Below are positions 1 through 64,000 of a stretch of 64,000 nucleotides of DNA, piece by piece (the first letter of the stretch is position 1; the number at the start of each line of letters is the position of its first letter). Source of the DNA: Candidatus Thiothrix sulfatifontis. GTDB lineage: Bacteria > Pseudomonadota > Gammaproteobacteria > Thiotrichales > Thiotrichaceae. Made by a program: the position numbers and the translations under genes. Below the pieces are notes generated by a model. It searched no databases. It had not been told where the DNA came from and saw nothing but the letters and a program-made list of their open reading frames with translations. The stretch is taken from contig CP094685.1 in the NCBI GenBank assembly GCA_022828425.1, forward strand, positions 2,604,001 to 2,668,000. The letters run 5' to 3'.

Positions 1-1
1 T

Positions 2-1258
2 CCGTATTTGACTGAGGTTGAGGAACAAGTGGGCAACAGTTGCGTGGCAAATGCGTGCGCGGGTGCGTATGAATACTTGGCTAAACGTCATTTGGGGGAA
101 TCCGCTGATGTCAGTCGCTTGTTTATTTATTACAACGCTCGCTATGAAGACGATGACATCGAGAATGACGACGGCACATCCATGCAGTCGGCGATTGAAG
201 GATTAAAGAAGTACGGTGCGTGCCACGAAAATTTGTGGCCTAACGACACAGACTACATTACCGAAGAACCGGCGGCGGAAGCCTATGAACACGCCGCCAA
301 TTTCAAAATCGCTGAAGCCGAATACGTCGAAACAGATTTGGATTTGTATCGTCACACCTTGGCAGAAGGCTATCCCATTGCGTTTTGTCTGAACACTTTC
401 TCTTCGTTTGATGAAGCAACCGACAACCGTGGGCGCGTCCCCTTACCAAAAAAGACCGAGCAGGTACGCGAAGAACACGGCTGGCACGCCATGCTTTGTG
501 TTGGCTATTTAGACAAAGATAAGATGTTCATCGTGCGTAATTCCTGGGGAAATGCATGGGGGGATCGTGGCTATTGCTACATTCCCTATAAATATGTGAT
601 TCACGCTGAACTCAACGGACATGATACTTGGGTCGTCAAAGCGGTTGAGGACTTGGATTTTAATGCTGACATTGAATCCGAAGATGACAGCTCTTACTTT
701 GCCGAAGATGGCGCAATCCAACTGTTCGATTTCTATGTTGCCACGGACGCGGTTGAGGATTTTTCTACAGCATTGGAGGCATTGTGTGAACAATATGCCA
801 ATGCGGAAGCCTTCTATTTTGACTACGAAGAAAGTGAAGAAGATGGCGTCACCTACGCCATTATCAGCAACTTCGACATCTCGTTGGATGACCCTGAAAC
901 GTTCTTGGAAGCGCTGGATACGTTGTGCAACGAATGGGCAGACGCTGAAAATTACGCTTTCAGCATAGAAGGTTACGACGATGACGATAGCGAAGCCGCC
1001 GCCGCACTGACGTTAAGTGATTTCTATATCTACACCGACAACGCTGAAACCGTCGCCGCAAAAATTGAAAAATTATGCGCCAAACACACGACTGACGATG
1101 ATTACACGCTTGAATGGGAAGAGAGCGAGGATGAAAACGGTGCTTACCTTGGATTTTCAACCTTTGAAATCACGCCAAATGATGAAGAAGCATTTTTAGC
1201 CGCACTGGAAACACTTTGCGAAAAACTGTCCAACGATAACGGTTATAACTGGGAATAA
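2..1258 (+). CDS. Papain-like (C1-type) cysteine peptidase with C-terminal acidic repeats, 5' partial
   Basis: The reading frame is open to the window edge and enters with P-Y-L-T-E-V-E-E-Q, the usual sequence just before the catalytic site of bacterial C1 peptidases, so the true start lies upstream. The catalytic Cys is in QVGNSCVANA, the His in HGWHAMLCVGY and the Asn in RNSWGNAWG, so the triad looks intact. After the peptidase domain (about residue 210 onward) come four degenerate repeats of about 45 residues, each with a F-x-(I/V/F)-x-x-x-D...A-L-x-x-L-C core and very rich in Asp/Glu. I do not recognise this repeat. Its stop codon overlaps the next start by one base (TAATG), so it is probably co-translated with the helicase gene. 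The substrate is unknown. A defence or protein quality-control role is only inference. Confidence 0.8.
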   Translation, partial: PYLTEVEEQVGNSCVANACAGAYEYLAKRHLGESADVSRLFIYYNARYEDDDIENDDGTSMQSAIEGLKKYGACHENLWPNDTDYITEEPAAEAYEHAANFKIAEAEYVETDLDLYRHTLAEGYPIAFCLNTFSSFDEATDNRGRVPLPKKTEQVREEHGWHAMLCVGYLDKDKMFIVRNSWGNAWGDRGYCYIPYKYVIHAELNGHDTWVVKAVEDLDFNADIESEDDSSYFAEDGAIQLFDFYVATDAVEDFSTALEALCEQYANAEAFYFDYEESEEDGVTYAIISNFDISLDDPETFLEALDTLCNEWADAENYAFSIEGYDDDDSEAAAALTLSDFYIYTDNAETVAAKIEKLCAKHTTDDDYTLEWEESEDENGAYLGFSTFEITPNDEEAFLAALETLCEKLSNDNGYNWE

Positions 1259-4143
1259 TGCAGATACTACTTTATAACGAACTGAATCCTGACAAAATCA
1301 CCGGCTTCCGCAAATGGCGCTCTTTCATCGAAGCCGATGATCTCAAGTCCGCTGACGTCAAAAAAATCGGTGACAACTTATACCGAGCGCGGCTCAACCG
1401 CAGCGACCGTTTGCTGCTGGCTTTTTACAACTACCAAGATCAACGTTACGCATTGGTGCTGGAATACCTCAAAAGCCACGATTACGCCGGTTCACGCTTC
1501 CTCAGTCACGGCGCGGTCATCGACGAAGACAAAATTCCCGCACTCGAACACGCCCCCGACGACACCCCCAACCTTGCTTACGTCAACACCCAACACGGGC
1601 GTTTCAATCTGTTGGATAAAATCATTTCGTTTGACGACACCCAGCAAGCCGTTTTCGAGCTACCGCCACCGCTGGTGATCATTGGTTCGGCAGGCAGTGG
1701 CAAAACCGCTTTGACGCTGGAAAAGCTCAAAGCCTGCCCCGGCGATGTCTTATACGTCACCCTATCGCCGTATCTGGTGAAAAATTCCCGCGACCTGTAT
1801 TACGCCCACGGCTACGAAAACGCGCAACAACACGTCGATTTCCTCTCCTTCCAAGAATTTCTCGAAAGCATCCAAGTCCCAGGCGGCAAACCGCTTCATT
1901 TCCGCGAATTTGCGCAGTGGTTCAGCCGTTTACCGCGCACGCCCATTAAAGATGCACACAAATTGTTCGAGGAATTCAAAGGGGTCATTACCGGCCCTTC
2001 CGTTGACAGCGCTTACCTCAGCCGCGACGAATACCTCAACCTAGGCATCAAGCAGTCGATTTTCTTGGAAGACGAACGCCCGGTTGTTTACGATATTTTC
2101 AGTCGCTATCTGAGTTTTTTGCAGGAAAATCAACGTTACGACAGCAATATTCTCAGCCACCAATACCTAGAACGGGTTGCACCACGCTACGATTTCGTGG
2201 TGGTGGATGAGGTGCAGGATTTAACCAATATCCAGCTTTTCCTCATTCTCAAAACCTTGCGCGACCCCACGGGATTTTTGCTGTGTGGCGATTCCAACCA
2301 AATCGTCCACCCCAATTTTTTCTCGTGGAGCAAGCTCAAAAGCCTGTTTTACACCCACGGCGAATTGCAGGCGGATGTCGATTTAATCCGCATCCTGAGC
2401 ACCAATTACCGCAATTCCCCGCAAGTCACCGCACTGGCAAACCGGATTTTGCTGCTCAAAAATGCCCGCTTCGGCTCGATTGATCGTGAAAGCAATTATC
2501 TGGTGCAAAGCAATGGGCATGTGCAAGGCGATGTGGTATTCCTGCAAGACCGCGATAACATCCGCCGCGAACTCGATGCCAAAACCCGTACCTCCACCCG
2601 TTTTGCCGTGGTGGTCATGCACCCCGAACAAAAAGCCGAAGCGCAACAACATTTCAACACGCCGCTGGTATTCTCGATCCAAGAAGCCAAGGGGCTTGAA
2701 TACGACAATATTATTCTCTACAACTTCCTGAGTGCAGAAAACAAACGCTTCCGCGAAATCAGCGCAGGTGTGACTCACGCCGACCTGCAACAAGACCTGA
2801 GTTACGCCCGCGCTAAAAACAAAACCGATAAGTCGCTGGAAACCTACAAGTTTTACATTAACGCACTCTACGTTGCCCTGACCCGTGCTGTGCGTAATTT
2901 GTACTGGATCGAGGCCGAATCCAAACAACACGTGCTGGATTTGCTAGGCTTGCATGATGCGCAAGAGACGCTCAATCTCGCTAACCAAAATTCCAGCCGC
3001 GAAGAATGGCAACGCGAAGCCCACAAACTTGAGTTGCAAGGCAAGCAAGAACAAGCTGACCGTATCCGCCAAGAAATTCTCCAGCAACAAAACCCGGATT
3101 GGGCAGTTTATACCGGCGAAACCTTGCAGCAATTGCACACCCAAGCCATTCAGCAGGGCGATAAAAAAGCCCGGCTGGCTCTGTTTGAAGTCGCGCTGGT
3201 ATACGAAGACCGGCAATGCCTACGCGATTTAATCAAGGTTGAGTTCAAACCTGCACGGCATCCTGCCAATGGCATCAAGCAATTACAGCAGAAATATTAC
3301 CTGCCTTATCAGCTTAAAAATCCAGTGGCTTTGCGCAACCAGCTCAATAAATTTGGCGTGGATTTCCGCAACCCGTTCAACCAAACCCCGCTGATGGTGG
3401 CGGCTTGGTTGGGCAACTCAAGCCTGATTAATGAACTGGCGGCACTCGGTGCCAACCCCGAATACGTGGATAATAACCACTTCACCGCGTTTCAGATTGC
3501 CTTGCAACAAGCCAGCAAAGACGAGAAATACGCCAAACATCACCTTGCCAGCATTTACCGGCAACTCGCCCCCGACAGTTTAAGCATTCAAATTGACGGC
3601 AAATTATTAAAACTCGATCAGCACAGCATGGAGTTTTTCCTGCTCAATCTAATGATTGCACTGTTTTACCGCGCCCTGCCTCTTAAAATCGGTGGAAACG
3701 GTGGCTTTGGTACGCAAGACATTATTGACGCAGTGGCACATTTCCCACCGGAGGTATTAAGCCCACAACGCAAACAACGCGCCTATATTTCCAGCATTTT
3801 CTCGAAAAACGAGATGTATCGCGACGACCGTTACAACCGCAAACTGTTCTATCGGGTGCGCCAAGGGCATTACCTGTTCAACCCCAGCCTCATGTTGAAA
3901 GTGGAAGGTGAGTGGGTCAATATTTACGACATGCTGGATCTCGACAAGTTGGCTTACCACCCCGCCGATACCCCGGATTGGTGGAGCGAGCACGATCAAG
4001 CCCGCTGGGACGCTTGGCTGGATGCGGGACGCGACCACATTAAACACCAGCTTCAGCAAGTGCGCACTGCCATGCTGAATGATGCACTTTCCATGTTAAA
4101 ATCCCTGTGCGAACAAGAATTACGTAAGATTCAGGACAGTTAA
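1258..4143 (+). CDS. UvrD/Rep-type SF1 helicase with N-terminal RelE-like region and C-terminal ankyrin repeat
   Basis: This 961-residue protein carries a P-loop GSAGSGKT at residues 143-150, a Walker B/motif II VVVDEVQDL near 314-322, and the UvrD-type motif YVALTRAVRNLYW near 537. It is therefore an SF1A-like DNA helicase or ATPase. The first 80 residues (G-D-N-L-Y-R-A-R-L...A-L-V-L-E-Y-L-K-S-H-D-Y) resemble the strand order of RelE/ParE toxins, although this is weak similarity by eye. Around residues 704-750 there is an ankyrin-type unit (NQTPLMVAAWLGNSSLINEL). The last 150 residues are unassigned. The start overlaps the stop of the papain-like gene by one base, which indicates coupling. 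Partner and substrate are unknown. Confidence 0.8.
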   Translation: MQILLYNELNPDKITGFRKWRSFIEADDLKSADVKKIGDNLYRARLNRSDRLLLAFYNYQDQRYALVLEYLKSHDYAGSRFLSHGAVIDEDKIPALEHAPDDTPNLAYVNTQHGRFNLLDKIISFDDTQQAVFELPPPLVIIGSAGSGKTALTLEKLKACPGDVLYVTLSPYLVKNSRDLYYAHGYENAQQHVDFLSFQEFLESIQVPGGKPLHFREFAQWFSRLPRTPIKDAHKLFEEFKGVITGPSVDSAYLSRDEYLNLGIKQSIFLEDERPVVYDIFSRYLSFLQENQRYDSNILSHQYLERVAPRYDFVVVDEVQDLTNIQLFLILKTLRDPTGFLLCGDSNQIVHPNFFSWSKLKSLFYTHGELQADVDLIRILSTNYRNSPQVTALANRILLLKNARFGSIDRESNYLVQSNGHVQGDVVFLQDRDNIRRELDAKTRTSTRFAVVVMHPEQKAEAQQHFNTPLVFSIQEAKGLEYDNIILYNFLSAENKRFREISAGVTHADLQQDLSYARAKNKTDKSLETYKFYINALYVALTRAVRNLYWIEAESKQHVLDLLGLHDAQETLNLANQNSSREEWQREAHKLELQGKQEQADRIRQEILQQQNPDWAVYTGETLQQLHTQAIQQGDKKARLALFEVALVYEDRQCLRDLIKVEFKPARHPANGIKQLQQKYYLPYQLKNPVALRNQLNKFGVDFRNPFNQTPLMVAAWLGNSSLINELAALGANPEYVDNNHFTAFQIALQQASKDEKYAKHHLASIYRQLAPDSLSIQIDGKLLKLDQHSMEFFLLNLMIALFYRALPLKIGGNGGFGTQDIIDAVAHFPPEVLSPQRKQRAYISSIFSKNEMYRDDRYNRKLFYRVRQGHYLFNPSLMLKVEGEWVNIYDMLDLDKLAYHPADTPDWWSEHDQARWDAWLDAGRDHIKHQLQQVRTAMLNDALSMLKSLCEQELRKIQDS

Positions 4144-4145
4144 TC

Positions 4146-5051
4146 GTGATCAATTACAAACACTTATACTACTTTCGTGAAGTGGCGACTTTAGGCAGCA
4201 TTGTGCGTGCCTGCGAAAGCCTGAACCTGACCCCGCAAACCATTAGCGGGCAATTGCAATTGCTGGAAGAATCCCTCGGCGTCAAACTCTTCCGCAAACA
4301 AGGCCGCAATCTGGAACTCACCGATGCGGGGCATACCACGCGGCGTTATGCCGATGAAATTTTCCAACTGGGCAGTGCTTTGGAACAAGCTTTACAAACC
4401 CACCCTTCCGGGCAGGCACGGCTGTTTCGGGTTGGCATCGTCGATGTGGTTCCCAAAACCATTGCCTATAAATTGCTGGAACCGGCGATGTTGCTCAGCC
4501 CGCAAATTCACATTGTGTGCCACGAAGGGCCTTTACCTGACTTGCTGGGGGAGCTTGCCATGCACCGCATTGAACTGGTAATTGCGGATAAGCCGCTTCC
4601 CAATACACTGCCAATCAAAGGTTTTTCACACCGTTTGGGGTTTAGTGGCATTAGCTTTTTTGCCCACACCACAGTAAAAGCAGACTTGCTGGGTGAATTC
4701 CCGCAATGCTTGCACAGCGCACCGTTGCTGATTCCCAGTGAAGGCACGTCAGTACGCAATGAACTCATGAATTGGTTTCATCAACAGAAAGTGCAGCCGA
4801 ATATTATTGGAGAATTTGATGACAGTGCGCTCATGCGGGCGTTTGGTTTCGGCGGTGCGGGTGTTTTTGTCGCACCCTCGGTGCAGGAAGATACGTTTAC
4901 TCAGGAAACGGATATTCATTGTATCGGGCGAGCCGACGGCGTAATGGAGCAGTTTTTTGCGATTTCGGTGGAACGGCGAATCAGCCATCCTGCGGTCTTG
5001 GCGATTACCAAGAGTGCGCAGGATTGGCTGCAACCCAAAGCTAAGCTGTGA
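4146..5051 (+). CDS. LysR-family transcriptional regulator, NhaR type
   Basis: The 301-residue protein begins at a GTG two bases after the helicase stop. The N-terminal winged helix-turn-helix (INYKHLYYFREV, LTPQTISGQLQLLEESLG, KLFRKQGRNLELTDAG) matches the NhaR branch of LysR regulators, which in E. coli activates the Na+/H+ antiporter gene nhaA in response to sodium. The remainder is the usual two-lobed effector-binding domain. No nhaA lies next to it, although a Mrp Na+/H+ antiporter operon lies about 43 kb away. It converges on terB with only three bases between the stops, so it may be read through from the helicase gene. Its target is not evident from the sequence. Confidence 0.85.
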   Translation: MINYKHLYYFREVATLGSIVRACESLNLTPQTISGQLQLLEESLGVKLFRKQGRNLELTDAGHTTRRYADEIFQLGSALEQALQTHPSGQARLFRVGIVDVVPKTIAYKLLEPAMLLSPQIHIVCHEGPLPDLLGELAMHRIELVIADKPLPNTLPIKGFSHRLGFSGISFFAHTTVKADLLGEFPQCLHSAPLLIPSEGTSVRNELMNWFHQQKVQPNIIGEFDDSALMRAFGFGGAGVFVAPSVQEDTFTQETDIHCIGRADGVMEQFFAISVERRISHPAVLAITKSAQDWLQPKAKL

Positions 5052-5054
5052 TGA

Positions 5055-5510
5055 TTACACGCCGAAATCTTCGGGTGACACATTCAAATCACGGCACATT
5101 TCACGCACCATCTGCTTCTCTTTAGCGTCAAATTCGCCGTCGGCACTGCCAATGGCGCAACATACGCGTACCATCAAACGCGCAGCGTCGGGTTTACTGC
5201 GCAGTTTGCTAATGATTTTCAGGGCTTCTGCTTTACCGATTTCATTGTCGAACTCGAAGTTTTCCGCAACTTTGTTGAAGAACGTGATGACGTCTTTGGT
5301 TTCAAACACTTTCAATTCATCCGATTGTTGGATGAATTTCATCATCTTCTGCTTTTCAGCAGAATCGATGCTGCCATCCGCAGCGGCAACCAACGCGCAA
5401 CCGGCAACGCACGCTTCCATGAATTCACGGTTTTTGAACTTACCGATTTCAGCGGTTAGTTTAGCGCGGGCTTCCCCGGCTTTTTCTTTCAAGGTATCAA
5501 AAAATGACAT
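5055..5510 (-). CDS. terB: Tellurite resistance protein TerB
   Basis: This 151-residue protein is the all-helical cytoplasmic TerB. It carries two acidic metal-binding segments, AAADGSIDSAEKQ and GSADGEFDAKEKQ, arranged as internal repeats as in E. coli TerB, which has 151 residues. TerB is thought to link TerC at the membrane with TerD-family proteins. It lies 19 bases downstream of terC and is clearly the second gene of a terC-terB unit. It ends three bases from the convergent LysR gene. Confidence 0.93.
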   Translation of the reverse strand: MSFFDTLKEKAGEARAKLTAEIGKFKNREFMEACVAGCALVAAADGSIDSAEKQKMMKFIQQSDELKVFETKDVITFFNKVAENFEFDNEIGKAEALKIISKLRSKPDAARLMVRVCCAIGSADGEFDAKEKQMVREMCRDLNVSPEDFGV

Positions 5511-5529
5511 CGAATAATCTCCTTACAAG

Positions 5530-6570
5530 TTAGGCTTCCGCCAATAATTTCTTTTTGTGACGCAGTGAAGACACAATCGACAACACAATAAACGTCACGC
5601 CGATCAAGCCAGTAATCACTTCGGGAATATGGTAGTGAATACTAAACAGCATAATCACCGCCAACGCACCGATACCGTAATGCGCACCGTGTTCCAGATA
5701 AATGTATTCGTCCAAGGTGCCTTTGTGTACCAAATGCACAGTCAGAGAGCGCACAAACATTGCGCCAATCGCCAGACCCAACATAATAATGACGACATCT
5801 TTGGTGATCGCAAACGCGCCAATTACGCCGTCAAATGAGAAGGATGCATCCAATACTTCAAGGTATAAAAAGCCTGCCAAACCGTTACGTTTAACACTGT
5901 TGACAACCGCTTCACCTTCCGCTTCGTCTTCAAAAAACACGTCTAAACTACTGACCGCAATGTATAACACCACGCCAGCCAAACCCGCCACCAATACGGT
6001 TAAACGGGTTTTATCATCAATCGGCAGGAAATGCTGCAATAAGAACAACACGATCAACGACAATAGCACGCTAATCACGTCGAGCTTGCCCATCGCACTC
6101 ATGCGTTCTTCGATGGCATGAATCCAGTGAACATCCTTTTCGTTGTCGAACATAAAGCTCAGGAACACCAACAACAAGAACATGCCACCAAACGCCGCAA
6201 TACCCGCATGGCTTTCCATCAAATGGCGGGAATATTCCTCTGGATTATTCAACGCCATGCTCATGACATCAATCGTACCTAGCCCCGTCGCCACCGCCAC
6301 AATCACAATCGGGAACACTAAACGCATCCCGAATACCGCAATCAGAATACCGACGGTTAAAAATAGCTGTTGCCATTTTTCATCCATCTCCCTGAGGACA
6401 GAAGCATTCACCACCGCATTATCAAAAGACAGGCTCACTTCCATGACGCCTAACACCACCACCAAGAAAATGGCCGTAGCTATGCCCATCGAAGTGGTCG
6501 CACCCCACCAAATCGCCAAACCCACACAGAGGAAGGTGACTAAAAACGAATATTTAAAATCCTGAAACAT
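5530..6570 (-). CDS. terC: TerC integral membrane protein
   Basis: The 346-residue protein has about nine hydrophobic helices and the TerC signature of acidic residues buried in membrane segments (EVSLSFDNAVVNA near residue 45, EVLDASFSFDGVIGAFA near 235). TerC proteins act with TerB in tellurite and phage resistance, and related members support metalation of secreted enzymes. Here terC is separated from terE by 95 bases that contain a strong hairpin with a T-rich tail. It may therefore have its own promoter or be expressed by partial readthrough. terB follows directly. Confidence 0.93.
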   Translation of the reverse strand: MFQDFKYSFLVTFLCVGLAIWWGATTSMGIATAIFLVVVLGVMEVSLSFDNAVVNASVLREMDEKWQQLFLTVGILIAVFGMRLVFPIVIVAVATGLGTIDVMSMALNNPEEYSRHLMESHAGIAAFGGMFLLLVFLSFMFDNEKDVHWIHAIEERMSAMGKLDVISVLLSLIVLFLLQHFLPIDDKTRLTVLVAGLAGVVLYIAVSSLDVFFEDEAEGEAVVNSVKRNGLAGFLYLEVLDASFSFDGVIGAFAITKDVVIIMLGLAIGAMFVRSLTVHLVHKGTLDEYIYLEHGAHYGIGALAVIMLFSIHYHIPEVITGLIGVTFIVLSIVSSLRHKKKLLAEA

Positions 6571-6601
6571 AAGGTTAATACTTTAGTTAAGAACAAACAA
6601 A

Positions 6602-6627
6602 ACAGGCATCTGCAACGAGATGCCTGT
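6602..6627 (-). terminator. Rho-independent terminator after terE
   Basis: A perfect 10-bp stem (ACAGGCATCT with AGATGCCTGT) encloses a 6-base loop. On the minus strand it is followed by TTTGTTTGTTC. It sits 38 bases beyond the terE stop, so it should end the terZ-A-D-E transcript or reduce its flow into terC and terB. Confidence 0.75.
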
Positions 6628-6665
6628 CAAATCATACGTGCATGGCGAACCATGCCTGACCGTAT

Positions 6666-7244
6666 TTAGCCAAGATTAACGCCCATAGAGGCAGCCATCG
6701 GGCCTAAACCACCCGCAAAACCTTGACCGACCGCTTTGAATTTCCACTCAGCATTGTGACGATACACTTCGCCAAACAACATAGCCGTTTCCACGCTGGC
6801 ATCTTCAGACAGGTCGTAACGCGCAATTTCAGTATTATCCGCAGCGTTCACCAAGCGGATATACGCATTGCTGACTTGCCCAAAGTTTTGTTTGCGGGCT
6901 TCTGCATCATGGATAGTCACAGCGAATACCAATTTCTTAACATTTTCACCCATGCCTGCAAGGTTCAGCTTCACTTGTTCGTCATCGCCCTCGCCTTCGC
7001 CGGTTTTGTTATCACCCAGATGTTCGACGTTGCCGCACGCGGATTTCTTATTGTTGTAGAAAATAAACGAGTCATCCGACAACACTTTACCGTCTTCGCC
7101 TAACATAAATGCGGAGGCATCCAAGTCAAAACCAGCGCCATCGGTCGCACGGGTATCCCAACCCAAACCTACCAATACGCCGGTCAAACCGGGGGCTTCT
7201 TTGGTTAACGAAACGTTGCCACCTTTTTGTAAACTAACAGCCAT
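6666..7244 (-). CDS. terE: TerE, TerD-family calcium-binding stress protein
   Basis: This 192-residue protein is a single TerD domain. It has the N-terminal signature [16 protein letters not shown], the metal-binding loop GFDLDASAF and the second acidic loop [14 protein letters not shown]. It matches TerE rather than TerD in segments such as GEDGKVLSD and ARKQNFG. These soluble proteins bind Ca2+ and assemble at the inner face of the membrane around TerC/TerB. It lies 37 bases downstream of terD and is the last gene before the terminator. Confidence 0.9.
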
Positions 7245-7281
7245 TGTAAAACTCCATTATCTTAATCATTGAATAAAAAAC

Positions 7282-7860
7282 TTAACCAATGCTAATGCCG
7301 TATTGGTCACACATGGCCTTTAAACCGCCCGCATAACCTTGCCCAACGGCACGAAATTTCCATTCCTCGTTGTTGCGGTACAACTCACCGAACACCATCG
7401 CGGTTTCAGTGGAATAATCTTCTGCCAAATCGTAACGCACGATTTCCGTGCCGGTAACATCATTAACCACACGAATAAACGCATTGGCGACTTGACCGAA
7501 ATTCTGCCGACGCGCTTCGGCATCGTGAATCGTCACAGTAAACGCCACCTTGGTAATGTCGGCAGGCACTTTGCTCAAATCCACTCTCATGGATTCATCA
7601 TCGCCATCACCTTGCCCGGTACGATTATCGCCCGTGTGTTCAACGGAACCGTCGGTGGATTTCAGTTGATTGTAAAAAATAAAATCCGCATCGCCGCGCA
7701 CTTTACCGCTCGCGGTCAGCAAAAATGCACTGGCATCAAGGTCGAAACCTGCGCCATCGGTACTGCGCTCATCCCACCCCAAACCAATAAGAATTTTGGT
7801 TAAACTGGGATCGGTTTTGCTTAAAGAAAGATTGCCGCCTTTTTGTAAACTTAAAGCCAT
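7282..7860 (-). CDS. terD: TerD, calcium-binding stress protein
   Basis: This is a 192-residue TerD domain protein with [11 protein letters not shown] and [14 protein letters not shown] acidic metal-binding loops. The segment [12 protein letters not shown] is nearly identical to the E. coli protein. The C-terminal [15 protein letters not shown] is the usual family ending. Its closest neighbour in the window is terE, and the two are probably an old tandem duplication. It lies 24 bases downstream of terA on the minus strand. Confidence 0.92.
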
Positions 7861-7884
7861 CTCACATTCCTTTTATTTTAACAC

Positions 7885-9102
7885 TTATTTTGAACCTGCC
7901 CGCCAGTTTAAACCCCAATGATAGGCTTGATCCATTTCCTGATGCCCTTTGAAATAACGCACTTCGCGATTAACCTGCAAGGCACCATTGACATTTTCCA
8001 ACACCAACACCGCACACATGCCCAGTGAATTGCTGCCTTCGGTCAAGCGAATTTCTAACGGGGGTTCATTCGGCACATAAATAGTGACGACACCATCGGT
8101 TTGTGCCCAGTTCGGCGCACCTTCGTAGATAAAGGCGTACACCAGAACCCGCTTAAAGGTTTGCCACTGTTGCCCGTTAATGTGCAGCCATTCACCTTCA
8201 CTGATCGCGCCCGTGCGGTCATCGCCTTTCAACTCGATAAACGGGTCAGAGCGGAACGAACCAAAGCGGTTGCCGAGGGCTTGAATCGCGCTAATCGTGC
8301 CGTCGCGCTGTTCGTACAAACAACCGACATCCAGATCCATGCCTTTATTGCTACCGCCGCCGAATAAGCCGCCCAGCAAACCGCCACTTTTCGCAGCCGG
8401 TGCTTGACCACGATTCCAGTTCAGGTTGATGCGGATTTCGCCGAAGCCTTCGGTTTTCTTTTCCAGACTGACACGCGGTTTGGCTTTATCCAGCGTCACT
8501 TTGCTCAGGGAAATAGGCTTTTTCGTGGGTGCAGGCGGAGGTGTTACTGGCGGTGCTGCCGCTGGTGTGGGGTCACTGATTTCTACCCCGAAATGTTCCG
8601 CTAAGGGCTTTAAACCACCCGCGAAACCTTGCCCAACGGCGCGGAATTTCCACTGCCCTTGGCGCAGGTACAATTCGCCCAGAATCAGCGCGGATTCAAC
8701 CCTGCCATTAGCGGGCAAAGTGGCTTGCAATACCGCCTGCCCCGCCGCGTTTTTCACGGTGACTTGCAAATTGGTGAATGCGCCGAAATTGGTGCGGTTT
8801 TCGTGAATGGTGGCGGTGAAGGCTATTTTTTCGGTGCCTGCCAATACATTCGGCAGGTCAACGGCGAATTCAGCACGACCGGCACTGTTGCCGACAAACG
8901 CCACACTGCCATTACCGGGGCGCGGTTGCCCGTAAAACACCATGTCATCATCGCCGCGCACTTTGCCGGTAGCCGTTAAGACAAAGGCGGAAATATCCAC
9001 CTCTGCCCCACTGACTTGGGCAGGCGATAGCAGGACTTCAACGTGCAGTTTTTCACGCGGTACCGGGCAATTTGCCCCAGCCACCAGTTGGGTCACTGAC
9101 AT
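7885..9102 (-). CDS. terA: TerA, two-domain tellurite resistance protein
   Basis: The 405-residue protein has an N-terminal TerD-like domain (residues 1-175, ending in the family signature [15 protein letters not shown]). A Pro/Ala-rich linker (about 178-195) leads to a second TerA domain with GMDLDVGCLYEQRDG and GDDRTGAISEGE. E. coli TerA has a similar length (385). The N-terminal domain lacks the full DLDAS loop (VDISAF instead), so metal binding may rest mainly on the second domain. It follows the terZ-like gene by 10 bases. Confidence 0.88.
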   Translation of the reverse strand: MSVTQLVAGANCPVPREKLHVEVLLSPAQVSGAEVDISAFVLTATGKVRGDDDMVFYGQPRPGNGSVAFVGNSAGRAEFAVDLPNVLAGTEKIAFTATIHENRTNFGAFTNLQVTVKNAAGQAVLQATLPANGRVESALILGELYLRQGQWKFRAVGQGFAGGLKPLAEHFGVEISDPTPAAAPPVTPPPAPTKKPISLSKVTLDKAKPRVSLEKKTEGFGEIRINLNWNRGQAPAAKSGGLLGGLFGGGSNKGMDLDVGCLYEQRDGTISAIQALGNRFGSFRSDPFIELKGDDRTGAISEGEWLHINGQQWQTFKRVLVYAFIYEGAPNWAQTDGVVTIYVPNEPPLEIRLTEGSNSLGMCAVLVLENVNGALQVNREVRYFKGHQEMDQAYHWGLNWRAGSK

Positions 9103-9112
9103 CGCGTTACTC

Positions 9113-9712
9113 CTAGAGTGCTGCCAATACCGCAGGCATCATGTCGTTGGCGACTGCGCCAGCCGTCGGTGTGCCGACTGCTTTCATCTCCCAACCTGCA
9201 CCGTTACGGCTCACAATCGCCATGACTACGCCGGTGTGTGCGCCTTTGTCGGACAGGTTGAATTTCGCCATTTCGGTGTTATTGCTGTCATCCACCAAAC
9301 GGCAGAATGCGCCTCCAACTTCATTGAAGGTTTGCCCACGGAACGAGCAGACCGTGAACGCCAGATACGCCACATTCCCCGGTAAACGGGTCAAATCGAC
9401 GAAAATCACTTCATCATCGCCCGAACCTTCGCCCGTCAGATTGTCGCCGGAATGCTTGATTGAACCGTCGCGGCTTTGCAATTGGCGGAACCACACCACA
9501 TCCAGCAGGTTTTTTTGTGCATCCAGCAACAGGCAGGAAGCGTCCAAGTCAATGTCTGCCGCCGCGCCGCCGCCAAACATGCTACCGAAGAAACCGCTTT
9601 TTTTCGGTGCTTCTGCCGGATCCCAGCCCAAGCCCATACGTACTTTACTCAAGCCACCGCCGCCGGTTTTTTCCAGCGAAATGCGTTGACCTTTGCTTAA
9701 ACTTACAGCCAT
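9113..9712 (-). CDS. terZ: TerZ-like TerD-family protein
   Basis: This TerD-family protein (199 residues from the chosen start) carries a Gly-rich insert, KKSGFFGSMFGGG, before the metal loop DIDLDASCLLLD, plus GDNLTGEGSGDDEV. The layout resembles TerZ/TerX. I chose the ATG at 9712 because it has GGAG six bases upstream, whereas the ATG four codons earlier has AAGG immediately against it. It is the first gene of the minus-strand ter operon and lies 91 bases downstream of the ATP-grasp gene. Confidence 0.82.
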   Translation of the reverse strand: MAVSLSKGQRISLEKTGGGGLSKVRMGLGWDPAEAPKKSGFFGSMFGGGAAADIDLDASCLLLDAQKNLLDVVWFRQLQSRDGSIKHSGDNLTGEGSGDDEVIFVDLTRLPGNVAYLAFTVCSFRGQTFNEVGGAFCRLVDDSNNTEMAKFNLSDKGAHTGVVMAIVSRNGAGWEMKAVGTPTAGAVANDMMPAVLAAL

Positions 9713-9803
9713 GAGAATCTCCATCCTTTTGTATTATCAAGTCATCACATCTTAGAGAGTCGCCCAAAGGCAGGCAACACTCACCCAGAATTGTCAGGTT
9801 ATT

Positions 9804-10829
9804 TCAGCTTAACGGTTGCAATACCACCGGCGTACTGATTTCTGCCACCCGCAAACCGTAGCGCAATGGGGCGATGACCGGCGTTTCCCCGCGCAAACTT
9901 TGCAGGAAAACTTCCGCCAGATTAACGCCCGCCAGACATGCCAAGCCGAAACCACCGGCAGGGCGCGGGTTAATTTCTAGCAAACGTGGTTCGCCCAATG
10001 CATTGGCCTTGAACTGAATATTGAACAAACCATTCAAGCAGTAATGCGCGGTCAAACGCTCAACCATGCCTTGCACCGCCGCGTTATTGTCGATTTCCTG
10101 CCCGTAACCGGCTTGCGGGTGCTTTCGGCGTTGAATCGCGCATAACAATTGCCCGTCACGCCCCGCACAATCCACACTCCATTCATCACCCGGCAAATGT
10201 TCCATCACCAACAAGGTGGGAAATGTTGGGGTGTGTGCCATGCCTGCGCGTAATTCCGCCAGCGGGATTTCGTATTCGACCCCTTCCAACAAATGCGTAA
10301 TGCTGTCGCGCTGCGTATCCAAAATACGGAAGCCCAAACCAAACACCGATACCGCCGGTTTTATGCACAAAGCCGTGTGGTGTTGCGAGAGTTCCGCTAC
10401 CGCCTGATCAAAACTGTTGGCATCCGTCACCGCAATGCACGCCATTGCAGACGCCACTGTTGGCGGCACTAAGCGGTAAAATTCCCCTTTGTCATTCAAC
10501 AAGGTCAGCGTTTCGGGGGTAGCCACTGCGATAACTTGTGTGCCGATTTGCGCGAAATCCGCTCGATGGCGCACCAGCAATACGGATTCTTTAGCGGGCC
10601 AGAAGTAATCAATGCGCTGCTGCTGGCAAAAATTCAAGCACCAATCCAAATAAGCTGCACCCACCAAGCCGGGCGGCTCGTGCCATGCTTCATCCGCAGC
10701 CAAAAATACTGAAGCTGCCGGATTCGTGTGCGTTGAAATCACGGTAACGCCTTGCCCCACACGCGCCTGACGCATGTTGTTAAACACCGTGTTAATGCTG
10801 GAAAATGTTTTATTGAACCAAATGCGCAT
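9804..10829 (-). CDS. ATP-grasp ligase of the Ter-associated module
   Basis: This 341-residue protein shows an ATP-grasp fold. The metal and phosphate-binding motif EINPRPAGGFG lies near residue 285, and lysine-bearing segments such as ALCIKPAVSVFGLG lie near 155. Such enzymes join a carboxylate to an amine through an acyl-phosphate. Published comparative work on Ter systems places an ATP-grasp ligase with the phosphoribosyltransferase, HAD and lyase genes, which here lie across the divergent promoter at 10830-10963. It probably belongs to the same pathway. The substrate is unknown. Confidence 0.8.
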   Translation of the reverse strand: MRIWFNKTFSSINTVFNNMRQARVGQGVTVISTHTNPAASVFLAADEAWHEPPGLVGAAYLDWCLNFCQQQRIDYFWPAKESVLLVRHRADFAQIGTQVIAVATPETLTLLNDKGEFYRLVPPTVASAMACIAVTDANSFDQAVAELSQHHTALCIKPAVSVFGLGFRILDTQRDSITHLLEGVEYEIPLAELRAGMAHTPTFPTLLVMEHLPGDEWSVDCAGRDGQLLCAIQRRKHPQAGYGQEIDNNAAVQGMVERLTAHYCLNGLFNIQFKANALGEPRLLEINPRPAGGFGLACLAGVNLAEVFLQSLRGETPVIAPLRYGLRVAEISTPVVLQPLS

Positions 10830-10963
10830 GGTATGCCCTGTTTAGAATTGTAGTAATGGTGACAGGCGCTAGTATGCCCGATTCTCCGCAATAAATTCAG
10901 GCATTTTCACCCAAATTCTTGCTATCATACTGCCCATAATCATCCAGCTCGGTAACAATAATT

Positions 10964-12097
10964 ATGATGAATTTACCCCTAGGAGCAAACCTGCCACTGA
11001 CCGGCAACCGCTGGACAGTCGCCCTCACCTTTCCGCACGACATCCGCCACGATTTAGGGCTGGCAGTGTTGCCGGTGAATGAAGCCAAACAGTTAGTCAT
11101 TCCCCCGCAATTAGCCCATGCCAATGCCACCGAATGGGCAAGCGCCAAGCTGAATGACGCAGGCACGAGCTACGCCCTGACACTGGATACCAGCGTGCTA
11201 TCCAATCCCAACATTACGCGCTTGTGCCTAGTGCTGTACCGCTACGGCGCACGCGGGCCGCTGAATGTTGGCAGCAATGTCAGTGTGCAAATGGATGACG
11301 TTTTCAGCCACAGCATTGCTTTGGGGGACATGCAAGCCTCCGCGCTGATTGCCGCCGAATTTTACCAGCGAGCGGGGCAATGGAAAGTACGCGCTCTGGC
11401 AGAAACCTCCGCGTATGGGCTTGCCGCACTAGGGCGCAGAATGGGCATGGAGGTGGATGAAAGCTCACCCTTCAACACCCCAAACAACCCCGAACGTCAG
11501 TCCGGTAACTGGACAGGCACAGCGTTTCTGGTTGCTCCGAATGTCTTCATGACCAACGCACATGTGGCAGACGGCGCAAGCCGTATCCGCCTGAGTTCGC
11601 TGCAAGGCAATCTCGATGCTGAACCGATTATCAGCGACAGTACCAACGATCTGGCATTGTTGCGGGTAGCAACACCGAGTCACCTACAACCACTCCCGTT
11701 TCGCAGCAGCGGTGTCGGTTTGGCGCAAAGCATCACCACGCTGGGCTATCCGCTGGCAAGTTTGATGGGCAGCGGCATTCAAGTCACACAAGGGGTTATT
11801 TCCGGCTTATTCGGAGCGCACAACGACATTCGCCTCTTGCAATTCACCGCACCGATACAACCCGGTTCCAGCGGCAGTCCCTTGCTGGATGAAACGGGCG
11901 CAGTGTTGGGCGTGGTGTCGTCCACGTTTACGCACGCGCAGAACATGAATTTTGCCATCCGTCACAGTTTGGCGATTGCATTAATGGAAGCGGCTAATAT
12001 TCAATACCAGCTACAAAGCAGTGCGCAAACGCTGTCAGCCGCGCAAATGGTGACGCAAACCCAAAACGCCATCTGGCGTGTAGAATGCGCCAGCTAA
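10964..12097 (+). CDS. TerD domain fused to a trypsin-like serine protease
   Basis: The first 160 residues form a TerD-type domain (N-term LPLGANLPLTG; RAGQWKVRALAETSAYGL near 140), but the acidic metal loop is degenerate. Residues 165-377 are a chymotrypsin-fold protease of the HtrA/V8 type with His200 in TNAHVADG, Asp229 in STNDLALLRV and Ser303 in PGSSGSPLLD, so the triad is complete. There is no signal peptide, so it should act in the cytoplasm or at the inner membrane face with the other Ter proteins. It lies 21 bases before the phosphoribosyltransferase gene and heads that operon. A stress-activated regulatory protease is a reasonable inference. Confidence 0.87.
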   Translation: MMNLPLGANLPLTGNRWTVALTFPHDIRHDLGLAVLPVNEAKQLVIPPQLAHANATEWASAKLNDAGTSYALTLDTSVLSNPNITRLCLVLYRYGARGPLNVGSNVSVQMDDVFSHSIALGDMQASALIAAEFYQRAGQWKVRALAETSAYGLAALGRRMGMEVDESSPFNTPNNPERQSGNWTGTAFLVAPNVFMTNAHVADGASRIRLSSLQGNLDAEPIISDSTNDLALLRVATPSHLQPLPFRSSGVGLAQSITTLGYPLASLMGSGIQVTQGVISGLFGAHNDIRLLQFTAPIQPGSSGSPLLDETGAVLGVVSSTFTHAQNMNFAIRHSLAIALMEAANIQYQLQSSAQTLSAAQMVTQTQNAIWRVECAS

Positions 12098-12118
12098 ATA
12101 ACTACCAACGGATGTTTC

Positions 12119-13225
12119 ATGCAAATCAATGTCGCCCTCGAACAGGGCACGCTCAACCTGACTATCGAATCTGGCACACATTCGCCGGATGAACTCTTCG
12201 GCTTTGCGCAACGCCGCAACCCGAAACGCGCTTTTCTGTTTGTCTCTAAAGTGTTGGGCAGGCACATTCCGGTATCACCAGCCGTCATGCGCAACGCCAC
12301 GGATACGCTTGCCGCGCAAATCCCCGCTGACTTGCCGGGGCCAGTCGTGGTCATCGGCATGGCAGAAACCGCGATTGCTATGGGTGCGGGTGTGCAACAA
12401 GCCCTCAGCCGCAGCCGTGACGACACGCTATACCTTTGCACCACGCGCCACCCGCTGGACTTGCCGATTCTGGTCGAATTCCGCGAAGAACACAGCCACG
12501 CCACCCAGCAAGTACTGCATCTGCCGCAACACGCTGCCGATGTCGAATTGCTACGCACGGCACGTAGCTTGGTGTTGGTCGATGACGAAGCCTCCACCGG
12601 CAAAACCTTCGCCAATTTGCTGGAAGCCTTGCAACGCGCCGGGCTGGATCAGTTTGAACACATCGTTGCTGCCACCCTCACCGACTGGTCGGGCGGTGCT
12701 GCCGCCGAACGTTTAGGCGAACGCGCTATTGCCGTTTCACTGCTATCAGGACATTGGGACTGGCAAGCCAACGATGCGCCCCCGCCGGAAATGCCGCAAG
12801 TCGATGTTTTGGGCACGGGCGAATGGCACGCGAACCCTGCCAATGATTGGGGACGGTTGGGTATGCGCCAACATCTGCTTACCCCGATTGCACAGCAACT
12901 GAACGTCACTCCCGGCGAACGTATCCTCGTCCTCGGCACAGGCGAATTTGTTTGGCCTCCGTACCTACTGGCGGAATACCTCGAACAACAAGGCGCGACG
13001 GTACATTTCAGCGCGACCACCCGTTCACCAATTGCCTTGGGTCACAGTATCCAACACCGCTATTGCTTGCACGACAATTACGGGCAAGGCATCCCCAACT
13101 TCCTCTACAACGTCGTGCCAACCGACTACGACCGCATCCTGCTGTGCAGCGAACCGCCCGCGCATTTGCTCGATAAAGCGCTGATCAGCATCTTGAACCC
13201 AACCTGTGTGGAGTTCTACCCGTGA
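12119..13225 (+). CDS. Ter-associated phosphoribosyltransferase with C-terminal TRSP domain
   Basis: The 368-residue protein has an N-terminal type I phosphoribosyltransferase core. The PRPP loop is LVLVDDEASTGKTFANLL near residue 142, preceded by VVVIGMAETAIAMGAGV. The C-terminal third (GERILVLGTGEFVWPPYLLA, SATTRSPIALG) matches the TRSP domain found after this PRTase in Ter operons. It should transfer a ribosyl-phosphate group or remove one from a base-like substrate. The next gene starts inside its last codon (ATGA-type overlap). The reaction is inferred from the family. Confidence 0.83.
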   Translation: MQINVALEQGTLNLTIESGTHSPDELFGFAQRRNPKRAFLFVSKVLGRHIPVSPAVMRNATDTLAAQIPADLPGPVVVIGMAETAIAMGAGVQQALSRSRDDTLYLCTTRHPLDLPILVEFREEHSHATQQVLHLPQHAADVELLRTARSLVLVDDEASTGKTFANLLEALQRAGLDQFEHIVAATLTDWSGGAAAERLGERAIAVSLLSGHWDWQANDAPPPEMPQVDVLGTGEWHANPANDWGRLGMRQHLLTPIAQQLNVTPGERILVLGTGEFVWPPYLLAEYLEQQGATVHFSATTRSPIALGHSIQHRYCLHDNYGQGIPNFLYNVVPTDYDRILLCSEPPAHLLDKALISILNPTCVEFYP

Positions 13226-13956
13226 AGCCTTTATTACTCACCGATTTGGATGACACGCTGTTCCAGACTGCCCGCAAAATGCCAGTGGATGCGGATAAAA
13301 TCCCCGCCGCGCAAGGCAAAACCAACGACAGCAGTAGCTTTATGCACCCTTGGCAACACGATTTCATCCACTGGGCGCTGGACTGCATGACCGTGATTCC
13401 GGTCACTGCACGGGGAATTGCCTCTTTCAAACGTGTCCATCTGCCTTTCCAGCACGGCGCGGTGTGCGTTCACGGCGCGGCGATTCTGCAAGCGGATGGC
13501 ACGCTTGACCCCGACTGGCATTCACACATCCAGCCGCAACTTGCCGCTTACCAAGACCGCCTACCAGACATGTTGGCAACCGCGCTGCAAATCGGTGAAA
13601 CGCTAGGGTTATCTTTACGCGGCTGGCTGGAATCGGTAGAAGACAGCGCGGCGTATCTGGTGGTCAAAAGCAATACCGCCAGCGTGACAGACCTCCAGCA
13701 ACTGCTGCACAGCTTACGTGAAACCCTTAACTTGCAAGGCTTCTACACCCACATGAATGGCAACAACTTGGCGCTGCTGCCCGATTTCGTCAATAAACGC
13801 GCAGCGGCGGCAGAAATTCTGCGGCGGCATACGGCTGAACACGGGCGCACTCCGGTATTCGGCATGGGTGATAGCGTGTCCGATTTGGGCTTCATGCGCT
13901 TGTGTGACTTCGCCGCGTTTCCGCCCAACACGCAAATTTGCAGGCAATTACCATGA
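13222..13956 (+). CDS. HAD-superfamily hydrolase of the Ter module
   Basis: Motif I is LLLTDLDDTLFQT near residue 8, giving the nucleophile and acid aspartates. The final motif is GMGDSVSDLGFMRLCDF near 216. The length of 244 residues and the cap arrangement resemble sucrose-phosphatase or Cof-like phosphatases. It probably removes phosphate from the nucleoside-like product or an intermediate made by the neighbouring PRTases. It overlaps both neighbours by four bases, which indicates translational coupling. The substrate is not known. Confidence 0.82.
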   Translation: MKPLLLTDLDDTLFQTARKMPVDADKIPAAQGKTNDSSSFMHPWQHDFIHWALDCMTVIPVTARGIASFKRVHLPFQHGAVCVHGAAILQADGTLDPDWHSHIQPQLAAYQDRLPDMLATALQIGETLGLSLRGWLESVEDSAAYLVVKSNTASVTDLQQLLHSLRETLNLQGFYTHMNGNNLALLPDFVNKRAAAAEILRRHTAEHGRTPVFGMGDSVSDLGFMRLCDFAAFPPNTQICRQLP

Positions 13957-15026
13957 GCGCAACCCACGGTTTTCACGGCTCGTATGCTGCCAGCGATGTC
14001 ACGTTTTTGTTGCGGCAAATCGTGATGGAAACTACGCCCGTGGAGGAAAAGGAACGCCTGATTCAAAGTGGGCAACGCCATTATTCCGAAATGCTGACGC
14101 TGGAATCGCCGCCCTCCGACGCGCATCAAGCCTTGTTCGAGCAAGCACTGGAGGATGGGCTGGAACGCCTTGCCCGCGAAGTGCAAGCCTTGGCACTGGC
14201 CTTGCAGCAACGTCGCCCAAACCGCCCGATTGTGCTGGTCAGTTTCGTGCGGGCAGGTGTGCCGTTGGGCGTATTGCTGGTACGAGCTTTGCGCGAATTG
14301 GGGGTGGAAAGCGAGCATTACGGCATCAGCATTGTGCGTGACAAAGGCATAGACCAAGCGGCGGTGGACTGGATTGAGCAACGCCATGCGTTCGCCGATC
14401 TGGTGTGGGTCGATGGCTGGGTCGGCAAAGGCGCAATTCATGGCGAATTACAACGCTCATTGGGCAAACGTTACCCTGATGGCGACATTCCCTTGGTGGT
14501 GTTGGCTGACCCGACCGGCAAAGCGTGGCTGGCAGCATCCGGCGAAGATTGGCTGATTCCGTTTGGCGTTTTAGGCTCGACTGTTTCCGGCTTGGTGTCG
14601 CGCTCGATTTTACGCGAGGATGGCGGCTGGCACGCTTGTGTCAATTACACGCATTTGGCGGAATACGATGTTAGCCAATGGTTTGTCGATACGGTGGATG
14701 CTTGCCGTCGTCTTCAGCAAGGTGTCAGTGCAGCGGATTGGTCAGATGCGTTGCGCCACACCCTGCTGGCGCAATCGCAAACCACGATTGCACAACTGGT
14801 TGAAACCTATGACATTACCAACCTTAATCGCTTGAAACCGGGGATTGCGGAAGCCACCCGTGCGGTCATGCGGCGCGTGCCAGAACACATTCTGGTGCAG
14901 CGCCTCGATGACCCGAATATCCGCTTATTACGCCATCTTGCCGAAGCGCGGGGGATTCCCCTGCAAGCGGTTGGGGATGGGCTTGCGCCATACCGTGCGA
15001 TAACCATAATCAAGAAGACCACATGA
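13953..15026 (+). CDS. StiP-family phosphoribosyltransferase-like protein of the Ter module
   Basis: This protein (357 residues from ATG 13953) belongs to the family annotated as cysteine protease StiP or PRTase_1. The central PRTase-like core includes NRPIVLVSFVRAGVPLG, SEHYGISIVRDKGID and FADLVWVDGWVGKGA. The ATG at 13953 overlaps the HAD stop as ATGA, so I prefer it to an in-frame TTG five codons upstream. The motif CVNYTHLAEYDVSQWFVD near residue 228 is characteristic of the family. Despite the protease name, context points to nucleotide-type chemistry. The next gene overlaps by four bases. Confidence 0.8.
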   Translation: MSATHGFHGSYAASDVTFLLRQIVMETTPVEEKERLIQSGQRHYSEMLTLESPPSDAHQALFEQALEDGLERLAREVQALALALQQRRPNRPIVLVSFVRAGVPLGVLLVRALRELGVESEHYGISIVRDKGIDQAAVDWIEQRHAFADLVWVDGWVGKGAIHGELQRSLGKRYPDGDIPLVVLADPTGKAWLAASGEDWLIPFGVLGSTVSGLVSRSILREDGGWHACVNYTHLAEYDVSQWFVDTVDACRRLQQGVSAADWSDALRHTLLAQSQTTIAQLVETYDITNLNRLKPGIAEATRAVMRRVPEHILVQRLDDPNIRLLRHLAEARGIPLQAVGDGLAPYRAITIIKKTT

Positions 15027-15976
15027 CCACACGAATTTCTCCTTACCAGTTAGGCGCAACCTTATACATGCCAGCAACACGCCCCGATTTGCTGGAGGTG
15101 ATTTTGCGGCAGAAAATCCCCGATCTGCGCTCGATGGTGATTTGCCTCGAAGACGCGGTGCGTGAAGATGAAGTCGCCGCCAGCTTGACTAACCTGCAAC
15201 ACTGTTTGCACGAACTGCGCGGGCAAGAGCGCGGCGTACCGCTGGTATTTATTCGCCCGCGTCATCCCCAGATGGCGCACAAGCTATTGGCGATGCAAGG
15301 CATTGAGTGCATTGACGGCTTTGTGCTGCCCAAGTTTGATAATCAATCGTTTGCGGCGTGGTATGCCGTGGTGCAAGCTGCGCCCGCGCATTTGCTGTTT
15401 ATGCCCACCCTGGAAACGGCGCAAGTATTGGATGTGCTGGCAGTACGCGAATTGTGCGAACGTTTGCAAGATGACGGGATTAAATCGCGGATATTGGCGT
15501 TGCGGATTGGCGGCAACGATTTACTGTCGTGTTTGCGTTTGCGAACTCACCATGCCCATACTTTGTACGATGGCCCGTTGGGGTATGTGGTGGCGATGCT
15601 GGTGACGCATTTTGTTCCGGCAGGTTTTCATCTGACTGCGCCCGTGTTTGAATATTTTCAGGATCACACCATTTTGCAAGCCGAATTCCAGCGCGATTTG
15701 CTGCACGGTTTGGTGGGCAAAACGGTGATTCACCCCAGCCAGATTGCGGTGATCCATCAGGCGTTGAAAGTCGATAGCCGGGATTACGAAGCGGCGTTGC
15801 GGATTTTGGATGATGCCATGCCTGCGGTGTTCCAGTTTGAAGGCGCGATGTGCGAACCAGCGACGCATCACCATTGGGCGGTGCAAGTGATGGAACGTGC
15901 CAAGCATTTTGGCTGCCATTTGCACGCGGTGGCGGTGGATGAGGGGATGGAGAAAGAGTGTGTGGCGTTGTATTAA
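15023..15976 (+). CDS. HpcH/HpaI-type C-C bond lyase of the Ter module
   Basis: The 317-residue protein is a TIM-barrel lyase of the citrate-lyase beta / HpcH superfamily. Family residues appear in LRSMVICLEDAVREDEV (acidic metal ligand), LVFIRPRH, GFVLPKFDN, LLFMPTLETAQ and LRIGGNDLLS. Ter-linked versions are predicted to cleave or form a carbon-carbon bond during synthesis of a small signalling or protective metabolite. It ends the five-gene operon that begins with the TerD-protease fusion. The actual substrate cannot be told from sequence. Confidence 0.83.
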   Translation: MTTRISPYQLGATLYMPATRPDLLEVILRQKIPDLRSMVICLEDAVREDEVAASLTNLQHCLHELRGQERGVPLVFIRPRHPQMAHKLLAMQGIECIDGFVLPKFDNQSFAAWYAVVQAAPAHLLFMPTLETAQVLDVLAVRELCERLQDDGIKSRILALRIGGNDLLSCLRLRTHHAHTLYDGPLGYVVAMLVTHFVPAGFHLTAPVFEYFQDHTILQAEFQRDLLHGLVGKTVIHPSQIAVIHQALKVDSRDYEAALRILDDAMPAVFQFEGAMCEPATHHHWAVQVMERAKHFGCHLHAVAVDEGMEKECVALY

Positions 15977-16010
15977 CAGTTCACTTATGCGCTGTTTCAG
16001 CATAGTATTA

Positions 16011-16036
16011 TCTGTACCTGCATAACGTAGTACAGA
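16011..16036. promoter_or_regulatory. Inverted repeat upstream of the toxin-antitoxin genes
   Basis: A perfect 7-bp inverted repeat (TCTGTAC and GTACAGA, 12-base spacer) lies 11 bases before the antitoxin start. Antitoxins of the Phd class usually repress their own promoter, so this is a plausible operator. Confidence 0.45.
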
Positions 16037-16047
16037 GGTATCTGACC

Positions 16048-16377
16048 ATGCACGCTATCGCTATCCGTGAACTGCGGAATAATCCCGCCAGCCTAACGCA
16101 CTCACTCGAACAAAATGAATATGTTTTCATCACCAAACACGGCAAACCCATTGGCGTTGCTGTGCCATTGACCGATGAAAACTTACAGATAGGCTTGACC
16201 AAAGCCACCGCGCTGCAAGCATGGCGTAACGGTGACATATCCTTGGGAAAAATGGCGGAACTGCTGCAAATGGATAAACGCGAGTTACGGCATGTTTTGG
16301 CACGCATGGGGCTTCCCATGATTGATTATCCTGCGGATGAAGTCACCGCAGAAATCGACTTTTTGCTAAAAGCTTAA
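16048..16377 (+). CDS. Antitoxin: Phd/YefM-like N-terminus joined to a UPF0175-like C-terminus
   Basis: Residues 1-45 (MHAIAIRELRNNPASLTHS...FITKHGKPIGVAVPL) are a Phd/YefM DNA-binding dimerisation domain. Residues 50-95 (KATALQAWRNGDISLGKMAELLQMDKREL) match UPF0175, a helical antitoxin commonly paired with DUF3368 toxins. At 109 residues it is a two-part antitoxin. The toxin gene follows after 5 bases, so the pair is an operon that probably represses itself. Confidence 0.83.
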   Translation: MHAIAIRELRNNPASLTHSLEQNEYVFITKHGKPIGVAVPLTDENLQIGLTKATALQAWRNGDISLGKMAELLQMDKRELRHVLARMGLPMIDYPADEVTAEIDFLLKA

Positions 16378-16382
16378 CCCGT

Positions 16383-16865
16383 ATGCCAGCTTTAATTGTT
16401 GCGGATAGCTCGCCGTTAATCACGCTGTTGAATATCGGGCGTATTGAATTACTGACGAAATTATTCACCCATATTGTTGTCCCGCCGATAGTGGCACAAG
16501 AAGTAGAACGTGGTGAAATGCCGGATTCCATTTGGTTTAGTTTGCAACAAGCAGGCTTTATTCGCACCACGGCGTTACAAACAGATCAACGGCTGGCAGT
16601 ATTGTTATTGCAACTTGACCCTGGCGAATCAGAAGCGATCTTACTGGCGGATCAACTCAAACTGCCTTTGCTCATTGATGAAAAAGCAGGGCGCAAAATG
16701 GCAACACTTATGGGTTTGCACATCACGGGGTTAGTCGGCGTATTGGGTGCGCTGAAACACCAAGGTTATATTTCCAGTCAACAAATCCCGGATATTTTGG
16801 CAGACTTGGAAAAAGCAGAATTTCGCATGAGTGTGGATTTGAAACGACTCCTGCTTGAAAGTTGA
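16383..16865 (+). CDS. DUF3368 PIN-like toxin
   Basis: The 160-residue protein starts MPALIVADSSPLITLLNIGR, with the first acidic PIN residue in VADSSPL. Further acidic residues follow in LDPGESEAILLA and LLIDEKAGRKMA, the classic PIN-domain order for Mg2+-dependent ribonuclease activity. DUF3368 proteins are toxins neutralised by UPF0175-type antitoxins, which is what precedes it. It converges on the IclR gene with 13 bases between. The RNA target is unknown. Confidence 0.85.
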   Translation: MPALIVADSSPLITLLNIGRIELLTKLFTHIVVPPIVAQEVERGEMPDSIWFSLQQAGFIRTTALQTDQRLAVLLLQLDPGESEAILLADQLKLPLLIDEKAGRKMATLMGLHITGLVGVLGALKHQGYISSQQIPDILADLEKAEFRMSVDLKRLLLES

Positions 16866-16878
16866 AACGAAAAGTTTA

Positions 16879-17637
16879 TTATCCGCCCCCCAACTGCGCC
16901 GAAATCGCCTTGCCCGCCGCCTGCACCGCCTCCACCCACGCCATCTGCCGCCGTTCCATCGGCGCAGATACCGACAAGCCCGCCACCGCCCGACCCGTGC
17001 TGTCATAAATCAGCACGCCAATGCACCCCACCCCGATTTCTGCCTCTTCATTATCCAGCGCGTAACCCTGTTGCGCCGCTTGCTGGCAAACGCCCAACAA
17101 TTGCGGCAAGCTCGATAACGTGTTGCGGGTATACGCAGGTAAATTGGTGCGCTGCGCGTAGCTGCGAATATCGTCATCACTGCCCACCCCCAACATCAGC
17201 TTGCCGACGGCGGTAACGTGCAACGGCGCACGGCTGCCGACCACTTGTTGCACATGCATCATGCGGTTCGGCGTGGCTTTTTCGATGTACACCACCACGT
17301 CACCTTCACGCAACGTGAGGTTGACCGACTCGTTCAATTGATCGCGCAAGGATTCCATGTAGGGCAACGCCACCGAACGCAAGTCGATCTTATTGTGCAA
17401 ACGCACCCCCAATTGCAACAGGTGAATCCCCAGCCGGTAACGCCCCGCCGGATCACGTTCCACAAAGCGGTTGTCGATCAGGGAACTGAGGATGCGGTGT
17501 GCGGTGGAGGTGTGTAACCCGGTTTCCGCACTCAACACTTTCAGGCTGATCGGTTCAGGGTAACGGGCGATAGCATCGAGCAACGCGGCGGCGCGGTCGA
17601 TGACTTGGATGCGGGTGGTGTCGGTTTCTGCTTTCAT
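16879..17637 (-). CDS. IclR-family transcriptional regulator
   Basis: From the ATG at 17637 the protein is 252 residues. The N-terminal winged helix (VIDRAAALLDAIARYPEPISLKVLSAETGLHTSTAHRILSSL) is followed by the IclR effector domain (GRYRLGIHLLQLG, RAPLHVTAVGKLMLG, EIGVGCIGVLIYD). An upstream in-frame ATG at 17730 would add 31 residues across the promoter region and is less likely. It is divergent from the phosphoketolase-like operon, which it probably controls. A palindrome lies in the shared 108-base spacer. Confidence 0.88.
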   Translation of the reverse strand: MKAETDTTRIQVIDRAAALLDAIARYPEPISLKVLSAETGLHTSTAHRILSSLIDNRFVERDPAGRYRLGIHLLQLGVRLHNKIDLRSVALPYMESLRDQLNESVNLTLREGDVVVYIEKATPNRMMHVQQVVGSRAPLHVTAVGKLMLGVGSDDDIRSYAQRTNLPAYTRNTLSSLPQLLGVCQQAAQQGYALDNEEAEIGVGCIGVLIYDSTGRAVAGLSVSAPMERRQMAWVEAVQAAGKAISAQLGGG

Positions 17638-17655
17638 GGCAACAGTATAGAACAA

Positions 17656-17673
17656 TTTCCCACAATGTGGAAA
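17656..17673. promoter_or_regulatory. Candidate IclR operator
   Basis: The palindrome TTTCCCACAATGTGGAAA, symmetrical apart from one extra C in the left arm, sits between the divergent IclR and TPP-enzyme genes. IclR-family sites are often of the TTTCC...GGAAA type, so it is a reasonable binding site. Confidence 0.5.
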
Positions 17674-17745
17674 CCATACCGTATTGCGATAAATCACAAG
17701 GACGCTTATTGTTAGCCCATAGCAACACATTCAGGAGACACGACC

Positions 17746-19947
17746 ATGACTGCACCCACTTTCTGCGAAGGCATCTTGCATTTCGGCGCACCATCCAGCG
17801 CGTTCACGCAATACGGCGCGAGTTCCGCGATTGCTGCCGATCAAACCGCGATCACCGAAATCAACGACCAAGCCGTTTACCAATGCCGCTTAATCGTGGA
17901 TGCCTTGCGCTATACCACGCTGCAATTGTGCGCCTCGAAAGAATCCGGGCATCCCGGCGGCTTTGCCAGTTCTGCCGATGCTTACGCGGCGTTGGTGCTG
18001 TTGGGGCATACCAATATCGTCACGGAAGTGGGGCATCACGCGCCCGGTTTCTACAGCGCGATGTTCCTCGACGGCTCGCTGGCAGACATGGGCATTCATA
18101 CCATGAACGATTTGCAAGCACGTTTCCGCGAACGCGACGGCTTGTTGGGGCATTTATCCGGCGCAATTCCGGGCTTGCTCGCTCCCGCTGGCCCTTTGGG
18201 TCAAGGGCAACATTTTGCAATGGCAGGCGCGTATTTGAACCGTGACAAGTTGTTCCCCTGCACCATCGGCGATGGCGGTTTGGGCGAACCGTACATTTTG
18301 TCGGCATTCAAGCACTTCCACACCAGCTACCCCGATGTCACCAATTTCTTGCCGGTCTTGGTGTGGAACGGTTTCAGTCAGGAACACCATTCGATGGTGT
18401 CGCTGATGAGCAATGCGCAAATGCGGGACTACTGGAAAGCGCACGATTTCGGCAACGTGGTGCTGATCGACGCGAAAGATTTCGACGACGCAGGGCAGGA
18501 AGGCGCGTATGTGGATAGCACCCTGTTCAGCGATGCGGCGCGGACTGCCTTCACCCGTGCAGTTTTGGAAGGCGCAAAAGCCGCCGCCGATAGCGCCATG
18601 AACGGCACAATGTCGGTGCTGATTATCAAGCAAATCAAAGGTTCAGGGATTCACATCCACGGCGCAAAATCGCACAACCTTTACCCCGGTGACACAGTGC
18701 AGAAACCCGCGATTGCAGCCGCCTTGGAAAAAGGCGCACTCACCCCTGCTGCGTGGGAATTGGTACGCACCACCCTGCAACGTGCCGGTGGCGGTTCTGC
18801 CAGCCGCACAGTCGTGACCGAATTTGAACGCACCCTGCCGGATGCCAGCAACTTGCCCCGGCAAGATTTCGCGGTCGGTGATAAAGCCGTGCCCGCGACT
18901 GCGATGGGGCAGATGGTTGCGGAACTGGGCAAGCGTGACCCGCTGTTCGTCGTTACCAATGCCGATGGCAACGAAGCCTCGAATATGAAAATCATCAACG
19001 ATGTCTTGAAAATCCGCCACCCGACCGTTGACCCGCTCTACAACCAAAGCCCGACGGGGCAAGTGTACGAACCGCTCAACGAAGACGCTTGCGCCGGATT
19101 CGCCGCTGCCTTGGCGCTGTTTGGCGGGCGTTCGCTGTGGTTGTCGTATGAAAGTTTCGCCATCAACGGCTGGCCGATCGTGCAAACCGTGGGGCAGGCA
19201 ATGGCAGAATTGCGCCGCAAAACCCCCGCCGTCGTGACCATGTTTACCGCTGGTGCGTTGGAGCAAGGGCGCAACGGTTGGACGCACCAACGCCCCGAAA
19301 TCGAAAACTACATCGGCGGGCAAATGCGCAACGGCAATGTGTACCTGCTGTATCCGGCGGATGCCAATATGATCCAAGCCGCTTACGGCTGGGCGGTGGA
19401 ACAGGTCAATAAAAACATCAGCATTATTGCCTCCAAATCGCCGCTGACGGTTTACACCACACCGTCGCAAGCCAACGCCGCAATTGAGCAAGGCGCGGTC
19501 ACACTGTACGAATCACGCGATAGCAGTTGGGAAACCATCGTGTTTGCGGTCACGGGTGACATGATTTACCAGCCGGTGTTTGAAGCGAAAGACAAGCTGG
19601 AAGCGGCGGGCTATCGGGTACGCATTGTGTGCGTTGCCAATCCGCGCCGCTTGTACCGGGCTGCCGATGTCGCTTGGCAACACAGTTCCGAGGCGGATGG
19701 CGCATTCATGAGCGATACCGATTTCCACGGGCTGTTTGATGGCGATGCGCTGATCGGGGTTAGCGGCGGCGGAACGATTGCGCTCGAATCCGTGTTGTTA
19801 CGCAGCCGTGCGCCCAAGCGTGACCTGTTCGGCTGGCAACGGGGCGAAACCACCGCCAGTGCCAACGAACTCATGGCTTATAACGGCATTACGGCGGATA
19901 AGCTCACCGCGTGTGCGCTCGGCATGGTAGGTGAGGCGCATGAATAA
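17746..19947 (+). CDS. Phosphoketolase/transketolase-like TPP-dependent enzyme
   Basis: The 733-residue protein has the two halves of a TPP enzyme. Near the N-terminus are KESGHPGGFASSADAY and the TPP/Mg segment CTIGDGGLGEPYILSAF (analogous to the GDG...E of phosphoketolases), with VLVWNGFSQEHHS after it. The second half holds VVTNADGNEASNMKI and GRSLWLSYESFAING. The overall order resembles XFP phosphoketolases, but the key segments diverge, so the substrate may not be xylulose-5-phosphate. It heads an operon with a four-carbon acid sugar kinase (8-base overlap), and an aminotransferase gene follows. The metabolic role is unproven. Confidence 0.72.
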   Translation: MTAPTFCEGILHFGAPSSAFTQYGASSAIAADQTAITEINDQAVYQCRLIVDALRYTTLQLCASKESGHPGGFASSADAYAALVLLGHTNIVTEVGHHAPGFYSAMFLDGSLADMGIHTMNDLQARFRERDGLLGHLSGAIPGLLAPAGPLGQGQHFAMAGAYLNRDKLFPCTIGDGGLGEPYILSAFKHFHTSYPDVTNFLPVLVWNGFSQEHHSMVSLMSNAQMRDYWKAHDFGNVVLIDAKDFDDAGQEGAYVDSTLFSDAARTAFTRAVLEGAKAAADSAMNGTMSVLIIKQIKGSGIHIHGAKSHNLYPGDTVQKPAIAAALEKGALTPAAWELVRTTLQRAGGGSASRTVVTEFERTLPDASNLPRQDFAVGDKAVPATAMGQMVAELGKRDPLFVVTNADGNEASNMKIINDVLKIRHPTVDPLYNQSPTGQVYEPLNEDACAGFAAALALFGGRSLWLSYESFAINGWPIVQTVGQAMAELRRKTPAVVTMFTAGALEQGRNGWTHQRPEIENYIGGQMRNGNVYLLYPADANMIQAAYGWAVEQVNKNISIIASKSPLTVYTTPSQANAAIEQGAVTLYESRDSSWETIVFAVTGDMIYQPVFEAKDKLEAAGYRVRIVCVANPRRLYRAADVAWQHSSEADGAFMSDTDFHGLFDGDALIGVSGGGTIALESVLLRSRAPKRDLFGWQRGETTASANELMAYNGITADKLTACALGMVGEAHE

Positions 19948-21271
19948 CACCGCACTCACCAAAATCATTGCCATCGACGACGACCCGACGGGTTCGCAAA
20001 CGGTACACAGTTGCCTGCTGCTCACCCGCTGGGATGTCGCCACTTTGCTGGAAGCCTTGCACGATGATGCACCGCTGTTTTTCGTGCTGAGCAATACACG
20101 CGGGATGGATGCGGCGAGTGCTGCAAGCGTGACGCGGGAAATTTGCATCAACTTGCGGGAAGCCTTGGCGCAAGCAGCGGCCGCGGGTGTGACGATTCAA
20201 CCCGTGGTGGTCAGCCGGTCGGATTCGACCTTGCGCGGGCATTATCCGGTGGAAACCGATGTGATTGCGGCGGAACTGGGGCCGTTTGATGCGCATTTCC
20301 TTGTCCCTGCGTTTTTTGAAGGCGGGCGCATTACCCGTGACGGCACGCATTATTTGCTGGTGGATGGCGAACCTGTCCCCGTGCATGACACCGAGTTTGC
20401 CAAGGATTCGGTGTTTGGGTTCAGCACCGCCTTTTTGCCGGATTATGTCGCGGAAAAAACGGGTGGGCGCATTCCCGCCAGCGTGGTGCAACGCTTCGAT
20501 TTGCAAGACGTGCGCGGTGCATTATTGGGGGAACGGTTGCAGGCGTTACACGATAATGTGTGTTGCGTGGTGGATGCCGAGCAGCAAAGCGACTTGGATC
20601 AATTTGCGCAGCAAGTGTTGGCGGCGGCACAGACGGGCAAGCGGTTTCTGTTTCGCAGTGCCGCGAGTTTGCTGACCGCGTTTGCCGCCCTGCCCCCGCA
20701 ACCTGTTGCTCCGGCGGCAATGGCGCAATTTGTGCGCAATGGCAAGGCAGGCGTGATCCTGATGGGGTCGCATGTGGGTAAATCGACGCTGCAATTGCAG
20801 TATTTGCTGGCGCATACCGATGTATTGCCGCTGCATATCGACCTTGAGCAACTGGTGGCGGATGAGGCCGCTTTATTTGCGGATTTGCAAGCGCAGTTGC
20901 AGGCGGCGAATCAGCAGAATCGTGGCGTGGTGTTGTACACCAGTCGTGGCGAAAAGCAGTTTGCCAGTAAAGCCGAACGGTTGGCGTTTGGGGATCGGGT
21001 AGCGGCGTTTTTGGTGCGGTTGGTACAACACTTGCCTAGGGACATTGGCTTTTTAATCAGCAAGGGCGGGATTACCTCGAACGATACCTTGAGCAAAGGG
21101 CTGGCGTTGCGTACTGCGCGGGTGTTGGGGCAGATTCGGGCGGGGTGTTCGGTAGTGATCTGCCCCGATGATCATCCGCGTTTTCCCCAATTGCCGGTGG
21201 TGATTTTCCCCGGCAATGTGGGGGGGGATGAGGCGTTGGCGGAGGTGTATGGCTTGCTAAGTGCTTCGTAA
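19940..21271 (+). CDS. Four-carbon acid sugar kinase family protein (DUF1537)
   Basis: From the ATG at 19940 the protein has 443 residues. A GTG three codons earlier falls within the GGTGAGG that looks like the ribosome-binding site. The N-terminus KIIAIDDDPTGSQTVHS, then VVVSRSDSTLRGHYPVE and the C-terminal FLISKGGITSNDTLSKGL, are signatures of the OtnK/DtnK kinases. These phosphorylate four-carbon aldonic acids such as erythronate or threonate. It overlaps the TPP-enzyme gene by 8 bases. The substrate in this organism is not predictable. Confidence 0.82.
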   Translation: MNNTALTKIIAIDDDPTGSQTVHSCLLLTRWDVATLLEALHDDAPLFFVLSNTRGMDAASAASVTREICINLREALAQAAAAGVTIQPVVVSRSDSTLRGHYPVETDVIAAELGPFDAHFLVPAFFEGGRITRDGTHYLLVDGEPVPVHDTEFAKDSVFGFSTAFLPDYVAEKTGGRIPASVVQRFDLQDVRGALLGERLQALHDNVCCVVDAEQQSDLDQFAQQVLAAAQTGKRFLFRSAASLLTAFAALPPQPVAPAAMAQFVRNGKAGVILMGSHVGKSTLQLQYLLAHTDVLPLHIDLEQLVADEAALFADLQAQLQAANQQNRGVVLYTSRGEKQFASKAERLAFGDRVAAFLVRLVQHLPRDIGFLISKGGITSNDTLSKGLALRTARVLGQIRAGCSVVICPDDHPRFPQLPVVIFPGNVGGDEALAEVYGLLSAS

Positions 21272-21287
21272 CGTGATTACCCTACAT

Positions 21288-21315
21288 TTGCCCTGTTATT
21301 TTTCCATAGTATGAT
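21288..21315 (+). promoter_or_regulatory. Candidate sigma-70 promoter of the aminotransferase gene
   Basis: A -35-like TTGCCC and a -10-like TATGAT are separated by 16 bases, in the 80-base gap before the aminotransferase. The gene may be transcribed both from here and from the upstream operon. Confidence 0.4.
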
Positions 21316-21351
21316 TGGGGTTTTACCTCATTCAGTAGAGAACCTAGACGC

Positions 21352-22533
21352 ATGACCGTGAAATCTTTCCACCCGCCTGTTCGCACTCTCATGGGGCCTG
21401 GCCCTTCCGACGTTAGCCCGCGTGTTCTGGGGGCAATGGCTCGCCCGACGCTGGGGCATCTTGACCCGATGTTCGTGGGCATGATGGATGAAGTGAAAGC
21501 GATGCTGCAATACGCTTTCCAAACCAAAAACGCGCTGACAATGGCGGTGTCTGCGCCCGGTTCTGCGGGCATGGAAACCTGCTTTGTGAATCTGGTCGAG
21601 CCGGGTGATAAGGTAATCGTTTGCCAAAACGGTGTGTTCGGCGGACGCATGAAGGAAAACGTCGAGCGTTGCGGCGCAACCGCGATCATGGTGATGGATG
21701 ACTGGGGCAAGCCGGTTGACCCGAACAAAGTGGAAGCGGCATTGAAAGCCAATCCTGATGCGAAAGTCGTGGCGTTTGTCCACGCCGAAACCTCCACGGG
21801 GGCGCAATCGGACGCACAAACGCTGGTGAAATTGGCACACGATTACGGTTGCTTGACCATCGTGGATGCGGTGACTTCACTGGCAGGCACGCCGCTGAAA
21901 GTGGATGAGTGGGAAATCGACGCGATTTATTCCGGTACGCAAAAATGCTTGTCGTGCGTCCCCGGCATTTCCCCGGTAAGTTTCGGTGAACGGGCGATTG
22001 AACGCATTAAAAACCGCAAAACTCCGGTGCAAAGCTGGTTCATGGACATGAATCTGGTCATGGCTTACTGGGGCGGCACGGGCAAACGCGCTTACCACCA
22101 CACCGCAGCGGTGAACACCCTGTACGCGCTGCACGAATCGTTGGTGATGTTGCAGGAAGAAGGCTTGGAAAATTCATGGGCGCGTCATGCGCGTAACCAT
22201 CAAGCCTTGAAAGCGGGGATCGAAGCAATGGGCTTGCGGTTTGTGGTGGATGAGGCTTACCGCTTGCCACAACTGAACTCTGTCACGCTGCCGGAAGGTG
22301 TGGATGAGGCGGCGGTGCGTACCGCGTTGCTCAACGATTACAGTCTGGAAATCGGCGCAGGTTTGGGCGCATTGGCAGGCAAAATCTGGCGCATCGGCTT
22401 GATGGGCTTTGCCAGCAATGAGAAGAATGTGCTGAATTGTTTGGGCGCGTTGGATGCGGTGTTGTCGGGGATGAATGCGCAGATTAATAGCGGTGTCGCA
22501 GTGCGGGCGGCGAAGCAGGCTTTTGCGCAGTAA
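21352..22533 (+). CDS. Class V aminotransferase, alanine/serine-glyoxylate type
   Basis: The 393-residue PLP enzyme opens with TLMGPGPSDVSPRVL, the substrate-binding N-terminus of alanine- and serine-glyoxylate aminotransferases. The catalytic lysine is in YSGTQKCLSCVPGISPVSF near residue 200. Other family segments are VHAETSTGAQSD and IVDAVTSLAGTPL. It should transfer an amino group between glyoxylate and an amino acid. Placement after the TPP enzyme and the four-carbon acid kinase suggests two- to four-carbon acid salvage, for example of glycolate-derived carbon. That link is inference. Confidence 0.85.
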   Translation: MTVKSFHPPVRTLMGPGPSDVSPRVLGAMARPTLGHLDPMFVGMMDEVKAMLQYAFQTKNALTMAVSAPGSAGMETCFVNLVEPGDKVIVCQNGVFGGRMKENVERCGATAIMVMDDWGKPVDPNKVEAALKANPDAKVVAFVHAETSTGAQSDAQTLVKLAHDYGCLTIVDAVTSLAGTPLKVDEWEIDAIYSGTQKCLSCVPGISPVSFGERAIERIKNRKTPVQSWFMDMNLVMAYWGGTGKRAYHHTAAVNTLYALHESLVMLQEEGLENSWARHARNHQALKAGIEAMGLRFVVDEAYRLPQLNSVTLPEGVDEAAVRTALLNDYSLEIGAGLGALAGKIWRIGLMGFASNEKNVLNCLGALDAVLSGMNAQINSGVAVRAAKQAFAQ

Positions 22534-22554
22534 GACTAAGCACACTTCATTGTA

Positions 22555-22593
22555 ATCCATGATATTTACGAGTAGCATATAAATATCATGGAT
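22555..22593. promoter_or_regulatory. Perfect 14-bp inverted repeat covering the DUF4143 ATPase start codon
   Basis: ATCCATGATATTTA (22555-22568) pairs exactly with TAAATATCATGGAT (22580-22593) across an 11-base spacer. The right arm contains the ATG at 22588. It could be an autoregulatory operator or an RNA hairpin that hides the start codon. No SD is visible outside the arms. Confidence 0.65.
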
Positions 22594-23826
22594 AAAATTC
22601 GCCATCTCCACACGAAAATCGAGCAACTACTGGCAATGTTCCCGGTGGTTGCACTTATCGGCTCACGTCAGTGCGGCAAATCTACGCTGGTCAAACAAGT
22701 ACGCCCCGACTGGAAATATTACGACCTGGAAAGTCCTGACGATTACCAACTAATCAGCCGTGATCCCGTCAGCTTTTTCGCGCTCAACAGCCAACACCTG
22801 ATCATCGATGAAGCGCAACAATATCCTGATGTGTTCAACGTCTTACGCGGCGTTATCGACAGCGACCGTCACACCAAAGGACGGTTTTTACTGACAGGCT
22901 CTAGCTCGCCTTCCATCGTGAAAGGCATCACCGAAAGTCTCGCGGGACGGATTGCGACGGTGGAAATGTCACCGTTCAAACAGACAGAATATTACGCAAA
23001 GCCCTTGTCGAGTTTGTATGAGTTGTTGATCAATGAGCAGACCCAGCTACGCGATTTCCAATCCCTTACCCCTGCCCTGACACTCGAACAGAGCATGGCG
23101 ATTTGGCTGCAAGGTGGCTACCCCGAACCGCTGACACTCAGCGCAACCATCCCCACCTTTTACAAGCAGTGGATGGATAACTACATTGCCGACTATCTCA
23201 ACCGTGACATTAGGGGCTTGTTTCCGCGCCTGAATATCCATAATTACCGGCGTTTTCTCACGCTGCTGGCGCAATATTCGGGACATCAACTCAATATGAG
23301 CGATATGGCGCGGGTACTGGAGGTCAGTGTTTCCACCGTTAAAGATTATTTGGACATCGTTCACCAGACCTTTCTGTGGCGCAACCTAGAACCGTACACC
23401 AATAACCCGCTCAAAAGAGTGCAGAAAGCTAACAAAGGATTTTTCAGCGATTCCGGCTTATTGCACCACCTGCTCAGAATCAACAACCTCGATCAACTGT
23501 TGTTACACCCCGTCGCAGGGTTTTCGTTTGAAAGTTTTGTGACTGAAGAATTGATTCGCGGTCTACAAACAACCCTAGCAACACGGCTGGAATTCAGTTA
23601 CTACCGCACCATTGATAAATCGGAAGTCGATTTGGTGATTGAAGGTGATTTCGGCACTATTCCGGTGGAAGTCAAACTAAACGCCACCATTCAACCACGC
23701 GCCTTACGCGGCTTAGAAAACTTTTTGACCGATACCAATAGCCGCTACGGTATTGTGATCAATCGGGGCAAACGGGTAGAGCTACTGACGGATAAAATCG
23801 TGCAAATACCCGTGCAGTGTTTGTAA
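22588..23826 (+). CDS. AAA-family ATPase with C-terminal DUF4143
   Basis: The 412-residue protein has a P-loop ALIGSRQCGKSTLVKQ near residues 22-36, Walker B HLIIDEAQQYPDVF near 70 and RFLLTGSSSPSI near 102. The C-terminal DUF4143 domain (EVDLVIEGDFGTIPVEVKLNATI) contains a PD-(D/E)xK-like core. Such ATPases are widespread in mobile and accessory regions with no settled function. It stands alone between the metabolic operon and the retron. Its ATG is embedded in a perfect inverted repeat, so expression is probably tightly controlled. Confidence 0.85.
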   Translation: MDKIRHLHTKIEQLLAMFPVVALIGSRQCGKSTLVKQVRPDWKYYDLESPDDYQLISRDPVSFFALNSQHLIIDEAQQYPDVFNVLRGVIDSDRHTKGRFLLTGSSSPSIVKGITESLAGRIATVEMSPFKQTEYYAKPLSSLYELLINEQTQLRDFQSLTPALTLEQSMAIWLQGGYPEPLTLSATIPTFYKQWMDNYIADYLNRDIRGLFPRLNIHNYRRFLTLLAQYSGHQLNMSDMARVLEVSVSTVKDYLDIVHQTFLWRNLEPYTNNPLKRVQKANKGFFSDSGLLHHLLRINNLDQLLLHPVAGFSFESFVTEELIRGLQTTLATRLEFSYYRTIDKSEVDLVIEGDFGTIPVEVKLNATIQPRALRGLENFLTDTNSRYGIVINRGKRVELLTDKIVQIPVQCL

Positions 23827-23846
23827 GCCCGCTTATCCGCCCAAAT

Positions 23847-23875
23847 TTGACGCCACAAATAAAATTTACTAATCT
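23847..23875 (+). promoter_or_regulatory. Candidate promoter of the retron RNA
   Basis: TTGACG is followed after 17 bases by TAATCT. A transcription start about seven bases further falls at 23882-23883, the first base of the proposed a1 arm. The -10 is weak, but the position fits well. Confidence 0.45.
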
Positions 23876-23882
23876 AATCCCA

Positions 23883-24089
23883 CAGTAAATGAACCCTTGC
23901 CTGTTGAACAGTGGATCGCTGTTCGCGCAAAAAGCCTGTCAAAGCGACATCAGCTTGCTCTTTACTAGGGCGGGGACTGACTAGTAGTGCGAATTGCATT
24001 GCGTTTCTAGGAAACCAATATCGCACTACTAGTCGTCCCCGCATCGAGTGTAGCAAGCTGATCTTCTGGATGAACGAAGGTATTTACTG
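23883..24089 (+). ncRNA. Retron msr-msd RNA
   Basis: This 207-base stretch just upstream of the reverse transcriptase folds as a retron RNA. The ends pair as a1/a2: CAGTAAAT at 23883-23890 with ATTTACTG at 24082-24089, extended by ACCCTT/AAGGT with small bulges. An msr hairpin follows (GAACAG 23906-23911 with CTGTTC 23919-23924). The msd is a long stem: an 11-bp outer helix (23949-23959 with 24052-24062), an internal loop, then 22 bp with one bulged T (23970-23992 with 24021-24042). Its tip carries a small GTTTC/GAAAC hairpin. The branching guanosine is not identified. Boundaries are by eye, not by covariance. Confidence 0.78.
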
Positions 24090-24092
24090 CCC

Positions 24093-24117
24093 AATAGCCG
24101 ACTTCGTGTCGGCTATT
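24093..24117 (+). terminator. Hairpin between retron RNA and RT gene
   Basis: A perfect 10-bp stem (AATAGCCGAC with GTCGGCTATT) encloses a TTCGT loop, directly after the a2 arm and 32 bases before the RT start. The tail is only modestly T-rich, so it may be a partial terminator that sets the RNA-to-RT ratio, or a 3' processing barrier. Confidence 0.5.
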
Positions 24118-24149
24118 TCATTAAAAATAACAGAAAATCAGGGATTTGC

Positions 24150-25709
24150 ATGAGCCAACTCACCCGCCAGCAACTCTACGACAAGATTAAAGAAACCTCC
24201 AAGGATGAATACATCCTCAGTGAGATGCAACGCTTGGGCTACTGGAAGGAAGACGCACAGCCGACGCTGGCAGCATCCCTGATCAAACGCCGTGGTGATT
24301 TGCAACGCCAAATCAATGCCTTAGCGTCGCAAATTACCGACCCCAAAGCTGCCCTCAAAGCCATCCACCAAGAACGCATGGCAGCGGCGCGTCAGCAACG
24401 CATTGATACCAAGGTCAAACGCGAAGTCGAGCGTTACCAACGCGCACAGGCTTGGCACGAAAAACAGCAAAATCACATCCATTACCTCGGTGACGCTGCC
24501 GGATTCAAACCCTCTGCCGCTGATGATCTCTCGGATGCCGAACGCCTCAACAGTCTAGGTTTACCTGTCTATTCCAACGCCGCCGAACTCGCCGCAGGCA
24601 TGGGCATTACCCTCAACGAATTGCGCTTTCTGACCTACAGCAATCAAGTCTCGCGGGTGTGCCACTACCAACATTTTGCGATGCAGAAAAAGTCCGGCGG
24701 TACGCGCCTGATTTCCGCGCCGATGCCGCGTTTGAAACGTCTGCAATACTGGGTGTTGGACACTATTCTGCAACCGCTGGAACTCACCGAACAAGCGCAC
24801 GGTTTCGTCACCGGGCGCAGCATTGTCAGCAATGCCCAGCCGCATCTGGCGCAAAAAGTCGTGATCAATATGGATCTGAAAGACTTTTTCCCCACCGTCA
24901 CTTACCCGCGAATCAAAGGCACGTTTGCGCAACTTGGCTACAATAACGAGGTCGCGTCCCTGCTCGCGTTGCTGTGTTCTGAAGCCGATACGCAAACGGT
25001 GGAAATGGATGAGCAACGTTATTACCTCAACAGCACTAGCCGCCGCTTGCCACAAGGCGCACCCACCAGCCCCGCCTTGAGTAACGTGATTTGCCGCACG
25101 CTGGACAAACGCTTGCAAGGCTTGGCGACCAAACACGGTTTTGCCTACACCCGTTACGCCGATGACTTGACGTTTTCTGGTACGGATACTGCCGCCGTTC
25201 CCGCCTTGTTATACGGTGCAAAAGCCACGGTGACAGCGGAAGGTTTCAACGTCCACCCCGACAAAACCCGCATCATGAAACAGGGCAGCAAGCAGGAAGT
25301 CACTGGCATTGTGGTCAACCAACACCTGTCGGTCGATAACAAAAAGCTCAAGCAATTCCGCGCCCTGCTGTTCCAGATCGACAAAGACGGCTACGGCGAT
25401 AAAAGCTGGGGCAACAGTTACAACATTCTGGCAAGCATCAAAAGTTACGCGCATTACGTGCGCATGGTGAACCCCGAAAAAGGCAGCCGGTTTCTGGAAC
25501 AGATTGCCGCCATCCAGCAAAAACACGGCAAACCCAACGTGGCGATGAAGTTTACTAACACGCAATTCCGTGAACGTGCCGCACAAGGCAAGTTACCGCT
25601 GGAATCCATGCAGGTTGCGTCCGTCAAACCAACGCCGACGCTGGATGACACGATTCAACACCGCGACGTGCTTATCGAAGTCCAACAAATCATCGGAGGT
25701 AAATCATGA
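24150..25709 (+). CDS. Retron reverse transcriptase
   Basis: The 519-residue protein has a Lys/Arg-rich, probably helical N-terminal extension of about 165 residues. The RT domain follows: QKKSGGTRLISAP, INMDLKDFFPTV (first catalytic Asp), RLPQGAPTSPALSN and the YADD box at 336-339. The retron-type VTG segment QEVTGIVVN is also present. It should reverse-transcribe the adjacent msd, priming from the 2'-OH of a guanosine in the msr. Its stop overlaps the start of the WGR-protein gene by four bases. The extension is longer than in compact retron RTs such as Ec86. Confidence 0.92.
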   Translation: MSQLTRQQLYDKIKETSKDEYILSEMQRLGYWKEDAQPTLAASLIKRRGDLQRQINALASQITDPKAALKAIHQERMAAARQQRIDTKVKREVERYQRAQAWHEKQQNHIHYLGDAAGFKPSAADDLSDAERLNSLGLPVYSNAAELAAGMGITLNELRFLTYSNQVSRVCHYQHFAMQKKSGGTRLISAPMPRLKRLQYWVLDTILQPLELTEQAHGFVTGRSIVSNAQPHLAQKVVINMDLKDFFPTVTYPRIKGTFAQLGYNNEVASLLALLCSEADTQTVEMDEQRYYLNSTSRRLPQGAPTSPALSNVICRTLDKRLQGLATKHGFAYTRYADDLTFSGTDTAAVPALLYGAKATVTAEGFNVHPDKTRIMKQGSKQEVTGIVVNQHLSVDNKKLKQFRALLFQIDKDGYGDKSWGNSYNILASIKSYAHYVRMVNPEKGSRFLEQIAAIQQKHGKPNVAMKFTNTQFRERAAQGKLPLESMQVASVKPTPTLDDTIQHRDVLIEVQQIIGGKS

Positions 25710-28700
25710 AACTGATTCGCCGTACTACCCTACGCTTTCAGGATGGCACATCCGACAAAGTGTACGAAGTTGACATTGTGGAAGCCGCCGATGATAGCTA
25801 TCTGGTGAATTTCCGCTACGGACGTTCCGGTAAACCGTTGACCGAAGGCAGCAAAACCGCCGCGCCCGTGGATTCTGCCAAAGCCAAAAAAGTCGCCGAT
25901 AGCCTGCTGGTTAGCAAGATGAATAAAGGCTACCAAGTGCTGATGGGCTACAACCCCGTAACGGGCGAAACCATCGGCGCAAGTGCTGCCGCGCAACCTG
26001 CCGCCGCGCCCCGCAAAGGCAAAAAAGCCCAAAGCCGCAACCAGCAAATTCTCGAACGTCTGCAAAAATTCGCCGAGAGCGACACGATTACGATTGACGG
26101 CTACCGCCTGAGCCGCAGCGTGTGGAAAGCGGGTGAATTGCGCATTCCCGACCTGACCGCCGCACTGCAAGCCCTGCTCGCCAATCTGCCTGCCAAAGCC
26201 AAAGACGACGCGATGACGTATTACAGCATCGCATGGGCAGCGGGGCGCACCCGTGACCCTGCCGCGTTCGCCGTATTGCAGCAGCTCCAAGACAAAATCC
26301 CCGCGCATCTCTATCAATTTGCGTGTTTGCAAGTGGGGCAACCACCGGAAAGTTGCTTGCCGGAATTCGACCAAACGTTGGATGCCGTGCAAGCCATCGA
26401 AGCCATCCAAGCTTTCGATCACTACGCCGCGATGTCCTTCGACCGTGTGAACACCGAAGATCGGGCATACATCCAGCATGTGCTGCACTGGCAAGGACTG
26501 ACTGCCGCTGTCGAACAAGCCTTAAGCCAAACCGTGTTGACGGATGCCGATCAGGATTTCATCCAACTGCGCGTCGATGCCTCCAGTTACGCGCAAATTC
26601 AAGCCAACAAAGCCGCCGCGCCGGAACTCGAATCCGCAATTCAGGACGTGTTGCGCTACCACTATAACGCCCGGCTCGATCAAAAAAAGCACGAGTACCA
26701 AGCCGATTTCGACCTGTACACCCAACTGTTGGCAGGCATGAATCTGGAAACCGTGCTGGCAAACGATAGCTGGAATATTGACCGCGCCCGCGAAGGCAAT
26801 GTGCAATACCTGTGGGGCGATTCCAAACGCAACCTGCAAAATGCCCTGAAAGCTACCGGCAAAGTGAAAAATATCAGCAGCTTGTGGCAACGGGTCATTC
26901 ACTACTACGAGCTGCAAAGCAAACGCCAGCAAGCCGTATCCGCCGATCGTTTGCAACACTGCTACGCCATTTTGCACACACATCAAGCGTATGATGATGT
27001 GGTCAAACGCATCGTCCCCACGCTCAATATCGACAACTGGTTTTACGGCTATCAACACAACGTTAGCCCCGCCATCCGCAGCAAATACGACACCGCGCTG
27101 GCATACCATGTGCGCCGCTTGTTCCAAGACCGCTTCGTCGATTTGCGCCAAGAAGCCCTCCAGCCCAAGGAGCAATTGCTGGAACATTACAGCCAGCATG
27201 TCGTGAATTTGTACGCGCTTGCCAGCATTCAGCCGGAAAAACGCGCATCGGCATTCACCGCCATTCAAAACGCGCCCGTGAATCACTCATTCACAGCCTC
27301 CTTCCGCAAGCTCTACAAAATGGCAGAGTTTTTGGACGATCACACCGCGCTGGCGATCTTGAATCATCGGCTGGAAACCACACCCGACGATGGCAGACGG
27401 CAAAGCTGGCGCGAAGAAAATCCCAGTTTCACCCAACAAAGCAAACGCTATTTACGCCGCCGCACCGTGCGCCATTTACGCAATCTCGGCAAATTTTCGC
27501 CCAACGATTACCTGCAACTGGCACGGGAAATACTGGTATTGGCGGACGATGCGTCATCCGTGGCGCAACGTACCCCAAAAAAACAACTAATCCATTTCCC
27601 CGATTTGGTAGCAATGAATTTCATCCTGCACCGCCACAGCCACTTGTACGAACAAGACTACAAGGGTTCATGGTTTTTGCAGGAAAACCGTTCCACCGAA
27701 GCCAATCAGCCGGAAGCGTTTGCCACTTTGTGGGCGTATGCGGGTCAGGATTTGCTCTACATTTTGCGCCACTGCAAAGCAGCGATGGTGAACGATTTTG
27801 CCTACCGTCGCTTGCAACCACAAACCGCATTTTTGCAGGAGCAAACGCAAGCGACGTGGCTGGAGCTGGTGGTGCGCCCTTACGAAAATACCGCGTTGCT
27901 GGCGTTGGAGCATTTGCGCGACAGCTTGCAGCAAACCGACGTGGTATTCGCGCTCTTAAATGCGCATTTTGCCGCCATTCGTCATCACGGTTTGGCGAAT
28001 CTGACCCCGGCGCATTTTGCGAAAAACCCAGATTTGTTGTTGGATTTGCTGCTTTCGCCACACGATGATGTGCAGTTGTTCGCCAAGAATTACGTGTACG
28101 CGATGCCTAACAACCATACGCTGTTGCCGCTATTATTGGCTCGCCCCGAACCTGCGTTGCAAGCTTTGGGGATTGCGCTGATTGGCAAATTAAGCGATGC
28201 CGAAAAACGCGAATACCGCGTGCTGCTGTTCAATGCGCTGACCGATGAAAATGCTGAATTGCGCCGTGGTGCGCGGCTGGCGGTGTTGGCGGTCAACGAT
28301 GCGGCTTTCCAGAAAGACATTTTTGCGCACATTTTGCCGGTGCTGTTCAAAGCCGAACCTGTCGAAGGTTACAGCGACGATATGCTGGTGATTGTGCAAG
28401 CGGTTGCACCGATTCACGCAGAGATTGACCAGAACTTGCTGTGGCGGTTACTGACAGCGAAAAGCAAATTGGCGGAACGTGCCGGGGCATTGATCTTACC
28501 CGCACACTCTGCCAGCGCGTTTTCGATTAAGCAGTTGACGATGCTGACTAAAATCCCCACCTTGCAAGTACGAGCGTGGGCAATGGCAGCATTGCAAGCG
28601 GATGCCACGCGGGTGACGGAACAATTTGCAGAAGCGGTACGGATTTTGGATAACCGTTGGGATGATACCCGCGCCCAAGCGATTGCCCTATTTGCTACGT

Positions 28701-29188
28701 TTGAGGCTGACTTTTGGACAAGCGAGCGCGTGGTTGCGGTCTGTGATCAGGTTTACCACGATGTGCAGCAATTTGGGCGCGAACTGGTATTGCGCGGCTT
28801 TGAACACGGCGAAGGCGAACACTATTTGCTGCAACTGAGCCAACACCCTGCCAATAACGTGCAGTTGTTCGTGTCGAATTTCTTGCAGCAATACGCCAGC
28901 GACAAGCCCGACACCATCCTCCAGTTGCAAGGCTATTTCAATACCGTGCTGTCACAAGTCAATCGTGGGCGTTTGGTCAAAGATCGCGTGATTGCCTTTC
29001 TGTTCACCGAATCCGGCAAGGATGAGCAAGTCGCTCGTATGGTGGCGACCTTGTTCACCGACCAATCCCTGAGCCGCGTGATTGCCGATAAAGCGCGTTA
29101 CATCAAGACCTTGTTTGAATTGCAAAACCGCTACGGCATCCAACAAACGCCAGTGCACGTGATCGCACCCGCAGTGAGGGCTTTCTGA
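25706..29188 (+). CDS. Retron-associated WGR-domain protein with HEAT/ARM-like repeats
   Basis: The 1160-residue protein begins with a WGR domain (residues 1-75: LRFQDGTSDKVYEVDIVE, NFRYGRSGKPL), a nucleic-acid-sensing fold known from PARPs. A low-complexity Ala/Lys linker (about 90-110) leads into a long alpha-helical body. Its C-terminal half has HEAT/ARM-like units such as LLLDLLLSPHDDVQLFAKNYVY and LFNALTDENAELRRGARLAVLA. No nuclease or ATPase motif is visible. The start overlaps the RT stop (ATGA) and its own stop overlaps the next start (TGATG). The three proteins are therefore made in coupled amounts, as expected for a retron with effector subunits. Confidence 0.83.
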   Translation: MKLIRRTTLRFQDGTSDKVYEVDIVEAADDSYLVNFRYGRSGKPLTEGSKTAAPVDSAKAKKVADSLLVSKMNKGYQVLMGYNPVTGETIGASAAAQPAAAPRKGKKAQSRNQQILERLQKFAESDTITIDGYRLSRSVWKAGELRIPDLTAALQALLANLPAKAKDDAMTYYSIAWAAGRTRDPAAFAVLQQLQDKIPAHLYQFACLQVGQPPESCLPEFDQTLDAVQAIEAIQAFDHYAAMSFDRVNTEDRAYIQHVLHWQGLTAAVEQALSQTVLTDADQDFIQLRVDASSYAQIQANKAAAPELESAIQDVLRYHYNARLDQKKHEYQADFDLYTQLLAGMNLETVLANDSWNIDRAREGNVQYLWGDSKRNLQNALKATGKVKNISSLWQRVIHYYELQSKRQQAVSADRLQHCYAILHTHQAYDDVVKRIVPTLNIDNWFYGYQHNVSPAIRSKYDTALAYHVRRLFQDRFVDLRQEALQPKEQLLEHYSQHVVNLYALASIQPEKRASAFTAIQNAPVNHSFTASFRKLYKMAEFLDDHTALAILNHRLETTPDDGRRQSWREENPSFTQQSKRYLRRRTVRHLRNLGKFSPNDYLQLAREILVLADDASSVAQRTPKKQLIHFPDLVAMNFILHRHSHLYEQDYKGSWFLQENRSTEANQPEAFATLWAYAGQDLLYILRHCKAAMVNDFAYRRLQPQTAFLQEQTQATWLELVVRPYENTALLALEHLRDSLQQTDVVFALLNAHFAAIRHHGLANLTPAHFAKNPDLLLDLLLSPHDDVQLFAKNYVYAMPNNHTLLPLLLARPEPALQALGIALIGKLSDAEKREYRVLLFNALTDENAELRRGARLAVLAVNDAAFQKDIFAHILPVLFKAEPVEGYSDDMLVIVQAVAPIHAEIDQNLLWRLLTAKSKLAERAGALILPAHSASAFSIKQLTMLTKIPTLQVRAWAMAALQADATRVTEQFAEAVRILDNRWDDTRAQAIALFATFEADFWTSERVVAVCDQVYHDVQQFGRELVLRGFEHGEGEHYLLQLSQHPANNVQLFVSNFLQQYASDKPDTILQLQGYFNTVLSQVNRGRLVKDRVIAFLFTESGKDEQVARMVATLFTDQSLSRVIADKARYIKTLFELQNRYGIQQTPVHVIAPAVRAF

Positions 29189-30831
29189 TGGAGTTTTCCA
29201 GAAAATATAACGGCAACTCGCAAGTATCGACAAATAGCCGTGAAACGAATATGTCCTTTGTGCCGGATGCGCTGCGCAACCCGACGTTTTTTGCAGCGGA
29301 TTTGGGGCAACATATCCCCTTCCGCGAAGCCATGTCCGCGCTGCATCAAGTAGTGGTGTCGGATATGGCGTTCCAGCCCAAGGACAAATCCGATTACAAA
29401 GCGTGGTTGAAAACGCAAGAGGATGTGTTTTTAGCGGAAGCGATGGCGAAGCATGGGCAAATCAAAGCGCAACTGGATGAATTACGTCAGCAAATGCGCG
29501 AAGTGCAACACGCCGAAAGTGCGGTTTTATCGCCGTTTTATACAGCGCGTTCCAAGTATTTCCAGTATTTGTACAAGAACGATATGGATGCGTGGTTTGT
29601 GCTTGATCCGGTGATCACGGTTCACCCCGACAGCCTTTTCTTTGAATGCTTTTCGCAGGACGAATCCAGTTACGGCAAACTGAGCTGCCGCTACGAAGTG
29701 TTTCAGAATGTGCGCGAACACGCTTACGGCACGACCAATATCGACTATTCGCACGAGTTGTATCAGGAATTCCAGAAAATCCGTGATTACAAGCGCACCG
29801 AATTTGTGATTGATCCGTCGGGATTTGAGGTGAAAACTAATCTGAGTGATGACTTTAAGGAGGAGAAAATCGACCTGCCAGATAGTTGGGTGCGCGGTTT
29901 TCTGCAAGTCAGTTCGGCGATGAGTTTGCCCTTTACAACATTCAATCTGCACCCAATGGATATGTACAATATCTTGCTGTTTTTGAAGCGGCATAAGGAA
30001 AAAACCGGGCCACGTTCCTTGCGATTTTGCCTGACACCGGATCAGCCGATTCAGGTAAAGTTTGATCCGTGGGGCGAAACTTTGATCTGTCCGCGCAGTG
30101 TTTACACGGGCAATGCGGCGCAGGAAGTGCGGATTTGGGGACGGAGGCGCTTGTTCATTCTGGAACGTTTGTTACCGATTGTGAAGCATTTCCGCGTGAG
30201 TTTGCTGGGTTCGGGTTTGCCGAGCTTTTGGGTGGCGGAAATGGAGTACATGACGTTTACCTTGGGCTTGTCGGGCTGGAGTGCCAATGATTTTTCGCGG
30301 ATGGGCAATTTCGACCTGATGGCTCCGCGTGGTGAAGTGGATAGCGTGACTGCCGAGCGCGTGTTTGCGGCGTTGCAGACTACTTGGCAGGAAAGCGCCA
30401 CGTCGCTGGCGTTGCGGCTGGGGTTGGATGAGTTGACGGTGAAATCGGCGTTGGGGATTTATTCGCAATACGGGCGGGTGTTGTACGACATGGATAAAGA
30501 TGTGTACCGCATCCGCGAACTCAGCAAAGACCCGTTACCGATGGATAAGCTGCGTTTCAGCAATGAACGCGAAGCGCGGGCGGATAATTTCCGTAAGGCG
30601 GGATTGGTGATGGTGGTGGCGCGGGAAGCGCAGCAGAATGGACGGCAGTTAGTGCGCGGCGAAGTGATTGATAACGCGCATACTTACCAGCCAGAGATTA
30701 CGCTGGATGCGGATATGCGCTTGGTGGAAGCGAAGTGTTCTTGCCACTTTTATATTCAGAACAAGCTGAATCAAGGGCCGTGTGAGCATATGTTGGCGGT
30801 GCGGTTAGGAACGCACAATACCAATTCCTAG
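29188..30831 (+). CDS. Retron-associated SWIM zinc-finger protein
   Basis: The 547-residue protein ends with a SWIM zinc finger, Cys517-x-Cys519-x12-Cys532-x-His534, expected to bind nucleic acid or protein. An internal helix-turn-helix-like stretch (TSLALRLGLDELTVKSALGIYSQYGRVL in two pieces near 405-432) fits a winged-helix segment. The start at 29188 overlaps the previous stop by one base and has GAGGG ten bases upstream. A later ATG at 29251 lacks a clear site. It is probably the second effector or regulatory subunit of the retron system. Biochemical activity is unknown. Confidence 0.82.
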   Translation: MEFSRKYNGNSQVSTNSRETNMSFVPDALRNPTFFAADLGQHIPFREAMSALHQVVVSDMAFQPKDKSDYKAWLKTQEDVFLAEAMAKHGQIKAQLDELRQQMREVQHAESAVLSPFYTARSKYFQYLYKNDMDAWFVLDPVITVHPDSLFFECFSQDESSYGKLSCRYEVFQNVREHAYGTTNIDYSHELYQEFQKIRDYKRTEFVIDPSGFEVKTNLSDDFKEEKIDLPDSWVRGFLQVSSAMSLPFTTFNLHPMDMYNILLFLKRHKEKTGPRSLRFCLTPDQPIQVKFDPWGETLICPRSVYTGNAAQEVRIWGRRRLFILERLLPIVKHFRVSLLGSGLPSFWVAEMEYMTFTLGLSGWSANDFSRMGNFDLMAPRGEVDSVTAERVFAALQTTWQESATSLALRLGLDELTVKSALGIYSQYGRVLYDMDKDVYRIRELSKDPLPMDKLRFSNEREARADNFRKAGLVMVVAREAQQNGRQLVRGEVIDNAHTYQPEITLDADMRLVEAKCSCHFYIQNKLNQGPCEHMLAVRLGTHNTNS

Positions 30832-30915
30832 TAAAACACTGGGGTTTATGCGTAATCGAAACCAAGAGCCTCTACAATTCAATCATCGTAATATTGGTAG
30901 CAAGAGGAAACCTTT

Positions 30916-31332
30916 ATGTTTAATCCCATTGAAATACCCTTTGGATCAGCGATGTTATTTAACGTGGTTGACTTGAAAGAAGGCGTCACTATTGAAGACG
31001 TAGAATTGTTATTGGGCGAAATGTGCAATGTCGTCAAAAATAATTACGGCGACGATAACGGTGGATTTATTGGTGGACAAGTGTACCGCAATGCCGGTTT
31101 TATTTCCGAAGAAGGCAGCGTCGGTAGCAATGACAGTCACAAAAATAAGCGCGTTAAGCAAAACATGGGCGACATTGTTATCGTGACTTATTGGAAGTCT
31201 TTTGAACAACACGAAAAATCTCATGCTGACAAATTGTTTAAAGAGAAATTCTCACAATTAGCGGCATTTTGTGATGATACCTATGAAGTCGGCTATGAAA
31301 TGTTGTGGCAGGGCGTCCCTGAAGCACATTAA
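30916..31332 (+). CDS. Small conserved-looking protein of unknown function
   Basis: The 138-residue soluble protein has AGAGGAAA nine bases before its ATG, so it is likely expressed. The second half (GDIVIVTYWKSFEQHEKSHADKLF in two parts, then YEVGYEMLWQG) suggests the alpha+beta barrel of antibiotic-biosynthesis-monooxygenase-like proteins, where a His-bearing helix follows a strand. This is by eye only. It is more AT-rich than its neighbours and lies 84 bases after the retron operon, so it could be part of the same accessory insertion. It converges on mltB. No function is assigned. Confidence 0.6.
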   Translation: MFNPIEIPFGSAMLFNVVDLKEGVTIEDVELLLGEMCNVVKNNYGDDNGGFIGGQVYRNAGFISEEGSVGSNDSHKNKRVKQNMGDIVIVTYWKSFEQHEKSHADKLFKEKFSQLAAFCDDTYEVGYEMLWQGVPEAH

Positions 31333-31339
31333 ACACACA

Positions 31340-32572
31340 TTAGTTGGCTGTCTTTTCAGCAACACGTTGGCGCAATGCATTCAAATGCTGTAACGTCGCG
31401 TAACCATCCGCTGGTAGATTGTTATCCATTTGCCAGCGGCGTACCGCAGCACGGGTGTTTGGTCCCAACTTGCCATCCAAACCATCCGTACTGTAACCCG
31501 CTGCCGTCAATAAGGTTTGTAACTCGACTTTTTCTGCGTGACTTAGCGGCACATCTTCTTTAGGCCAAGTTGCCAACAACGGCGGTTTGCCTTGGATACG
31601 ATCACCCAAATAGCCGACAGCGAGCGCGTAATTTTGTGCATTGTTGTACTTGAGAATCGCATCAAAATTGCGCAATGCCAAAAACGCTGGCCCCCGATAC
31701 CCCGCAGGTAACAGCACAAACGCACTGCTAGTGCTGCTCTCCAAGGCTTGCCCATTGACCGCGCTCACACCCGCAATGGTTTCCCAGATATTCAATGGCA
31801 ACCAGAAATCCACATCCGCTTGCGACCAGTCGAATTTAGCAGGCAAGCGCACTTCAAAACCCCACGGCTGGTCACGTTCCCAACCGGAACTGGCGAGATA
31901 ATTGGCGGTGGAGGCCAGCGCGTCGGGAATACTGTTGACCAGATCGCGATGCCCGTCGCCGTCAAAATCAACCGCATAGCTTTCAAACGTTGTGGGGATA
32001 AACTGGGTGTGTCCAATAGCGCCTGCCCACGAACCTTGCATCGAAATCGGCGGCATGTCACCATTTTGCACAATTTTTAAAGCTGCAATGAGTTGTTTTT
32101 GCCAGAATTCTCGCCGTTCCGTTTCCCCCGCATACGCCAGCGTCGCTAAGGAACGTACAATGCTGTAACGCCCGGTATGGTTGCCAAAATTGCTTTCCAG
32201 CCCCCAAATAGCCAAAAGGTATTCGGGCTGTACACCGTATTGGGTGTGGATGCGCTGTAGCAGCGGGGCATAATCACGTAAGAGCTTTTGCCCGTTGGCA
32301 ATGCGCTCCGGCGAAGCGGCGGTTTCGAGGTATTCCCATACGGTTTTAGTAAATTCCGGCTGATGTGCCTCCAAGCGCAGAACTTTTTTATCAGGCAGCA
32401 AACCGCGCAAAGCCCTATCCACGGTCTCCGCGTTAATACCTTCCGTAATGGCAACCTGGCGAAATTGCTGCTTCCATGCATCAAACGCACTATCAATCGT
32501 GGTGCTGTATCCGAACAACACCATTATAAGCAATAACACTACCGGCAACCCATGTAACCACTTCTGGTTCAT
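31340..32572 (-). CDS. Lytic murein transglycosylase, MltB family
   Basis: The 410-residue protein has one N-terminal hydrophobic segment (residues 8-22), serving as signal or anchor. The MltB-type catalytic domain has the acid in LLAIWGLESNFGNHTG near residue 130. QGSWAGAIGHTQFIPTTFESY and DFDGDGHRDLVNS complete the family pattern. The C-terminus (about 345-400, LLTAAGYSTDGLDGKLGPNTRAAVRRWQ) is a peptidoglycan-binding domain. It cleaves the MurNAc-GlcNAc bond with formation of anhydromuropeptides in the periplasm. There is no lipobox at the N-terminus, unlike E. coli MltB. Confidence 0.9.
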   Translation of the reverse strand: MNQKWLHGLPVVLLLIMVLFGYSTTIDSAFDAWKQQFRQVAITEGINAETVDRALRGLLPDKKVLRLEAHQPEFTKTVWEYLETAASPERIANGQKLLRDYAPLLQRIHTQYGVQPEYLLAIWGLESNFGNHTGRYSIVRSLATLAYAGETERREFWQKQLIAALKIVQNGDMPPISMQGSWAGAIGHTQFIPTTFESYAVDFDGDGHRDLVNSIPDALASTANYLASSGWERDQPWGFEVRLPAKFDWSQADVDFWLPLNIWETIAGVSAVNGQALESSTSSAFVLLPAGYRGPAFLALRNFDAILKYNNAQNYALAVGYLGDRIQGKPPLLATWPKEDVPLSHAEKVELQTLLTAAGYSTDGLDGKLGPNTRAAVRRWQMDNNLPADGYATLQHLNALRQRVAEKTAN

Positions 32573-32650
32573 TCAGCCGTTCCACACACTCGACAAATCA
32601 TCGGTATATAATAGCAGACTTGGCTGAAAACGCTTGTGGAAGGCCAAACT

Positions 32651-32989
32651 TTAGTCTTTTTTCTTGCCAACCGGACGCGCAAACGGGCTAACATTGCCCG
32701 CCACGCTCCCGGATTCAAGCGCATGGATTTTACTGACGCCAGTGCGCTCTACCTCGTCAATGCGAATCACCGAATGAATGGGAATGAAACTGCGCTTCAC
32801 AGCTTCAAACTCGGTTTTGAGGCGTTCTTCGCCGGGGTCGATGACCACCGTGCTTTGCGTACCGAAAACGATTTCTTCAACCACAACAAAGCCATACAAG
32901 TCTGATTCATAGACTTGTTTAGCAAAGATTTCGTAAATCTTGTCTTGGTTGACGAAAGAAATGCGGTAAATGCTGCGGTCGCTGCTCAA
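32651..32989 (-). CDS. DUF1820 family protein
   Basis: The family core runs from SIYRISFVNQDKIYEIFAKQV through SDLYGFVVVEEIVFG and SSV-like TQSTVVIDPGEERLKTEFE to SFIPIHSVIRIDEVER. I place the start at a TTG (32989), which has GAGG eight bases upstream and gives 112 residues, the usual family size. The longer frame upstream would run into the fumarase gene end. DUF1820 is common in gammaproteobacteria with no known function. Confidence 0.8.
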   Translation of the reverse strand: MSSDRSIYRISFVNQDKIYEIFAKQVYESDLYGFVVVEEIVFGTQSTVVIDPGEERLKTEFEAVKRSFIPIHSVIRIDEVERTGVSKIHALESGSVAGNVSPFARPVGKKKD

Positions 32990-33054
32990 CGGTGTTGCCT
33001 CAAGGAATAATAATGGGGAAATAGCTTTAGTTGTAGCAGAAAACCAGCGGGAAG

Positions 33055-34572
33055 TCACTTTCCCACTAACATTCGCCTGTCGATGATCTGCTTCCACTTC
33101 TCAGGGCCGGTGTTATGCACCGACTCGCCGTTGCTATCCACAGCCACCGTCACGGGCATATCTTTGACCTCGAATTCGTAAATCGCTTCCATGCCGAGTT
33201 CGGGGAACGCCAGCACTTTCGCGCCGGTAATCGCTTTGGACACCAAATACGCCGCGCCACCGACTGCCATCAGGTACACCGCGCCGAATTCCTTGATCGC
33301 TTCAATCGCAATGGGGCCGCGTTCGGATTTACCGATCATGCCCAGCAAGCCGGTTTGTTGCAGGATTTGGCGGGTAAATTTATCCATACGGGTGGACGTA
33401 GTGGGCCAGCAGGGCCGACCACTTCATCACGTACCGGATCAACCGGGCCGACGTAGTAAATGAAGCGTCCTTTCAAATCGACCGGCAGTTGTTTCGCCTT
33501 TGTTGAGCATGTCGATCATGCGCTTGTGCGCCGCGTCACGCCCCGTGAGCATTTTGCCCGACAGCAAGACGGTTTCGCCCGGTTTCAGGTTGCGTACTTG
33601 TTCGGGGGTGATGGTGTCGAGGTTGACGCGCGTGGCTGATGCGCCGCCGTCCAGCGAGATTTGCGGCCAGTTGGACAGGTCTGGTGGGGTTTGCAGCGCT
33701 GCGCCTGAACCGTCCAGCACGAAATGCGTGTGGCGCGTCGCCGCACAGTTGGGGATCATGCACACGGGCAACGAGGCGGCGTGGGTGGGGAAGTCTTTGA
33801 TTTTGACATCCAGCACCGTGGTTAAGCCGCCCAAACCTTGTGCGCCTACGCCGAGATTGTTCACCTTTTCGTAGAGTTCCAGACGCAATTCTTCGACGCG
33901 GTTTTGTGCGCCACGCGCTTGCAGCGCTTGAATGTCGATGGATTCCATCAGCACTTCTTTTGCCATGACAGCGGCTTTTTCCGCCGTGCCGCCAATACCA
34001 ATACCGAGCATTCCCGGTGGACACCACCCTGCTCCCATGGTCGGCACGGTTTTCAACACCCAATCCACAATGCTGTCGGACGGGTTGAGCATGACCATTT
34101 TGGATTTGTTTTCAGAACCGCCGCCTTTGGCTGCCACATCAAACACCACTTTGTCGCCGGGGACGATTTCGTAATGAATGACCGCTGGCGTATTGTCCTT
34201 GGTGTTTTTCCGCGCACCCGCAGGATCAGCGAGGATGGAGGCACGCAACACGTTATCGGGGTTCAGGTACGCACGGCGCACGCCTTCGTTGATCATGTCA
34301 GTGAGGCTCATGTCGCCTTCCCACTGCACGTTCATGCCGACTTTGACGAACACGGTAACGATGCCGGTATCTTGGCAAATCGGGCGATGCCCTTCGGCAC
34401 ACATGCGCGAATTGACGAGGATTTGCGCGATGGAATCCTTCGCGGCAGGGGATTCTTCACGCTCCCACGCTTGGTGCATCGCTTCGATGAAGTCGAGCGG
34501 GTGGTAGTATGAGATGAATTGCAGCGCATCCGCGACACTGGCGATTACGTCGGCTTGCTTAATAATGGTCAT
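33055..34572 (-). pseudogene. Class I (4Fe-4S) fumarate hydratase, broken by two single-base indels
   Basis: The sequence encodes a 505-residue class I fumarase if two frame breaks are repaired. Cluster cysteines appear in GHRPICQDTGIVTVF, MGAGWCPPGMLG and CMIPNCAATRHTHF. The first frame runs from ATG 34572 (MTIIKQADVIASV) to a stop at 33439. An extra T in the run at 33492-33494 throws off the frame after MLNKGE. The conserved stretch QLPVDLKGRFIYYVGPVDPV continues in another frame until a missing base near 33402, after which MDKFTRQILQQTGLLGMIGK resumes. The conserved protein between the breaks argues for sequencing error or very recent damage. It would be the TCA fumarase. Confidence 0.85.
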
Positions 34573-34726
34573 GGCTCTATTCCCTTGGTGGTTGATCAAC
34601 TGCGGGCGGAGACTGTTTTTGTTGTGGCGCACAATCGTAGGCGAAAATGCGTGTGAATACCATTATTTCATGCCGTGACGTTAAGCTATATACTGTTTCA
34701 CCTCTATTCAACCCCAGAAGACCCTC

Positions 34727-35728
34727 ATGCGCGTACTTGGAATTGAAAGCTCTTGTGATGAAACCGGCGTGGCGTTGTACGACACCGACAAAGGCTTGTT
34801 GGCGCATCGCTTGTTCAGCCAAATTGCGATGCACGCGGAATACGGCGGTGTGGTGCCGGAATTGGCATCGCGGGATCATATCCGCCGCGTGTTGCCGTTG
34901 CTGCGCGAGGCGTTGGTGGATGCAGACATGACGATGGCGGGTATTGATGGCATTGCGTACACCGCAGGGCCGGGGCTGATCGGGGCATTGCTGACGGGGG
35001 CTGCGATTGCGCGGTCGATGGCGTGGGGCTTGAATGTTCCTGCCGTGGGCGTGCATCACATGGAGGGGCATTTGCTCGCGCCGATGTTGGAAGAAAATCC
35101 GCCGGAATTGCCGTTTGTGGCGTTGCTGGTATCGGGTGGGCATACCATGTTGGTGGATGTGCCGCGCATTGGCGAATACCACATTCTGGGCGAAAGCGTG
35201 GATGATGCGGCGGGTGAGGCGTTTGACAAGACCGCGAAACTGATGGGGTTGGAGTATCCGGGGGGGCCGTTGCTGGCGAAGCTGGCGGAACAAGGACGTG
35301 AGGGGATTTACAAATTTCCGCGCCCGATGGTGGATCGACCGGGCTGTGATTTCAGCTTCAGCGGCTTGAAGACGTTTTCACTGACGACGTGGCAAAAGTC
35401 TGGGCAGACGGAGCAGGATAAGGCGGATATTGCGCGGGCATTTGAGGAGGCGGTGGTGGATACGCTGTTTATTAAATGTCGGCGGGCGTTGGAACAGGCG
35501 GGGCGTAAGCGGCTGGTGGTGGCGGGTGGCGTGGGCGCAAATCGACGTTTGCGGGCGCGGCTGGCGGAGTTGCAGGCGGAGGTGTATTTCCCGCGTTTGG
35601 CGTTTTGCACCGATAATGGCGCGATGATTGCGTATGCGGGTGCGTTAAGGTTACTGGCAGGGGCGAGTGAAGCGGCGGTGATTAATGCGCGTCCGCGTTG
35701 GGCGTTGACCGAGTTGGACGCGATTTAA
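34727..35728 (+). CDS. tsaD: tRNA N6-threonylcarbamoyladenosine synthase subunit TsaD
   Basis: The 333-residue protein starts [19 protein letters not shown] and has the metal-binding histidines in [12 protein letters not shown] near residue 110. Further TsaD segments are [28 protein letters not shown] and [13 protein letters not shown]. With TsaB, TsaE and TsaC it makes the t6A37 modification of ANN-decoding tRNAs in the cytoplasm. It is divergent from the fumarase gene and stands alone. The 154-base gap upstream contains a TATACT that could be its -10. Confidence 0.96.
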
Positions 35729-35770
35729 TCGCATGGAAACCGTTTACCATGCCCCTCCCCTACCTGTTAC

Positions 35771-36739
35771 TTATGCGACCACGGTGTAAATCAACCAGCC
35801 GGTATACCCGAAATACACACTTAACATCAAAATGCCTTCCCAATGGGTCAGGTGTCCCGGTTTGCGGAAACCATAAGCCATCACAAACAAGCCGAAGGTG
35901 ACTGCCAACATGACCGGGAAATCACGGGTCAGCACTTCATCGGCAACCGCAATCGGGGCAATTGCCCCGGCAATCCCGACCACTGCCAAGGTATTAAACA
36001 GATTCGAGCCGACAATATTGCCCAGTGCCAAATCGGATTCGCCTTTGCGAGCCGCCGCAATGGAAGATGCCAATTCCGGCAATGAAGTACCCAGCGCGAC
36101 AATCGTCAGCCCAATAATCAAATCGCTGACCCCTAAGGCATTCGCAATATCCACCGCACCCCACACCAGAATCCGCGAACTAATGATCAACAACACCAAA
36201 CCGACCGCCAACCATACCAAGGCGGTTTTCAACGTCATCGGGTGGCTTGCCAATTCTTCTTCTACCTCCGCAGACAGCGCATCATTCCGCCCACGCAGCG
36301 CCGAGTAAATAGACCAACCCATAACCCCGAAAAACACCACCAGCAAAATAACCGCATCCCAACGGCTGATTTCCTTGTCCCATAACAACAAACCCGACAA
36401 CAGCGTCACCGCCAGCAAAATCGGCATTTCTTTACGGACAATATCCGAATGCACTGCAATCACCGCAATCACGGCGGTTATCCCTAATATCAAGGCGATA
36501 TTTAAAATATTGGAACCGTAGGCATTGCCCAACGCCAAGGCGGGATTGCCTTCCCACGCGGCAAAGGCCGATACGGTCATTTCAGGGGCAGAAGTACCAA
36601 ACCCGACGACCACCATTCCGATCAGCAGTGAGGGCATTCCTAAATGTTTTGCGGTGGCAGCAGCGCCTTCGACAAATTTATCGGCGCTCCATACCAATAC
36701 AGCAAGGCCGACAACAATAGCAGCTAGTGATAACAACAT
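35771..36739 (-). CDS. Calcium/sodium antiporter, YrbG (CaCA) family
   Basis: From ATG 36739 (AGGA seven bases upstream) the protein has 322 residues and about ten membrane helices in two inverted halves. Each half carries the alpha-repeat: GMVVVGFGTSAPEMTVSAFA near residue 40 and GLTIVALGTSLPELASSIAA near 205, with the ion-binding Glu in both. An open frame continues 73 codons upstream but has no family similarity there. It exchanges Ca2+ (or another cation) for Na+ across the inner membrane. The nearby Mrp operon would supply the Na+ gradient, which is inference. Confidence 0.9.
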   Translation of the reverse strand: MLLSLAAIVVGLAVLVWSADKFVEGAAATAKHLGMPSLLIGMVVVGFGTSAPEMTVSAFAAWEGNPALALGNAYGSNILNIALILGITAVIAVIAVHSDIVRKEMPILLAVTLLSGLLLWDKEISRWDAVILLVVFFGVMGWSIYSALRGRNDALSAEVEEELASHPMTLKTALVWLAVGLVLLIISSRILVWGAVDIANALGVSDLIIGLTIVALGTSLPELASSIAAARKGESDLALGNIVGSNLFNTLAVVGIAGAIAPIAVADEVLTRDFPVMLAVTFGLFVMAYGFRKPGHLTHWEGILMLSVYFGYTGWLIYTVVA

Positions 36740-36809
36740 ACTGGCATCCTTTGCGTTTGATGAGACAGGATGATTTATGCCATTTCTAAACAAGGTCTGC
36801 CAGAATCCC

Positions 36810-38531
36810 CTACCGCTGACTAGCGAATGCGACATTTTCTGCCGCAACGTCTTCACCGTCAGTGACGATGACCCAGCAGGAAAGCTTTTCGAGTATTTGA
36901 ATATCCGGTAATTGTTGATAGCCCTGTACTTGCTGGATGCCTTCGGCGCGTTTGTCATCCCACAGGTGCGGGTGTTTTTTCCGCTCAGATTTCTTGCAGT
37001 ATTTCAGCTCGATCAAATGCTGGTGTTTAACCGGATACGGGCTGCGCTCAAGCAACAGAATATCCGGGTATTTGTGATTGACCTCCGGCTCGCTTTTGAT
37101 GAAATAGATGGAAGATTGATACAACAACGTCACCAACAATACCTTGAGGTGCTTTTCATCCATTTGCATGAAATCGCGGTTGGATAACACCATTAATATC
37201 GACTGAATTTCATGCCGCAAGGGTTCGATGTCATTGTGCAAAGCCAGCGCAGTCACCGCTTGTTGCAGCTTTTGGGGCGGAATGCTGAACTGGTTTTTAC
37301 GCTCGATCTCGACCTTAAAATAGGCAAAATACAGCCGCTTGATAACATGGTTAGGAATACGAAAACGCTGCACACCAAACTCAGAACCCGCCAGTGAAAC
37401 GAAACCCATGTAGCACAGCAGGCTGATAAAGTCTTCGCGATCAAAACCTTTGTCAAAATCGAATTTGCGCCGCTGTTGCGCGGTGACTTCCCCTTCACTG
37501 ATCAATTCTTCCAGCACGGCATAATTGGTATCACGGTCGCCGATGGAAAACATACGCATGATATTGCGGTAATCGGAAGCAATATTTTCATCCAACATTT
37601 CTTCAGGAAAGGCACAATTTTTGGCATCAACGTGTTTCAGGAAATACAACACCATATTAGCGTTGTACATCGGCTGCCCTTTACTGGCGAAGACGTAGCC
37701 GTTATACCAATCTTTCAAGGTTGCCATCAGGGTATCGGCATTGATGGCACACTGCTCAGTCAACGGATAAATCAGCGAGGTCGTTTCTGCTTGTGTTAAA
37801 CCAATGGCTTCGTTAAACGCGGGCAATAGCGAAAGGTTTTCAACCATGTTGAAACCGGATGTCAGGCTATCCAGCATGATGGGGGTAACGCCAGTAATGA
37901 TCAGGCGGTCGATGCTTCCTTGCTGTGTTGCGGCTTTGATGCTTTCATAAAACGCCCGCACGAAGCCGCCCTTCCCCATGATTTTGCAGAAGTAGTGCAA
38001 GTCTTCCGCTAACAGCGCATTGGCGAAATGGTCATATTCGTCAATAATCAGGTAAATCTTTTGATCATCCAGTAGGCTAAGCAGATAATTCAGCTTATCA
38101 GCGGGAGTCGGAGAATCAAGCTGATACAAACGATCTAAACTTTCTGCTGGATAGTGGTATTTTTTCAGGAACGTGGCTATTGCCAGTGTGATTTTATTAT
38201 TAAATGCCGAATAAATGCTTTGCGGGTCATCCGTGCTGATGCCGCTGAATTCCAGAAACAGGATTTGGTAGCGGTTCTGGTTGCCGGTTGGGTTCTGACC
38301 GGCGGCGAGATGACCGAACAGGCGGTGGAAGTCGTCCTTGGCTTTGATGTCGTAGTAATACGCGAGCATCGAGACGAACAAGCTTTTCCCGAAGCGGCGT
38401 GGGCGCATGATCAGGTTGTAACGGCTGGCGTCTTCAAGGGTTTGAATCCAGCCGGTTTTGTCGACGTAGGTGTAACCTTCTTCGATAACCGTTTTGTAGT
38501 GGCTGATGCCGTAGGGGAGTTTCAGTTTCAT
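36810..38531 (-). CDS. AAA-ATPase-like protein with C-terminal PD-(D/E)xK nuclease-like domain
   Basis: The 573-residue protein has the PF09820-type start LPYGISHYKTVIEEGYTYVD and a P-loop RPRRFGKSLFVSML near residue 43. It continues with KIYLIIDEYDHFANAL near 155 and ITGVTPIMLDSLTSGFN near 205. The C-terminus (about 485-520, NHKYPDILLLER...HLIELKYCKKSE) has the D...ExK pattern of a restriction-like nuclease. The family is abundant in accessory DNA, with no settled role. Its start overlaps the hsdS stop by four bases (ATGA), so it is made with the type I RM enzymes. An auxiliary defence role is inferred from that. Confidence 0.82.
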   Translation of the reverse strand: MKLKLPYGISHYKTVIEEGYTYVDKTGWIQTLEDASRYNLIMRPRRFGKSLFVSMLAYYYDIKAKDDFHRLFGHLAAGQNPTGNQNRYQILFLEFSGISTDDPQSIYSAFNNKITLAIATFLKKYHYPAESLDRLYQLDSPTPADKLNYLLSLLDDQKIYLIIDEYDHFANALLAEDLHYFCKIMGKGGFVRAFYESIKAATQQGSIDRLIITGVTPIMLDSLTSGFNMVENLSLLPAFNEAIGLTQAETTSLIYPLTEQCAINADTLMATLKDWYNGYVFASKGQPMYNANMVLYFLKHVDAKNCAFPEEMLDENIASDYRNIMRMFSIGDRDTNYAVLEELISEGEVTAQQRRKFDFDKGFDREDFISLLCYMGFVSLAGSEFGVQRFRIPNHVIKRLYFAYFKVEIERKNQFSIPPQKLQQAVTALALHNDIEPLRHEIQSILMVLSNRDFMQMDEKHLKVLLVTLLYQSSIYFIKSEPEVNHKYPDILLLERSPYPVKHQHLIELKYCKKSERKKHPHLWDDKRAEGIQQVQGYQQLPDIQILEKLSCWVIVTDGEDVAAENVAFASQR

Positions 38532-39769
38532 ACTTGCCTCGTTCCTGCGCTTTGCTCTGGTGAGTATAGGTCATCCGCCGCGCTATCCACCCGCACCTGC
38601 CCATTCATCAACATCGGCAACAACCAATCCCGCAATGCTGCCAACCGCTGATTTTCTTTTTTGTAAGCCAATGTAGAAAGCAGTAAGTTGTTAATTACAG
38701 ATACAAGCAAATCACTACATTTATTCGATTTGGGCATAGACATCTTAATATCTGCCAAATCTCCCTTCGTCATAAACTTAACAATAGAACCACGAGAACA
38801 CTTAGTTATACTATCTATACGGTTAATTACTGCAAAATATAAAAGAGCATAAAACTGTTCATCGTTAGGAATTAAAACATACGTTCGTTGATAAGCGTTA
38901 AATTTCCCATGATACATTTTTACATTAAAATTACCATTGCCTGCGACTAGCACTGCCTTTCCATCAAAGACATATTCATTGCATCGTAATATCTCTTCTC
39001 CACAAGTGAAGTAAGAATACTTACCATTTGGATTTGAAAAGTTTGCATCTTCTTTCCCAGTTAATACAGAAGTTAGATCAGATAGTGACTTTAATTCCCA
39101 ACCCGCCGGAATCTCCCGCTTCAACTCATTGCTATACAACATCTTTCCGCCCGATGACTTATACGGTTTGCCGTTTTCATCGGGGAAATCGAATTGCACA
39201 AACCAGTAGTCATAGAGGGTTTTTGCCATTGCTTCGAGTTCGGCGTTAATGCGGTTGTTGATTTCGATTTTTTTGTCGATGGAAGACAAAAGCTTTGCTA
39301 CGGATTTCTGCTCACTTAATGCAGGAATCCGAATGCGAAATTTCGGTAACTCATTGAGTGCGATACGATCAACTGTTGCACCTGTTATTGTATTAGCAAC
39401 AATAACCCCCTGAAAAGCAGGCGATAAATAGGTGTACAACAGATATTCAGGAATCACCTTGCTTTTATCAGGTCTGAGCAATCCCATACGTCGACCAAGA
39501 CACGCTTTTATACCCTTAGGCATAAGTGCAGCTTCACCCAAACGGGTTTCATAAGAAAAGAGAAGATCACCTTCTTGAGGTGTAACTCGTTTTGTCCATT
39601 TAATATAATCTGTTTCACTAAGGTGAGCGGATTTTGATAAATCGAGAGAACCATTAATTAAACTGGAAATACTCAAAAAATATGGCCCAACTTCTATCTT
39701 TTCAGGCGTTGCATGTGGCCCATCAAAAACCTCTGCAATTTCACCAATTGCTTTCATGAAATTATCCAC
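38528..39769 (-). CDS. hsdS: Type I restriction enzyme specificity subunit HsdS
   Basis: The 413-residue protein has two target-recognition domains separated by a conserved helix (LSEQKSVAKLLSSIDKKIEIN, INAELEAMAKTLYDYWFVQF near 160-200). A second helical end region (ENQRLAALRDWLLPMLMNGQV) is near 385. HsdS sets the bipartite DNA sequence recognised by the HsdRMS complex. The second recognition domain (about 38690-39070) is far more AT-rich than the surroundings, typical of domain exchange. The start is a GTG at 39769. An ATG four codons later is possible. Confidence 0.9.
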   Translation of the reverse strand: MDNFMKAIGEIAEVFDGPHATPEKIEVGPYFLSISSLINGSLDLSKSAHLSETDYIKWTKRVTPQEGDLLFSYETRLGEAALMPKGIKACLGRRMGLLRPDKSKVIPEYLLYTYLSPAFQGVIVANTITGATVDRIALNELPKFRIRIPALSEQKSVAKLLSSIDKKIEINNRINAELEAMAKTLYDYWFVQFDFPDENGKPYKSSGGKMLYSNELKREIPAGWELKSLSDLTSVLTGKEDANFSNPNGKYSYFTCGEEILRCNEYVFDGKAVLVAGNGNFNVKMYHGKFNAYQRTYVLIPNDEQFYALLYFAVINRIDSITKCSRGSIVKFMTKGDLADIKMSMPKSNKCSDLLVSVINNLLLSTLAYKKENQRLAALRDWLLPMLMNGQVRVDSAADDLYSPEQSAGTRQV

Positions 39770-39817
39770 TGATTTTGAGGCTCGCTAGTTGAGTTTCGAA
39801 GCTGTGAGATTCGGCTT
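39762..39817 (-). repeat. Diverged second copy of the hsdM 3' end
   Basis: On the minus strand this encodes AESHSFETQLASLKISG followed by a stop. It resembles the true hsdM tail, AESRTLETEIKTQLASLKYE (encoded at 40123-40185), with four codons missing. Similarity continues past the stop into the GATAATTTC at the hsdS start. This looks like a duplicated hsdM-hsdS junction. Confidence 0.65.
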
Positions 39818-39824
39818 CGCCGTT

Positions 39825-39964
39825 CCCCCCATCCCCAACCCTTCCCCCGCAAGGGGTGAAGGGAGCAAGAGGAGCATTCTGTGTGGTATTGCCTGAAATT
39901 CCGGCTGAAACTACCGCTCTTAGCCCCTTCACCCCTTGCGGGGGAAGGGGTTGGGGATGGGGGG
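39825..39964. repeat. Large palindromic element between hsdM and hsdS
   Basis: Arms at 39825-39863 and 39924-39964 are inverted copies of about 40 bp. The main internal difference is one C missing in the left arm. They enclose a 60-base centre. The C/G-run sequence resembles common intergenic palindromic repeats of the CCCTTCCCC...GGGGAAGGG kind. No transposase is present. It probably forms a strong hairpin in the RM transcript. Confidence 0.75.
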
Positions 39965-40013
39965 AAAGTTCGGAGTCTGGCAGTAAATCAATCCACCAAA
40001 CTTGTGTAGTTGG

Positions 40014-40104
40014 ACACTTGCCAAGTGTAGAAGAAGCCAATTGTGCAACAGCCTGTTGCACTAATAGAAAGTGCGAATCTGAATTGTGCAGCAGGCTGCT
40101 GCAC
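40014..40104. repeat. Three short hairpins with GCC/GGC loops
   Basis: Three perfect stems follow one another: ACACTT-GCC-AAGTGT (40014-40028), GTGCAACA-GCC-TGTTGCAC (40043-40061) and GTGCAGCA-GGC-TGCTGCAC (40086-40104). The shared loop and related stems suggest a small repeat family. Together with the large palindrome they fill the 353-base gap between hsdM and hsdS, where I see no credible gene. Confidence 0.6.
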
Positions 40105-40122
40105 GATTGATGTAGCGAGAAA

Positions 40123-41760
40123 TTACTCATACTTCAAACTCGCTAACTGGGTTTTGATCTCGGTTTCGAGAGTGCGGGATTCGGCAAACAGTGCATCGAG
40201 GTTGTCAGTGAAGCCTTTCATTTTGGTGGCGAATTCGGCGGCGGTGATGTCGGTGTATTCGATCTTTACGTCGAAGTATTGCCCCGCGCTGAAAGAGTAG
40301 TTTTTGGCTTTGATTTGGTCGTAACTGACCACCACCGAAAAATCATCCACCGCTTGCTTGGCGTTGAAGGTGTCGATAATGCGCTGCTCTTCCGCCACCG
40401 TAAGCACCGTTTTCTGGTTCTTGCCATCCTTGACGGTTTCGCCAAGGTTAGAGGCATCAATCAGCACCACCTTGTCTTGGTTGCCCTTGTCGATGAACAA
40501 AATCGAGACATTCGTCCCCGTGGTCGCAAAAATATTGCTCGGCATCGACACCACACCCGCCAGCATGTTCTGTTCCACCAACCGCTCCCGGATGCTCTTA
40601 TCAATGCCGGATTGCGCCGTAATAAACCCGGTCGGGACAACAATCGCCGCCCTGCCCTTGTCTTTCAGTGAATACATAATGTGCTGGATAAACAGCAAAT
40701 AAATCGCCATTTTATCCTTGGCTTTATTCGGCACATTCGGAATCCCCGCAAAGAAACGCGCCTTGTTTTCCTTGCTATCCAAATCATCGCGGAAATCGCT
40801 AAAATCCATCTTGAACGGCGGATTGGAAACAATGTAATCAAACTGCGCCAGCTCAGCCCCATCCTTGTGATACGGCAACGAAATCGTATTGCCCTGAATA
40901 ATATTCGGAATGGAATGCACCAGATTGTTCAAAATCAGGTTAAGCCGCAACAGCCCGGATGATTTTTGCGAAATATCCTGCGAATAAATGCTGCACCGAC
41001 TCTCCCCAATCGCATGGGCAAGGTTCATCAGCAACGTCCCCGAACCCGCCGACGGGTCGTAGCACTTGACGTTCATCACTTTGCCGCGCACCTCGGTTGG
41101 CACCAGAATCGCCGCCATAATCTTGGCGACCGCGTGCGGGGTGTAATATTCCGCGTATTTGCCGCCGCTGTCCTTGTTGTAGTCCTTAATCAGGTACTCA
41201 AAAATATCCGCAAAGAAATCAAAGCCCTGCGTAAAAATATGTTCAAAGCTGAAATTCACCAACTTATTGATAATCGCCTTACAGAAATTGTCGCGCTCAC
41301 CGGGGTCTGAAATGAACTGGCTGAGTGCATCAAACAGGCGAATTTGCGCCCCGCCCCCGGTTTTCACCGAGAAAATATCACTATTGAGGATGGCAATTTC
41401 ACGCAAGGTATCATCAAACAGCTTGGCGAAATTATCCTCGTTTTGCCGCGCAAACAAATTGGAAATCAAGTGTTCCGGGCGCAAATACGCTGTGCCTTCG
41501 GGCAGCAGCATGGTCAACATTTCATAATCATCAATGTCGAGACTGGCGATATGCTGTTCCCAATTTGGCGCGTTGGCGGTGGCTTTATCGGCTTTCTTCA
41601 GCTCATACGCCAGCTTGTCGCACAGGAATTTGTACAGGAAAACCTGCGTAATGATCTTGAATTCATTGCCGTCATTACCCAACCCGTAAGCGGCGCAGAT
41701 GTTTTTCAGGTTGTCGATCAGTTCGGTGGTGCTTTTCTTAAAATCGCGGTTCAGTTTCAT
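40123..41760 (-). CDS. hsdM: Type I restriction enzyme modification subunit HsdM
   Basis: The 545-residue N6-adenine methyltransferase has an N-terminal helical HsdM domain (about 1-150). The SAM-binding motif is YDPSAGSGTLLMNLAH near 245 and the catalytic NPPF is in FDYIVSNPPFKMDFSD near 320. It forms the M2S core that reads and methylates the recognition site. It is separated from hsdS by a 353-base repeat-filled gap. In many type I loci these genes overlap, so the gap is unusual. The C-terminal tail recurs in diverged form just before hsdS. Confidence 0.94.
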   Translation of the reverse strand: MKLNRDFKKSTTELIDNLKNICAAYGLGNDGNEFKIITQVFLYKFLCDKLAYELKKADKATANAPNWEQHIASLDIDDYEMLTMLLPEGTAYLRPEHLISNLFARQNEDNFAKLFDDTLREIAILNSDIFSVKTGGGAQIRLFDALSQFISDPGERDNFCKAIINKLVNFSFEHIFTQGFDFFADIFEYLIKDYNKDSGGKYAEYYTPHAVAKIMAAILVPTEVRGKVMNVKCYDPSAGSGTLLMNLAHAIGESRCSIYSQDISQKSSGLLRLNLILNNLVHSIPNIIQGNTISLPYHKDGAELAQFDYIVSNPPFKMDFSDFRDDLDSKENKARFFAGIPNVPNKAKDKMAIYLLFIQHIMYSLKDKGRAAIVVPTGFITAQSGIDKSIRERLVEQNMLAGVVSMPSNIFATTGTNVSILFIDKGNQDKVVLIDASNLGETVKDGKNQKTVLTVAEEQRIIDTFNAKQAVDDFSVVVSYDQIKAKNYSFSAGQYFDVKIEYTDITAAEFATKMKGFTDNLDALFAESRTLETEIKTQLASLKYE

Positions 41761-41809
41761 TGGCCTTCTTTCTTAAATCCTTTCTTAAATATCGGTTTGC
41801 TTTCTTAGA

Positions 41810-43471
41810 CTATTTGCATAAACGCCATTCTGGAGTGCCGCGTGTACCGGCATTATAAATAACCGTGGCTATTCTTAATTTACTGATAAGATTGCCAATT
41901 TTATTTTCTTTTTGGTTCTCATCGAGTGCATCACTTAATTTATTGAGCAGTAAATCATCTATGTCTTTTCTTGAAGCCTGACCGTACTTTCCAAGAAAAT
42001 CCGTGATTAATTTGGCGTAATAATCATCATCCTGAGCGCGTGTCTTGATGTAATCTGCCTTTTTATCCGTGGCAGCAGCAATCCCGGCGGACACATGCAA
42101 ATGCGGTTTGCGACCTTCAACCAAGCCTGTTAAGCGTAAATGTTTGAGCATCGTTTCCGGGAGTGGCAGATTTTTCTGTACCCTGTCGAGTGCCAGAATA
42201 TCCGTGAAAGGTAAGCCGGTTTTCTGCATTAATAAGCGACTGTAAGCAGGGTCAACCACACCACCGTATACCGTCAAACGCACCAAATTGGGTTCTTCCA
42301 AACTGTAATCTGGCATGGGCAGGTAGCGTCTGGCTTGGCTGCGGTACATTTCATGGATGCCGTAACCCATCGTGTCGATCATGTTGAGTTCGGTCATGGC
42401 TTGAGCAAGAAACGGGTTACGGTAACGGCGTGGGGTCTTTTCACCGATAATATAAGCCTCTGGCGTTCCCTCGAAAAACGTCCCTTCGTTTTCAAAAATC
42501 AGTTTGTCGGGTTGTTCAATCACCACGATGCGCCCATGACGGCTGTAATCCTGATGGACGATGCAATTATGCAAGGCTTCTAGCACCACTTTCTGGTCAT
42601 ATTTTGCAACTTCTACCGCCAGCAATTCGTCATTGGGCAGCAGGCGTAGCTGGATATTGCGTATTTTCTGATACAACACAGTCGTGTTGAGCAAAAACGG
42701 TAGACCGAAGTGTTCATAGGCGCGTTCTTGCCCTTCGAGCCGCCATGTCAGTTGCGCGGGGTGTGGTGATAACAGGTGGGCGGATTCCGGTTTGCCGAGC
42801 AATAACAAGGCAGTGCGGGTGATTTTGCCATCTTGGGTAACTTTGGCACGATCCAGAAAGGTCGGGACTGACCAGTTCATGACCTCATTATCAGGAAAAC
42901 GGTTGGCGTATTTGCGGGCGAACGATTCGCGGGCTTTCTGCAACGCTTTTTCGTCCAGATGTTCCAGCTTGGCGTGAGGCACGACTTGCGCTGACCAGTC
43001 GGTATTGATGGTTTGCTGGCGAATCTCGTCCAATTTATCCAAACCCAAGTGGGTAAGGCTTTCCCCGGCACGGGCGTAGTAATGCCCTTTCCACGCAATA
43101 GGCAAACCCTTAGGGGCAGCGGGAACTTCAAATAGCACCACTCGACCTTGCGGATGTTGCAACTCATGGATGTGGCGAAACGTAATGCTGGGTTCGGTAT
43201 TTTGCGCAATCTGCATTTTGGTGCTTTGCAGTTGCTCTGGATTAGGGCGGTAGTGAGTACCGACGACTGCGCGGCTTTTGTTGTCCACGCCGAATATCAG
43301 CCACGCGCTGCCAACATCGCGCAAGTTGGCTTCGTTCGCCAATGCTGAAAAGTATTCACCGATGCGGTCGGTCTTGTAGTCATTTTCGGCTTGTTTGAAT
43401 TCGATGACTTCGTTTTCCCATGACTGGATCAATTCATCCAGTAAGGTCATCAGTGCTGATTGCTCCATCAT
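41810..43471 (-). CDS. AlbA_2/Schlafen-type DNA-binding protein with ATPase domain, inside the RM operon
   Basis: The 553-residue protein starts with an AlbA_2 domain (ENEVIEFKQAENDYKTDRIGEYFSALAN in two parts, then AWLIFGVDNKSRAVVG). A central region contains EVAKYDQKVVLEALHNCIVHQDYSRHGRIVVIE in two parts, a GHKL/HATPase-like module of RecG-related ATP-binding proteins. The C-terminus (460-545) looks like winged-helix DNA binding. It lies 4 bases after hsdR and 49 bases before hsdM, an arrangement that recurs in type I loci. It probably modulates RM activity or expression, by inference. Confidence 0.83.
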   Translation of the reverse strand: MMEQSALMTLLDELIQSWENEVIEFKQAENDYKTDRIGEYFSALANEANLRDVGSAWLIFGVDNKSRAVVGTHYRPNPEQLQSTKMQIAQNTEPSITFRHIHELQHPQGRVVLFEVPAAPKGLPIAWKGHYYARAGESLTHLGLDKLDEIRQQTINTDWSAQVVPHAKLEHLDEKALQKARESFARKYANRFPDNEVMNWSVPTFLDRAKVTQDGKITRTALLLLGKPESAHLLSPHPAQLTWRLEGQERAYEHFGLPFLLNTTVLYQKIRNIQLRLLPNDELLAVEVAKYDQKVVLEALHNCIVHQDYSRHGRIVVIEQPDKLIFENEGTFFEGTPEAYIIGEKTPRRYRNPFLAQAMTELNMIDTMGYGIHEMYRSQARRYLPMPDYSLEEPNLVRLTVYGGVVDPAYSRLLMQKTGLPFTDILALDRVQKNLPLPETMLKHLRLTGLVEGRKPHLHVSAGIAAATDKKADYIKTRAQDDDYYAKLITDFLGKYGQASRKDIDDLLLNKLSDALDENQKENKIGNLISKLRIATVIYNAGTRGTPEWRLCK

Positions 43472-43475
43472 AAGC

Positions 43476-46400
43476 CTACCAAGGGGTTACTCCGTTAAAT
43501 TCATCCAGATACTCTTTCACGACAAGCTGATTGATATAGCGCGTGCTATCGGGGGTTAGCTTGATGTTTTGCGCCAGATGGAACTGTTCCACCACATTCC
43601 GCTGCATCATGCGCTCAAAATAGCTGTCGTTGTCGAGGATGTTCCTGTTTTGCATCACGCTGTCATCGGCTTGTTGTTTCACCAGCCGCAGCGCCTCGAA
43701 AATGCGCCGCTCATTATCAGAGATTGCGCCGTTCTCTACCAGCCGTTTGTGGACGCGCACAAATTTGATGTCACCCTCGTACTTGGTTTGCAGCAAACGG
43801 TTTTTGCGGTTGATTTTCCGCACCTTGTCCTGAATTTTGTTGAGGGTGAGCATATTGTGCTTCATCTCTTCCTGACTGACTTCCTTGAGGTTGCGGTTTT
43901 TGAACAGGCGTTCCAGTTCCTCTTTGAGTTGCACGAAGGCGGGGTCTTTGGGGTCGAAATTGCTGGTCATGGTTTCGCGGGCGCGGCGCAGCGCATCTTT
44001 CAACTCATCCGCCAGCTTGAGTTCTTCCTCACCGATTTTGACGAATTTGAACAGCACCTCTTCCAGTGCCATGTTCAGCAAGCCGCTGGTATCGGACTGG
44101 TTTTCAAGGCGGTCTTTGAGGTTGAGCATCGCCAGATGGTTATCAACTTCGTTGTACAGCGCGTTGATTTGCGCGAACGGCAGGCATTGCAACAACGCAT
44201 CGAAGCCAAACAGACGGCACAAGTTGTACAGGCTGCGGGCATCCGCCAAGGCTTTTTTGAGTGCCAACACTTGTGCCCGATCTTGAATTTCGGCGATTTG
44301 ACGCGAGAACAGTTCTTTGTTCAGGGTATCGTATTGAAACAACACATCCTTGACCGCTTCCAACTCTGCTGCAATTTCCTCGGCGGATTTGAACAGCTTG
44401 GAGTAGTGCTCCATTTCATCGCCCAATTCGCTTTGTAGCTCATCGAAATAGGCTTTATTGGTCTTGTCGAATTCGCTGCGAATATCCGCAAAATCCACCA
44501 CATAGCCATAACGGTGCTGTTTGTAAGTGCGGTTTACGCGGGTCAAGGCTTGCAACAGGTTATGGTCGCGGATCACCCGCCCCAGATAGAGTTTTTTCAA
44601 GCGTTTGGCATCAAAGCCGGTCAGCAGCATGTTGTACACAAACAGCAGGTCGATATTGCCCGCCTTGAAATCTTCCACCCACGTATCACGCTCTTCCTTC
44701 GAGCCAATATCATGCAGAATCAGCGCGGCGGTCTTTACTTTGTTTGCCAGCAATACGCCTGCGTCATAACCACCCGGCATTTCTGCTGCCGATTTGAACG
44801 CATAATCCGCCTGAAACTGCGCAAACATTTCTTTTGCCTGTTCAGAGCTATCGCAAATCACCATGCCGCCAATGGTATTGTCATTCAGCGTGGTGCGGCT
44901 TTTTTCAAAATCACGCACGATGTAAGCGAGCATGGGTTTCACAAAGGCGTGATGCGCGTAGATTTCCTTGGTGGAAACCTTGCCCTTTTGTACCTCGATT
45001 TTTGCCAGTGCCTCCTGCAAAGCAAGCTGGTAATTGGTTTCAATCGCCTCACGGATCAGGCGCAAGGTGTAACCATCGGCAATGGACTTGTTGTAGTAAT
45101 ACTTGTGGATGTAATCGCCAAACAGGGCTTTGGAATTGGAATCCTTGCCCAATAACGGCGTACCCGTCAACCCAATCTTGATGGCGTTTTTGTCCGATTG
45201 CTCAAGATTGGCCAGAAAGCTACCCTCAGGATTGTAGCTGCGGTGAACCTCATCCAGAAAGTAAATGCGCTGGATACTGACCGCGTAATCTTTCACGCGC
45301 ATCACTTCAGGGTCATCTTTGAATTTCTGGATATTGACCACGGTAATTTCGAGCTTGCCGGTGTCATTGTGAATCGCGGTGGTTTGCTTGATGTCCTGCG
45401 CGAAGGCTTCGCGGGAATTGATCGCATGAACCGTTAAACCCCGGCTGACAAATTCGCGGGAAGCCTGCTTGAGCAAATCCAGCCGATCCACGATGAAATA
45501 AAACTTCGGAATGACTTTTTGCTGCTGGAAATAGTCCACCAGATAGCGGGTGCTGTAATACGCCAACGCGGTTTTTCCGCTGCCTTGGGTGTGCCAGATA
45601 ATGCCCTTGCGCTTGCCTGCGTTAAGCTTTTGCTCAATCGCTTTGGTGGCGAACAGTTGCGGGTAGCGCATCACCTGCTGTTCCCAGCCGTTTTTCTCTT
45701 TCACATAGGCAATGGCATAACGCAGGATGAAGCGTAGGCGTTCACGGCTCAAAAGCGACGTGCACAAACGGTTGGTTGGCGTATCCGCATCTTTATTGGT
45801 AATGAATTCCGGGCTGTTTTTGATGATCAGGCAGTTATTATCCCTGAGTACCGCTGTTTCCACATCGCCATTTTCGGGGCGTAGCAAAGCGGCAATGTTC
45901 AGCGGTTCTTCTTCACGGAAATAGTTAAACATTGCCTGCTGATAAGACGTTGAAGCGTAAAACGCACCCTCCAGCGGCTCAGGCGAATCATTGTCGTATT
46001 CCATATTATTGGAAAACAGCATCAACTGGGTGATATTGATAAAGCGTCGGAATTTCTTGTTCTGAAAACGCGCATTGATACGGCTACGTTCCGCCAGCAC
46101 TCCATCGCGGTTATGCGGTTTTTTGACCTCAATGAACACCAGCGGCATCCCATTAATCAACAGGGTAATGTCGGGGCGAAATTCATCATCGCCATTTCTA
46201 CAAGTCAACTCAGTGACGACGTGAAAGCTGTTATTGTTGAAATTATCGAAGTCAAGCAAGCGCGTGCCGGAACGCTGCGTTAGTTGCTCATAAAACGCTT
46301 TGCCCAAATCCTCATTGTTCAGTAGCAGGCTGGTATCTTCGCGCAGCCGCTCAACGTCCGCCGACTCCAGTTCCGGGTTAATACGGCTGATGGCTTCACG

Positions 46401-46529
46401 AAACAAGCGCGGGAAAATATTGGTTTCCTCATCCCATTGCGCCGTTTTCAAAGACAGATACGTGTAACCTAGCCGAGTCAAGTGCAGGAGTGTGGGGATT
46501 TTTACCCGCGTGTCTTCGTTGAATGCCAT
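43476..46529 (-). CDS. hsdR: Type I restriction enzyme motor and nuclease subunit HsdR
   Basis: The 1017-residue protein has the N-terminal nuclease core DEFRPDITLLINGMPLVFIEVKK in two parts (Asp and ExK near 117-138). The SF2 motor includes a P-loop IIWHTQGSGKTALAYYSTRY near 313 and the DEAD-type box YFLDEVHRSYNPEG near 425. Motif VI-like residues are in LLQALTRVNRTYKQHRYGYV near 665. The C-terminal helical region binds HsdM. It translocates and cuts unmodified DNA. It is the first gene of the hsdR-AlbA_2-hsdM-hsdS-AAA operon. Confidence 0.95.
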   Translation of the reverse strand: MAFNEDTRVKIPTLLHLTRLGYTYLSLKTAQWDEETNIFPRLFREAISRINPELESADVERLREDTSLLLNNEDLGKAFYEQLTQRSGTRLLDFDNFNNNSFHVVTELTCRNGDDEFRPDITLLINGMPLVFIEVKKPHNRDGVLAERSRINARFQNKKFRRFINITQLMLFSNNMEYDNDSPEPLEGAFYASTSYQQAMFNYFREEEPLNIAALLRPENGDVETAVLRDNNCLIIKNSPEFITNKDADTPTNRLCTSLLSRERLRFILRYAIAYVKEKNGWEQQVMRYPQLFATKAIEQKLNAGKRKGIIWHTQGSGKTALAYYSTRYLVDYFQQQKVIPKFYFIVDRLDLLKQASREFVSRGLTVHAINSREAFAQDIKQTTAIHNDTGKLEITVVNIQKFKDDPEVMRVKDYAVSIQRIYFLDEVHRSYNPEGSFLANLEQSDKNAIKIGLTGTPLLGKDSNSKALFGDYIHKYYYNKSIADGYTLRLIREAIETNYQLALQEALAKIEVQKGKVSTKEIYAHHAFVKPMLAYIVRDFEKSRTTLNDNTIGGMVICDSSEQAKEMFAQFQADYAFKSAAEMPGGYDAGVLLANKVKTAALILHDIGSKEERDTWVEDFKAGNIDLLFVYNMLLTGFDAKRLKKLYLGRVIRDHNLLQALTRVNRTYKQHRYGYVVDFADIRSEFDKTNKAYFDELQSELGDEMEHYSKLFKSAEEIAAELEAVKDVLFQYDTLNKELFSRQIAEIQDRAQVLALKKALADARSLYNLCRLFGFDALLQCLPFAQINALYNEVDNHLAMLNLKDRLENQSDTSGLLNMALEEVLFKFVKIGEEELKLADELKDALRRARETMTSNFDPKDPAFVQLKEELERLFKNRNLKEVSQEEMKHNMLTLNKIQDKVRKINRKNRLLQTKYEGDIKFVRVHKRLVENGAISDNERRIFEALRLVKQQADDSVMQNRNILDNDSYFERMMQRNVVEQFHLAQNIKLTPDSTRYINQLVVKEYLDEFNGVTPW

Positions 46530-46603
46530 CAGCTATAAGCCCTTATCGAGTGATGAATTATTATCAATCAATAAGCAAAATGAATCTATAGAAGTGACAA
46601 GCT

Positions 46604-47374
46604 TTAATCCGCAGGCCGCCACACCGTAACGGTAAACAAACACCCCTCACGATCATCCTTGAAATCAATCTGCGACCACGCTTCCAACGCACGTAGAATC
46701 CCTGAACCTAAGCCACGGTAGGGCAATAGTTTCTTGGCAATGAACGAGGCCAAGATAGGATTGCGCAAATTCGAGTTACCCGCTTTCACTTTTTCAACCG
46801 TAAGATTATTTGGCAAGTGACCGGGGCTAACAATCTCAATACGGTTGGCGTAAACCAACACCCGAATCGGCGCACTGATAAAATAATCGCGATGAATCAG
46901 TGCATTAACCAGCAACTCTTCAAATACCAAACGCGGTACTTCAGGCTCACCCACCGAATTAAAACTTTGCTGACCCTGCCGCTTGTGCAAGTTACGCATA
47001 ATAAAACGCAAGGTATCATCAAACACGTCGCGTAGCCTGCCGCCAATATCTTCGCTATCCACATAGCTGCTGGATTCAATCACATTGCCGGGAAATGTCA
47101 CCGCTTTGACGATGAAGTCTGGGTTAATATGATGAAGTCGTTTAGCAAAAAACAAAACAGCAGCAAGGTTTATATTACCCTGCTCTGTTGCAAGGTTCAG
47201 GTCTTGTAACAAACACAGCAAATCAATGTTCTGCTCAGGAGCATCCAAAAGATCAGCTATTTGTAAAAACTCAAACAAAGTACGACGGTCGATTTCATCA
47301 ATGCTTGTATCATAGCTTAGTTCTCCAGTATTGACACACCCTAGAACTTCATTGTTGAGTTCCTCAAGCGTCAT
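46604..47374 (-). CDS. Truncated Schlafen/RecG-like ATP-binding protein
   Basis: The 256-residue protein matches the C-terminal half of AlbA_2-ATPase proteins: VKAVTFPGNVIESSSYVDSEDIGG, VPRLVFEELLVNALIHRDYF in parts, IEIVSPGHLPNNLTVEKVKAGN and LPYRGLGSGILRAL. The family's N-terminal AlbA_2 DNA-binding domain (about 150 residues) is missing and replaced by about 45 unrelated residues. It may be a remnant or a stand-alone ATPase module. Its start overlaps the stop of the DUF2189 gene by four bases (ATGA), which suggests it is still translated. Confidence 0.7.
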   Translation of the reverse strand: MTLEELNNEVLGCVNTGELSYDTSIDEIDRRTLFEFLQIADLLDAPEQNIDLLCLLQDLNLATEQGNINLAAVLFFAKRLHHINPDFIVKAVTFPGNVIESSSYVDSEDIGGRLRDVFDDTLRFIMRNLHKRQGQQSFNSVGEPEVPRLVFEELLVNALIHRDYFISAPIRVLVYANRIEIVSPGHLPNNLTVEKVKAGNSNLRNPILASFIAKKLLPYRGLGSGILRALEAWSQIDFKDDREGCLFTVTVWRPAD

Positions 47375-48156
47375 ACCGCATCAACCATATCGCGGTAAGC
47401 GTGCCAACTGGCATACGAAATCAGCGGCATCGCAATCACCAACCCAACATCAAACGTCACAATACCCAGCCCAATAATCACCGCAATCGTCGCTGCCCAC
47501 CCGATCATCACCTGCCAATTGGCTAAAATAGCGCGAATACTGGCATTTAACGCCGTGACCAAACTCACCTTGCGCTCCAGCAACATCGGCACGGTCGCCA
47601 CGCCGGTCACGAATGACACCAGCGCAAACATCAACCCCACCGACAAAAACGCCAGCGTAAATAACCAACCAATCTTGGTTGCCAATAACAAATTCACAAA
47701 CCCCAGGTACGTTTGCTCCGCCGCAGGCAAATCACCAAAAAACAAGCGCATCACCACCGCCGACATTCCTAACCAGAGCAACATCAACGCTCCCAAAAAC
47801 ACTGCATACAAGGTCAAATTAAGCGGATTACGTTGCAACGCCACCGCCGACTGCAAAAATCGGGTCGGTTCACCTTGCGCCCGGCGATAACTCAAATCGT
47901 ACAAACCCAATGCTAAAAACGGTCCCAATAGCATAAAGCCTGCCGCCTCCGCCACATAGAAACCAGGGTTGCCCACAGACAGAATGCCCATTAAAAGTCC
48001 GACCACCCCAAAAATGGCGCCATACAAAAGGCTGGACAACGGGTTCGCTTTAAAATCATCCCATCCTTGGCTTAACCACTTAGGAATATTGGAAAATTCG
48101 ACCTGACGCACGGGGTATTCAGTGAACGGCTGTTCGACGCTGATTGGCTCTATCAT
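47371..48156 (-). CDS. DUF2189 family membrane protein
   Basis: The 261-residue protein has about six hydrophobic helices and the DUF2189 N-terminal motif PRxV-like VRQVEFSNIPKWLSQGWDDF, then ANPLSSLLYGAIFG. I place the start at the second ATG (48156), eight bases after GGAGG. The first ATG at 48162 almost touches it. Function is unknown; members are inner-membrane proteins of proteobacteria. It is followed by the truncated ATPase gene with a four-base overlap. Confidence 0.85.
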   Translation of the reverse strand: MIEPISVEQPFTEYPVRQVEFSNIPKWLSQGWDDFKANPLSSLLYGAIFGVVGLLMGILSVGNPGFYVAEAAGFMLLGPFLALGLYDLSYRRAQGEPTRFLQSAVALQRNPLNLTLYAVFLGALMLLWLGMSAVVMRLFFGDLPAAEQTYLGFVNLLLATKIGWLFTLAFLSVGLMFALVSFVTGVATVPMLLERKVSLVTALNASIRAILANWQVMIGWAATIAVIIGLGIVTFDVGLVIAMPLISYASWHAYRDMVDAV

Positions 48157-48211
48157 TATCATTTCCTCCTTAATGGATTTTCATCATACGAGTCTGTCAT
48201 CCCTGATTCAA

Positions 48212-48523
48212 CTACGGTTGGCGTGTACGCTCCACCTGCTTCACCCGCAAATGCAACGCCGCTTTCGCCATCATGTGCGCACTCACCGGCGCGGTCATGA
48301 ACAAAAACAGCGTCACCAGCACTTCATGCAAGCTCACCCCATCGGTATTGAACGAAAAATACAAGGCCGAAGCCAGCAACACCGCCCCCACCCCAATGGT
48401 CGTCGCCTTGGTCGGCCCGTGCAGGCGCATAAAAAAGTCCGGCATTTTCGCCAAACCCCACGACCCCACCAGCGTAAAAAACGCCCCCACCAACACCAAT
48501 ACTGCCAAGATTACATCCAACAT
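48212..48523 (-). CDS. mrpG: Na+/H+ antiporter subunit G
   Basis: The 103-residue protein has three membrane helices and the MnhG/MrpG pattern SWGLAKMPDFFMRLHGPTKATTIGVG. It is the last gene of the Mrp operon and starts 4 bases after mrpF. Mrp antiporters are multi-subunit inner-membrane complexes that expel Na+ in exchange for H+. Confidence 0.93.
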   Translation of the reverse strand: MLDVILAVLVLVGAFFTLVGSWGLAKMPDFFMRLHGPTKATTIGVGAVLLASALYFSFNTDGVSLHEVLVTLFLFMTAPVSAHMMAKAALHLRVKQVERTRQP

Positions 48524-48527
48524 CGCC

Positions 48528-48797
48528 CTACTCCATAATATCGCCGCGCAGCAAATACTTGCTCAACGCAATCGTGCCCACAAAACCCATCACCGCAATC
48601 AGCAACGCCGCCTCAAAATACAACGCACTGCCTTGCAACAACCCAAACAACACCAGCAAGGCAATCGTATTCAGGTACAAGGTATCCAACGCCAGAATCC
48701 GGTCAGGCACATCCGGCCCCACCAGCAAGCGGTACAGGCTCAACAACAAGGCCAACGACACCATCCCGAAAGCCCACGGTAACACCATGCTCAACAT
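48528..48797 (-). CDS. mrpF: Na+/H+ antiporter subunit F
   Basis: The 89-residue, three-helix protein contains the MrpF segment LLVGPDVPDRILALDTLYLN, with a conserved Asp-Arg in the first cytoplasmic turn. It overlaps the mrpE end by 7 bases and so is translationally coupled. It belongs to the small-subunit module E-F-G of the Mrp complex. Confidence 0.93.
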   Translation of the reverse strand: MLSMVLPWAFGMVSLALLLSLYRLLVGPDVPDRILALDTLYLNTIALLVLFGLLQGSALYFEAALLIAVMGFVGTIALSKYLLRGDIME

Positions 48798-49285
48798 TCG
48801 CGTAACACCTCCATCAACGGTTGTTCGTAACGCTGCTTCATTTCCCGAATGCTCGCCTCCACATCCGTCACATGCAGCGCGTGAATCAGCAATTGCCGCC
48901 GGTCAGCCGACACTTCACACGAAACCGTCCCCGGTGTCAGCGAAATCGTATTCGCCAGCAAACTCACCCCCAACGGCGAACGGATGTCCAGTTCCAACAG
49001 CATAAACGCAGGCTGGAGCTTGCGCGTCGAACCCAAAATCAACGCCGCCACATGCAGATTCGCCACCACAATATCCCACAACACCACCGCCACAAACTTC
49101 AACAACACCCACGGACGCTGCACACACACCCGTTCCGGCCAAAATCCCACGGTCAAAAACGGAATCAGCAACGCCAAACCCGCCCCCAGCACCACATGCC
49201 CCATTGCCAGGGTATTGTTCAACAATAACCAGATCAGCAACAAAAACACGCTCAATAGCGGATGCGGCAACAATCGTTTCAACAT
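48791..49285 (-). CDS. mrpE: Na+/H+ antiporter subunit E
   Basis: The 164-residue protein has two or three N-terminal helices, then the MrpE soluble part with PAFMLLELDIRSPLGVSLLANTISLTPGTV in two pieces and HALHVTDVEASI. It lies 2 bases downstream of mrpD. MrpE is required for stability of the antiporter complex in studied species. Confidence 0.93.
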   Translation of the reverse strand: MLKRLLPHPLLSVFLLLIWLLLNNTLAMGHVVLGAGLALLIPFLTVGFWPERVCVQRPWVLLKFVAVVLWDIVVANLHVAALILGSTRKLQPAFMLLELDIRSPLGVSLLANTISLTPGTVSCEVSADRRQLLIHALHVTDVEASIREMKQRYEQPLMEVLREC

Positions 49286-49287
49286 GC

Positions 49288-50823
49288 TTATTTACCTCCC
49301 ACCGCAGGGTCAAACACTGCCGCTCGATACCCCGCCGTATCCAAGGTTTGCGCCGCGATTTGCTGCATGATTTCCGCAACCGGATGCGCCAACACCACCA
49401 GCAACGGCACAGCAGCCAACAACCACAACACCGCCACCAGACTCAGCCCAAACGCCGGAATCTGCGTCGGCAATACCGGGTCAGCCGCATCAGGATGATC
49501 TTTCACCTTGTAAAACAGCACCGAACCGCTACGCGCCAAGGCAATCAACAACAAGGCACTGCTTAGCAAAACTATTGCCAACACCGCCCAACGCCACGGA
49601 TGTTCCAATGCCGCCTGCAAAATCCACAGCTTGCCAAAAAACCCCGACAACGGCGGCAAACCCAAAGCCGCCACCGCCGCAAACATAAACAAACCACCCA
49701 GCAAAGCATGGTGTGGCAAGCGCAGTCCGGGGTCAAAACGATCAACATACGCCCCACGCCCGCGCACAATCACATCCGCCAGCAAAAACAAGCCACCCGC
49801 CAGCAAGGTGGAATGCACCAGATAATACAAAGCCGCCGCCAGCCCCGTTTCAGAATGCAGCCCCACCGCAATCAGCAACATCGCCACCGAAGCCAACACC
49901 AGATACGCCACCTGAAAGCGCAAGCGAAACGCTGCCAACACACCCAACGCCGCCAGCACCAAGGTAATCAGCCCCAAGCCCAGCAACCACGGCGCATAGA
50001 AATACGCCAAACTGCCCGCATCCGCGCCAAACACCGTGCCATGCACCCGAATAATTGCGTACACCCCCACCTTGGTCATAATCGCAAACAACGCCGCCAC
50101 CGGCGCAGAAGTCCGCGCATACGCCGCAGGCAACCACAAATACAGCGGAAACATCGCCGCCTTCAGCCCGAACACCAGCAACAGCAACAAACCCGCCGCC
50201 ATCACCAGCCCTTCACGCTCCGCCGGTAATGCCGCCACTTTCGCCGCCATATCCGCGATATTCAACGTCCCCAACGCGCCGTACAACGCCCCCAACGCAA
50301 ACAGAAACACCGTCGAACCGATCAGATTCACCACCACATAATGCAGACCCGCCACGGTGCGTTCCTTGCCACCGCCATGCAGCAACAAGCTGTAAGAAGC
50401 CAGCAACAACACCTCAAAGAACACGAACAGGTTAAACGCATCCCCAGTCAGGAACGCCCCGTTCAAGCCAAACAATTGCATCTGGAACAGCACATGGAAA
50501 TGGCTACCTTGTGCGTCAATCTCGGTGACAATCGCATACCACAACGCCCCAACTGCCAGTATTGCTGTCACCAACAGCATCAACGCCGCAAGCTGATCAA
50601 ACACTAGGGTAATGCCAAATGGCGCAGGCCAATTACCCAGTGCATACACCTGCCGCTGCCCCGCCAGCGCGTCATCAAACAACCACACCGCCAGCATCAG
50701 CAAAGCAAACGTGGCGGCAAAACCCACCATGCGCTGCACCTGCAAACCCAGCGGACGCAGTAACAGCAAGAGGATTCCCGCCAACAAAGGCAACAGAATC
50801 GGAAGAATCGGCAAGTGCATCAT
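49288..50823 (-). CDS. mrpD: Na+/H+ antiporter subunit D
   Basis: The 511-residue polytopic protein of the NuoM/NuoN-like proton-translocating family has about fourteen helices. The key Glu and Lys residues are in FFEVLLLASYSLLLHGG near 133 and FGLKAAMFPLYLWLPAAYA near 218. It overlaps mrpC by four bases. With MrpA it forms the ion-transport core of the Mrp complex, related to respiratory complex I. Confidence 0.95.
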   Translation of the reverse strand: MMHLPILPILLPLLAGILLLLLRPLGLQVQRMVGFAATFALLMLAVWLFDDALAGQRQVYALGNWPAPFGITLVFDQLAALMLLVTAILAVGALWYAIVTEIDAQGSHFHVLFQMQLFGLNGAFLTGDAFNLFVFFEVLLLASYSLLLHGGGKERTVAGLHYVVVNLIGSTVFLFALGALYGALGTLNIADMAAKVAALPAEREGLVMAAGLLLLLVFGLKAAMFPLYLWLPAAYARTSAPVAALFAIMTKVGVYAIIRVHGTVFGADAGSLAYFYAPWLLGLGLITLVLAALGVLAAFRLRFQVAYLVLASVAMLLIAVGLHSETGLAAALYYLVHSTLLAGGLFLLADVIVRGRGAYVDRFDPGLRLPHHALLGGLFMFAAVAALGLPPLSGFFGKLWILQAALEHPWRWAVLAIVLLSSALLLIALARSGSVLFYKVKDHPDAADPVLPTQIPAFGLSLVAVLWLLAAVPLLVVLAHPVAEIMQQIAAQTLDTAGYRAAVFDPAVGGK

Positions 50824-51155
50824 GACGATTCCCCCTCTTTCCCATCCACATGATCACTGCCCGTTTCGCCCCGCGCTTTCAACGCCAGTACGATGGCAAA
50901 CGCCGTCATCCCGAAAGCAATCACAATCGCCGTCAACACCAGTGCTTGCGGCAACGGGTCGGCATATCCCGCTGCATCCGGGCGCACAATCGCAGGCACA
51001 CCAATTGCCAGCCGCCCCATCGCAAACAAGAACAAATTGGTGGCATACGACAACAAGGTCAGCCCCATCACCACCGGAAAGGTACTGGCACGCAACACCA
51101 GATACACCCCGCAAGCCACCAGCACCCCAATACTCAAGGCAATCAGCAATTCCAT
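50820..51155 (-). CDS. mrpC: Na+/H+ antiporter subunit C
   Basis: The 111-residue, three-helix protein is NuoK-like. The sequence VMGLTLLSYATNLFLFAMGRL is split by a helix, and DPLPQALVLTAIVIAFGMTAFA is the MrpC/NuoK signature. Its first base overlaps the mrpA stop (TAATG) and its stop overlaps mrpD by four bases, so the genes are translationally coupled. Confidence 0.94.
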   Translation of the reverse strand: MELLIALSIGVLVACGVYLVLRASTFPVVMGLTLLSYATNLFLFAMGRLAIGVPAIVRPDAAGYADPLPQALVLTAIVIAFGMTAFAIVLALKARGETGSDHVDGKEGESS

Positions 51156-53977
51156 TACACGTCTCCTTGCAGCACAGGTGCGGGCGCATCCGCCCGGTTC
51201 AGCTTGCCCAGCTCCACCAATATCATCACCGTTGCGCCAACCACCACCAGAAACACCCCGGTATCAAAGAACATCGCACTCGCCAGCTCAAAATCACCCA
51301 CGATAGGCCAATGCACATGGGTATAAGCCGACGTGAGGAACGGATACCCTAATGCCATCGCCACCATCCCCGTACCCGCCGCCACCAGCAAACCCGCCGC
51401 CAGCCACGAATGCATGTCAGTACGAATCCGTTGCGCCGTCCAGCCAATCCCATTCGCCAAGTTCTGCAACACAATCGCCAACGCCGCAATCAACCCCGCA
51501 ATAAAACCGCCACCCGGCAAGTTATGCCCGCGCAGGAACACAAACACCGCCACCATCAACATCAGCGGGAACAACACCCGGCTAAAGGTTTGCAAAATAA
51601 GCGGATGCGCTTCCAACGCCCAAGCCCGCCCGCTGCTATCTTCCGCAGGCGCATACAACTTAATCTGTTGCAACAAGGAAAAAATCCCCAAGCCTGCCAA
51701 CGCCAGCACCGCAATTTCCCCCAAGGTATCAAAACCCCTGAAGTCCACCAGAATCACATTCACCACATTCGTGCCACCACCGCCCGGCACACTTTGCGTC
51801 ACGAAATAATCCGCCAGTGTCGCTGTCTCACGGGTCATCACCGCCAACGCCAATACCGCCGCCCCCAAACCCAACAAGCCTGCCAAAATACCGTCACGCC
51901 ATTTGCGCCACATCGCACTGGTGCGCGGGGTGTATTGCGGCAGGAAATACAAGGCCAGCATCAGCAATACAATCGTGACGATTTCCACCGACAATTGCGT
52001 CAACGCCAAATCCGGTGCGGAAAATTTCACAAATGCCAGTGACACCACCAGCCCTACTGCACCCAATACCACCAGCGCAATCAAACGTTCCCGATGCAAT
52101 ACCACGCTCAACAAACTGGCAAGAATCAAGGTTGCCCCCACAGCCAAACTCACCGCATCCAGCGGCAACAATGCCCGTTCGCCTAACAAGGGCGCAGCAC
52201 TCGACAAGAAACCCGCAGTTCCCATCAGCAAGGTAAAACCCAGCACCCAGAACAACATATCCTGCAACGAACCCCGGTCAAACCCACGGGTCACAGTACG
52301 CGCCACCTGCAACAGTTTGTCGATTTTCCAGTCATACAAATGCCGCAATTGCTGACCACGCACCCGCGATTCATACCACGCAAACAAAGGCTTACGCACC
52401 GCATACACCGCAATCCCGCCCACCAGCGCGATAAAACTCATCAGCAACGGCTCATTCAGCCCGTGCCAAATCGCCAGACTGTATTCGGGCGGAACGCCCT
52501 GCAATGTCCCCTGCACCGCCACTGCCAGCAACGGCGCGACCGTAAACATCGGCAACATCCCCACCGCAATGCACAACACCACCAGCACATCCACCGGAAT
52601 CCGCATAAACGGCGGCGGCTCATGCAGCGTTTTCGGCAAATTCACCGGCTCACCGTTGAAAAACACGTCATGGATAAAGCGCAGCGAATACGCCACCGAA
52701 AACACCCCAGCCAACGTTGCCAACACCGGAATAGTCAATGCCCAAACCGACGTACTGGAAGCCACCACCGCCTGATCAAAGAACATTTCCTTGCTCAAAA
52801 AACCGTTCAGCAACGGCACACCCGCCATCGCCGCCGCCGCAATCATCGCCAACACCGCCGTATGCGGCATGTATTTCAGCAAACCATTAATGCGACGCAT
52901 ATCCCGCGTGCCGGTTTCATGGTCAATAATCCCCGCCACCATAAACAGCGACGCCTTAAACGTAGCGTGATTGATAATGTGGAACAGTGCCGCCACCGCT
53001 GCCAGTTCCGTTCCCAGCCCAAACAACAGCGTGATCAGCCCCAAATGGCTAATGGTCGAATACGCCAGCAAGCCTTTCAGATCGTGCTGAAACAATGCCA
53101 CAAACGCACCCAGCAGTAAGGTAATCATCCCCACCGTGCCGATCAGCCACGACCATTCCGGCGTACCCGACAACACCGGAAAAAACCGCGCCAATAGGAA
53201 AATCCCCGCTTTCACCATCGTAGCGGAGTGCAAATACGCGGAAACGGGAGTCGGTGCTGCCATTGCATTCGGCAACCAGAAATGAAACGGAAATTGCGCC
53301 GATTTGGTAAATACACCAATCGCAATCAACACCAAGGTCGGCAAATACAAGGCATGAGCACGAATTTGTTCGCCCGCCAGCAACACATCCGACAAGTTAT
53401 AACTGCCTGCCATCTGCCCCAACAGCAAAATCCCCGCCAGCAAAGCCAATCCGCCGCCGCCGGTGATGGCCAACGCCATTCGCGCTCCTTGCGGAGCCTC
53501 TTTGCGATGTTGCCAATAACTGATCAGCAGGAACGAACTCAGCGAAGTCATTTCCCAGAACACCATCAATTGCAACAGGTTTTCCGACAGCACCACGCCC
53601 AGCATCGATCCCATAAAGATCAACATGTAGGCGAAAAACCGCCCCATTGAATCTTTAGCAGACAAATAATAACGTGCATAGAGAATGACCAACAGGCCAA
53701 TGACAAGGATCATCAGGGCAAACAACGCCCCCAGACCATCCAAACGGAAGGCGAAATCCAGCCCGATAGCGGGCATCCACGCCCAAGATTGAATCACCGT
53801 CTCGCCCGCAAACACTTCGCTCAATGCAGGGTACAGCAACCCCAACGCCAACAAGGTCGTGACTCCCGCCAGCCATGCCGCTGCCACCCGATGAAAATGC
53901 GCAGCCCACGCCACCGCTGCCGCCCCCACAAAGGGCAACAACACCGCTAATGGCAGATTAATCGTTGAAACATCCAT
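51155..53977 (-). CDS. mrpA: Na+/H+ antiporter subunit A fused to subunit B
   Basis: The 940-residue protein has an N-terminal NuoL-like channel domain ([20 protein letters not shown] near 120 with a key Glu; [28 protein letters not shown] in parts near 220 with a key Lys). The MrpA C-terminal domain follows. From about 790 it contains an MrpB domain ([38 protein letters not shown]). No separate mrpB gene is present, consistent with fusion. It is the first gene of the operon and starts 489 bases from the lipoprotein gene start. The complex sustains Na+ and pH balance. Confidence 0.95.
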
Positions 53978-54106
53978 TCAGCACCATTGCAACAAAGCCG
54001 GGTCGCTTCCGACGGTGTTCCGATTCTACCCGAACAAAACCATGAAGTGCTGATTCCGTCACGCTGGCGGGGTTAATGCAATACTGATCCCGCCCACCCA
54101 ACGCGC

Positions 54107-54466
54107 TTAAAAACGGTATTGCCATTCCACCCGATCGCGCTTCAGCCGCCAGCGTGCTTTACCGTTGGAACGACCATTCGCAAACAAGCGATCAGACAAG
54201 TTATCGAACACATTCTCGCGCACGTTATCCCTGAGACGGAAATCACGCCGCACCACCGCATCACAATCCTGCATCAACAAATAGCTATTCGTGCACTGGC
54301 GTTGCTGCAACTGCATATCGTTGGTGCGCAACGCAAACGGTTTGGTAATCGAATGGATAGAATGATAAGACAGCGGCGTAGATACCGTGCCACAAGCTGT
54401 TACGTTCAACAGCATCCCCAACATCAGCAAGCCCTTTACTGATGCCGTTTTCGTCGTAGTCTTCAT
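54107..54466 (-). CDS. Small lipoprotein of unknown function
   Basis: From ATG 54466, with GAGGTG eight bases upstream, the 119-residue protein has a Lys-rich start and a hydrophobic stretch ending in the lipobox LNVTAC. It is probably exported and lipid-anchored. The mature part is basic, with Cys residues at QQRQCTNSYLLMQDCD that could form a disulphide. The C-terminus WRLKRDRVEWQYRF ends in an aromatic Phe like an outer-membrane protein, but the protein is too short for a barrel. I do not recognise the family. The 129 bases between its stop and mrpA contain nothing I can identify. Confidence 0.7.
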   Translation of the reverse strand: MKTTTKTASVKGLLMLGMLLNVTACGTVSTPLSYHSIHSITKPFALRTNDMQLQQRQCTNSYLLMQDCDAVVRRDFRLRDNVRENVFDNLSDRLFANGRSNGKARWRLKRDRVEWQYRF

Positions 54467-54524
54467 TAATAAACACCTCGCGTTTTGAGGTATTTTACCC
54501 GTGACCAACCAAAATGGCTATTTT

Positions 54525-55637
54525 TTATTCAGCAAAACGCACCGACTGATAATCGTCACCTTGCATCTCATTCAAGCGACTCAACGCCCGCTGAAATTCA
54601 AAGCGCAATTTCTCACCCTGATACAAATTATCCAGCGCAATCGTCGTGGAAAAAATAAACTGCACCTGCCGGTCATACAATTCATCAATCAGATTCAGGA
54701 AACGCCGTGCTGCCGACTCGTGTTCCTCGGTCAACACATGCAGACCCGATAACACAATGTAATCAAAACGTTCTGCCAACTCGATGTAATCGCGGGTAGA
54801 ACGCGCCGTTTCACACAAAGTCTTGAAATCAAACCACACAATGTTTTCAGACAAACGATGCGTCGGCAAGCAACGCCCTTGCACGTCAATGTCCTGCCCC
54901 ACTTCAATCGCACCGCTGGCGAGTTCCGCGAAACATTTTTCCAGCTCGTGTTCCACCAACACCGCATCGTCGTCTTCCAAAAAGCTGTCTTGGCTGACAC
55001 GCTTCAACATGCGGTAGTCAATCTGGTTATCCAACTCGACCACATGCGTATGCTTTTTCAGTAACGCAATCGCAGGTAAAAAACGTTCGCGCTGCAAACC
55101 GTTCAAATACAAATCATCCGGCGGACGGTTAGACGTCGTTACCAAAGTAATGCCGTGTTTGCACATCGCATCCAGCAAACCGTGCAACAACATCGCGTCC
55201 ACAATGTCCATGACGTGGAATTCGTCGATGCACAACAGGCGCACTTCTTGTGCCAATTGCGCCGCCAATGCCTCCAATGGGCTACGATGGTGCGCCAGCC
55301 GTTTCAGTTCCTCATGAATGAAGAACATGAAATGGTGGTAATGCATCCGCCGCTTTTCGGTCAGCGGCAGACGCGAATAGAACATATCCATCAACCAAGT
55401 TTTGCCGCGCCCGACGCCCCCCCACAGGTAAGCGCCGCGCACTGGCTCAATCACTACGTCATGCCGCTTGGAAAACACCGCCAACAAACCCCGCGAACGT
55501 GCCACACGCGCCGTTTCACGCGGTTTGAGCAAGCCATTCCAAACCTCTTGCAAGACCTTGATACCTTCGAGTTGGGCGGGATCGTGTTGGATCGCGCCCT
55601 CCTTGATGGCGTCGTGGTAATGCTTCAATAGCGGCAT
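54525..55637 (-). CDS. zapE: ZapE (AFG1-like) cell division ATPase
   Basis: The protein has 370 residues from ATG 55637 (AAGGA six bases upstream; the ATG six codons earlier lacks a site). P-loop GAYLWGGVGRGKTWLMDMFY is near 62, Walker B VRLLCIDEFHVMDIVDAMLL near 128 and LVTTSNRPPDDLYLNGLQR near 165. ZapE is a peripheral ATPase that associates with the FtsZ ring under stress in E. coli. It lies 14 bases downstream of sucA, so it is probably co-transcribed with it. Confidence 0.93.
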   Translation of the reverse strand: MPLLKHYHDAIKEGAIQHDPAQLEGIKVLQEVWNGLLKPRETARVARSRGLLAVFSKRHDVVIEPVRGAYLWGGVGRGKTWLMDMFYSRLPLTEKRRMHYHHFMFFIHEELKRLAHHRSPLEALAAQLAQEVRLLCIDEFHVMDIVDAMLLHGLLDAMCKHGITLVTTSNRPPDDLYLNGLQRERFLPAIALLKKHTHVVELDNQIDYRMLKRVSQDSFLEDDDAVLVEHELEKCFAELASGAIEVGQDIDVQGRCLPTHRLSENIVWFDFKTLCETARSTRDYIELAERFDYIVLSGLHVLTEEHESAARRFLNLIDELYDRQVQFIFSTTIALDNLYQGEKLRFEFQRALSRLNEMQGDDYQSVRFAE

Positions 55638-55651
55638 AACGTTTCCTTCTT

Positions 55652-58369
55652 TCATGACTCAACCCTGATTCCTAAGGCATTATTCACCAATTCTTGCTGC
55701 TGTGCAGCATGAACTTTGGCACTACCCACCGCCGGCGACGCTGAAGCGGGGCGGCTTACCACATCCAAACGCGCCATGCCACCCAATACGAGACGCAACG
55801 CGGGCTGAATGCTTAACCATGCGCCCTGATTCAACGGCTCTTCCTGACACCACACATTCACGGCGATATTCGGGTAACGATCCAATATCACATTCATATC
55901 CGCTTCCGGGAACGGGTAGATCTGTTCAATACGCACCAAGGCCACGTCATCCAGCCCGACTTTACGGCGCTGTTCCAGCAGGTCGTAATACACCTTGCCG
56001 CTGCACATGACCAAGCGCGTTACCTTCAGCGGGTCCAGCGCGTCGATTTCGTCGATGACATTCTGGAAGCCACGCTCGGTAAGGTCTTCCATGCTGTTCA
56101 CCGCCAAGGGGTGGCGCAACAAGCTTTTCGGGGTCATCACAATCAGCGGGGCGCGGTAATCACGCACCATCTGGCGGCGCAACATGTGGAACGCTTGCGC
56201 AGGCGTACTCGGTACGCACACCTGCATATTGTTTTGGGCGCACAACTGCAAGTATCGTTCCAACCGCGCTGACGAGTGTTCCGGCCCCTGCCCTTCAAAG
56301 CCGTGTGGCAATAACATCACCAGCCCGCATAAACGCCCCCATTTCTGTTCACCGGAGCTGATAAACTGGTCAATGACCACTTGCGCACAGTTAGCGAAGT
56401 CGCCGAATTGCGCCTCCCAGATGACGAGCGTATTGGCTTCGGTAGTGGCATAACCGTATTCAAATGCCAGCACTGCTTCTTCCGAGAGCAAGGAGTCGAT
56501 GACCACAAACGGCATTTGCGCTTCGGAAAGGTGTTGCAAGGGCACGAAGGTTGCGCCGCTTTCCTGTTCGTGGAATACCGCATGGCGATGGAAAAACGTA
56601 CCACGCCCGCAGTCTTCACCCGACAAACGAATCGGATAGCCTTCGTCAATCAGCGAGGCGTAAGCCAAGTTTTCACAGAAACCCCAGTCCATCAGCTGTT
56701 CGCCCGCCGCCATCTTCTTGCGGTCAGCCACGATGCGGGCAACGCGGGAATTGAGCTTGAAATCTTCCGGGTACACGGTGAGCTTGGCACCGAGGTTTTT
56801 GACGGCATCCGCACTGATGGTGGTATCCACCGGCATATCCCATGCACCAGCGGCAAAACGTCCCCATTTAACCGGGTGTGGATTCTGCACTTCACCCTTT
56901 TCCAGCAAATGCGGCACGGTCGGCGCACCGTTGGTCAATTGCTGGCGGCAACGTTGCACCCGTTCCTGCGCGTCTTCTGCCGTAATCACACCCTCACCTG
57001 TCAAACGCCGTGCATACAGTTCGCGAGTAGTCGGCAATGCGCGGATTTTGCGGTACATCACGGGTTGGGTGGCGGATGGCTCGTCGGCTTCGTTGTGACC
57101 GTGGCGGCGGTAGCACACCAAGTCAATCACCACATCTTTGTCGAATTTCGCGCGGAAATCGAAGGCGATTTGTGTTATCAGCACCACCGCTTCCGGGTCA
57201 TCGCCGTTGACGTGGAATACCGGCGAATCAACCATCTTGGCAACGTCGGTGCAGTAATAGGTAGAACGCGCATCAGCGGCAGTACTGGTGGTAAAGCCTA
57301 CCTGATTGTTAATCACAATATGAATCGTGCCGTAAGTGCGGTAGCCACGGGTATCCGCCATTTGCAGCATTTCCATGTTCACGCCCTGCCCCGCGAATGC
57401 CGCATCCCCGTGCAATACCACCGGAATAATCTTGTCGCCACCGGCATCATCCCAACGGTCTTGACGAGCGCGTACCGCCCCTTGCACCACCGGGCCAACG
57501 ATTTCCAAATGCGAAGGGTTGAACGCCATCGCGACGTGCAACGGCCCGCCGGGGGTCATCATGTCGGAAGCAAAACCCATGTGGTATTTCACATCGCCGG
57601 TACGGTCGCCGTTATTCGCGTATTTGCCTTCAAATTCACCGAACAACAATGCGGGCGCTTTACCCAATACATTGACCAGCACATTGAGACGCCCCCGGTG
57701 CGCCATGCCGATGACCATTTCCTGCGCACCCAAGCTGCCGCCGTGCTGGATCAGGGTATTGAGCATCGGAATCAAGCTTTCGCCGCCTTCCAATGAGAAG
57801 CGCTTTTGCCCGACGTAGTTGGTGTGCAGGTAACGCTCCAAACCTTCTGCGGCGGTAAGACGGTCGAGGATCTCCAGCTTCTCAGCCGGGCTAAACGTGG
57901 GGGTAGAACGCACACTTTCTAAACGTTGTTGCACCCAGCGCTTTTGCTCGGTGCTAGTGGTGTGCATGTATTGCACCCCAATTGAGCCGCAATACGTGGC
58001 TTCTAATTGCGCAATGATTTCACGCAAAGTCAGTTGATCGGCGGCAACCAAGGAGCCGGTATTAAAGGTGGTATTCAGATCCGCCTCACTCAACGAGTGA
58101 TAGGCCAGCGTTAATTCCTTCACAAACGCCGGGGTATTTTCATCCAGCGGATTGGTTTTGGCGTGGAAATGACCAAGGAAGCGGTAAGCATTGATAAGCT
58201 GCAAGACTTTAACCTGCTTGCGCTCATGCTCCATATCGGTGCTTTGTGCCAAGGGAATACCTGCTGGAGGCAGGGAAGCAAAGTAGGTTTGTAAGCTTGT
58301 CGGCACAAGCGCAGGCTCACGCAAGTATTGCCCGTACATTTCCTCTAGGTATAGCGTATCGCTTTTCAT
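55652..58369 (-). CDS. sucA: 2-oxoglutarate dehydrogenase E1 component
   Basis: From ATG 58369 (MKSDTLYLEEMYGQYLREPA) the protein has 905 residues, near the usual 930. The TPP-binding parts include GMAHRGRLNVLVNVLGK near 228, VVLHGDAAFAGQGVNMEMLQM near 320 and CYRRHGHNEADEPSATQP near 410. It decarboxylates 2-oxoglutarate in the TCA cycle. Open frame continues 26 codons upstream but covers a TGTCGACA site, so the later start is preferred. Neither sucB nor lpd follows, which is unusual; zapE follows instead. It is divergent from the GntR regulator. Confidence 0.9.
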   Translation of the reverse strand: MKSDTLYLEEMYGQYLREPALVPTSLQTYFASLPPAGIPLAQSTDMEHERKQVKVLQLINAYRFLGHFHAKTNPLDENTPAFVKELTLAYHSLSEADLNTTFNTGSLVAADQLTLREIIAQLEATYCGSIGVQYMHTTSTEQKRWVQQRLESVRSTPTFSPAEKLEILDRLTAAEGLERYLHTNYVGQKRFSLEGGESLIPMLNTLIQHGGSLGAQEMVIGMAHRGRLNVLVNVLGKAPALLFGEFEGKYANNGDRTGDVKYHMGFASDMMTPGGPLHVAMAFNPSHLEIVGPVVQGAVRARQDRWDDAGGDKIIPVVLHGDAAFAGQGVNMEMLQMADTRGYRTYGTIHIVINNQVGFTTSTAADARSTYYCTDVAKMVDSPVFHVNGDDPEAVVLITQIAFDFRAKFDKDVVIDLVCYRRHGHNEADEPSATQPVMYRKIRALPTTRELYARRLTGEGVITAEDAQERVQRCRQQLTNGAPTVPHLLEKGEVQNPHPVKWGRFAAGAWDMPVDTTISADAVKNLGAKLTVYPEDFKLNSRVARIVADRKKMAAGEQLMDWGFCENLAYASLIDEGYPIRLSGEDCGRGTFFHRHAVFHEQESGATFVPLQHLSEAQMPFVVIDSLLSEEAVLAFEYGYATTEANTLVIWEAQFGDFANCAQVVIDQFISSGEQKWGRLCGLVMLLPHGFEGQGPEHSSARLERYLQLCAQNNMQVCVPSTPAQAFHMLRRQMVRDYRAPLIVMTPKSLLRHPLAVNSMEDLTERGFQNVIDEIDALDPLKVTRLVMCSGKVYYDLLEQRRKVGLDDVALVRIEQIYPFPEADMNVILDRYPNIAVNVWCQEEPLNQGAWLSIQPALRLVLGGMARLDVVSRPASASPAVGSAKVHAAQQQELVNNALGIRVES

Positions 58370-58438
58370 ATCTCCAACCTGCATTGATGGTAAATAGCAA
58401 ACATTTCTGACTTGACGCAGTGCAACAAAGTAGTGCAT

Positions 58439-58616
58439 TGTCGACATCTTGGTGTCTTAAGGTGCGTTGCTACCCACGTATTCGGGGTAAACACTGTCAT
58501 TTCTTGGTTATAGTGTCGACATTATAGCTTCAAAGTGTCAACAATGTCAGGATGTTTTTCTTGAAAAAACGCTGTTTCGCGGTATTATTGTCAACACAAC
58601 AGACAAGATGTCGACA
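58439..58616. promoter_or_regulatory. Array of five TGTCRACA palindromes between sucA and the GntR gene
   Basis: TGTCGACA occurs at 58439-58446, 58514-58521 and 58609-58616, and TGTCAACA at 58536-58543 and 58589-58596. Such short GT..AC palindromes suit FadR-class GntR regulators. The positions around both divergent starts suggest autoregulation and control of sucA. Confidence 0.6.
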
Positions 58617-58631
58617 AAACGAGGTAGCACC

Positions 58632-59321
58632 ATGGCCTTTCTGACTGCCTGCAAATTGCAGGATCCGGTAACGATTGCAGACAAGTTATTTCTTGATTTG
58701 CGCCGTGCCATTTTGGTGGGTGAAATCCCCGCTGGGAAAAAAATTAGTGAGCCAGAGCTGGCAGCAGCTTATGGCGTGAGCAGAGGTTCGTTGCGTGAAG
58801 CGATCGGCAAACTGGAAAACTGCAATTTGGTGACGCGCAAGCCCAATATTGGTGCACGCATCATCGGATTTTCCACAGAGCAACTGTTGGAAATTTACCA
58901 AATACGCGAAGCCACCGAAGGTATGGCGGCACGACTCGCCGCCGAACACATGACAGCAGAGGAATTGGTACATTTGCGCAAGATTCTGGAACGCCACCAA
59001 GCCGAAATTGCGCAGCACCAAAGCTATTCACAACACGACGTTGACTTGGATTTTCACTTTTCGATTATTCAAGGCAGCAAGAATAAACGCCTGATTCGCA
59101 TGTTATGTCAGGACTTGTATGACTTGGTACGGTTCTACCGTTTCCGCCTCAAGTCCGGGTTTAGTCGCAGCGAACAAGCTTTTCAGGAACACAACCTGAT
59201 CGTGTCAGCGATTGAGCGGCGCGATGGGGAAATGGCGGAAACGCTGATGCGCCATCATATCCGGGCTTCGCGGGATTATGCTTGCAAGTTATTGGAACAG
59301 ATGCCGATCTCAGACACCTAA
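58632..59321 (+). CDS. GntR/FadR-family (FCD) transcriptional regulator
   Basis: The protein has 229 residues from ATG 58632 (GAGG seven bases upstream). The N-terminal winged helix (DLRRAILVGEIPAGKKISEPELAAAYGVSRGSLREAI in parts) is followed by the all-helical FCD ligand domain. Metal-binding-type residues appear in HDVDLDFHFSII, and His in FQEHNLIVSAI and LMRHHIRASRDYA. It lies between sucA and sdhC and probably senses a carboxylate to control TCA genes. The ATG eight codons upstream overlaps a TGTCGACA site, so it is rejected. Confidence 0.87.
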   Translation: MAFLTACKLQDPVTIADKLFLDLRRAILVGEIPAGKKISEPELAAAYGVSRGSLREAIGKLENCNLVTRKPNIGARIIGFSTEQLLEIYQIREATEGMAARLAAEHMTAEELVHLRKILERHQAEIAQHQSYSQHDVDLDFHFSIIQGSKNKRLIRMLCQDLYDLVRFYRFRLKSGFSRSEQAFQEHNLIVSAIERRDGEMAETLMRHHIRASRDYACKLLEQMPISDT

Positions 59322-59363
59322 CCGCGTACACGCTTTCTAGCTTTTTATTAACGGGGATACTCT

Positions 59364-59741
59364 ATGAAGACCGCGAACAAACGACCGCTTTCACCCCACT
59401 TGCAGGTGTACAAGCCGCAACTCACGTCGGTGCTGTCGATCCTGCACCGAGGCACGGGGGTGGTGTTGGCTATCGGTACACTGCTGGTGACGTATTGGCT
59501 GGCTGCCATTGCCGGGGGTGCGGAATCTTTTGCGAATGCGAATGCAATTCTTGGCTCATGGTTCGGCAAACTGGTGTTGTTTGGTTGGTCTTGGGCATTA
59601 TTTTATCACCTGTCTAACGGTATCCGCCATTTGGTGTGGGACAGCGGGCATGGTTTGGATCTGCCTAGCGTTTACTTGGGCGGTAAAATTGTGGTGGGCG
59701 CGTCGTTCGCGCTGACTGTCCTGCTTTGGCTTGTTGCTTGA
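59364..59741 (+). CDS. sdhC: Succinate dehydrogenase cytochrome b556 subunit
   Basis: The 125-residue protein has three membrane helices. The family start RPLSPHLQVYKPQLTSVLSILHRGTGVVL (in two parts) includes the Ser and Arg of the quinone site. HLSNGIRHLVWDSGHG near 82 carries the heme-ligand His. It anchors SdhAB in the membrane. The gene starts 42 bases after the GntR regulator, so it may also receive readthrough from there. Confidence 0.94.
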   Translation: MKTANKRPLSPHLQVYKPQLTSVLSILHRGTGVVLAIGTLLVTYWLAAIAGGAESFANANAILGSWFGKLVLFGWSWALFYHLSNGIRHLVWDSGHGLDLPSVYLGGKIVVGASFALTVLLWLVA

Positions 59742-59764
59742 ACCCTGTTGAGGAATTGCTACAC

Positions 59765-60142
59765 ATGAGTTTATTGACACCTTTCAAACGTGCCAGCGGT
59801 CTGGGAACCACCAGCGGGGTTAGCCATTGGTGGACACAGCGCGTCACTGCTATTGCCTTGATTCCATTGGTTTTATGGATGGTATTTTCGGTGGCTGCCC
59901 ACACGGGTAATGATTATGCCAGCGTTGCCGCGTGGTTTGCAGAACCGTTCACCACTACCATGCTGACCTTGTTTGTGTTCACGGCGTTCTTCCATGCCAG
60001 TCTGGGCTTGACCGTGGTGATTGAAGATTATGTGCATCACGAAGGCATCAAGCTTGCCGCATTAATTGGCATGAAACTGGTGCTGGTGTTGCTGGGAACC
60101 AGCAGCATTTTGAGTATTTTACGGGTCGCATTCGCGGGCTAA
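59765..60142 (+). CDS. sdhD: Succinate dehydrogenase membrane anchor subunit
   Basis: From ATG 59765 (GAGGA ten bases upstream) the protein has 125 residues and three helices. [22 protein letters not shown] in two parts and [20 protein letters not shown] are the usual SdhD segments, with the heme-region His and the quinone-site Asp-Tyr. The frame extends 13 codons upstream into sdhC, where no start signal is seen. Confidence 0.93.
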
Positions 60143-60164
60143 TGACACAGAGGTTGATTACACA

Positions 60165-61952
60165 ATGACTGAATACAAAATTGAACATCATACCTACGAT
60201 GTCGTGGTCGTGGGCGCGGGTGGTGCGGGTTTGCGTGCTACTTTCGGGATGGCGGTAAAAGGCTTGTCCACGGCATGTATTACCAAAGTATTCCCGACCC
60301 GTAGCCATACGGTGGCAGCGCAAGGTGGGATGTCCGCCGCGCTCGGCAATATGGGGCCGGATAAATGGCAATGGCATATGTACGACACCGTAAAAGGCTC
60401 GGACTGGCTGGGCGACCAAGACGCGATTGAATACATGTGCCGCGAAGCGATTCCGGCAGTGATCGAGCTGGAACACCAAGGTGTGCCGTTTTCGCGCACG
60501 GAAGAAGGCCGCATTTATCAGCGTCCGTTCGGCGGGATGACCACCGAATTCGGTAAAGGCATTGCGCATCGCACTTGTGCGGCGGCTGACCGCACGGGTC
60601 ATGCGATTCTGCACACGCTGTATCAGCAATCCTTGCGTCACGACGCGGTATTTTTCGTTGAGCATTTCGCGACCGACCTGATTATGGACGAGGAGGGCGT
60701 GTGCCGTGGGGTGCTGGCGTGGGATTTAGCCAGCGGCATTCTGCGTATTTTCCGGGCGCAGAAAGTCGTGTTGGCAACCGGCGGTTACGGGCGGGCGTAT
60801 TTCTCGGCAACCTCGGCGCACACCTGTACCGGCGACGGTAACGGCATGGTGACGCGAGCAGGTTTGCCATTGCAAGACATGGAATTTACCCAGTTCCACC
60901 CGACCGGCATTTACGGCGCAGGCTGTTTAATTACCGAAGGGGTGCGCGGCGAAGGTGGCTACCTGACCAATGCCAACGGTGAACGTTTCATGGAACGTTA
61001 CGCGCCAAATGCCAAAGACTTGGCCTCGCGTGACGTGGTGAGCCGCTCCATGACCATTGAAATCAATGAAGGTCGCGGCGTTGGGGCGAAACAAGACCAT
61101 ATTTATTTGCATCTGGAACACTTAGGCCCTGAAGTTATCAATGAGCGTCTACCGGGTATCGCCGAGAGTGCGCGTATTTTTGCGGGTGTGGATGTGACCA
61201 AACAGCCGATTCCAGTACTGCCCACTGTGCATTACAACATGGGCGGCATTCCCACCAATTACCACGGCGAAGTGGTCACATTGAAAGATGGCGAAACCGA
61301 CAGCGTGGTTCCAGGCTTGATGGCGATTGGCGAATGTGCGTGCGTTTCGGTGCATGGCGCGAACCGCCTCGGCTCGAATTCCTTGCTCGACATCGTGGTA
61401 TTTGGGCGTGCTGCTGCCAACCGTTGTGGCGAAACCGTTACCCCCGGCGCGACTCAACCTGAGCTACCAGCAGCAGGCGTGGAAAAAGCACTGGCACGTT
61501 TCAAACGCATTCATCAGGGCGATGGCACCGCTAACACCGCACAAATCCGGGAAGCGATGCAGCATACCATGCAAAAGCACGCAGCCGTTTTCCGCAGCGC
61601 TGAAACCTTGCAGGAAGGCATGGATAAAATGAACGCCATTTATGCCAGCTTCAGTGACATTGGGTTAAAAGACCGCAGTTTGATTTGGAACTCGGATCTA
61701 ATGGAAACGTTTGAATTGGCCAATATGCTGGATTGCGCTCAAACCTCGATTCAATGCGCGATGAACCGTGAAGAAAGCCGGGGCGCTCATGCCCGTGAAG
61801 ACTTCCCGGAGCGTAACGATGATGAGTGGATGAAGCACTCGATCGCATGGGTCGATGAGACCGGCAAAGTATCCATCGACTACCGCCCCGTCCACACCTA
61901 CACGTTGACGGATGACATTGAATACATAGCGCCGAAGAAACGGGTTTACTAA
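60165..61952 (+). CDS. sdhA: Succinate dehydrogenase flavoprotein subunit
   Basis: The 595-residue protein begins with an FAD Rossmann motif [17 protein letters not shown]. The histidine for covalent FAD attachment is in [15 protein letters not shown] near 49. Catalytic-site segments are [31 protein letters not shown] and [14 protein letters not shown]. It oxidises succinate to fumarate, passing electrons to SdhB. Covalent flavinylation is helped by SdhE, encoded downstream. Confidence 0.97.
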
Positions 61953-61966
61953 CAGGGAGCATTGTC

Positions 61967-62746
61967 ATGGCTGAATTTACTTTACCGGCTAACTCAATCG
62001 TCAAGAGTGGCAAAACCTGGGCTGCCCCTGCCGGTGCGACCCGCGTGAAAAATTTCCGGGTTTACCGTTACGACCCGGATAGCGGCGAAAATCCGCGTTG
62101 GGATACCTACGAAATCGACCTCGACCAATGCGGGCCGATGGTGTTGGATGCCTTGCTGAAAATCAAGAACGAGATTGACCCGACCTTGACTTTCCGCCGC
62201 TCGTGCCGTGAAGGAATTTGCGGTTCGTGCTCGATGAATATCGACGGCACCAACACACTGGCGTGTATCAAAGCGATTGACGCTTGCGAGGGCGATGTGC
62301 AAATCAGCCCTTTGCCACACATGGAAGTGGTGAAGGATTTGATCCCCGATTTGACGCATTTCTACGCGCAATATGCCTCGATCAAGCCGTGGATGCAGAC
62401 CCAAACGCCTGCGCCCCCGGATCGCGAACGCCTGCAATCGCCGGAAGACCGCAAGAAACTGGACAATCACTACGAGTGCATTTTATGCGCGTGCTGTTCA
62501 ACGTCTTGCCCCAGCTACTGGTGGAACAGTGACCGTTATTTGGGGCCTGCGGTATTGCTGCAAGCCAATCGTTGGGTGGTGGATAGCCGTGATGAAGCCA
62601 CGGGCGAACGTCTGGACAATTTGGAAGACCCGTTCAAACTTTACCGTTGCCACACCATTATGAACTGCACGAATACGTGTCCGAAGGGGTTGAACCCGGC
62701 GAAATCCATTGCAGAACTCAAGAAAAAGATGATCGAACGGCGTTAA
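61967..62746 (+). CDS. sdhB: Succinate dehydrogenase iron-sulfur subunit
   Basis: The 259-residue protein has the [2Fe-2S] cysteines in [16 protein letters not shown] near 82-95, then [16 protein letters not shown] for the 4Fe-4S cluster and [17 protein letters not shown] for the 3Fe-4S cluster. It carries electrons from SdhA to quinone at the SdhCD anchor. An extra N-terminal stretch (about 25 residues) precedes the ferredoxin domain. It lies 14 bases after sdhA. Confidence 0.96.
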
Positions 62747-62753
62747 GCCGTTG

Positions 62754-62779
62754 TAGGGGCGAAAGATTTTTCGCCCCTA
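62754..62779 (+). terminator. Hairpin between sdhB and sdhE
   Basis: A perfect 11-bp stem (TAGGGGCGAAA with TTTCGCCCCTA, 4-base loop) follows the sdhB stop by 7 bases. The tail is not a clear T run, so it may be a weak terminator, an mRNA-stabilising element or a small intergenic palindromic repeat. It would lower sdhE expression relative to sdhCDAB. Confidence 0.5.
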
Positions 62780-62805
62780 TTCTCACCCTAACAGGACACG
62801 GCACC

Positions 62806-63042
62806 ATGAGTGAACTTTCCCGCTTGAAAATGCGTTGTCGGCGCGGTTTGAAAGAACTGGATGTCATTTTCCAGCACTATTTAGAACGCCATTACCCCAC
62901 TGCCAGCCCAATTGAGCAGCAACGCTTGGACGAATTGCTGGCAATGCAAGACCCACTCATCTGGGACATGCTGCTAGACACGATTCCCTTTCCTAACGAA
63001 TACAACGACCTGATTGCCAAACTGCGTGTCGTCAATGACTGA
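62806..63042 (+). CDS. sdhE: FAD assembly factor SdhE
   Basis: The 78-residue protein begins MSELSRLKMRCRRGLKELD and so has the RGxxE motif that SdhE/SDHAF2 proteins need to promote flavin attachment to SdhA. The five-helix pattern continues with LDELLAMQDPLIWDMLLD. The start follows AGGACACGGCACC. It is separated from sdhB by a hairpin. The stop overlaps the start of a second SdhE-like gene by 8 bases. Confidence 0.93.
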   Translation: MSELSRLKMRCRRGLKELDVIFQHYLERHYPTASPIEQQRLDELLAMQDPLIWDMLLDTIPFPNEYNDLIAKLRVVND

Positions 63043-63307
63043 ACAGCAACAAGCTGAACGCTTGGTACGGCTACGCTGGGCATGTCGGCGCACGTTGCAG
63101 GCATTGGATCGCCCGTTGGGAAATTTCTTGCAGGATTGCTTTCAAACGCTCGACATGGGTGAGCAATTTGCATTCGAGCGTTTATTAAAATCGAAGGATC
63201 AAGAAATTCTCGATTGGCTAATTGGTAATCGCCAGCCCCGCGATACCGGCATGTGCGCTATTATTGAAAAAGTGCGCCAGCACCATGACAACAACGCCGG
63301 AGGATAA
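63035..63307 (+). CDS. Second SdhE-like protein lacking the RGxxE motif
   Basis: The 90-residue protein keeps the SdhE helical outline (RLVRLRWACRRTLQALD, then EQFAFERLLKSKDQEILDWLIG). The RGxxE motif has become RRTLQALD: Gly is replaced by Thr, and Glu by Ala. It begins inside the sdhE gene end (8-base overlap), so it is translated with SdhE. It may act on another flavoprotein, pair with SdhE, or be a relic. Which of these cannot be told from sequence. Confidence 0.8.
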   Translation: MTEQQQAERLVRLRWACRRTLQALDRPLGNFLQDCFQTLDMGEQFAFERLLKSKDQEILDWLIGNRQPRDTGMCAIIEKVRQHHDNNAGG

Positions 63308-63310
63308 CCC

Positions 63311-63730
63311 ATGACGGAATTACACGAGCTTTCCCCTACCGCTGCTCACGCCTTATTGCAAACCAGCCCGCACAGCATTTTGGTTGATATTCGTTCTGCG
63401 ATGGAATATTTGTTTGTCGGTCATCCCGTCGGGTCAGTACACATTGCGTGGATTGACGAACCCGACTGGGAAGTTAATCCACATTTTGCCAACGAAATTG
63501 AGCAATTGTTGGCAAGCCGTTTTAAAGAAATACCCCCCAAAACAGCGCAGGTCATTTTAATTTGCCGCAGCGGTAAACGCTCGCGTGAAGCCGCTAATGC
63601 CTTGCTGGATGCGGGTTTTCAACACGTCATGCACATCAACGAAGGGTTTGAAGGTGAACGGGATGAACAGCAGCATCGGAGCACATTGGGCGGCTGGCGT
63701 TTTCACGGCTTGCCGTGGGAACAGTGCTAA
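63311..63730 (+). CDS. Rhodanese-like sulfurtransferase
   Basis: The 139-residue single-domain protein has HSILVDIRSAMEYLFVGHPVGSVHI in two parts and the catalytic Cys in ILICRSGKRSREAANAL near 78, giving the CRSGKRS loop. There is no signal peptide, so it is cytoplasmic. It begins 3 bases after the SdhE-like gene and is the end of that operon. It probably carries persulfide sulfur. Whether it serves Fe-S assembly for Sdh or sulfur oxidation is not shown. Confidence 0.9.
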   Translation: MTELHELSPTAAHALLQTSPHSILVDIRSAMEYLFVGHPVGSVHIAWIDEPDWEVNPHFANEIEQLLASRFKEIPPKTAQVILICRSGKRSREAANALLDAGFQHVMHINEGFEGERDEQQHRSTLGGWRFHGLPWEQC

Positions 63731-63781
63731 AGTCAGCAAATCTCTACCGTTCATGCTATTTTCATGCAAAGAATAACGCGG

Positions 63782-63810
63782 TTGTAATCCACGGTATTGC
63801 ATACTATAAA
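63782..63810 (+). promoter_or_regulatory. Candidate sigma-70 promoter for the last gene
   Basis: TTGTAA and TATAAA are spaced by 17 bases, about 55 bases before the ATG at 63866. The match to consensus is good at the -10. Confidence 0.55.
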
Positions 63811-63865
63811 AAGTGTGTCTAGTGACGTCATTCAAACATTTTCCGAGACAAGGAGTTTCACCTGC

Positions 63866-64000
63866 ATGAAAACGAAATCATTAATCGTGCTACTGTTAGC
63901 CGGTATCTGGGGAGTAGGTAGCTGGTGGTGGTACACCTGCAAAGTGAAAGGCTTCTGCGGCACTGAAACCACCGCTGCGCAAGTGGCCGTAGGTGCGGCA
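63866..64000 (+). CDS. Membrane-anchored or exported protein, 3' partial
   Basis: The first 45 residues (MKTKSLIVLLLAGIWGVGSWWWY, in parts, then TCKVKGFCG) form a signal or anchor helix followed by a Cys-x5-Cys pair, preceded by AAGGAG at a ten-base spacing. The short Cys-bearing segment resembles the N-termini of some OmpA-family envelope proteins in sulfur-oxidising gammaproteobacteria. The main domain lies beyond the window, so no assignment is made. Confidence 0.7.
   Translation, partial: MKTKSLIVLLLAGIWGVGSWWWYTCKVKGFCGTETTAAQVAVGAA

Follow-up and report, generated by a model that had tools for sequence, protein, structure and literature searches.

A TerD-protease fusion at the head of the Ter biosynthetic operon of Thiothrix: a probable HtrA-like accessory of the Ter system

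What the Ter system is for, beyond tellurite resistance in the laboratory, is a long-standing question, and one gene of Candidatus Thiothrix sulfatifontis raises it in a specific form: why should a serine protease be built into a TerD-domain protein at the head of a Ter biosynthetic operon? We analysed the stretch of 64,000 nucleotides that carries this gene (hereafter the window); the organism is a Thiothrix with 97% identity to T. caldifontis. A sequence-only reading of the same stretch had proposed an intact cytoplasmic protease recruited to TerD complexes at the membrane and perhaps activated by stress, with neighbouring Ter or biosynthetic proteins as substrates.

The proposed architecture was borne out. 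A Trypsin_2 profile match and a TerD fold match lie in a single 377-aa open reading frame, which is the first of five plus-strand genes and heads the biosynthetic operon as had been claimed (Table 1). Only 21 bp separate it from the PRTase_2/TRSP gene on the same strand, and the HAD-like, StiP/PELOTA and C-C lyase genes follow with overlapping ends. A chance or frame artefact is ruled out by the presence of the fusion in 10 genomes of the genus and by full-length homologues of about 40% identity elsewhere. A promoter scan of 10780-11010, uninformative for this organism, found no sigma-70-like site.

Table 1. Features of the TerD-protease gene and of the surrounding Ter locus (window coordinates)
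Feature	Coordinates	Strand	Basis
TerD-protease fusion gene, 377 aa, first gene of the biosynthetic operon	10964..12097	+	
TerD-fold domain, residues 1-165, nearest TerA/TerF N-terminal domains, acidic metal loop lost	10964..11458	+	
Variable linker, residues 166-182	11459..11509	+	alignment
Trypsin_2 / HtrA-type protease domain, residues 183-340	11510..11983	+	profile and structure matches
Catalytic His200 codon CAT	11561..11563	+	alignment
Catalytic Asp229 codon GAT	11648..11650	+	alignment
Catalytic Ser303 codon AGC, motif PGSSGSP	11870..11872	+	alignment
C-terminal tail, residues 341-377	11984..12094	+	
PRTase_2 + TRSP phosphoribosyltransferase	12119..13225	+	profile match
HAD-IIB-like phosphatase	13222..13956	+	weak match, below cut-off
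StiP + PELOTA_1 protein	13938..15026	+	profile match
C-C_Bond_Lyase, HpcH/CitE-like TIM barrel	15023..15976	+	profile match
ATPgrasp_Ter ligase, divergent neighbour	9804..10829	-	profile match
TerZ-like TerD-family protein	9113..9724	-	
TerA-like protein, N-terminal TerD domain and C-terminal half	7885..9102	-	
TerD/TerE family protein	7282..7860	-	profile match
TerD/TerE family protein	6666..7244	-	profile match
TerC-family membrane protein (DUF475/TerC)	5530..6570	-	profile match
TerB-like protein, 151 aa	5055..5510	-	position and TerB matches in relatives L009, L126, L127

By its predicted gene content, the locus is a Ter locus with a putative nucleoside-like biosynthetic module, an association described in PMC7824862, after Anantharaman et al. 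2012. It shares ATP-grasp, PRTase/TRSP, HAD, StiP/PELOTA, C-C lyase and TerZ/A/B/C/D/E with Ter biosynthetic loci such as that of R478, which lacks a TerD-protease and has TerW, TerX, TerY, PP2C and a kinase instead. A search of the window genome for TerW homologues, made without a positive control, was empty. The locus is flanked at 8-5051 by a papain-like reading frame, a UvrD/Rep-like helicase reading frame (961 aa) and a LysR-type regulator, recognised by eye. A helicase and a LysR-type regulator also lie beside the Ter locus in other Thiothrix (L009, L126 and L127). The annotations of L034, L035 and R478 likewise show helicases close to their Ter loci. Directly downstream of the biosynthetic operon, 16048-16865 holds two genes that resemble a toxin-antitoxin system: a UPF0175/Phd-like antitoxin and a gene with a weak match to PIN/DUF3368.

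The N-terminal domain only partly matches the TerD profile (PF02342): 21.5 bits against a cut-off of 25.3, over residues 117-156. Homologue L033 clears the cut-off with 33.2 bits, and four others (G005, G007, G017 and G019) score at or just over it. We therefore turned to structure. An AlphaFold model built from five sequences, usable for residues 1-155 only, has mostly pLDDT 55-90 over that range, and this part matched solved TerD structures with Z scores of 11.6 (3ibz), 11.1 (2qz7) and 10.9 (2kxt) and with Foldseek E values of 9e-6 to 5e-5. On this modelled part, the domain is assigned the TerD beta-sandwich fold. The metal loop is degenerate, as the sequence-only reading had it: in an alignment that took in TerD, TerA, TerZ, TerX and TerF proteins, the DLDAS and GDNxTGxGDGDDE segments are absent from the fusion or substituted. 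The second acidic loop is also absent from the N-terminal domains of TerA and TerF, with which the fusion shares the C-terminal motif ExYxRxxxWKxRAxxxxxxxGLxxLxxxxG. TerF (TerD + vWA) and TerA resemble the fusion further in joining a TerD domain to a second domain in the same loci; their second domain is a vWA or a second TerA half, whereas that of the fusion is a protease.

The protease half matches Trypsin_2 (PF13365) at residues 185-317 with an E value of 6.7e-24. Its triad proved complete, with H200, D229 and S303 in order and a GxSGxP-type motif at the serine; triad and surroundings are invariant in an alignment of the window protein and nine homologues with 39-98% identity to it, and every homologue aligned keeps the triad intact. 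The nearest solved structures to this domain are HtrA/DegP. The AlphaFold model is poor here (pLDDT about 20-60), and matches of this half to ATPase beta-barrel folds were discounted, the model being unreliable in that part. The residue six before Ser303 is Pro in the window protein and Ala in some relatives; HtrA has Ala at this position and trypsin has Asp. A preference for Lys/Arg is not expected because this Pro or Ala is HtrA-like and not Asp, and cleavage after small aliphatic residues is predicted instead. The fusion thus resembles HtrA/Deg proteases (S1C) in its chymotrypsin-fold domain, its closest solved structures and its non-trypsin S1 residue, and differs from them in having a TerD domain in front, no export signal and no PDZ domain (none was matched in the fusion protein by profile searches). 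An exported HtrA protease is ruled out by the same two absences. The lack of a signal peptide noted earlier held up, in that the N-terminus is not signal-like, unlike that of exported relatives; the protein is probably cytoplasmic.

Selection on the parts of the gene was then estimated by comparing the window gene with five Thiothrix homologues for which dS was not saturated. Omega was 0.01-0.06 in the protease domain versus 0.11-0.22 in the TerD part, and the linker was the fastest-changing segment in most comparisons. Constraint on the protease equals that on TerC, TerZ and TerA. This contrast argues for what would be an active enzyme with a conserved job, attached to a faster-evolving recognition domain.

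The full-length fusion was found in 10 of 16 genomes of the genus; these same genomes have ATPgrasp_Ter over the cut-off, TerD and StiP, all of which are absent from the other six. Absence of the fusion from closely related loci had been named as an outcome that would speak against the proposal; all 10 genus genomes with the locus carry it, and the fusion is a fixed part of this Ter locus in Thiothrix. Two other genera of the family carry it at 63-64% identity, one copy being frameshifted near residue 310 (G019:C42:19618-20759). The reading frame of the T. caldifontis copy meets a TGA three codons ahead of its usual end (L009:11120-11131). Between the TerD-protease and PRTase genes, two loci hold a TerF-like gene (TerD + vWA; L009:11175-12506 and L127:4746-6083) that is absent in the window; TerD hits in the same place suggest that it is present in 4 of the 10 Thiothrix loci (G005, G011, G012 and G015), and no vWA-TerF-like match was found anywhere in the window genome. 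Beyond the family the fusion is rare on chromosomes, since the wider samples were nearly empty: 369 genomes of the class held only the family fusions and, in one genus, a divergent fusion of a second type, and 398 genomes of the phylum gave a full-length match in the window's own genome only. A match in Thermomicrobium (query 115-332) was set aside as protease-only, with no Ter gene among its annotated neighbours.

Plasmids gave a different picture. The fusion was matched over at least 80% of the query on 125 plasmid records, nearly all from Pseudomonas (about 115 megaplasmid records) plus Burkholderia stagnalis; a DNA-level search of plasmids returned 117 close matches, of which 116 extend over 80% or more. 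On the Pseudomonas plasmids examined, a single cluster of genes in the same direction, ending in terZABCDE, has the fusion between ATP-grasp and PRTase, and in Burkholderia it directly precedes PRTase. One copy is plasmid-borne in Pseudomonas putida S12 (record NZ_CP009975). Another Pseudomonas plasmid copy (CP109686, 137509-140200) appears to be in two parts, an IS1182 transposase being annotated at the site of the match, and is an apparent case of natural disruption. The Pseudomonas gene had no match at the DNA level in 5,426 E. coli genomes. An IMG/VR contig (L057) carries a homologue inside the same operon; phages gave protease-half matches only, none over 80% of the query, which speaks against a phage origin. 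PRTase itself is present on 2,556 plasmid records, mostly enterobacterial. In R478, ATP-grasp leads directly to PRTase with no protease between, and the Ter loci of family f140 also lack it. The locus thus occurs with and without the fusion, which makes the fusion an optional module.

The second fusion type, which belongs to another family, lies outside the Ter operon (L116:9378-10616 and L117:3122-4342). Its TerD domain scores 92-95 bits, is most like TerA and precedes an intact triad; the gene adjoins bioC/bioD-like genes, and one of its genomes lacks StiP and PRTase_2 over the cut-off. The biosynthetic module is therefore not obligatory for a TerD-protease. In a tree, all ten TerD fusions, this divergent type included, fall on one side of a branch (support 91/91), which is compatible with a single origin but is not proof of it. 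Among non-fusion proteases in the genome samples, the closest are for the most part exported and trypsin-like; their N-termini resemble signal peptides, and they carry Sel1 or further domains. Of 14 non-TerD relatives, 13 have a Cys soon after the catalytic His (HVxxxC) that is absent in all 10 fusions, and many of these relatives also have a C-terminal Cys; the loss may reflect a disulfide given up after a move to the reducing cytoplasm.

Is the fusion a tellurite-resistance factor? Plasmid pRBL16 carries it, yet terCD alone from this plasmid give tellurite resistance in E. coli (PMC8779313). The Klebsiella genes terZ-F also suffice in that host (PMC8115787). Because terCD suffice and the R478/enterobacterial operon lacks the fusion, it is not needed for tellurite resistance.

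The account that we favour, at a probability of about 0.6, is that of an HtrA-like protease which works in the cytoplasm as an accessory of the Ter system and which its TerD domain both tethers and regulates. The enzyme would be an active serine protease of the HtrA/Trypsin_2 kind in which a TerA-like TerD-fold domain takes the place of the PDZ domain; this domain, having presumably lost canonical Ca2+ binding, would serve for docking or regulation, either by docking on other TerD-family proteins or by responding to the nucleoside-like product of the operon. The fusion would so act, as an accessory of a Ter stress-response locus, on partners of the Ter system. We infer enzymatic activity from the conserved sequence; that the TerD domain docks or gates, and that the substrate belongs to the Ter response, is likewise deduced, and the membrane recruitment, stress activation and substrates proposed at the outset stand as conjecture. 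Several observations weigh against this account. Within the genus, the fusion is either present with the complete locus or missing with it, so that co-occurrence does not single out a Ter partner; and there are the lineage beside bioC/bioD-like genes, the frameshifted homologue and the IS1182-split plasmid copy.

A possible but rather unlikely alternative is that the TerD domain senses the nucleoside-like product of the ATP-grasp, PRTase, HAD and lyase enzymes and switches the protease on when phages, plasmids or xenobiotics attack; the proteolysis would be regulated or suicidal, in the manner of the ligand-gated effectors of CBASS and CRISPR. TerD domains have been predicted to recognise nucleotide derivatives, with Ter enzymes making the signal (PMC7159879, PMC7824862), and the fusion heads the biosynthetic genes. 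Antiviral systems, moreover, have acquired trypsin-like proteases repeatedly (PMC12799240), and in PADLOC the protease half matches the RT-Protease_XI profile (E 1e-16) and, weakly, LmuA, HamA1 and Avs1b. In RT-Protease XI, HamA, Avs1a and LmuA, as in the fusion, a trypsin-like domain is an accessory module of a sensing system. However, in HamA, Avs1a and LmuA the protease is N-terminal of a defence enzyme and an MBL pro-nuclease is encoded upstream (PMC12799240), whereas here the protease is C-terminal and no MBL gene was found among the flanking genes identified; the second fusion lineage, away from biosynthetic genes, also fits poorly. That the TerD domain is itself a receptor for a nucleoside-like Ter metabolite, gating the protease, we hold to be similarly doubtful. 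Less probable again, though in line with the sequence-only reading, is a protease for the Ter proteins themselves, which would bind TerC/TerD complexes and either process them to maturity or clear them as quality control: its place in the locus and a TerA-like docking domain would suit it, but the same Ter proteins occur without the protease in the R478 and f140 loci, and terCD work without it in E. coli (PMC8779313). A dead or decaying scaffold that only binds peptides is very improbable given the invariant triad, oxyanion-hole motif and surroundings and the low omega of the protease, even though some conflict-system trypsin domains are inactive (PMC7159879) and one homologue is frameshifted and one IS-split.

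A genome-wide survey of serine proteases in prokaryotes listed the TerD-Tryp architecture in 2008 for the Pseudomonas syringae protein YP_273108.1 and noted it as uncharacterised (BMC Genomics, PMC2605481). In that protein too, TerD is N-terminal to a trypsin-family domain, a match by architecture and not by alignment; the entry is one row of a domain-architecture table, without operon context, conservation or mechanism. The present analysis adds the surrounding operon, the strict link between fusion and locus across the genus, the finding that the fusion is optional, the difference in selection between its two domains, the match to the TerD fold and a second lineage of the architecture.

If the TerD domain does gate the protease, the fusion would be a ligand-activated proteolytic effector of a phage or stress response and the first direct read-out of a Ter signal. 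Since the protease is built in and an S303A variant can trap its substrate, it offers a practical way to learn what the Ter system acts on; the fusion is found not only in Thiothrix but also on Pseudomonas megaplasmids, which are widespread, and this makes the question testable in laboratory strains.
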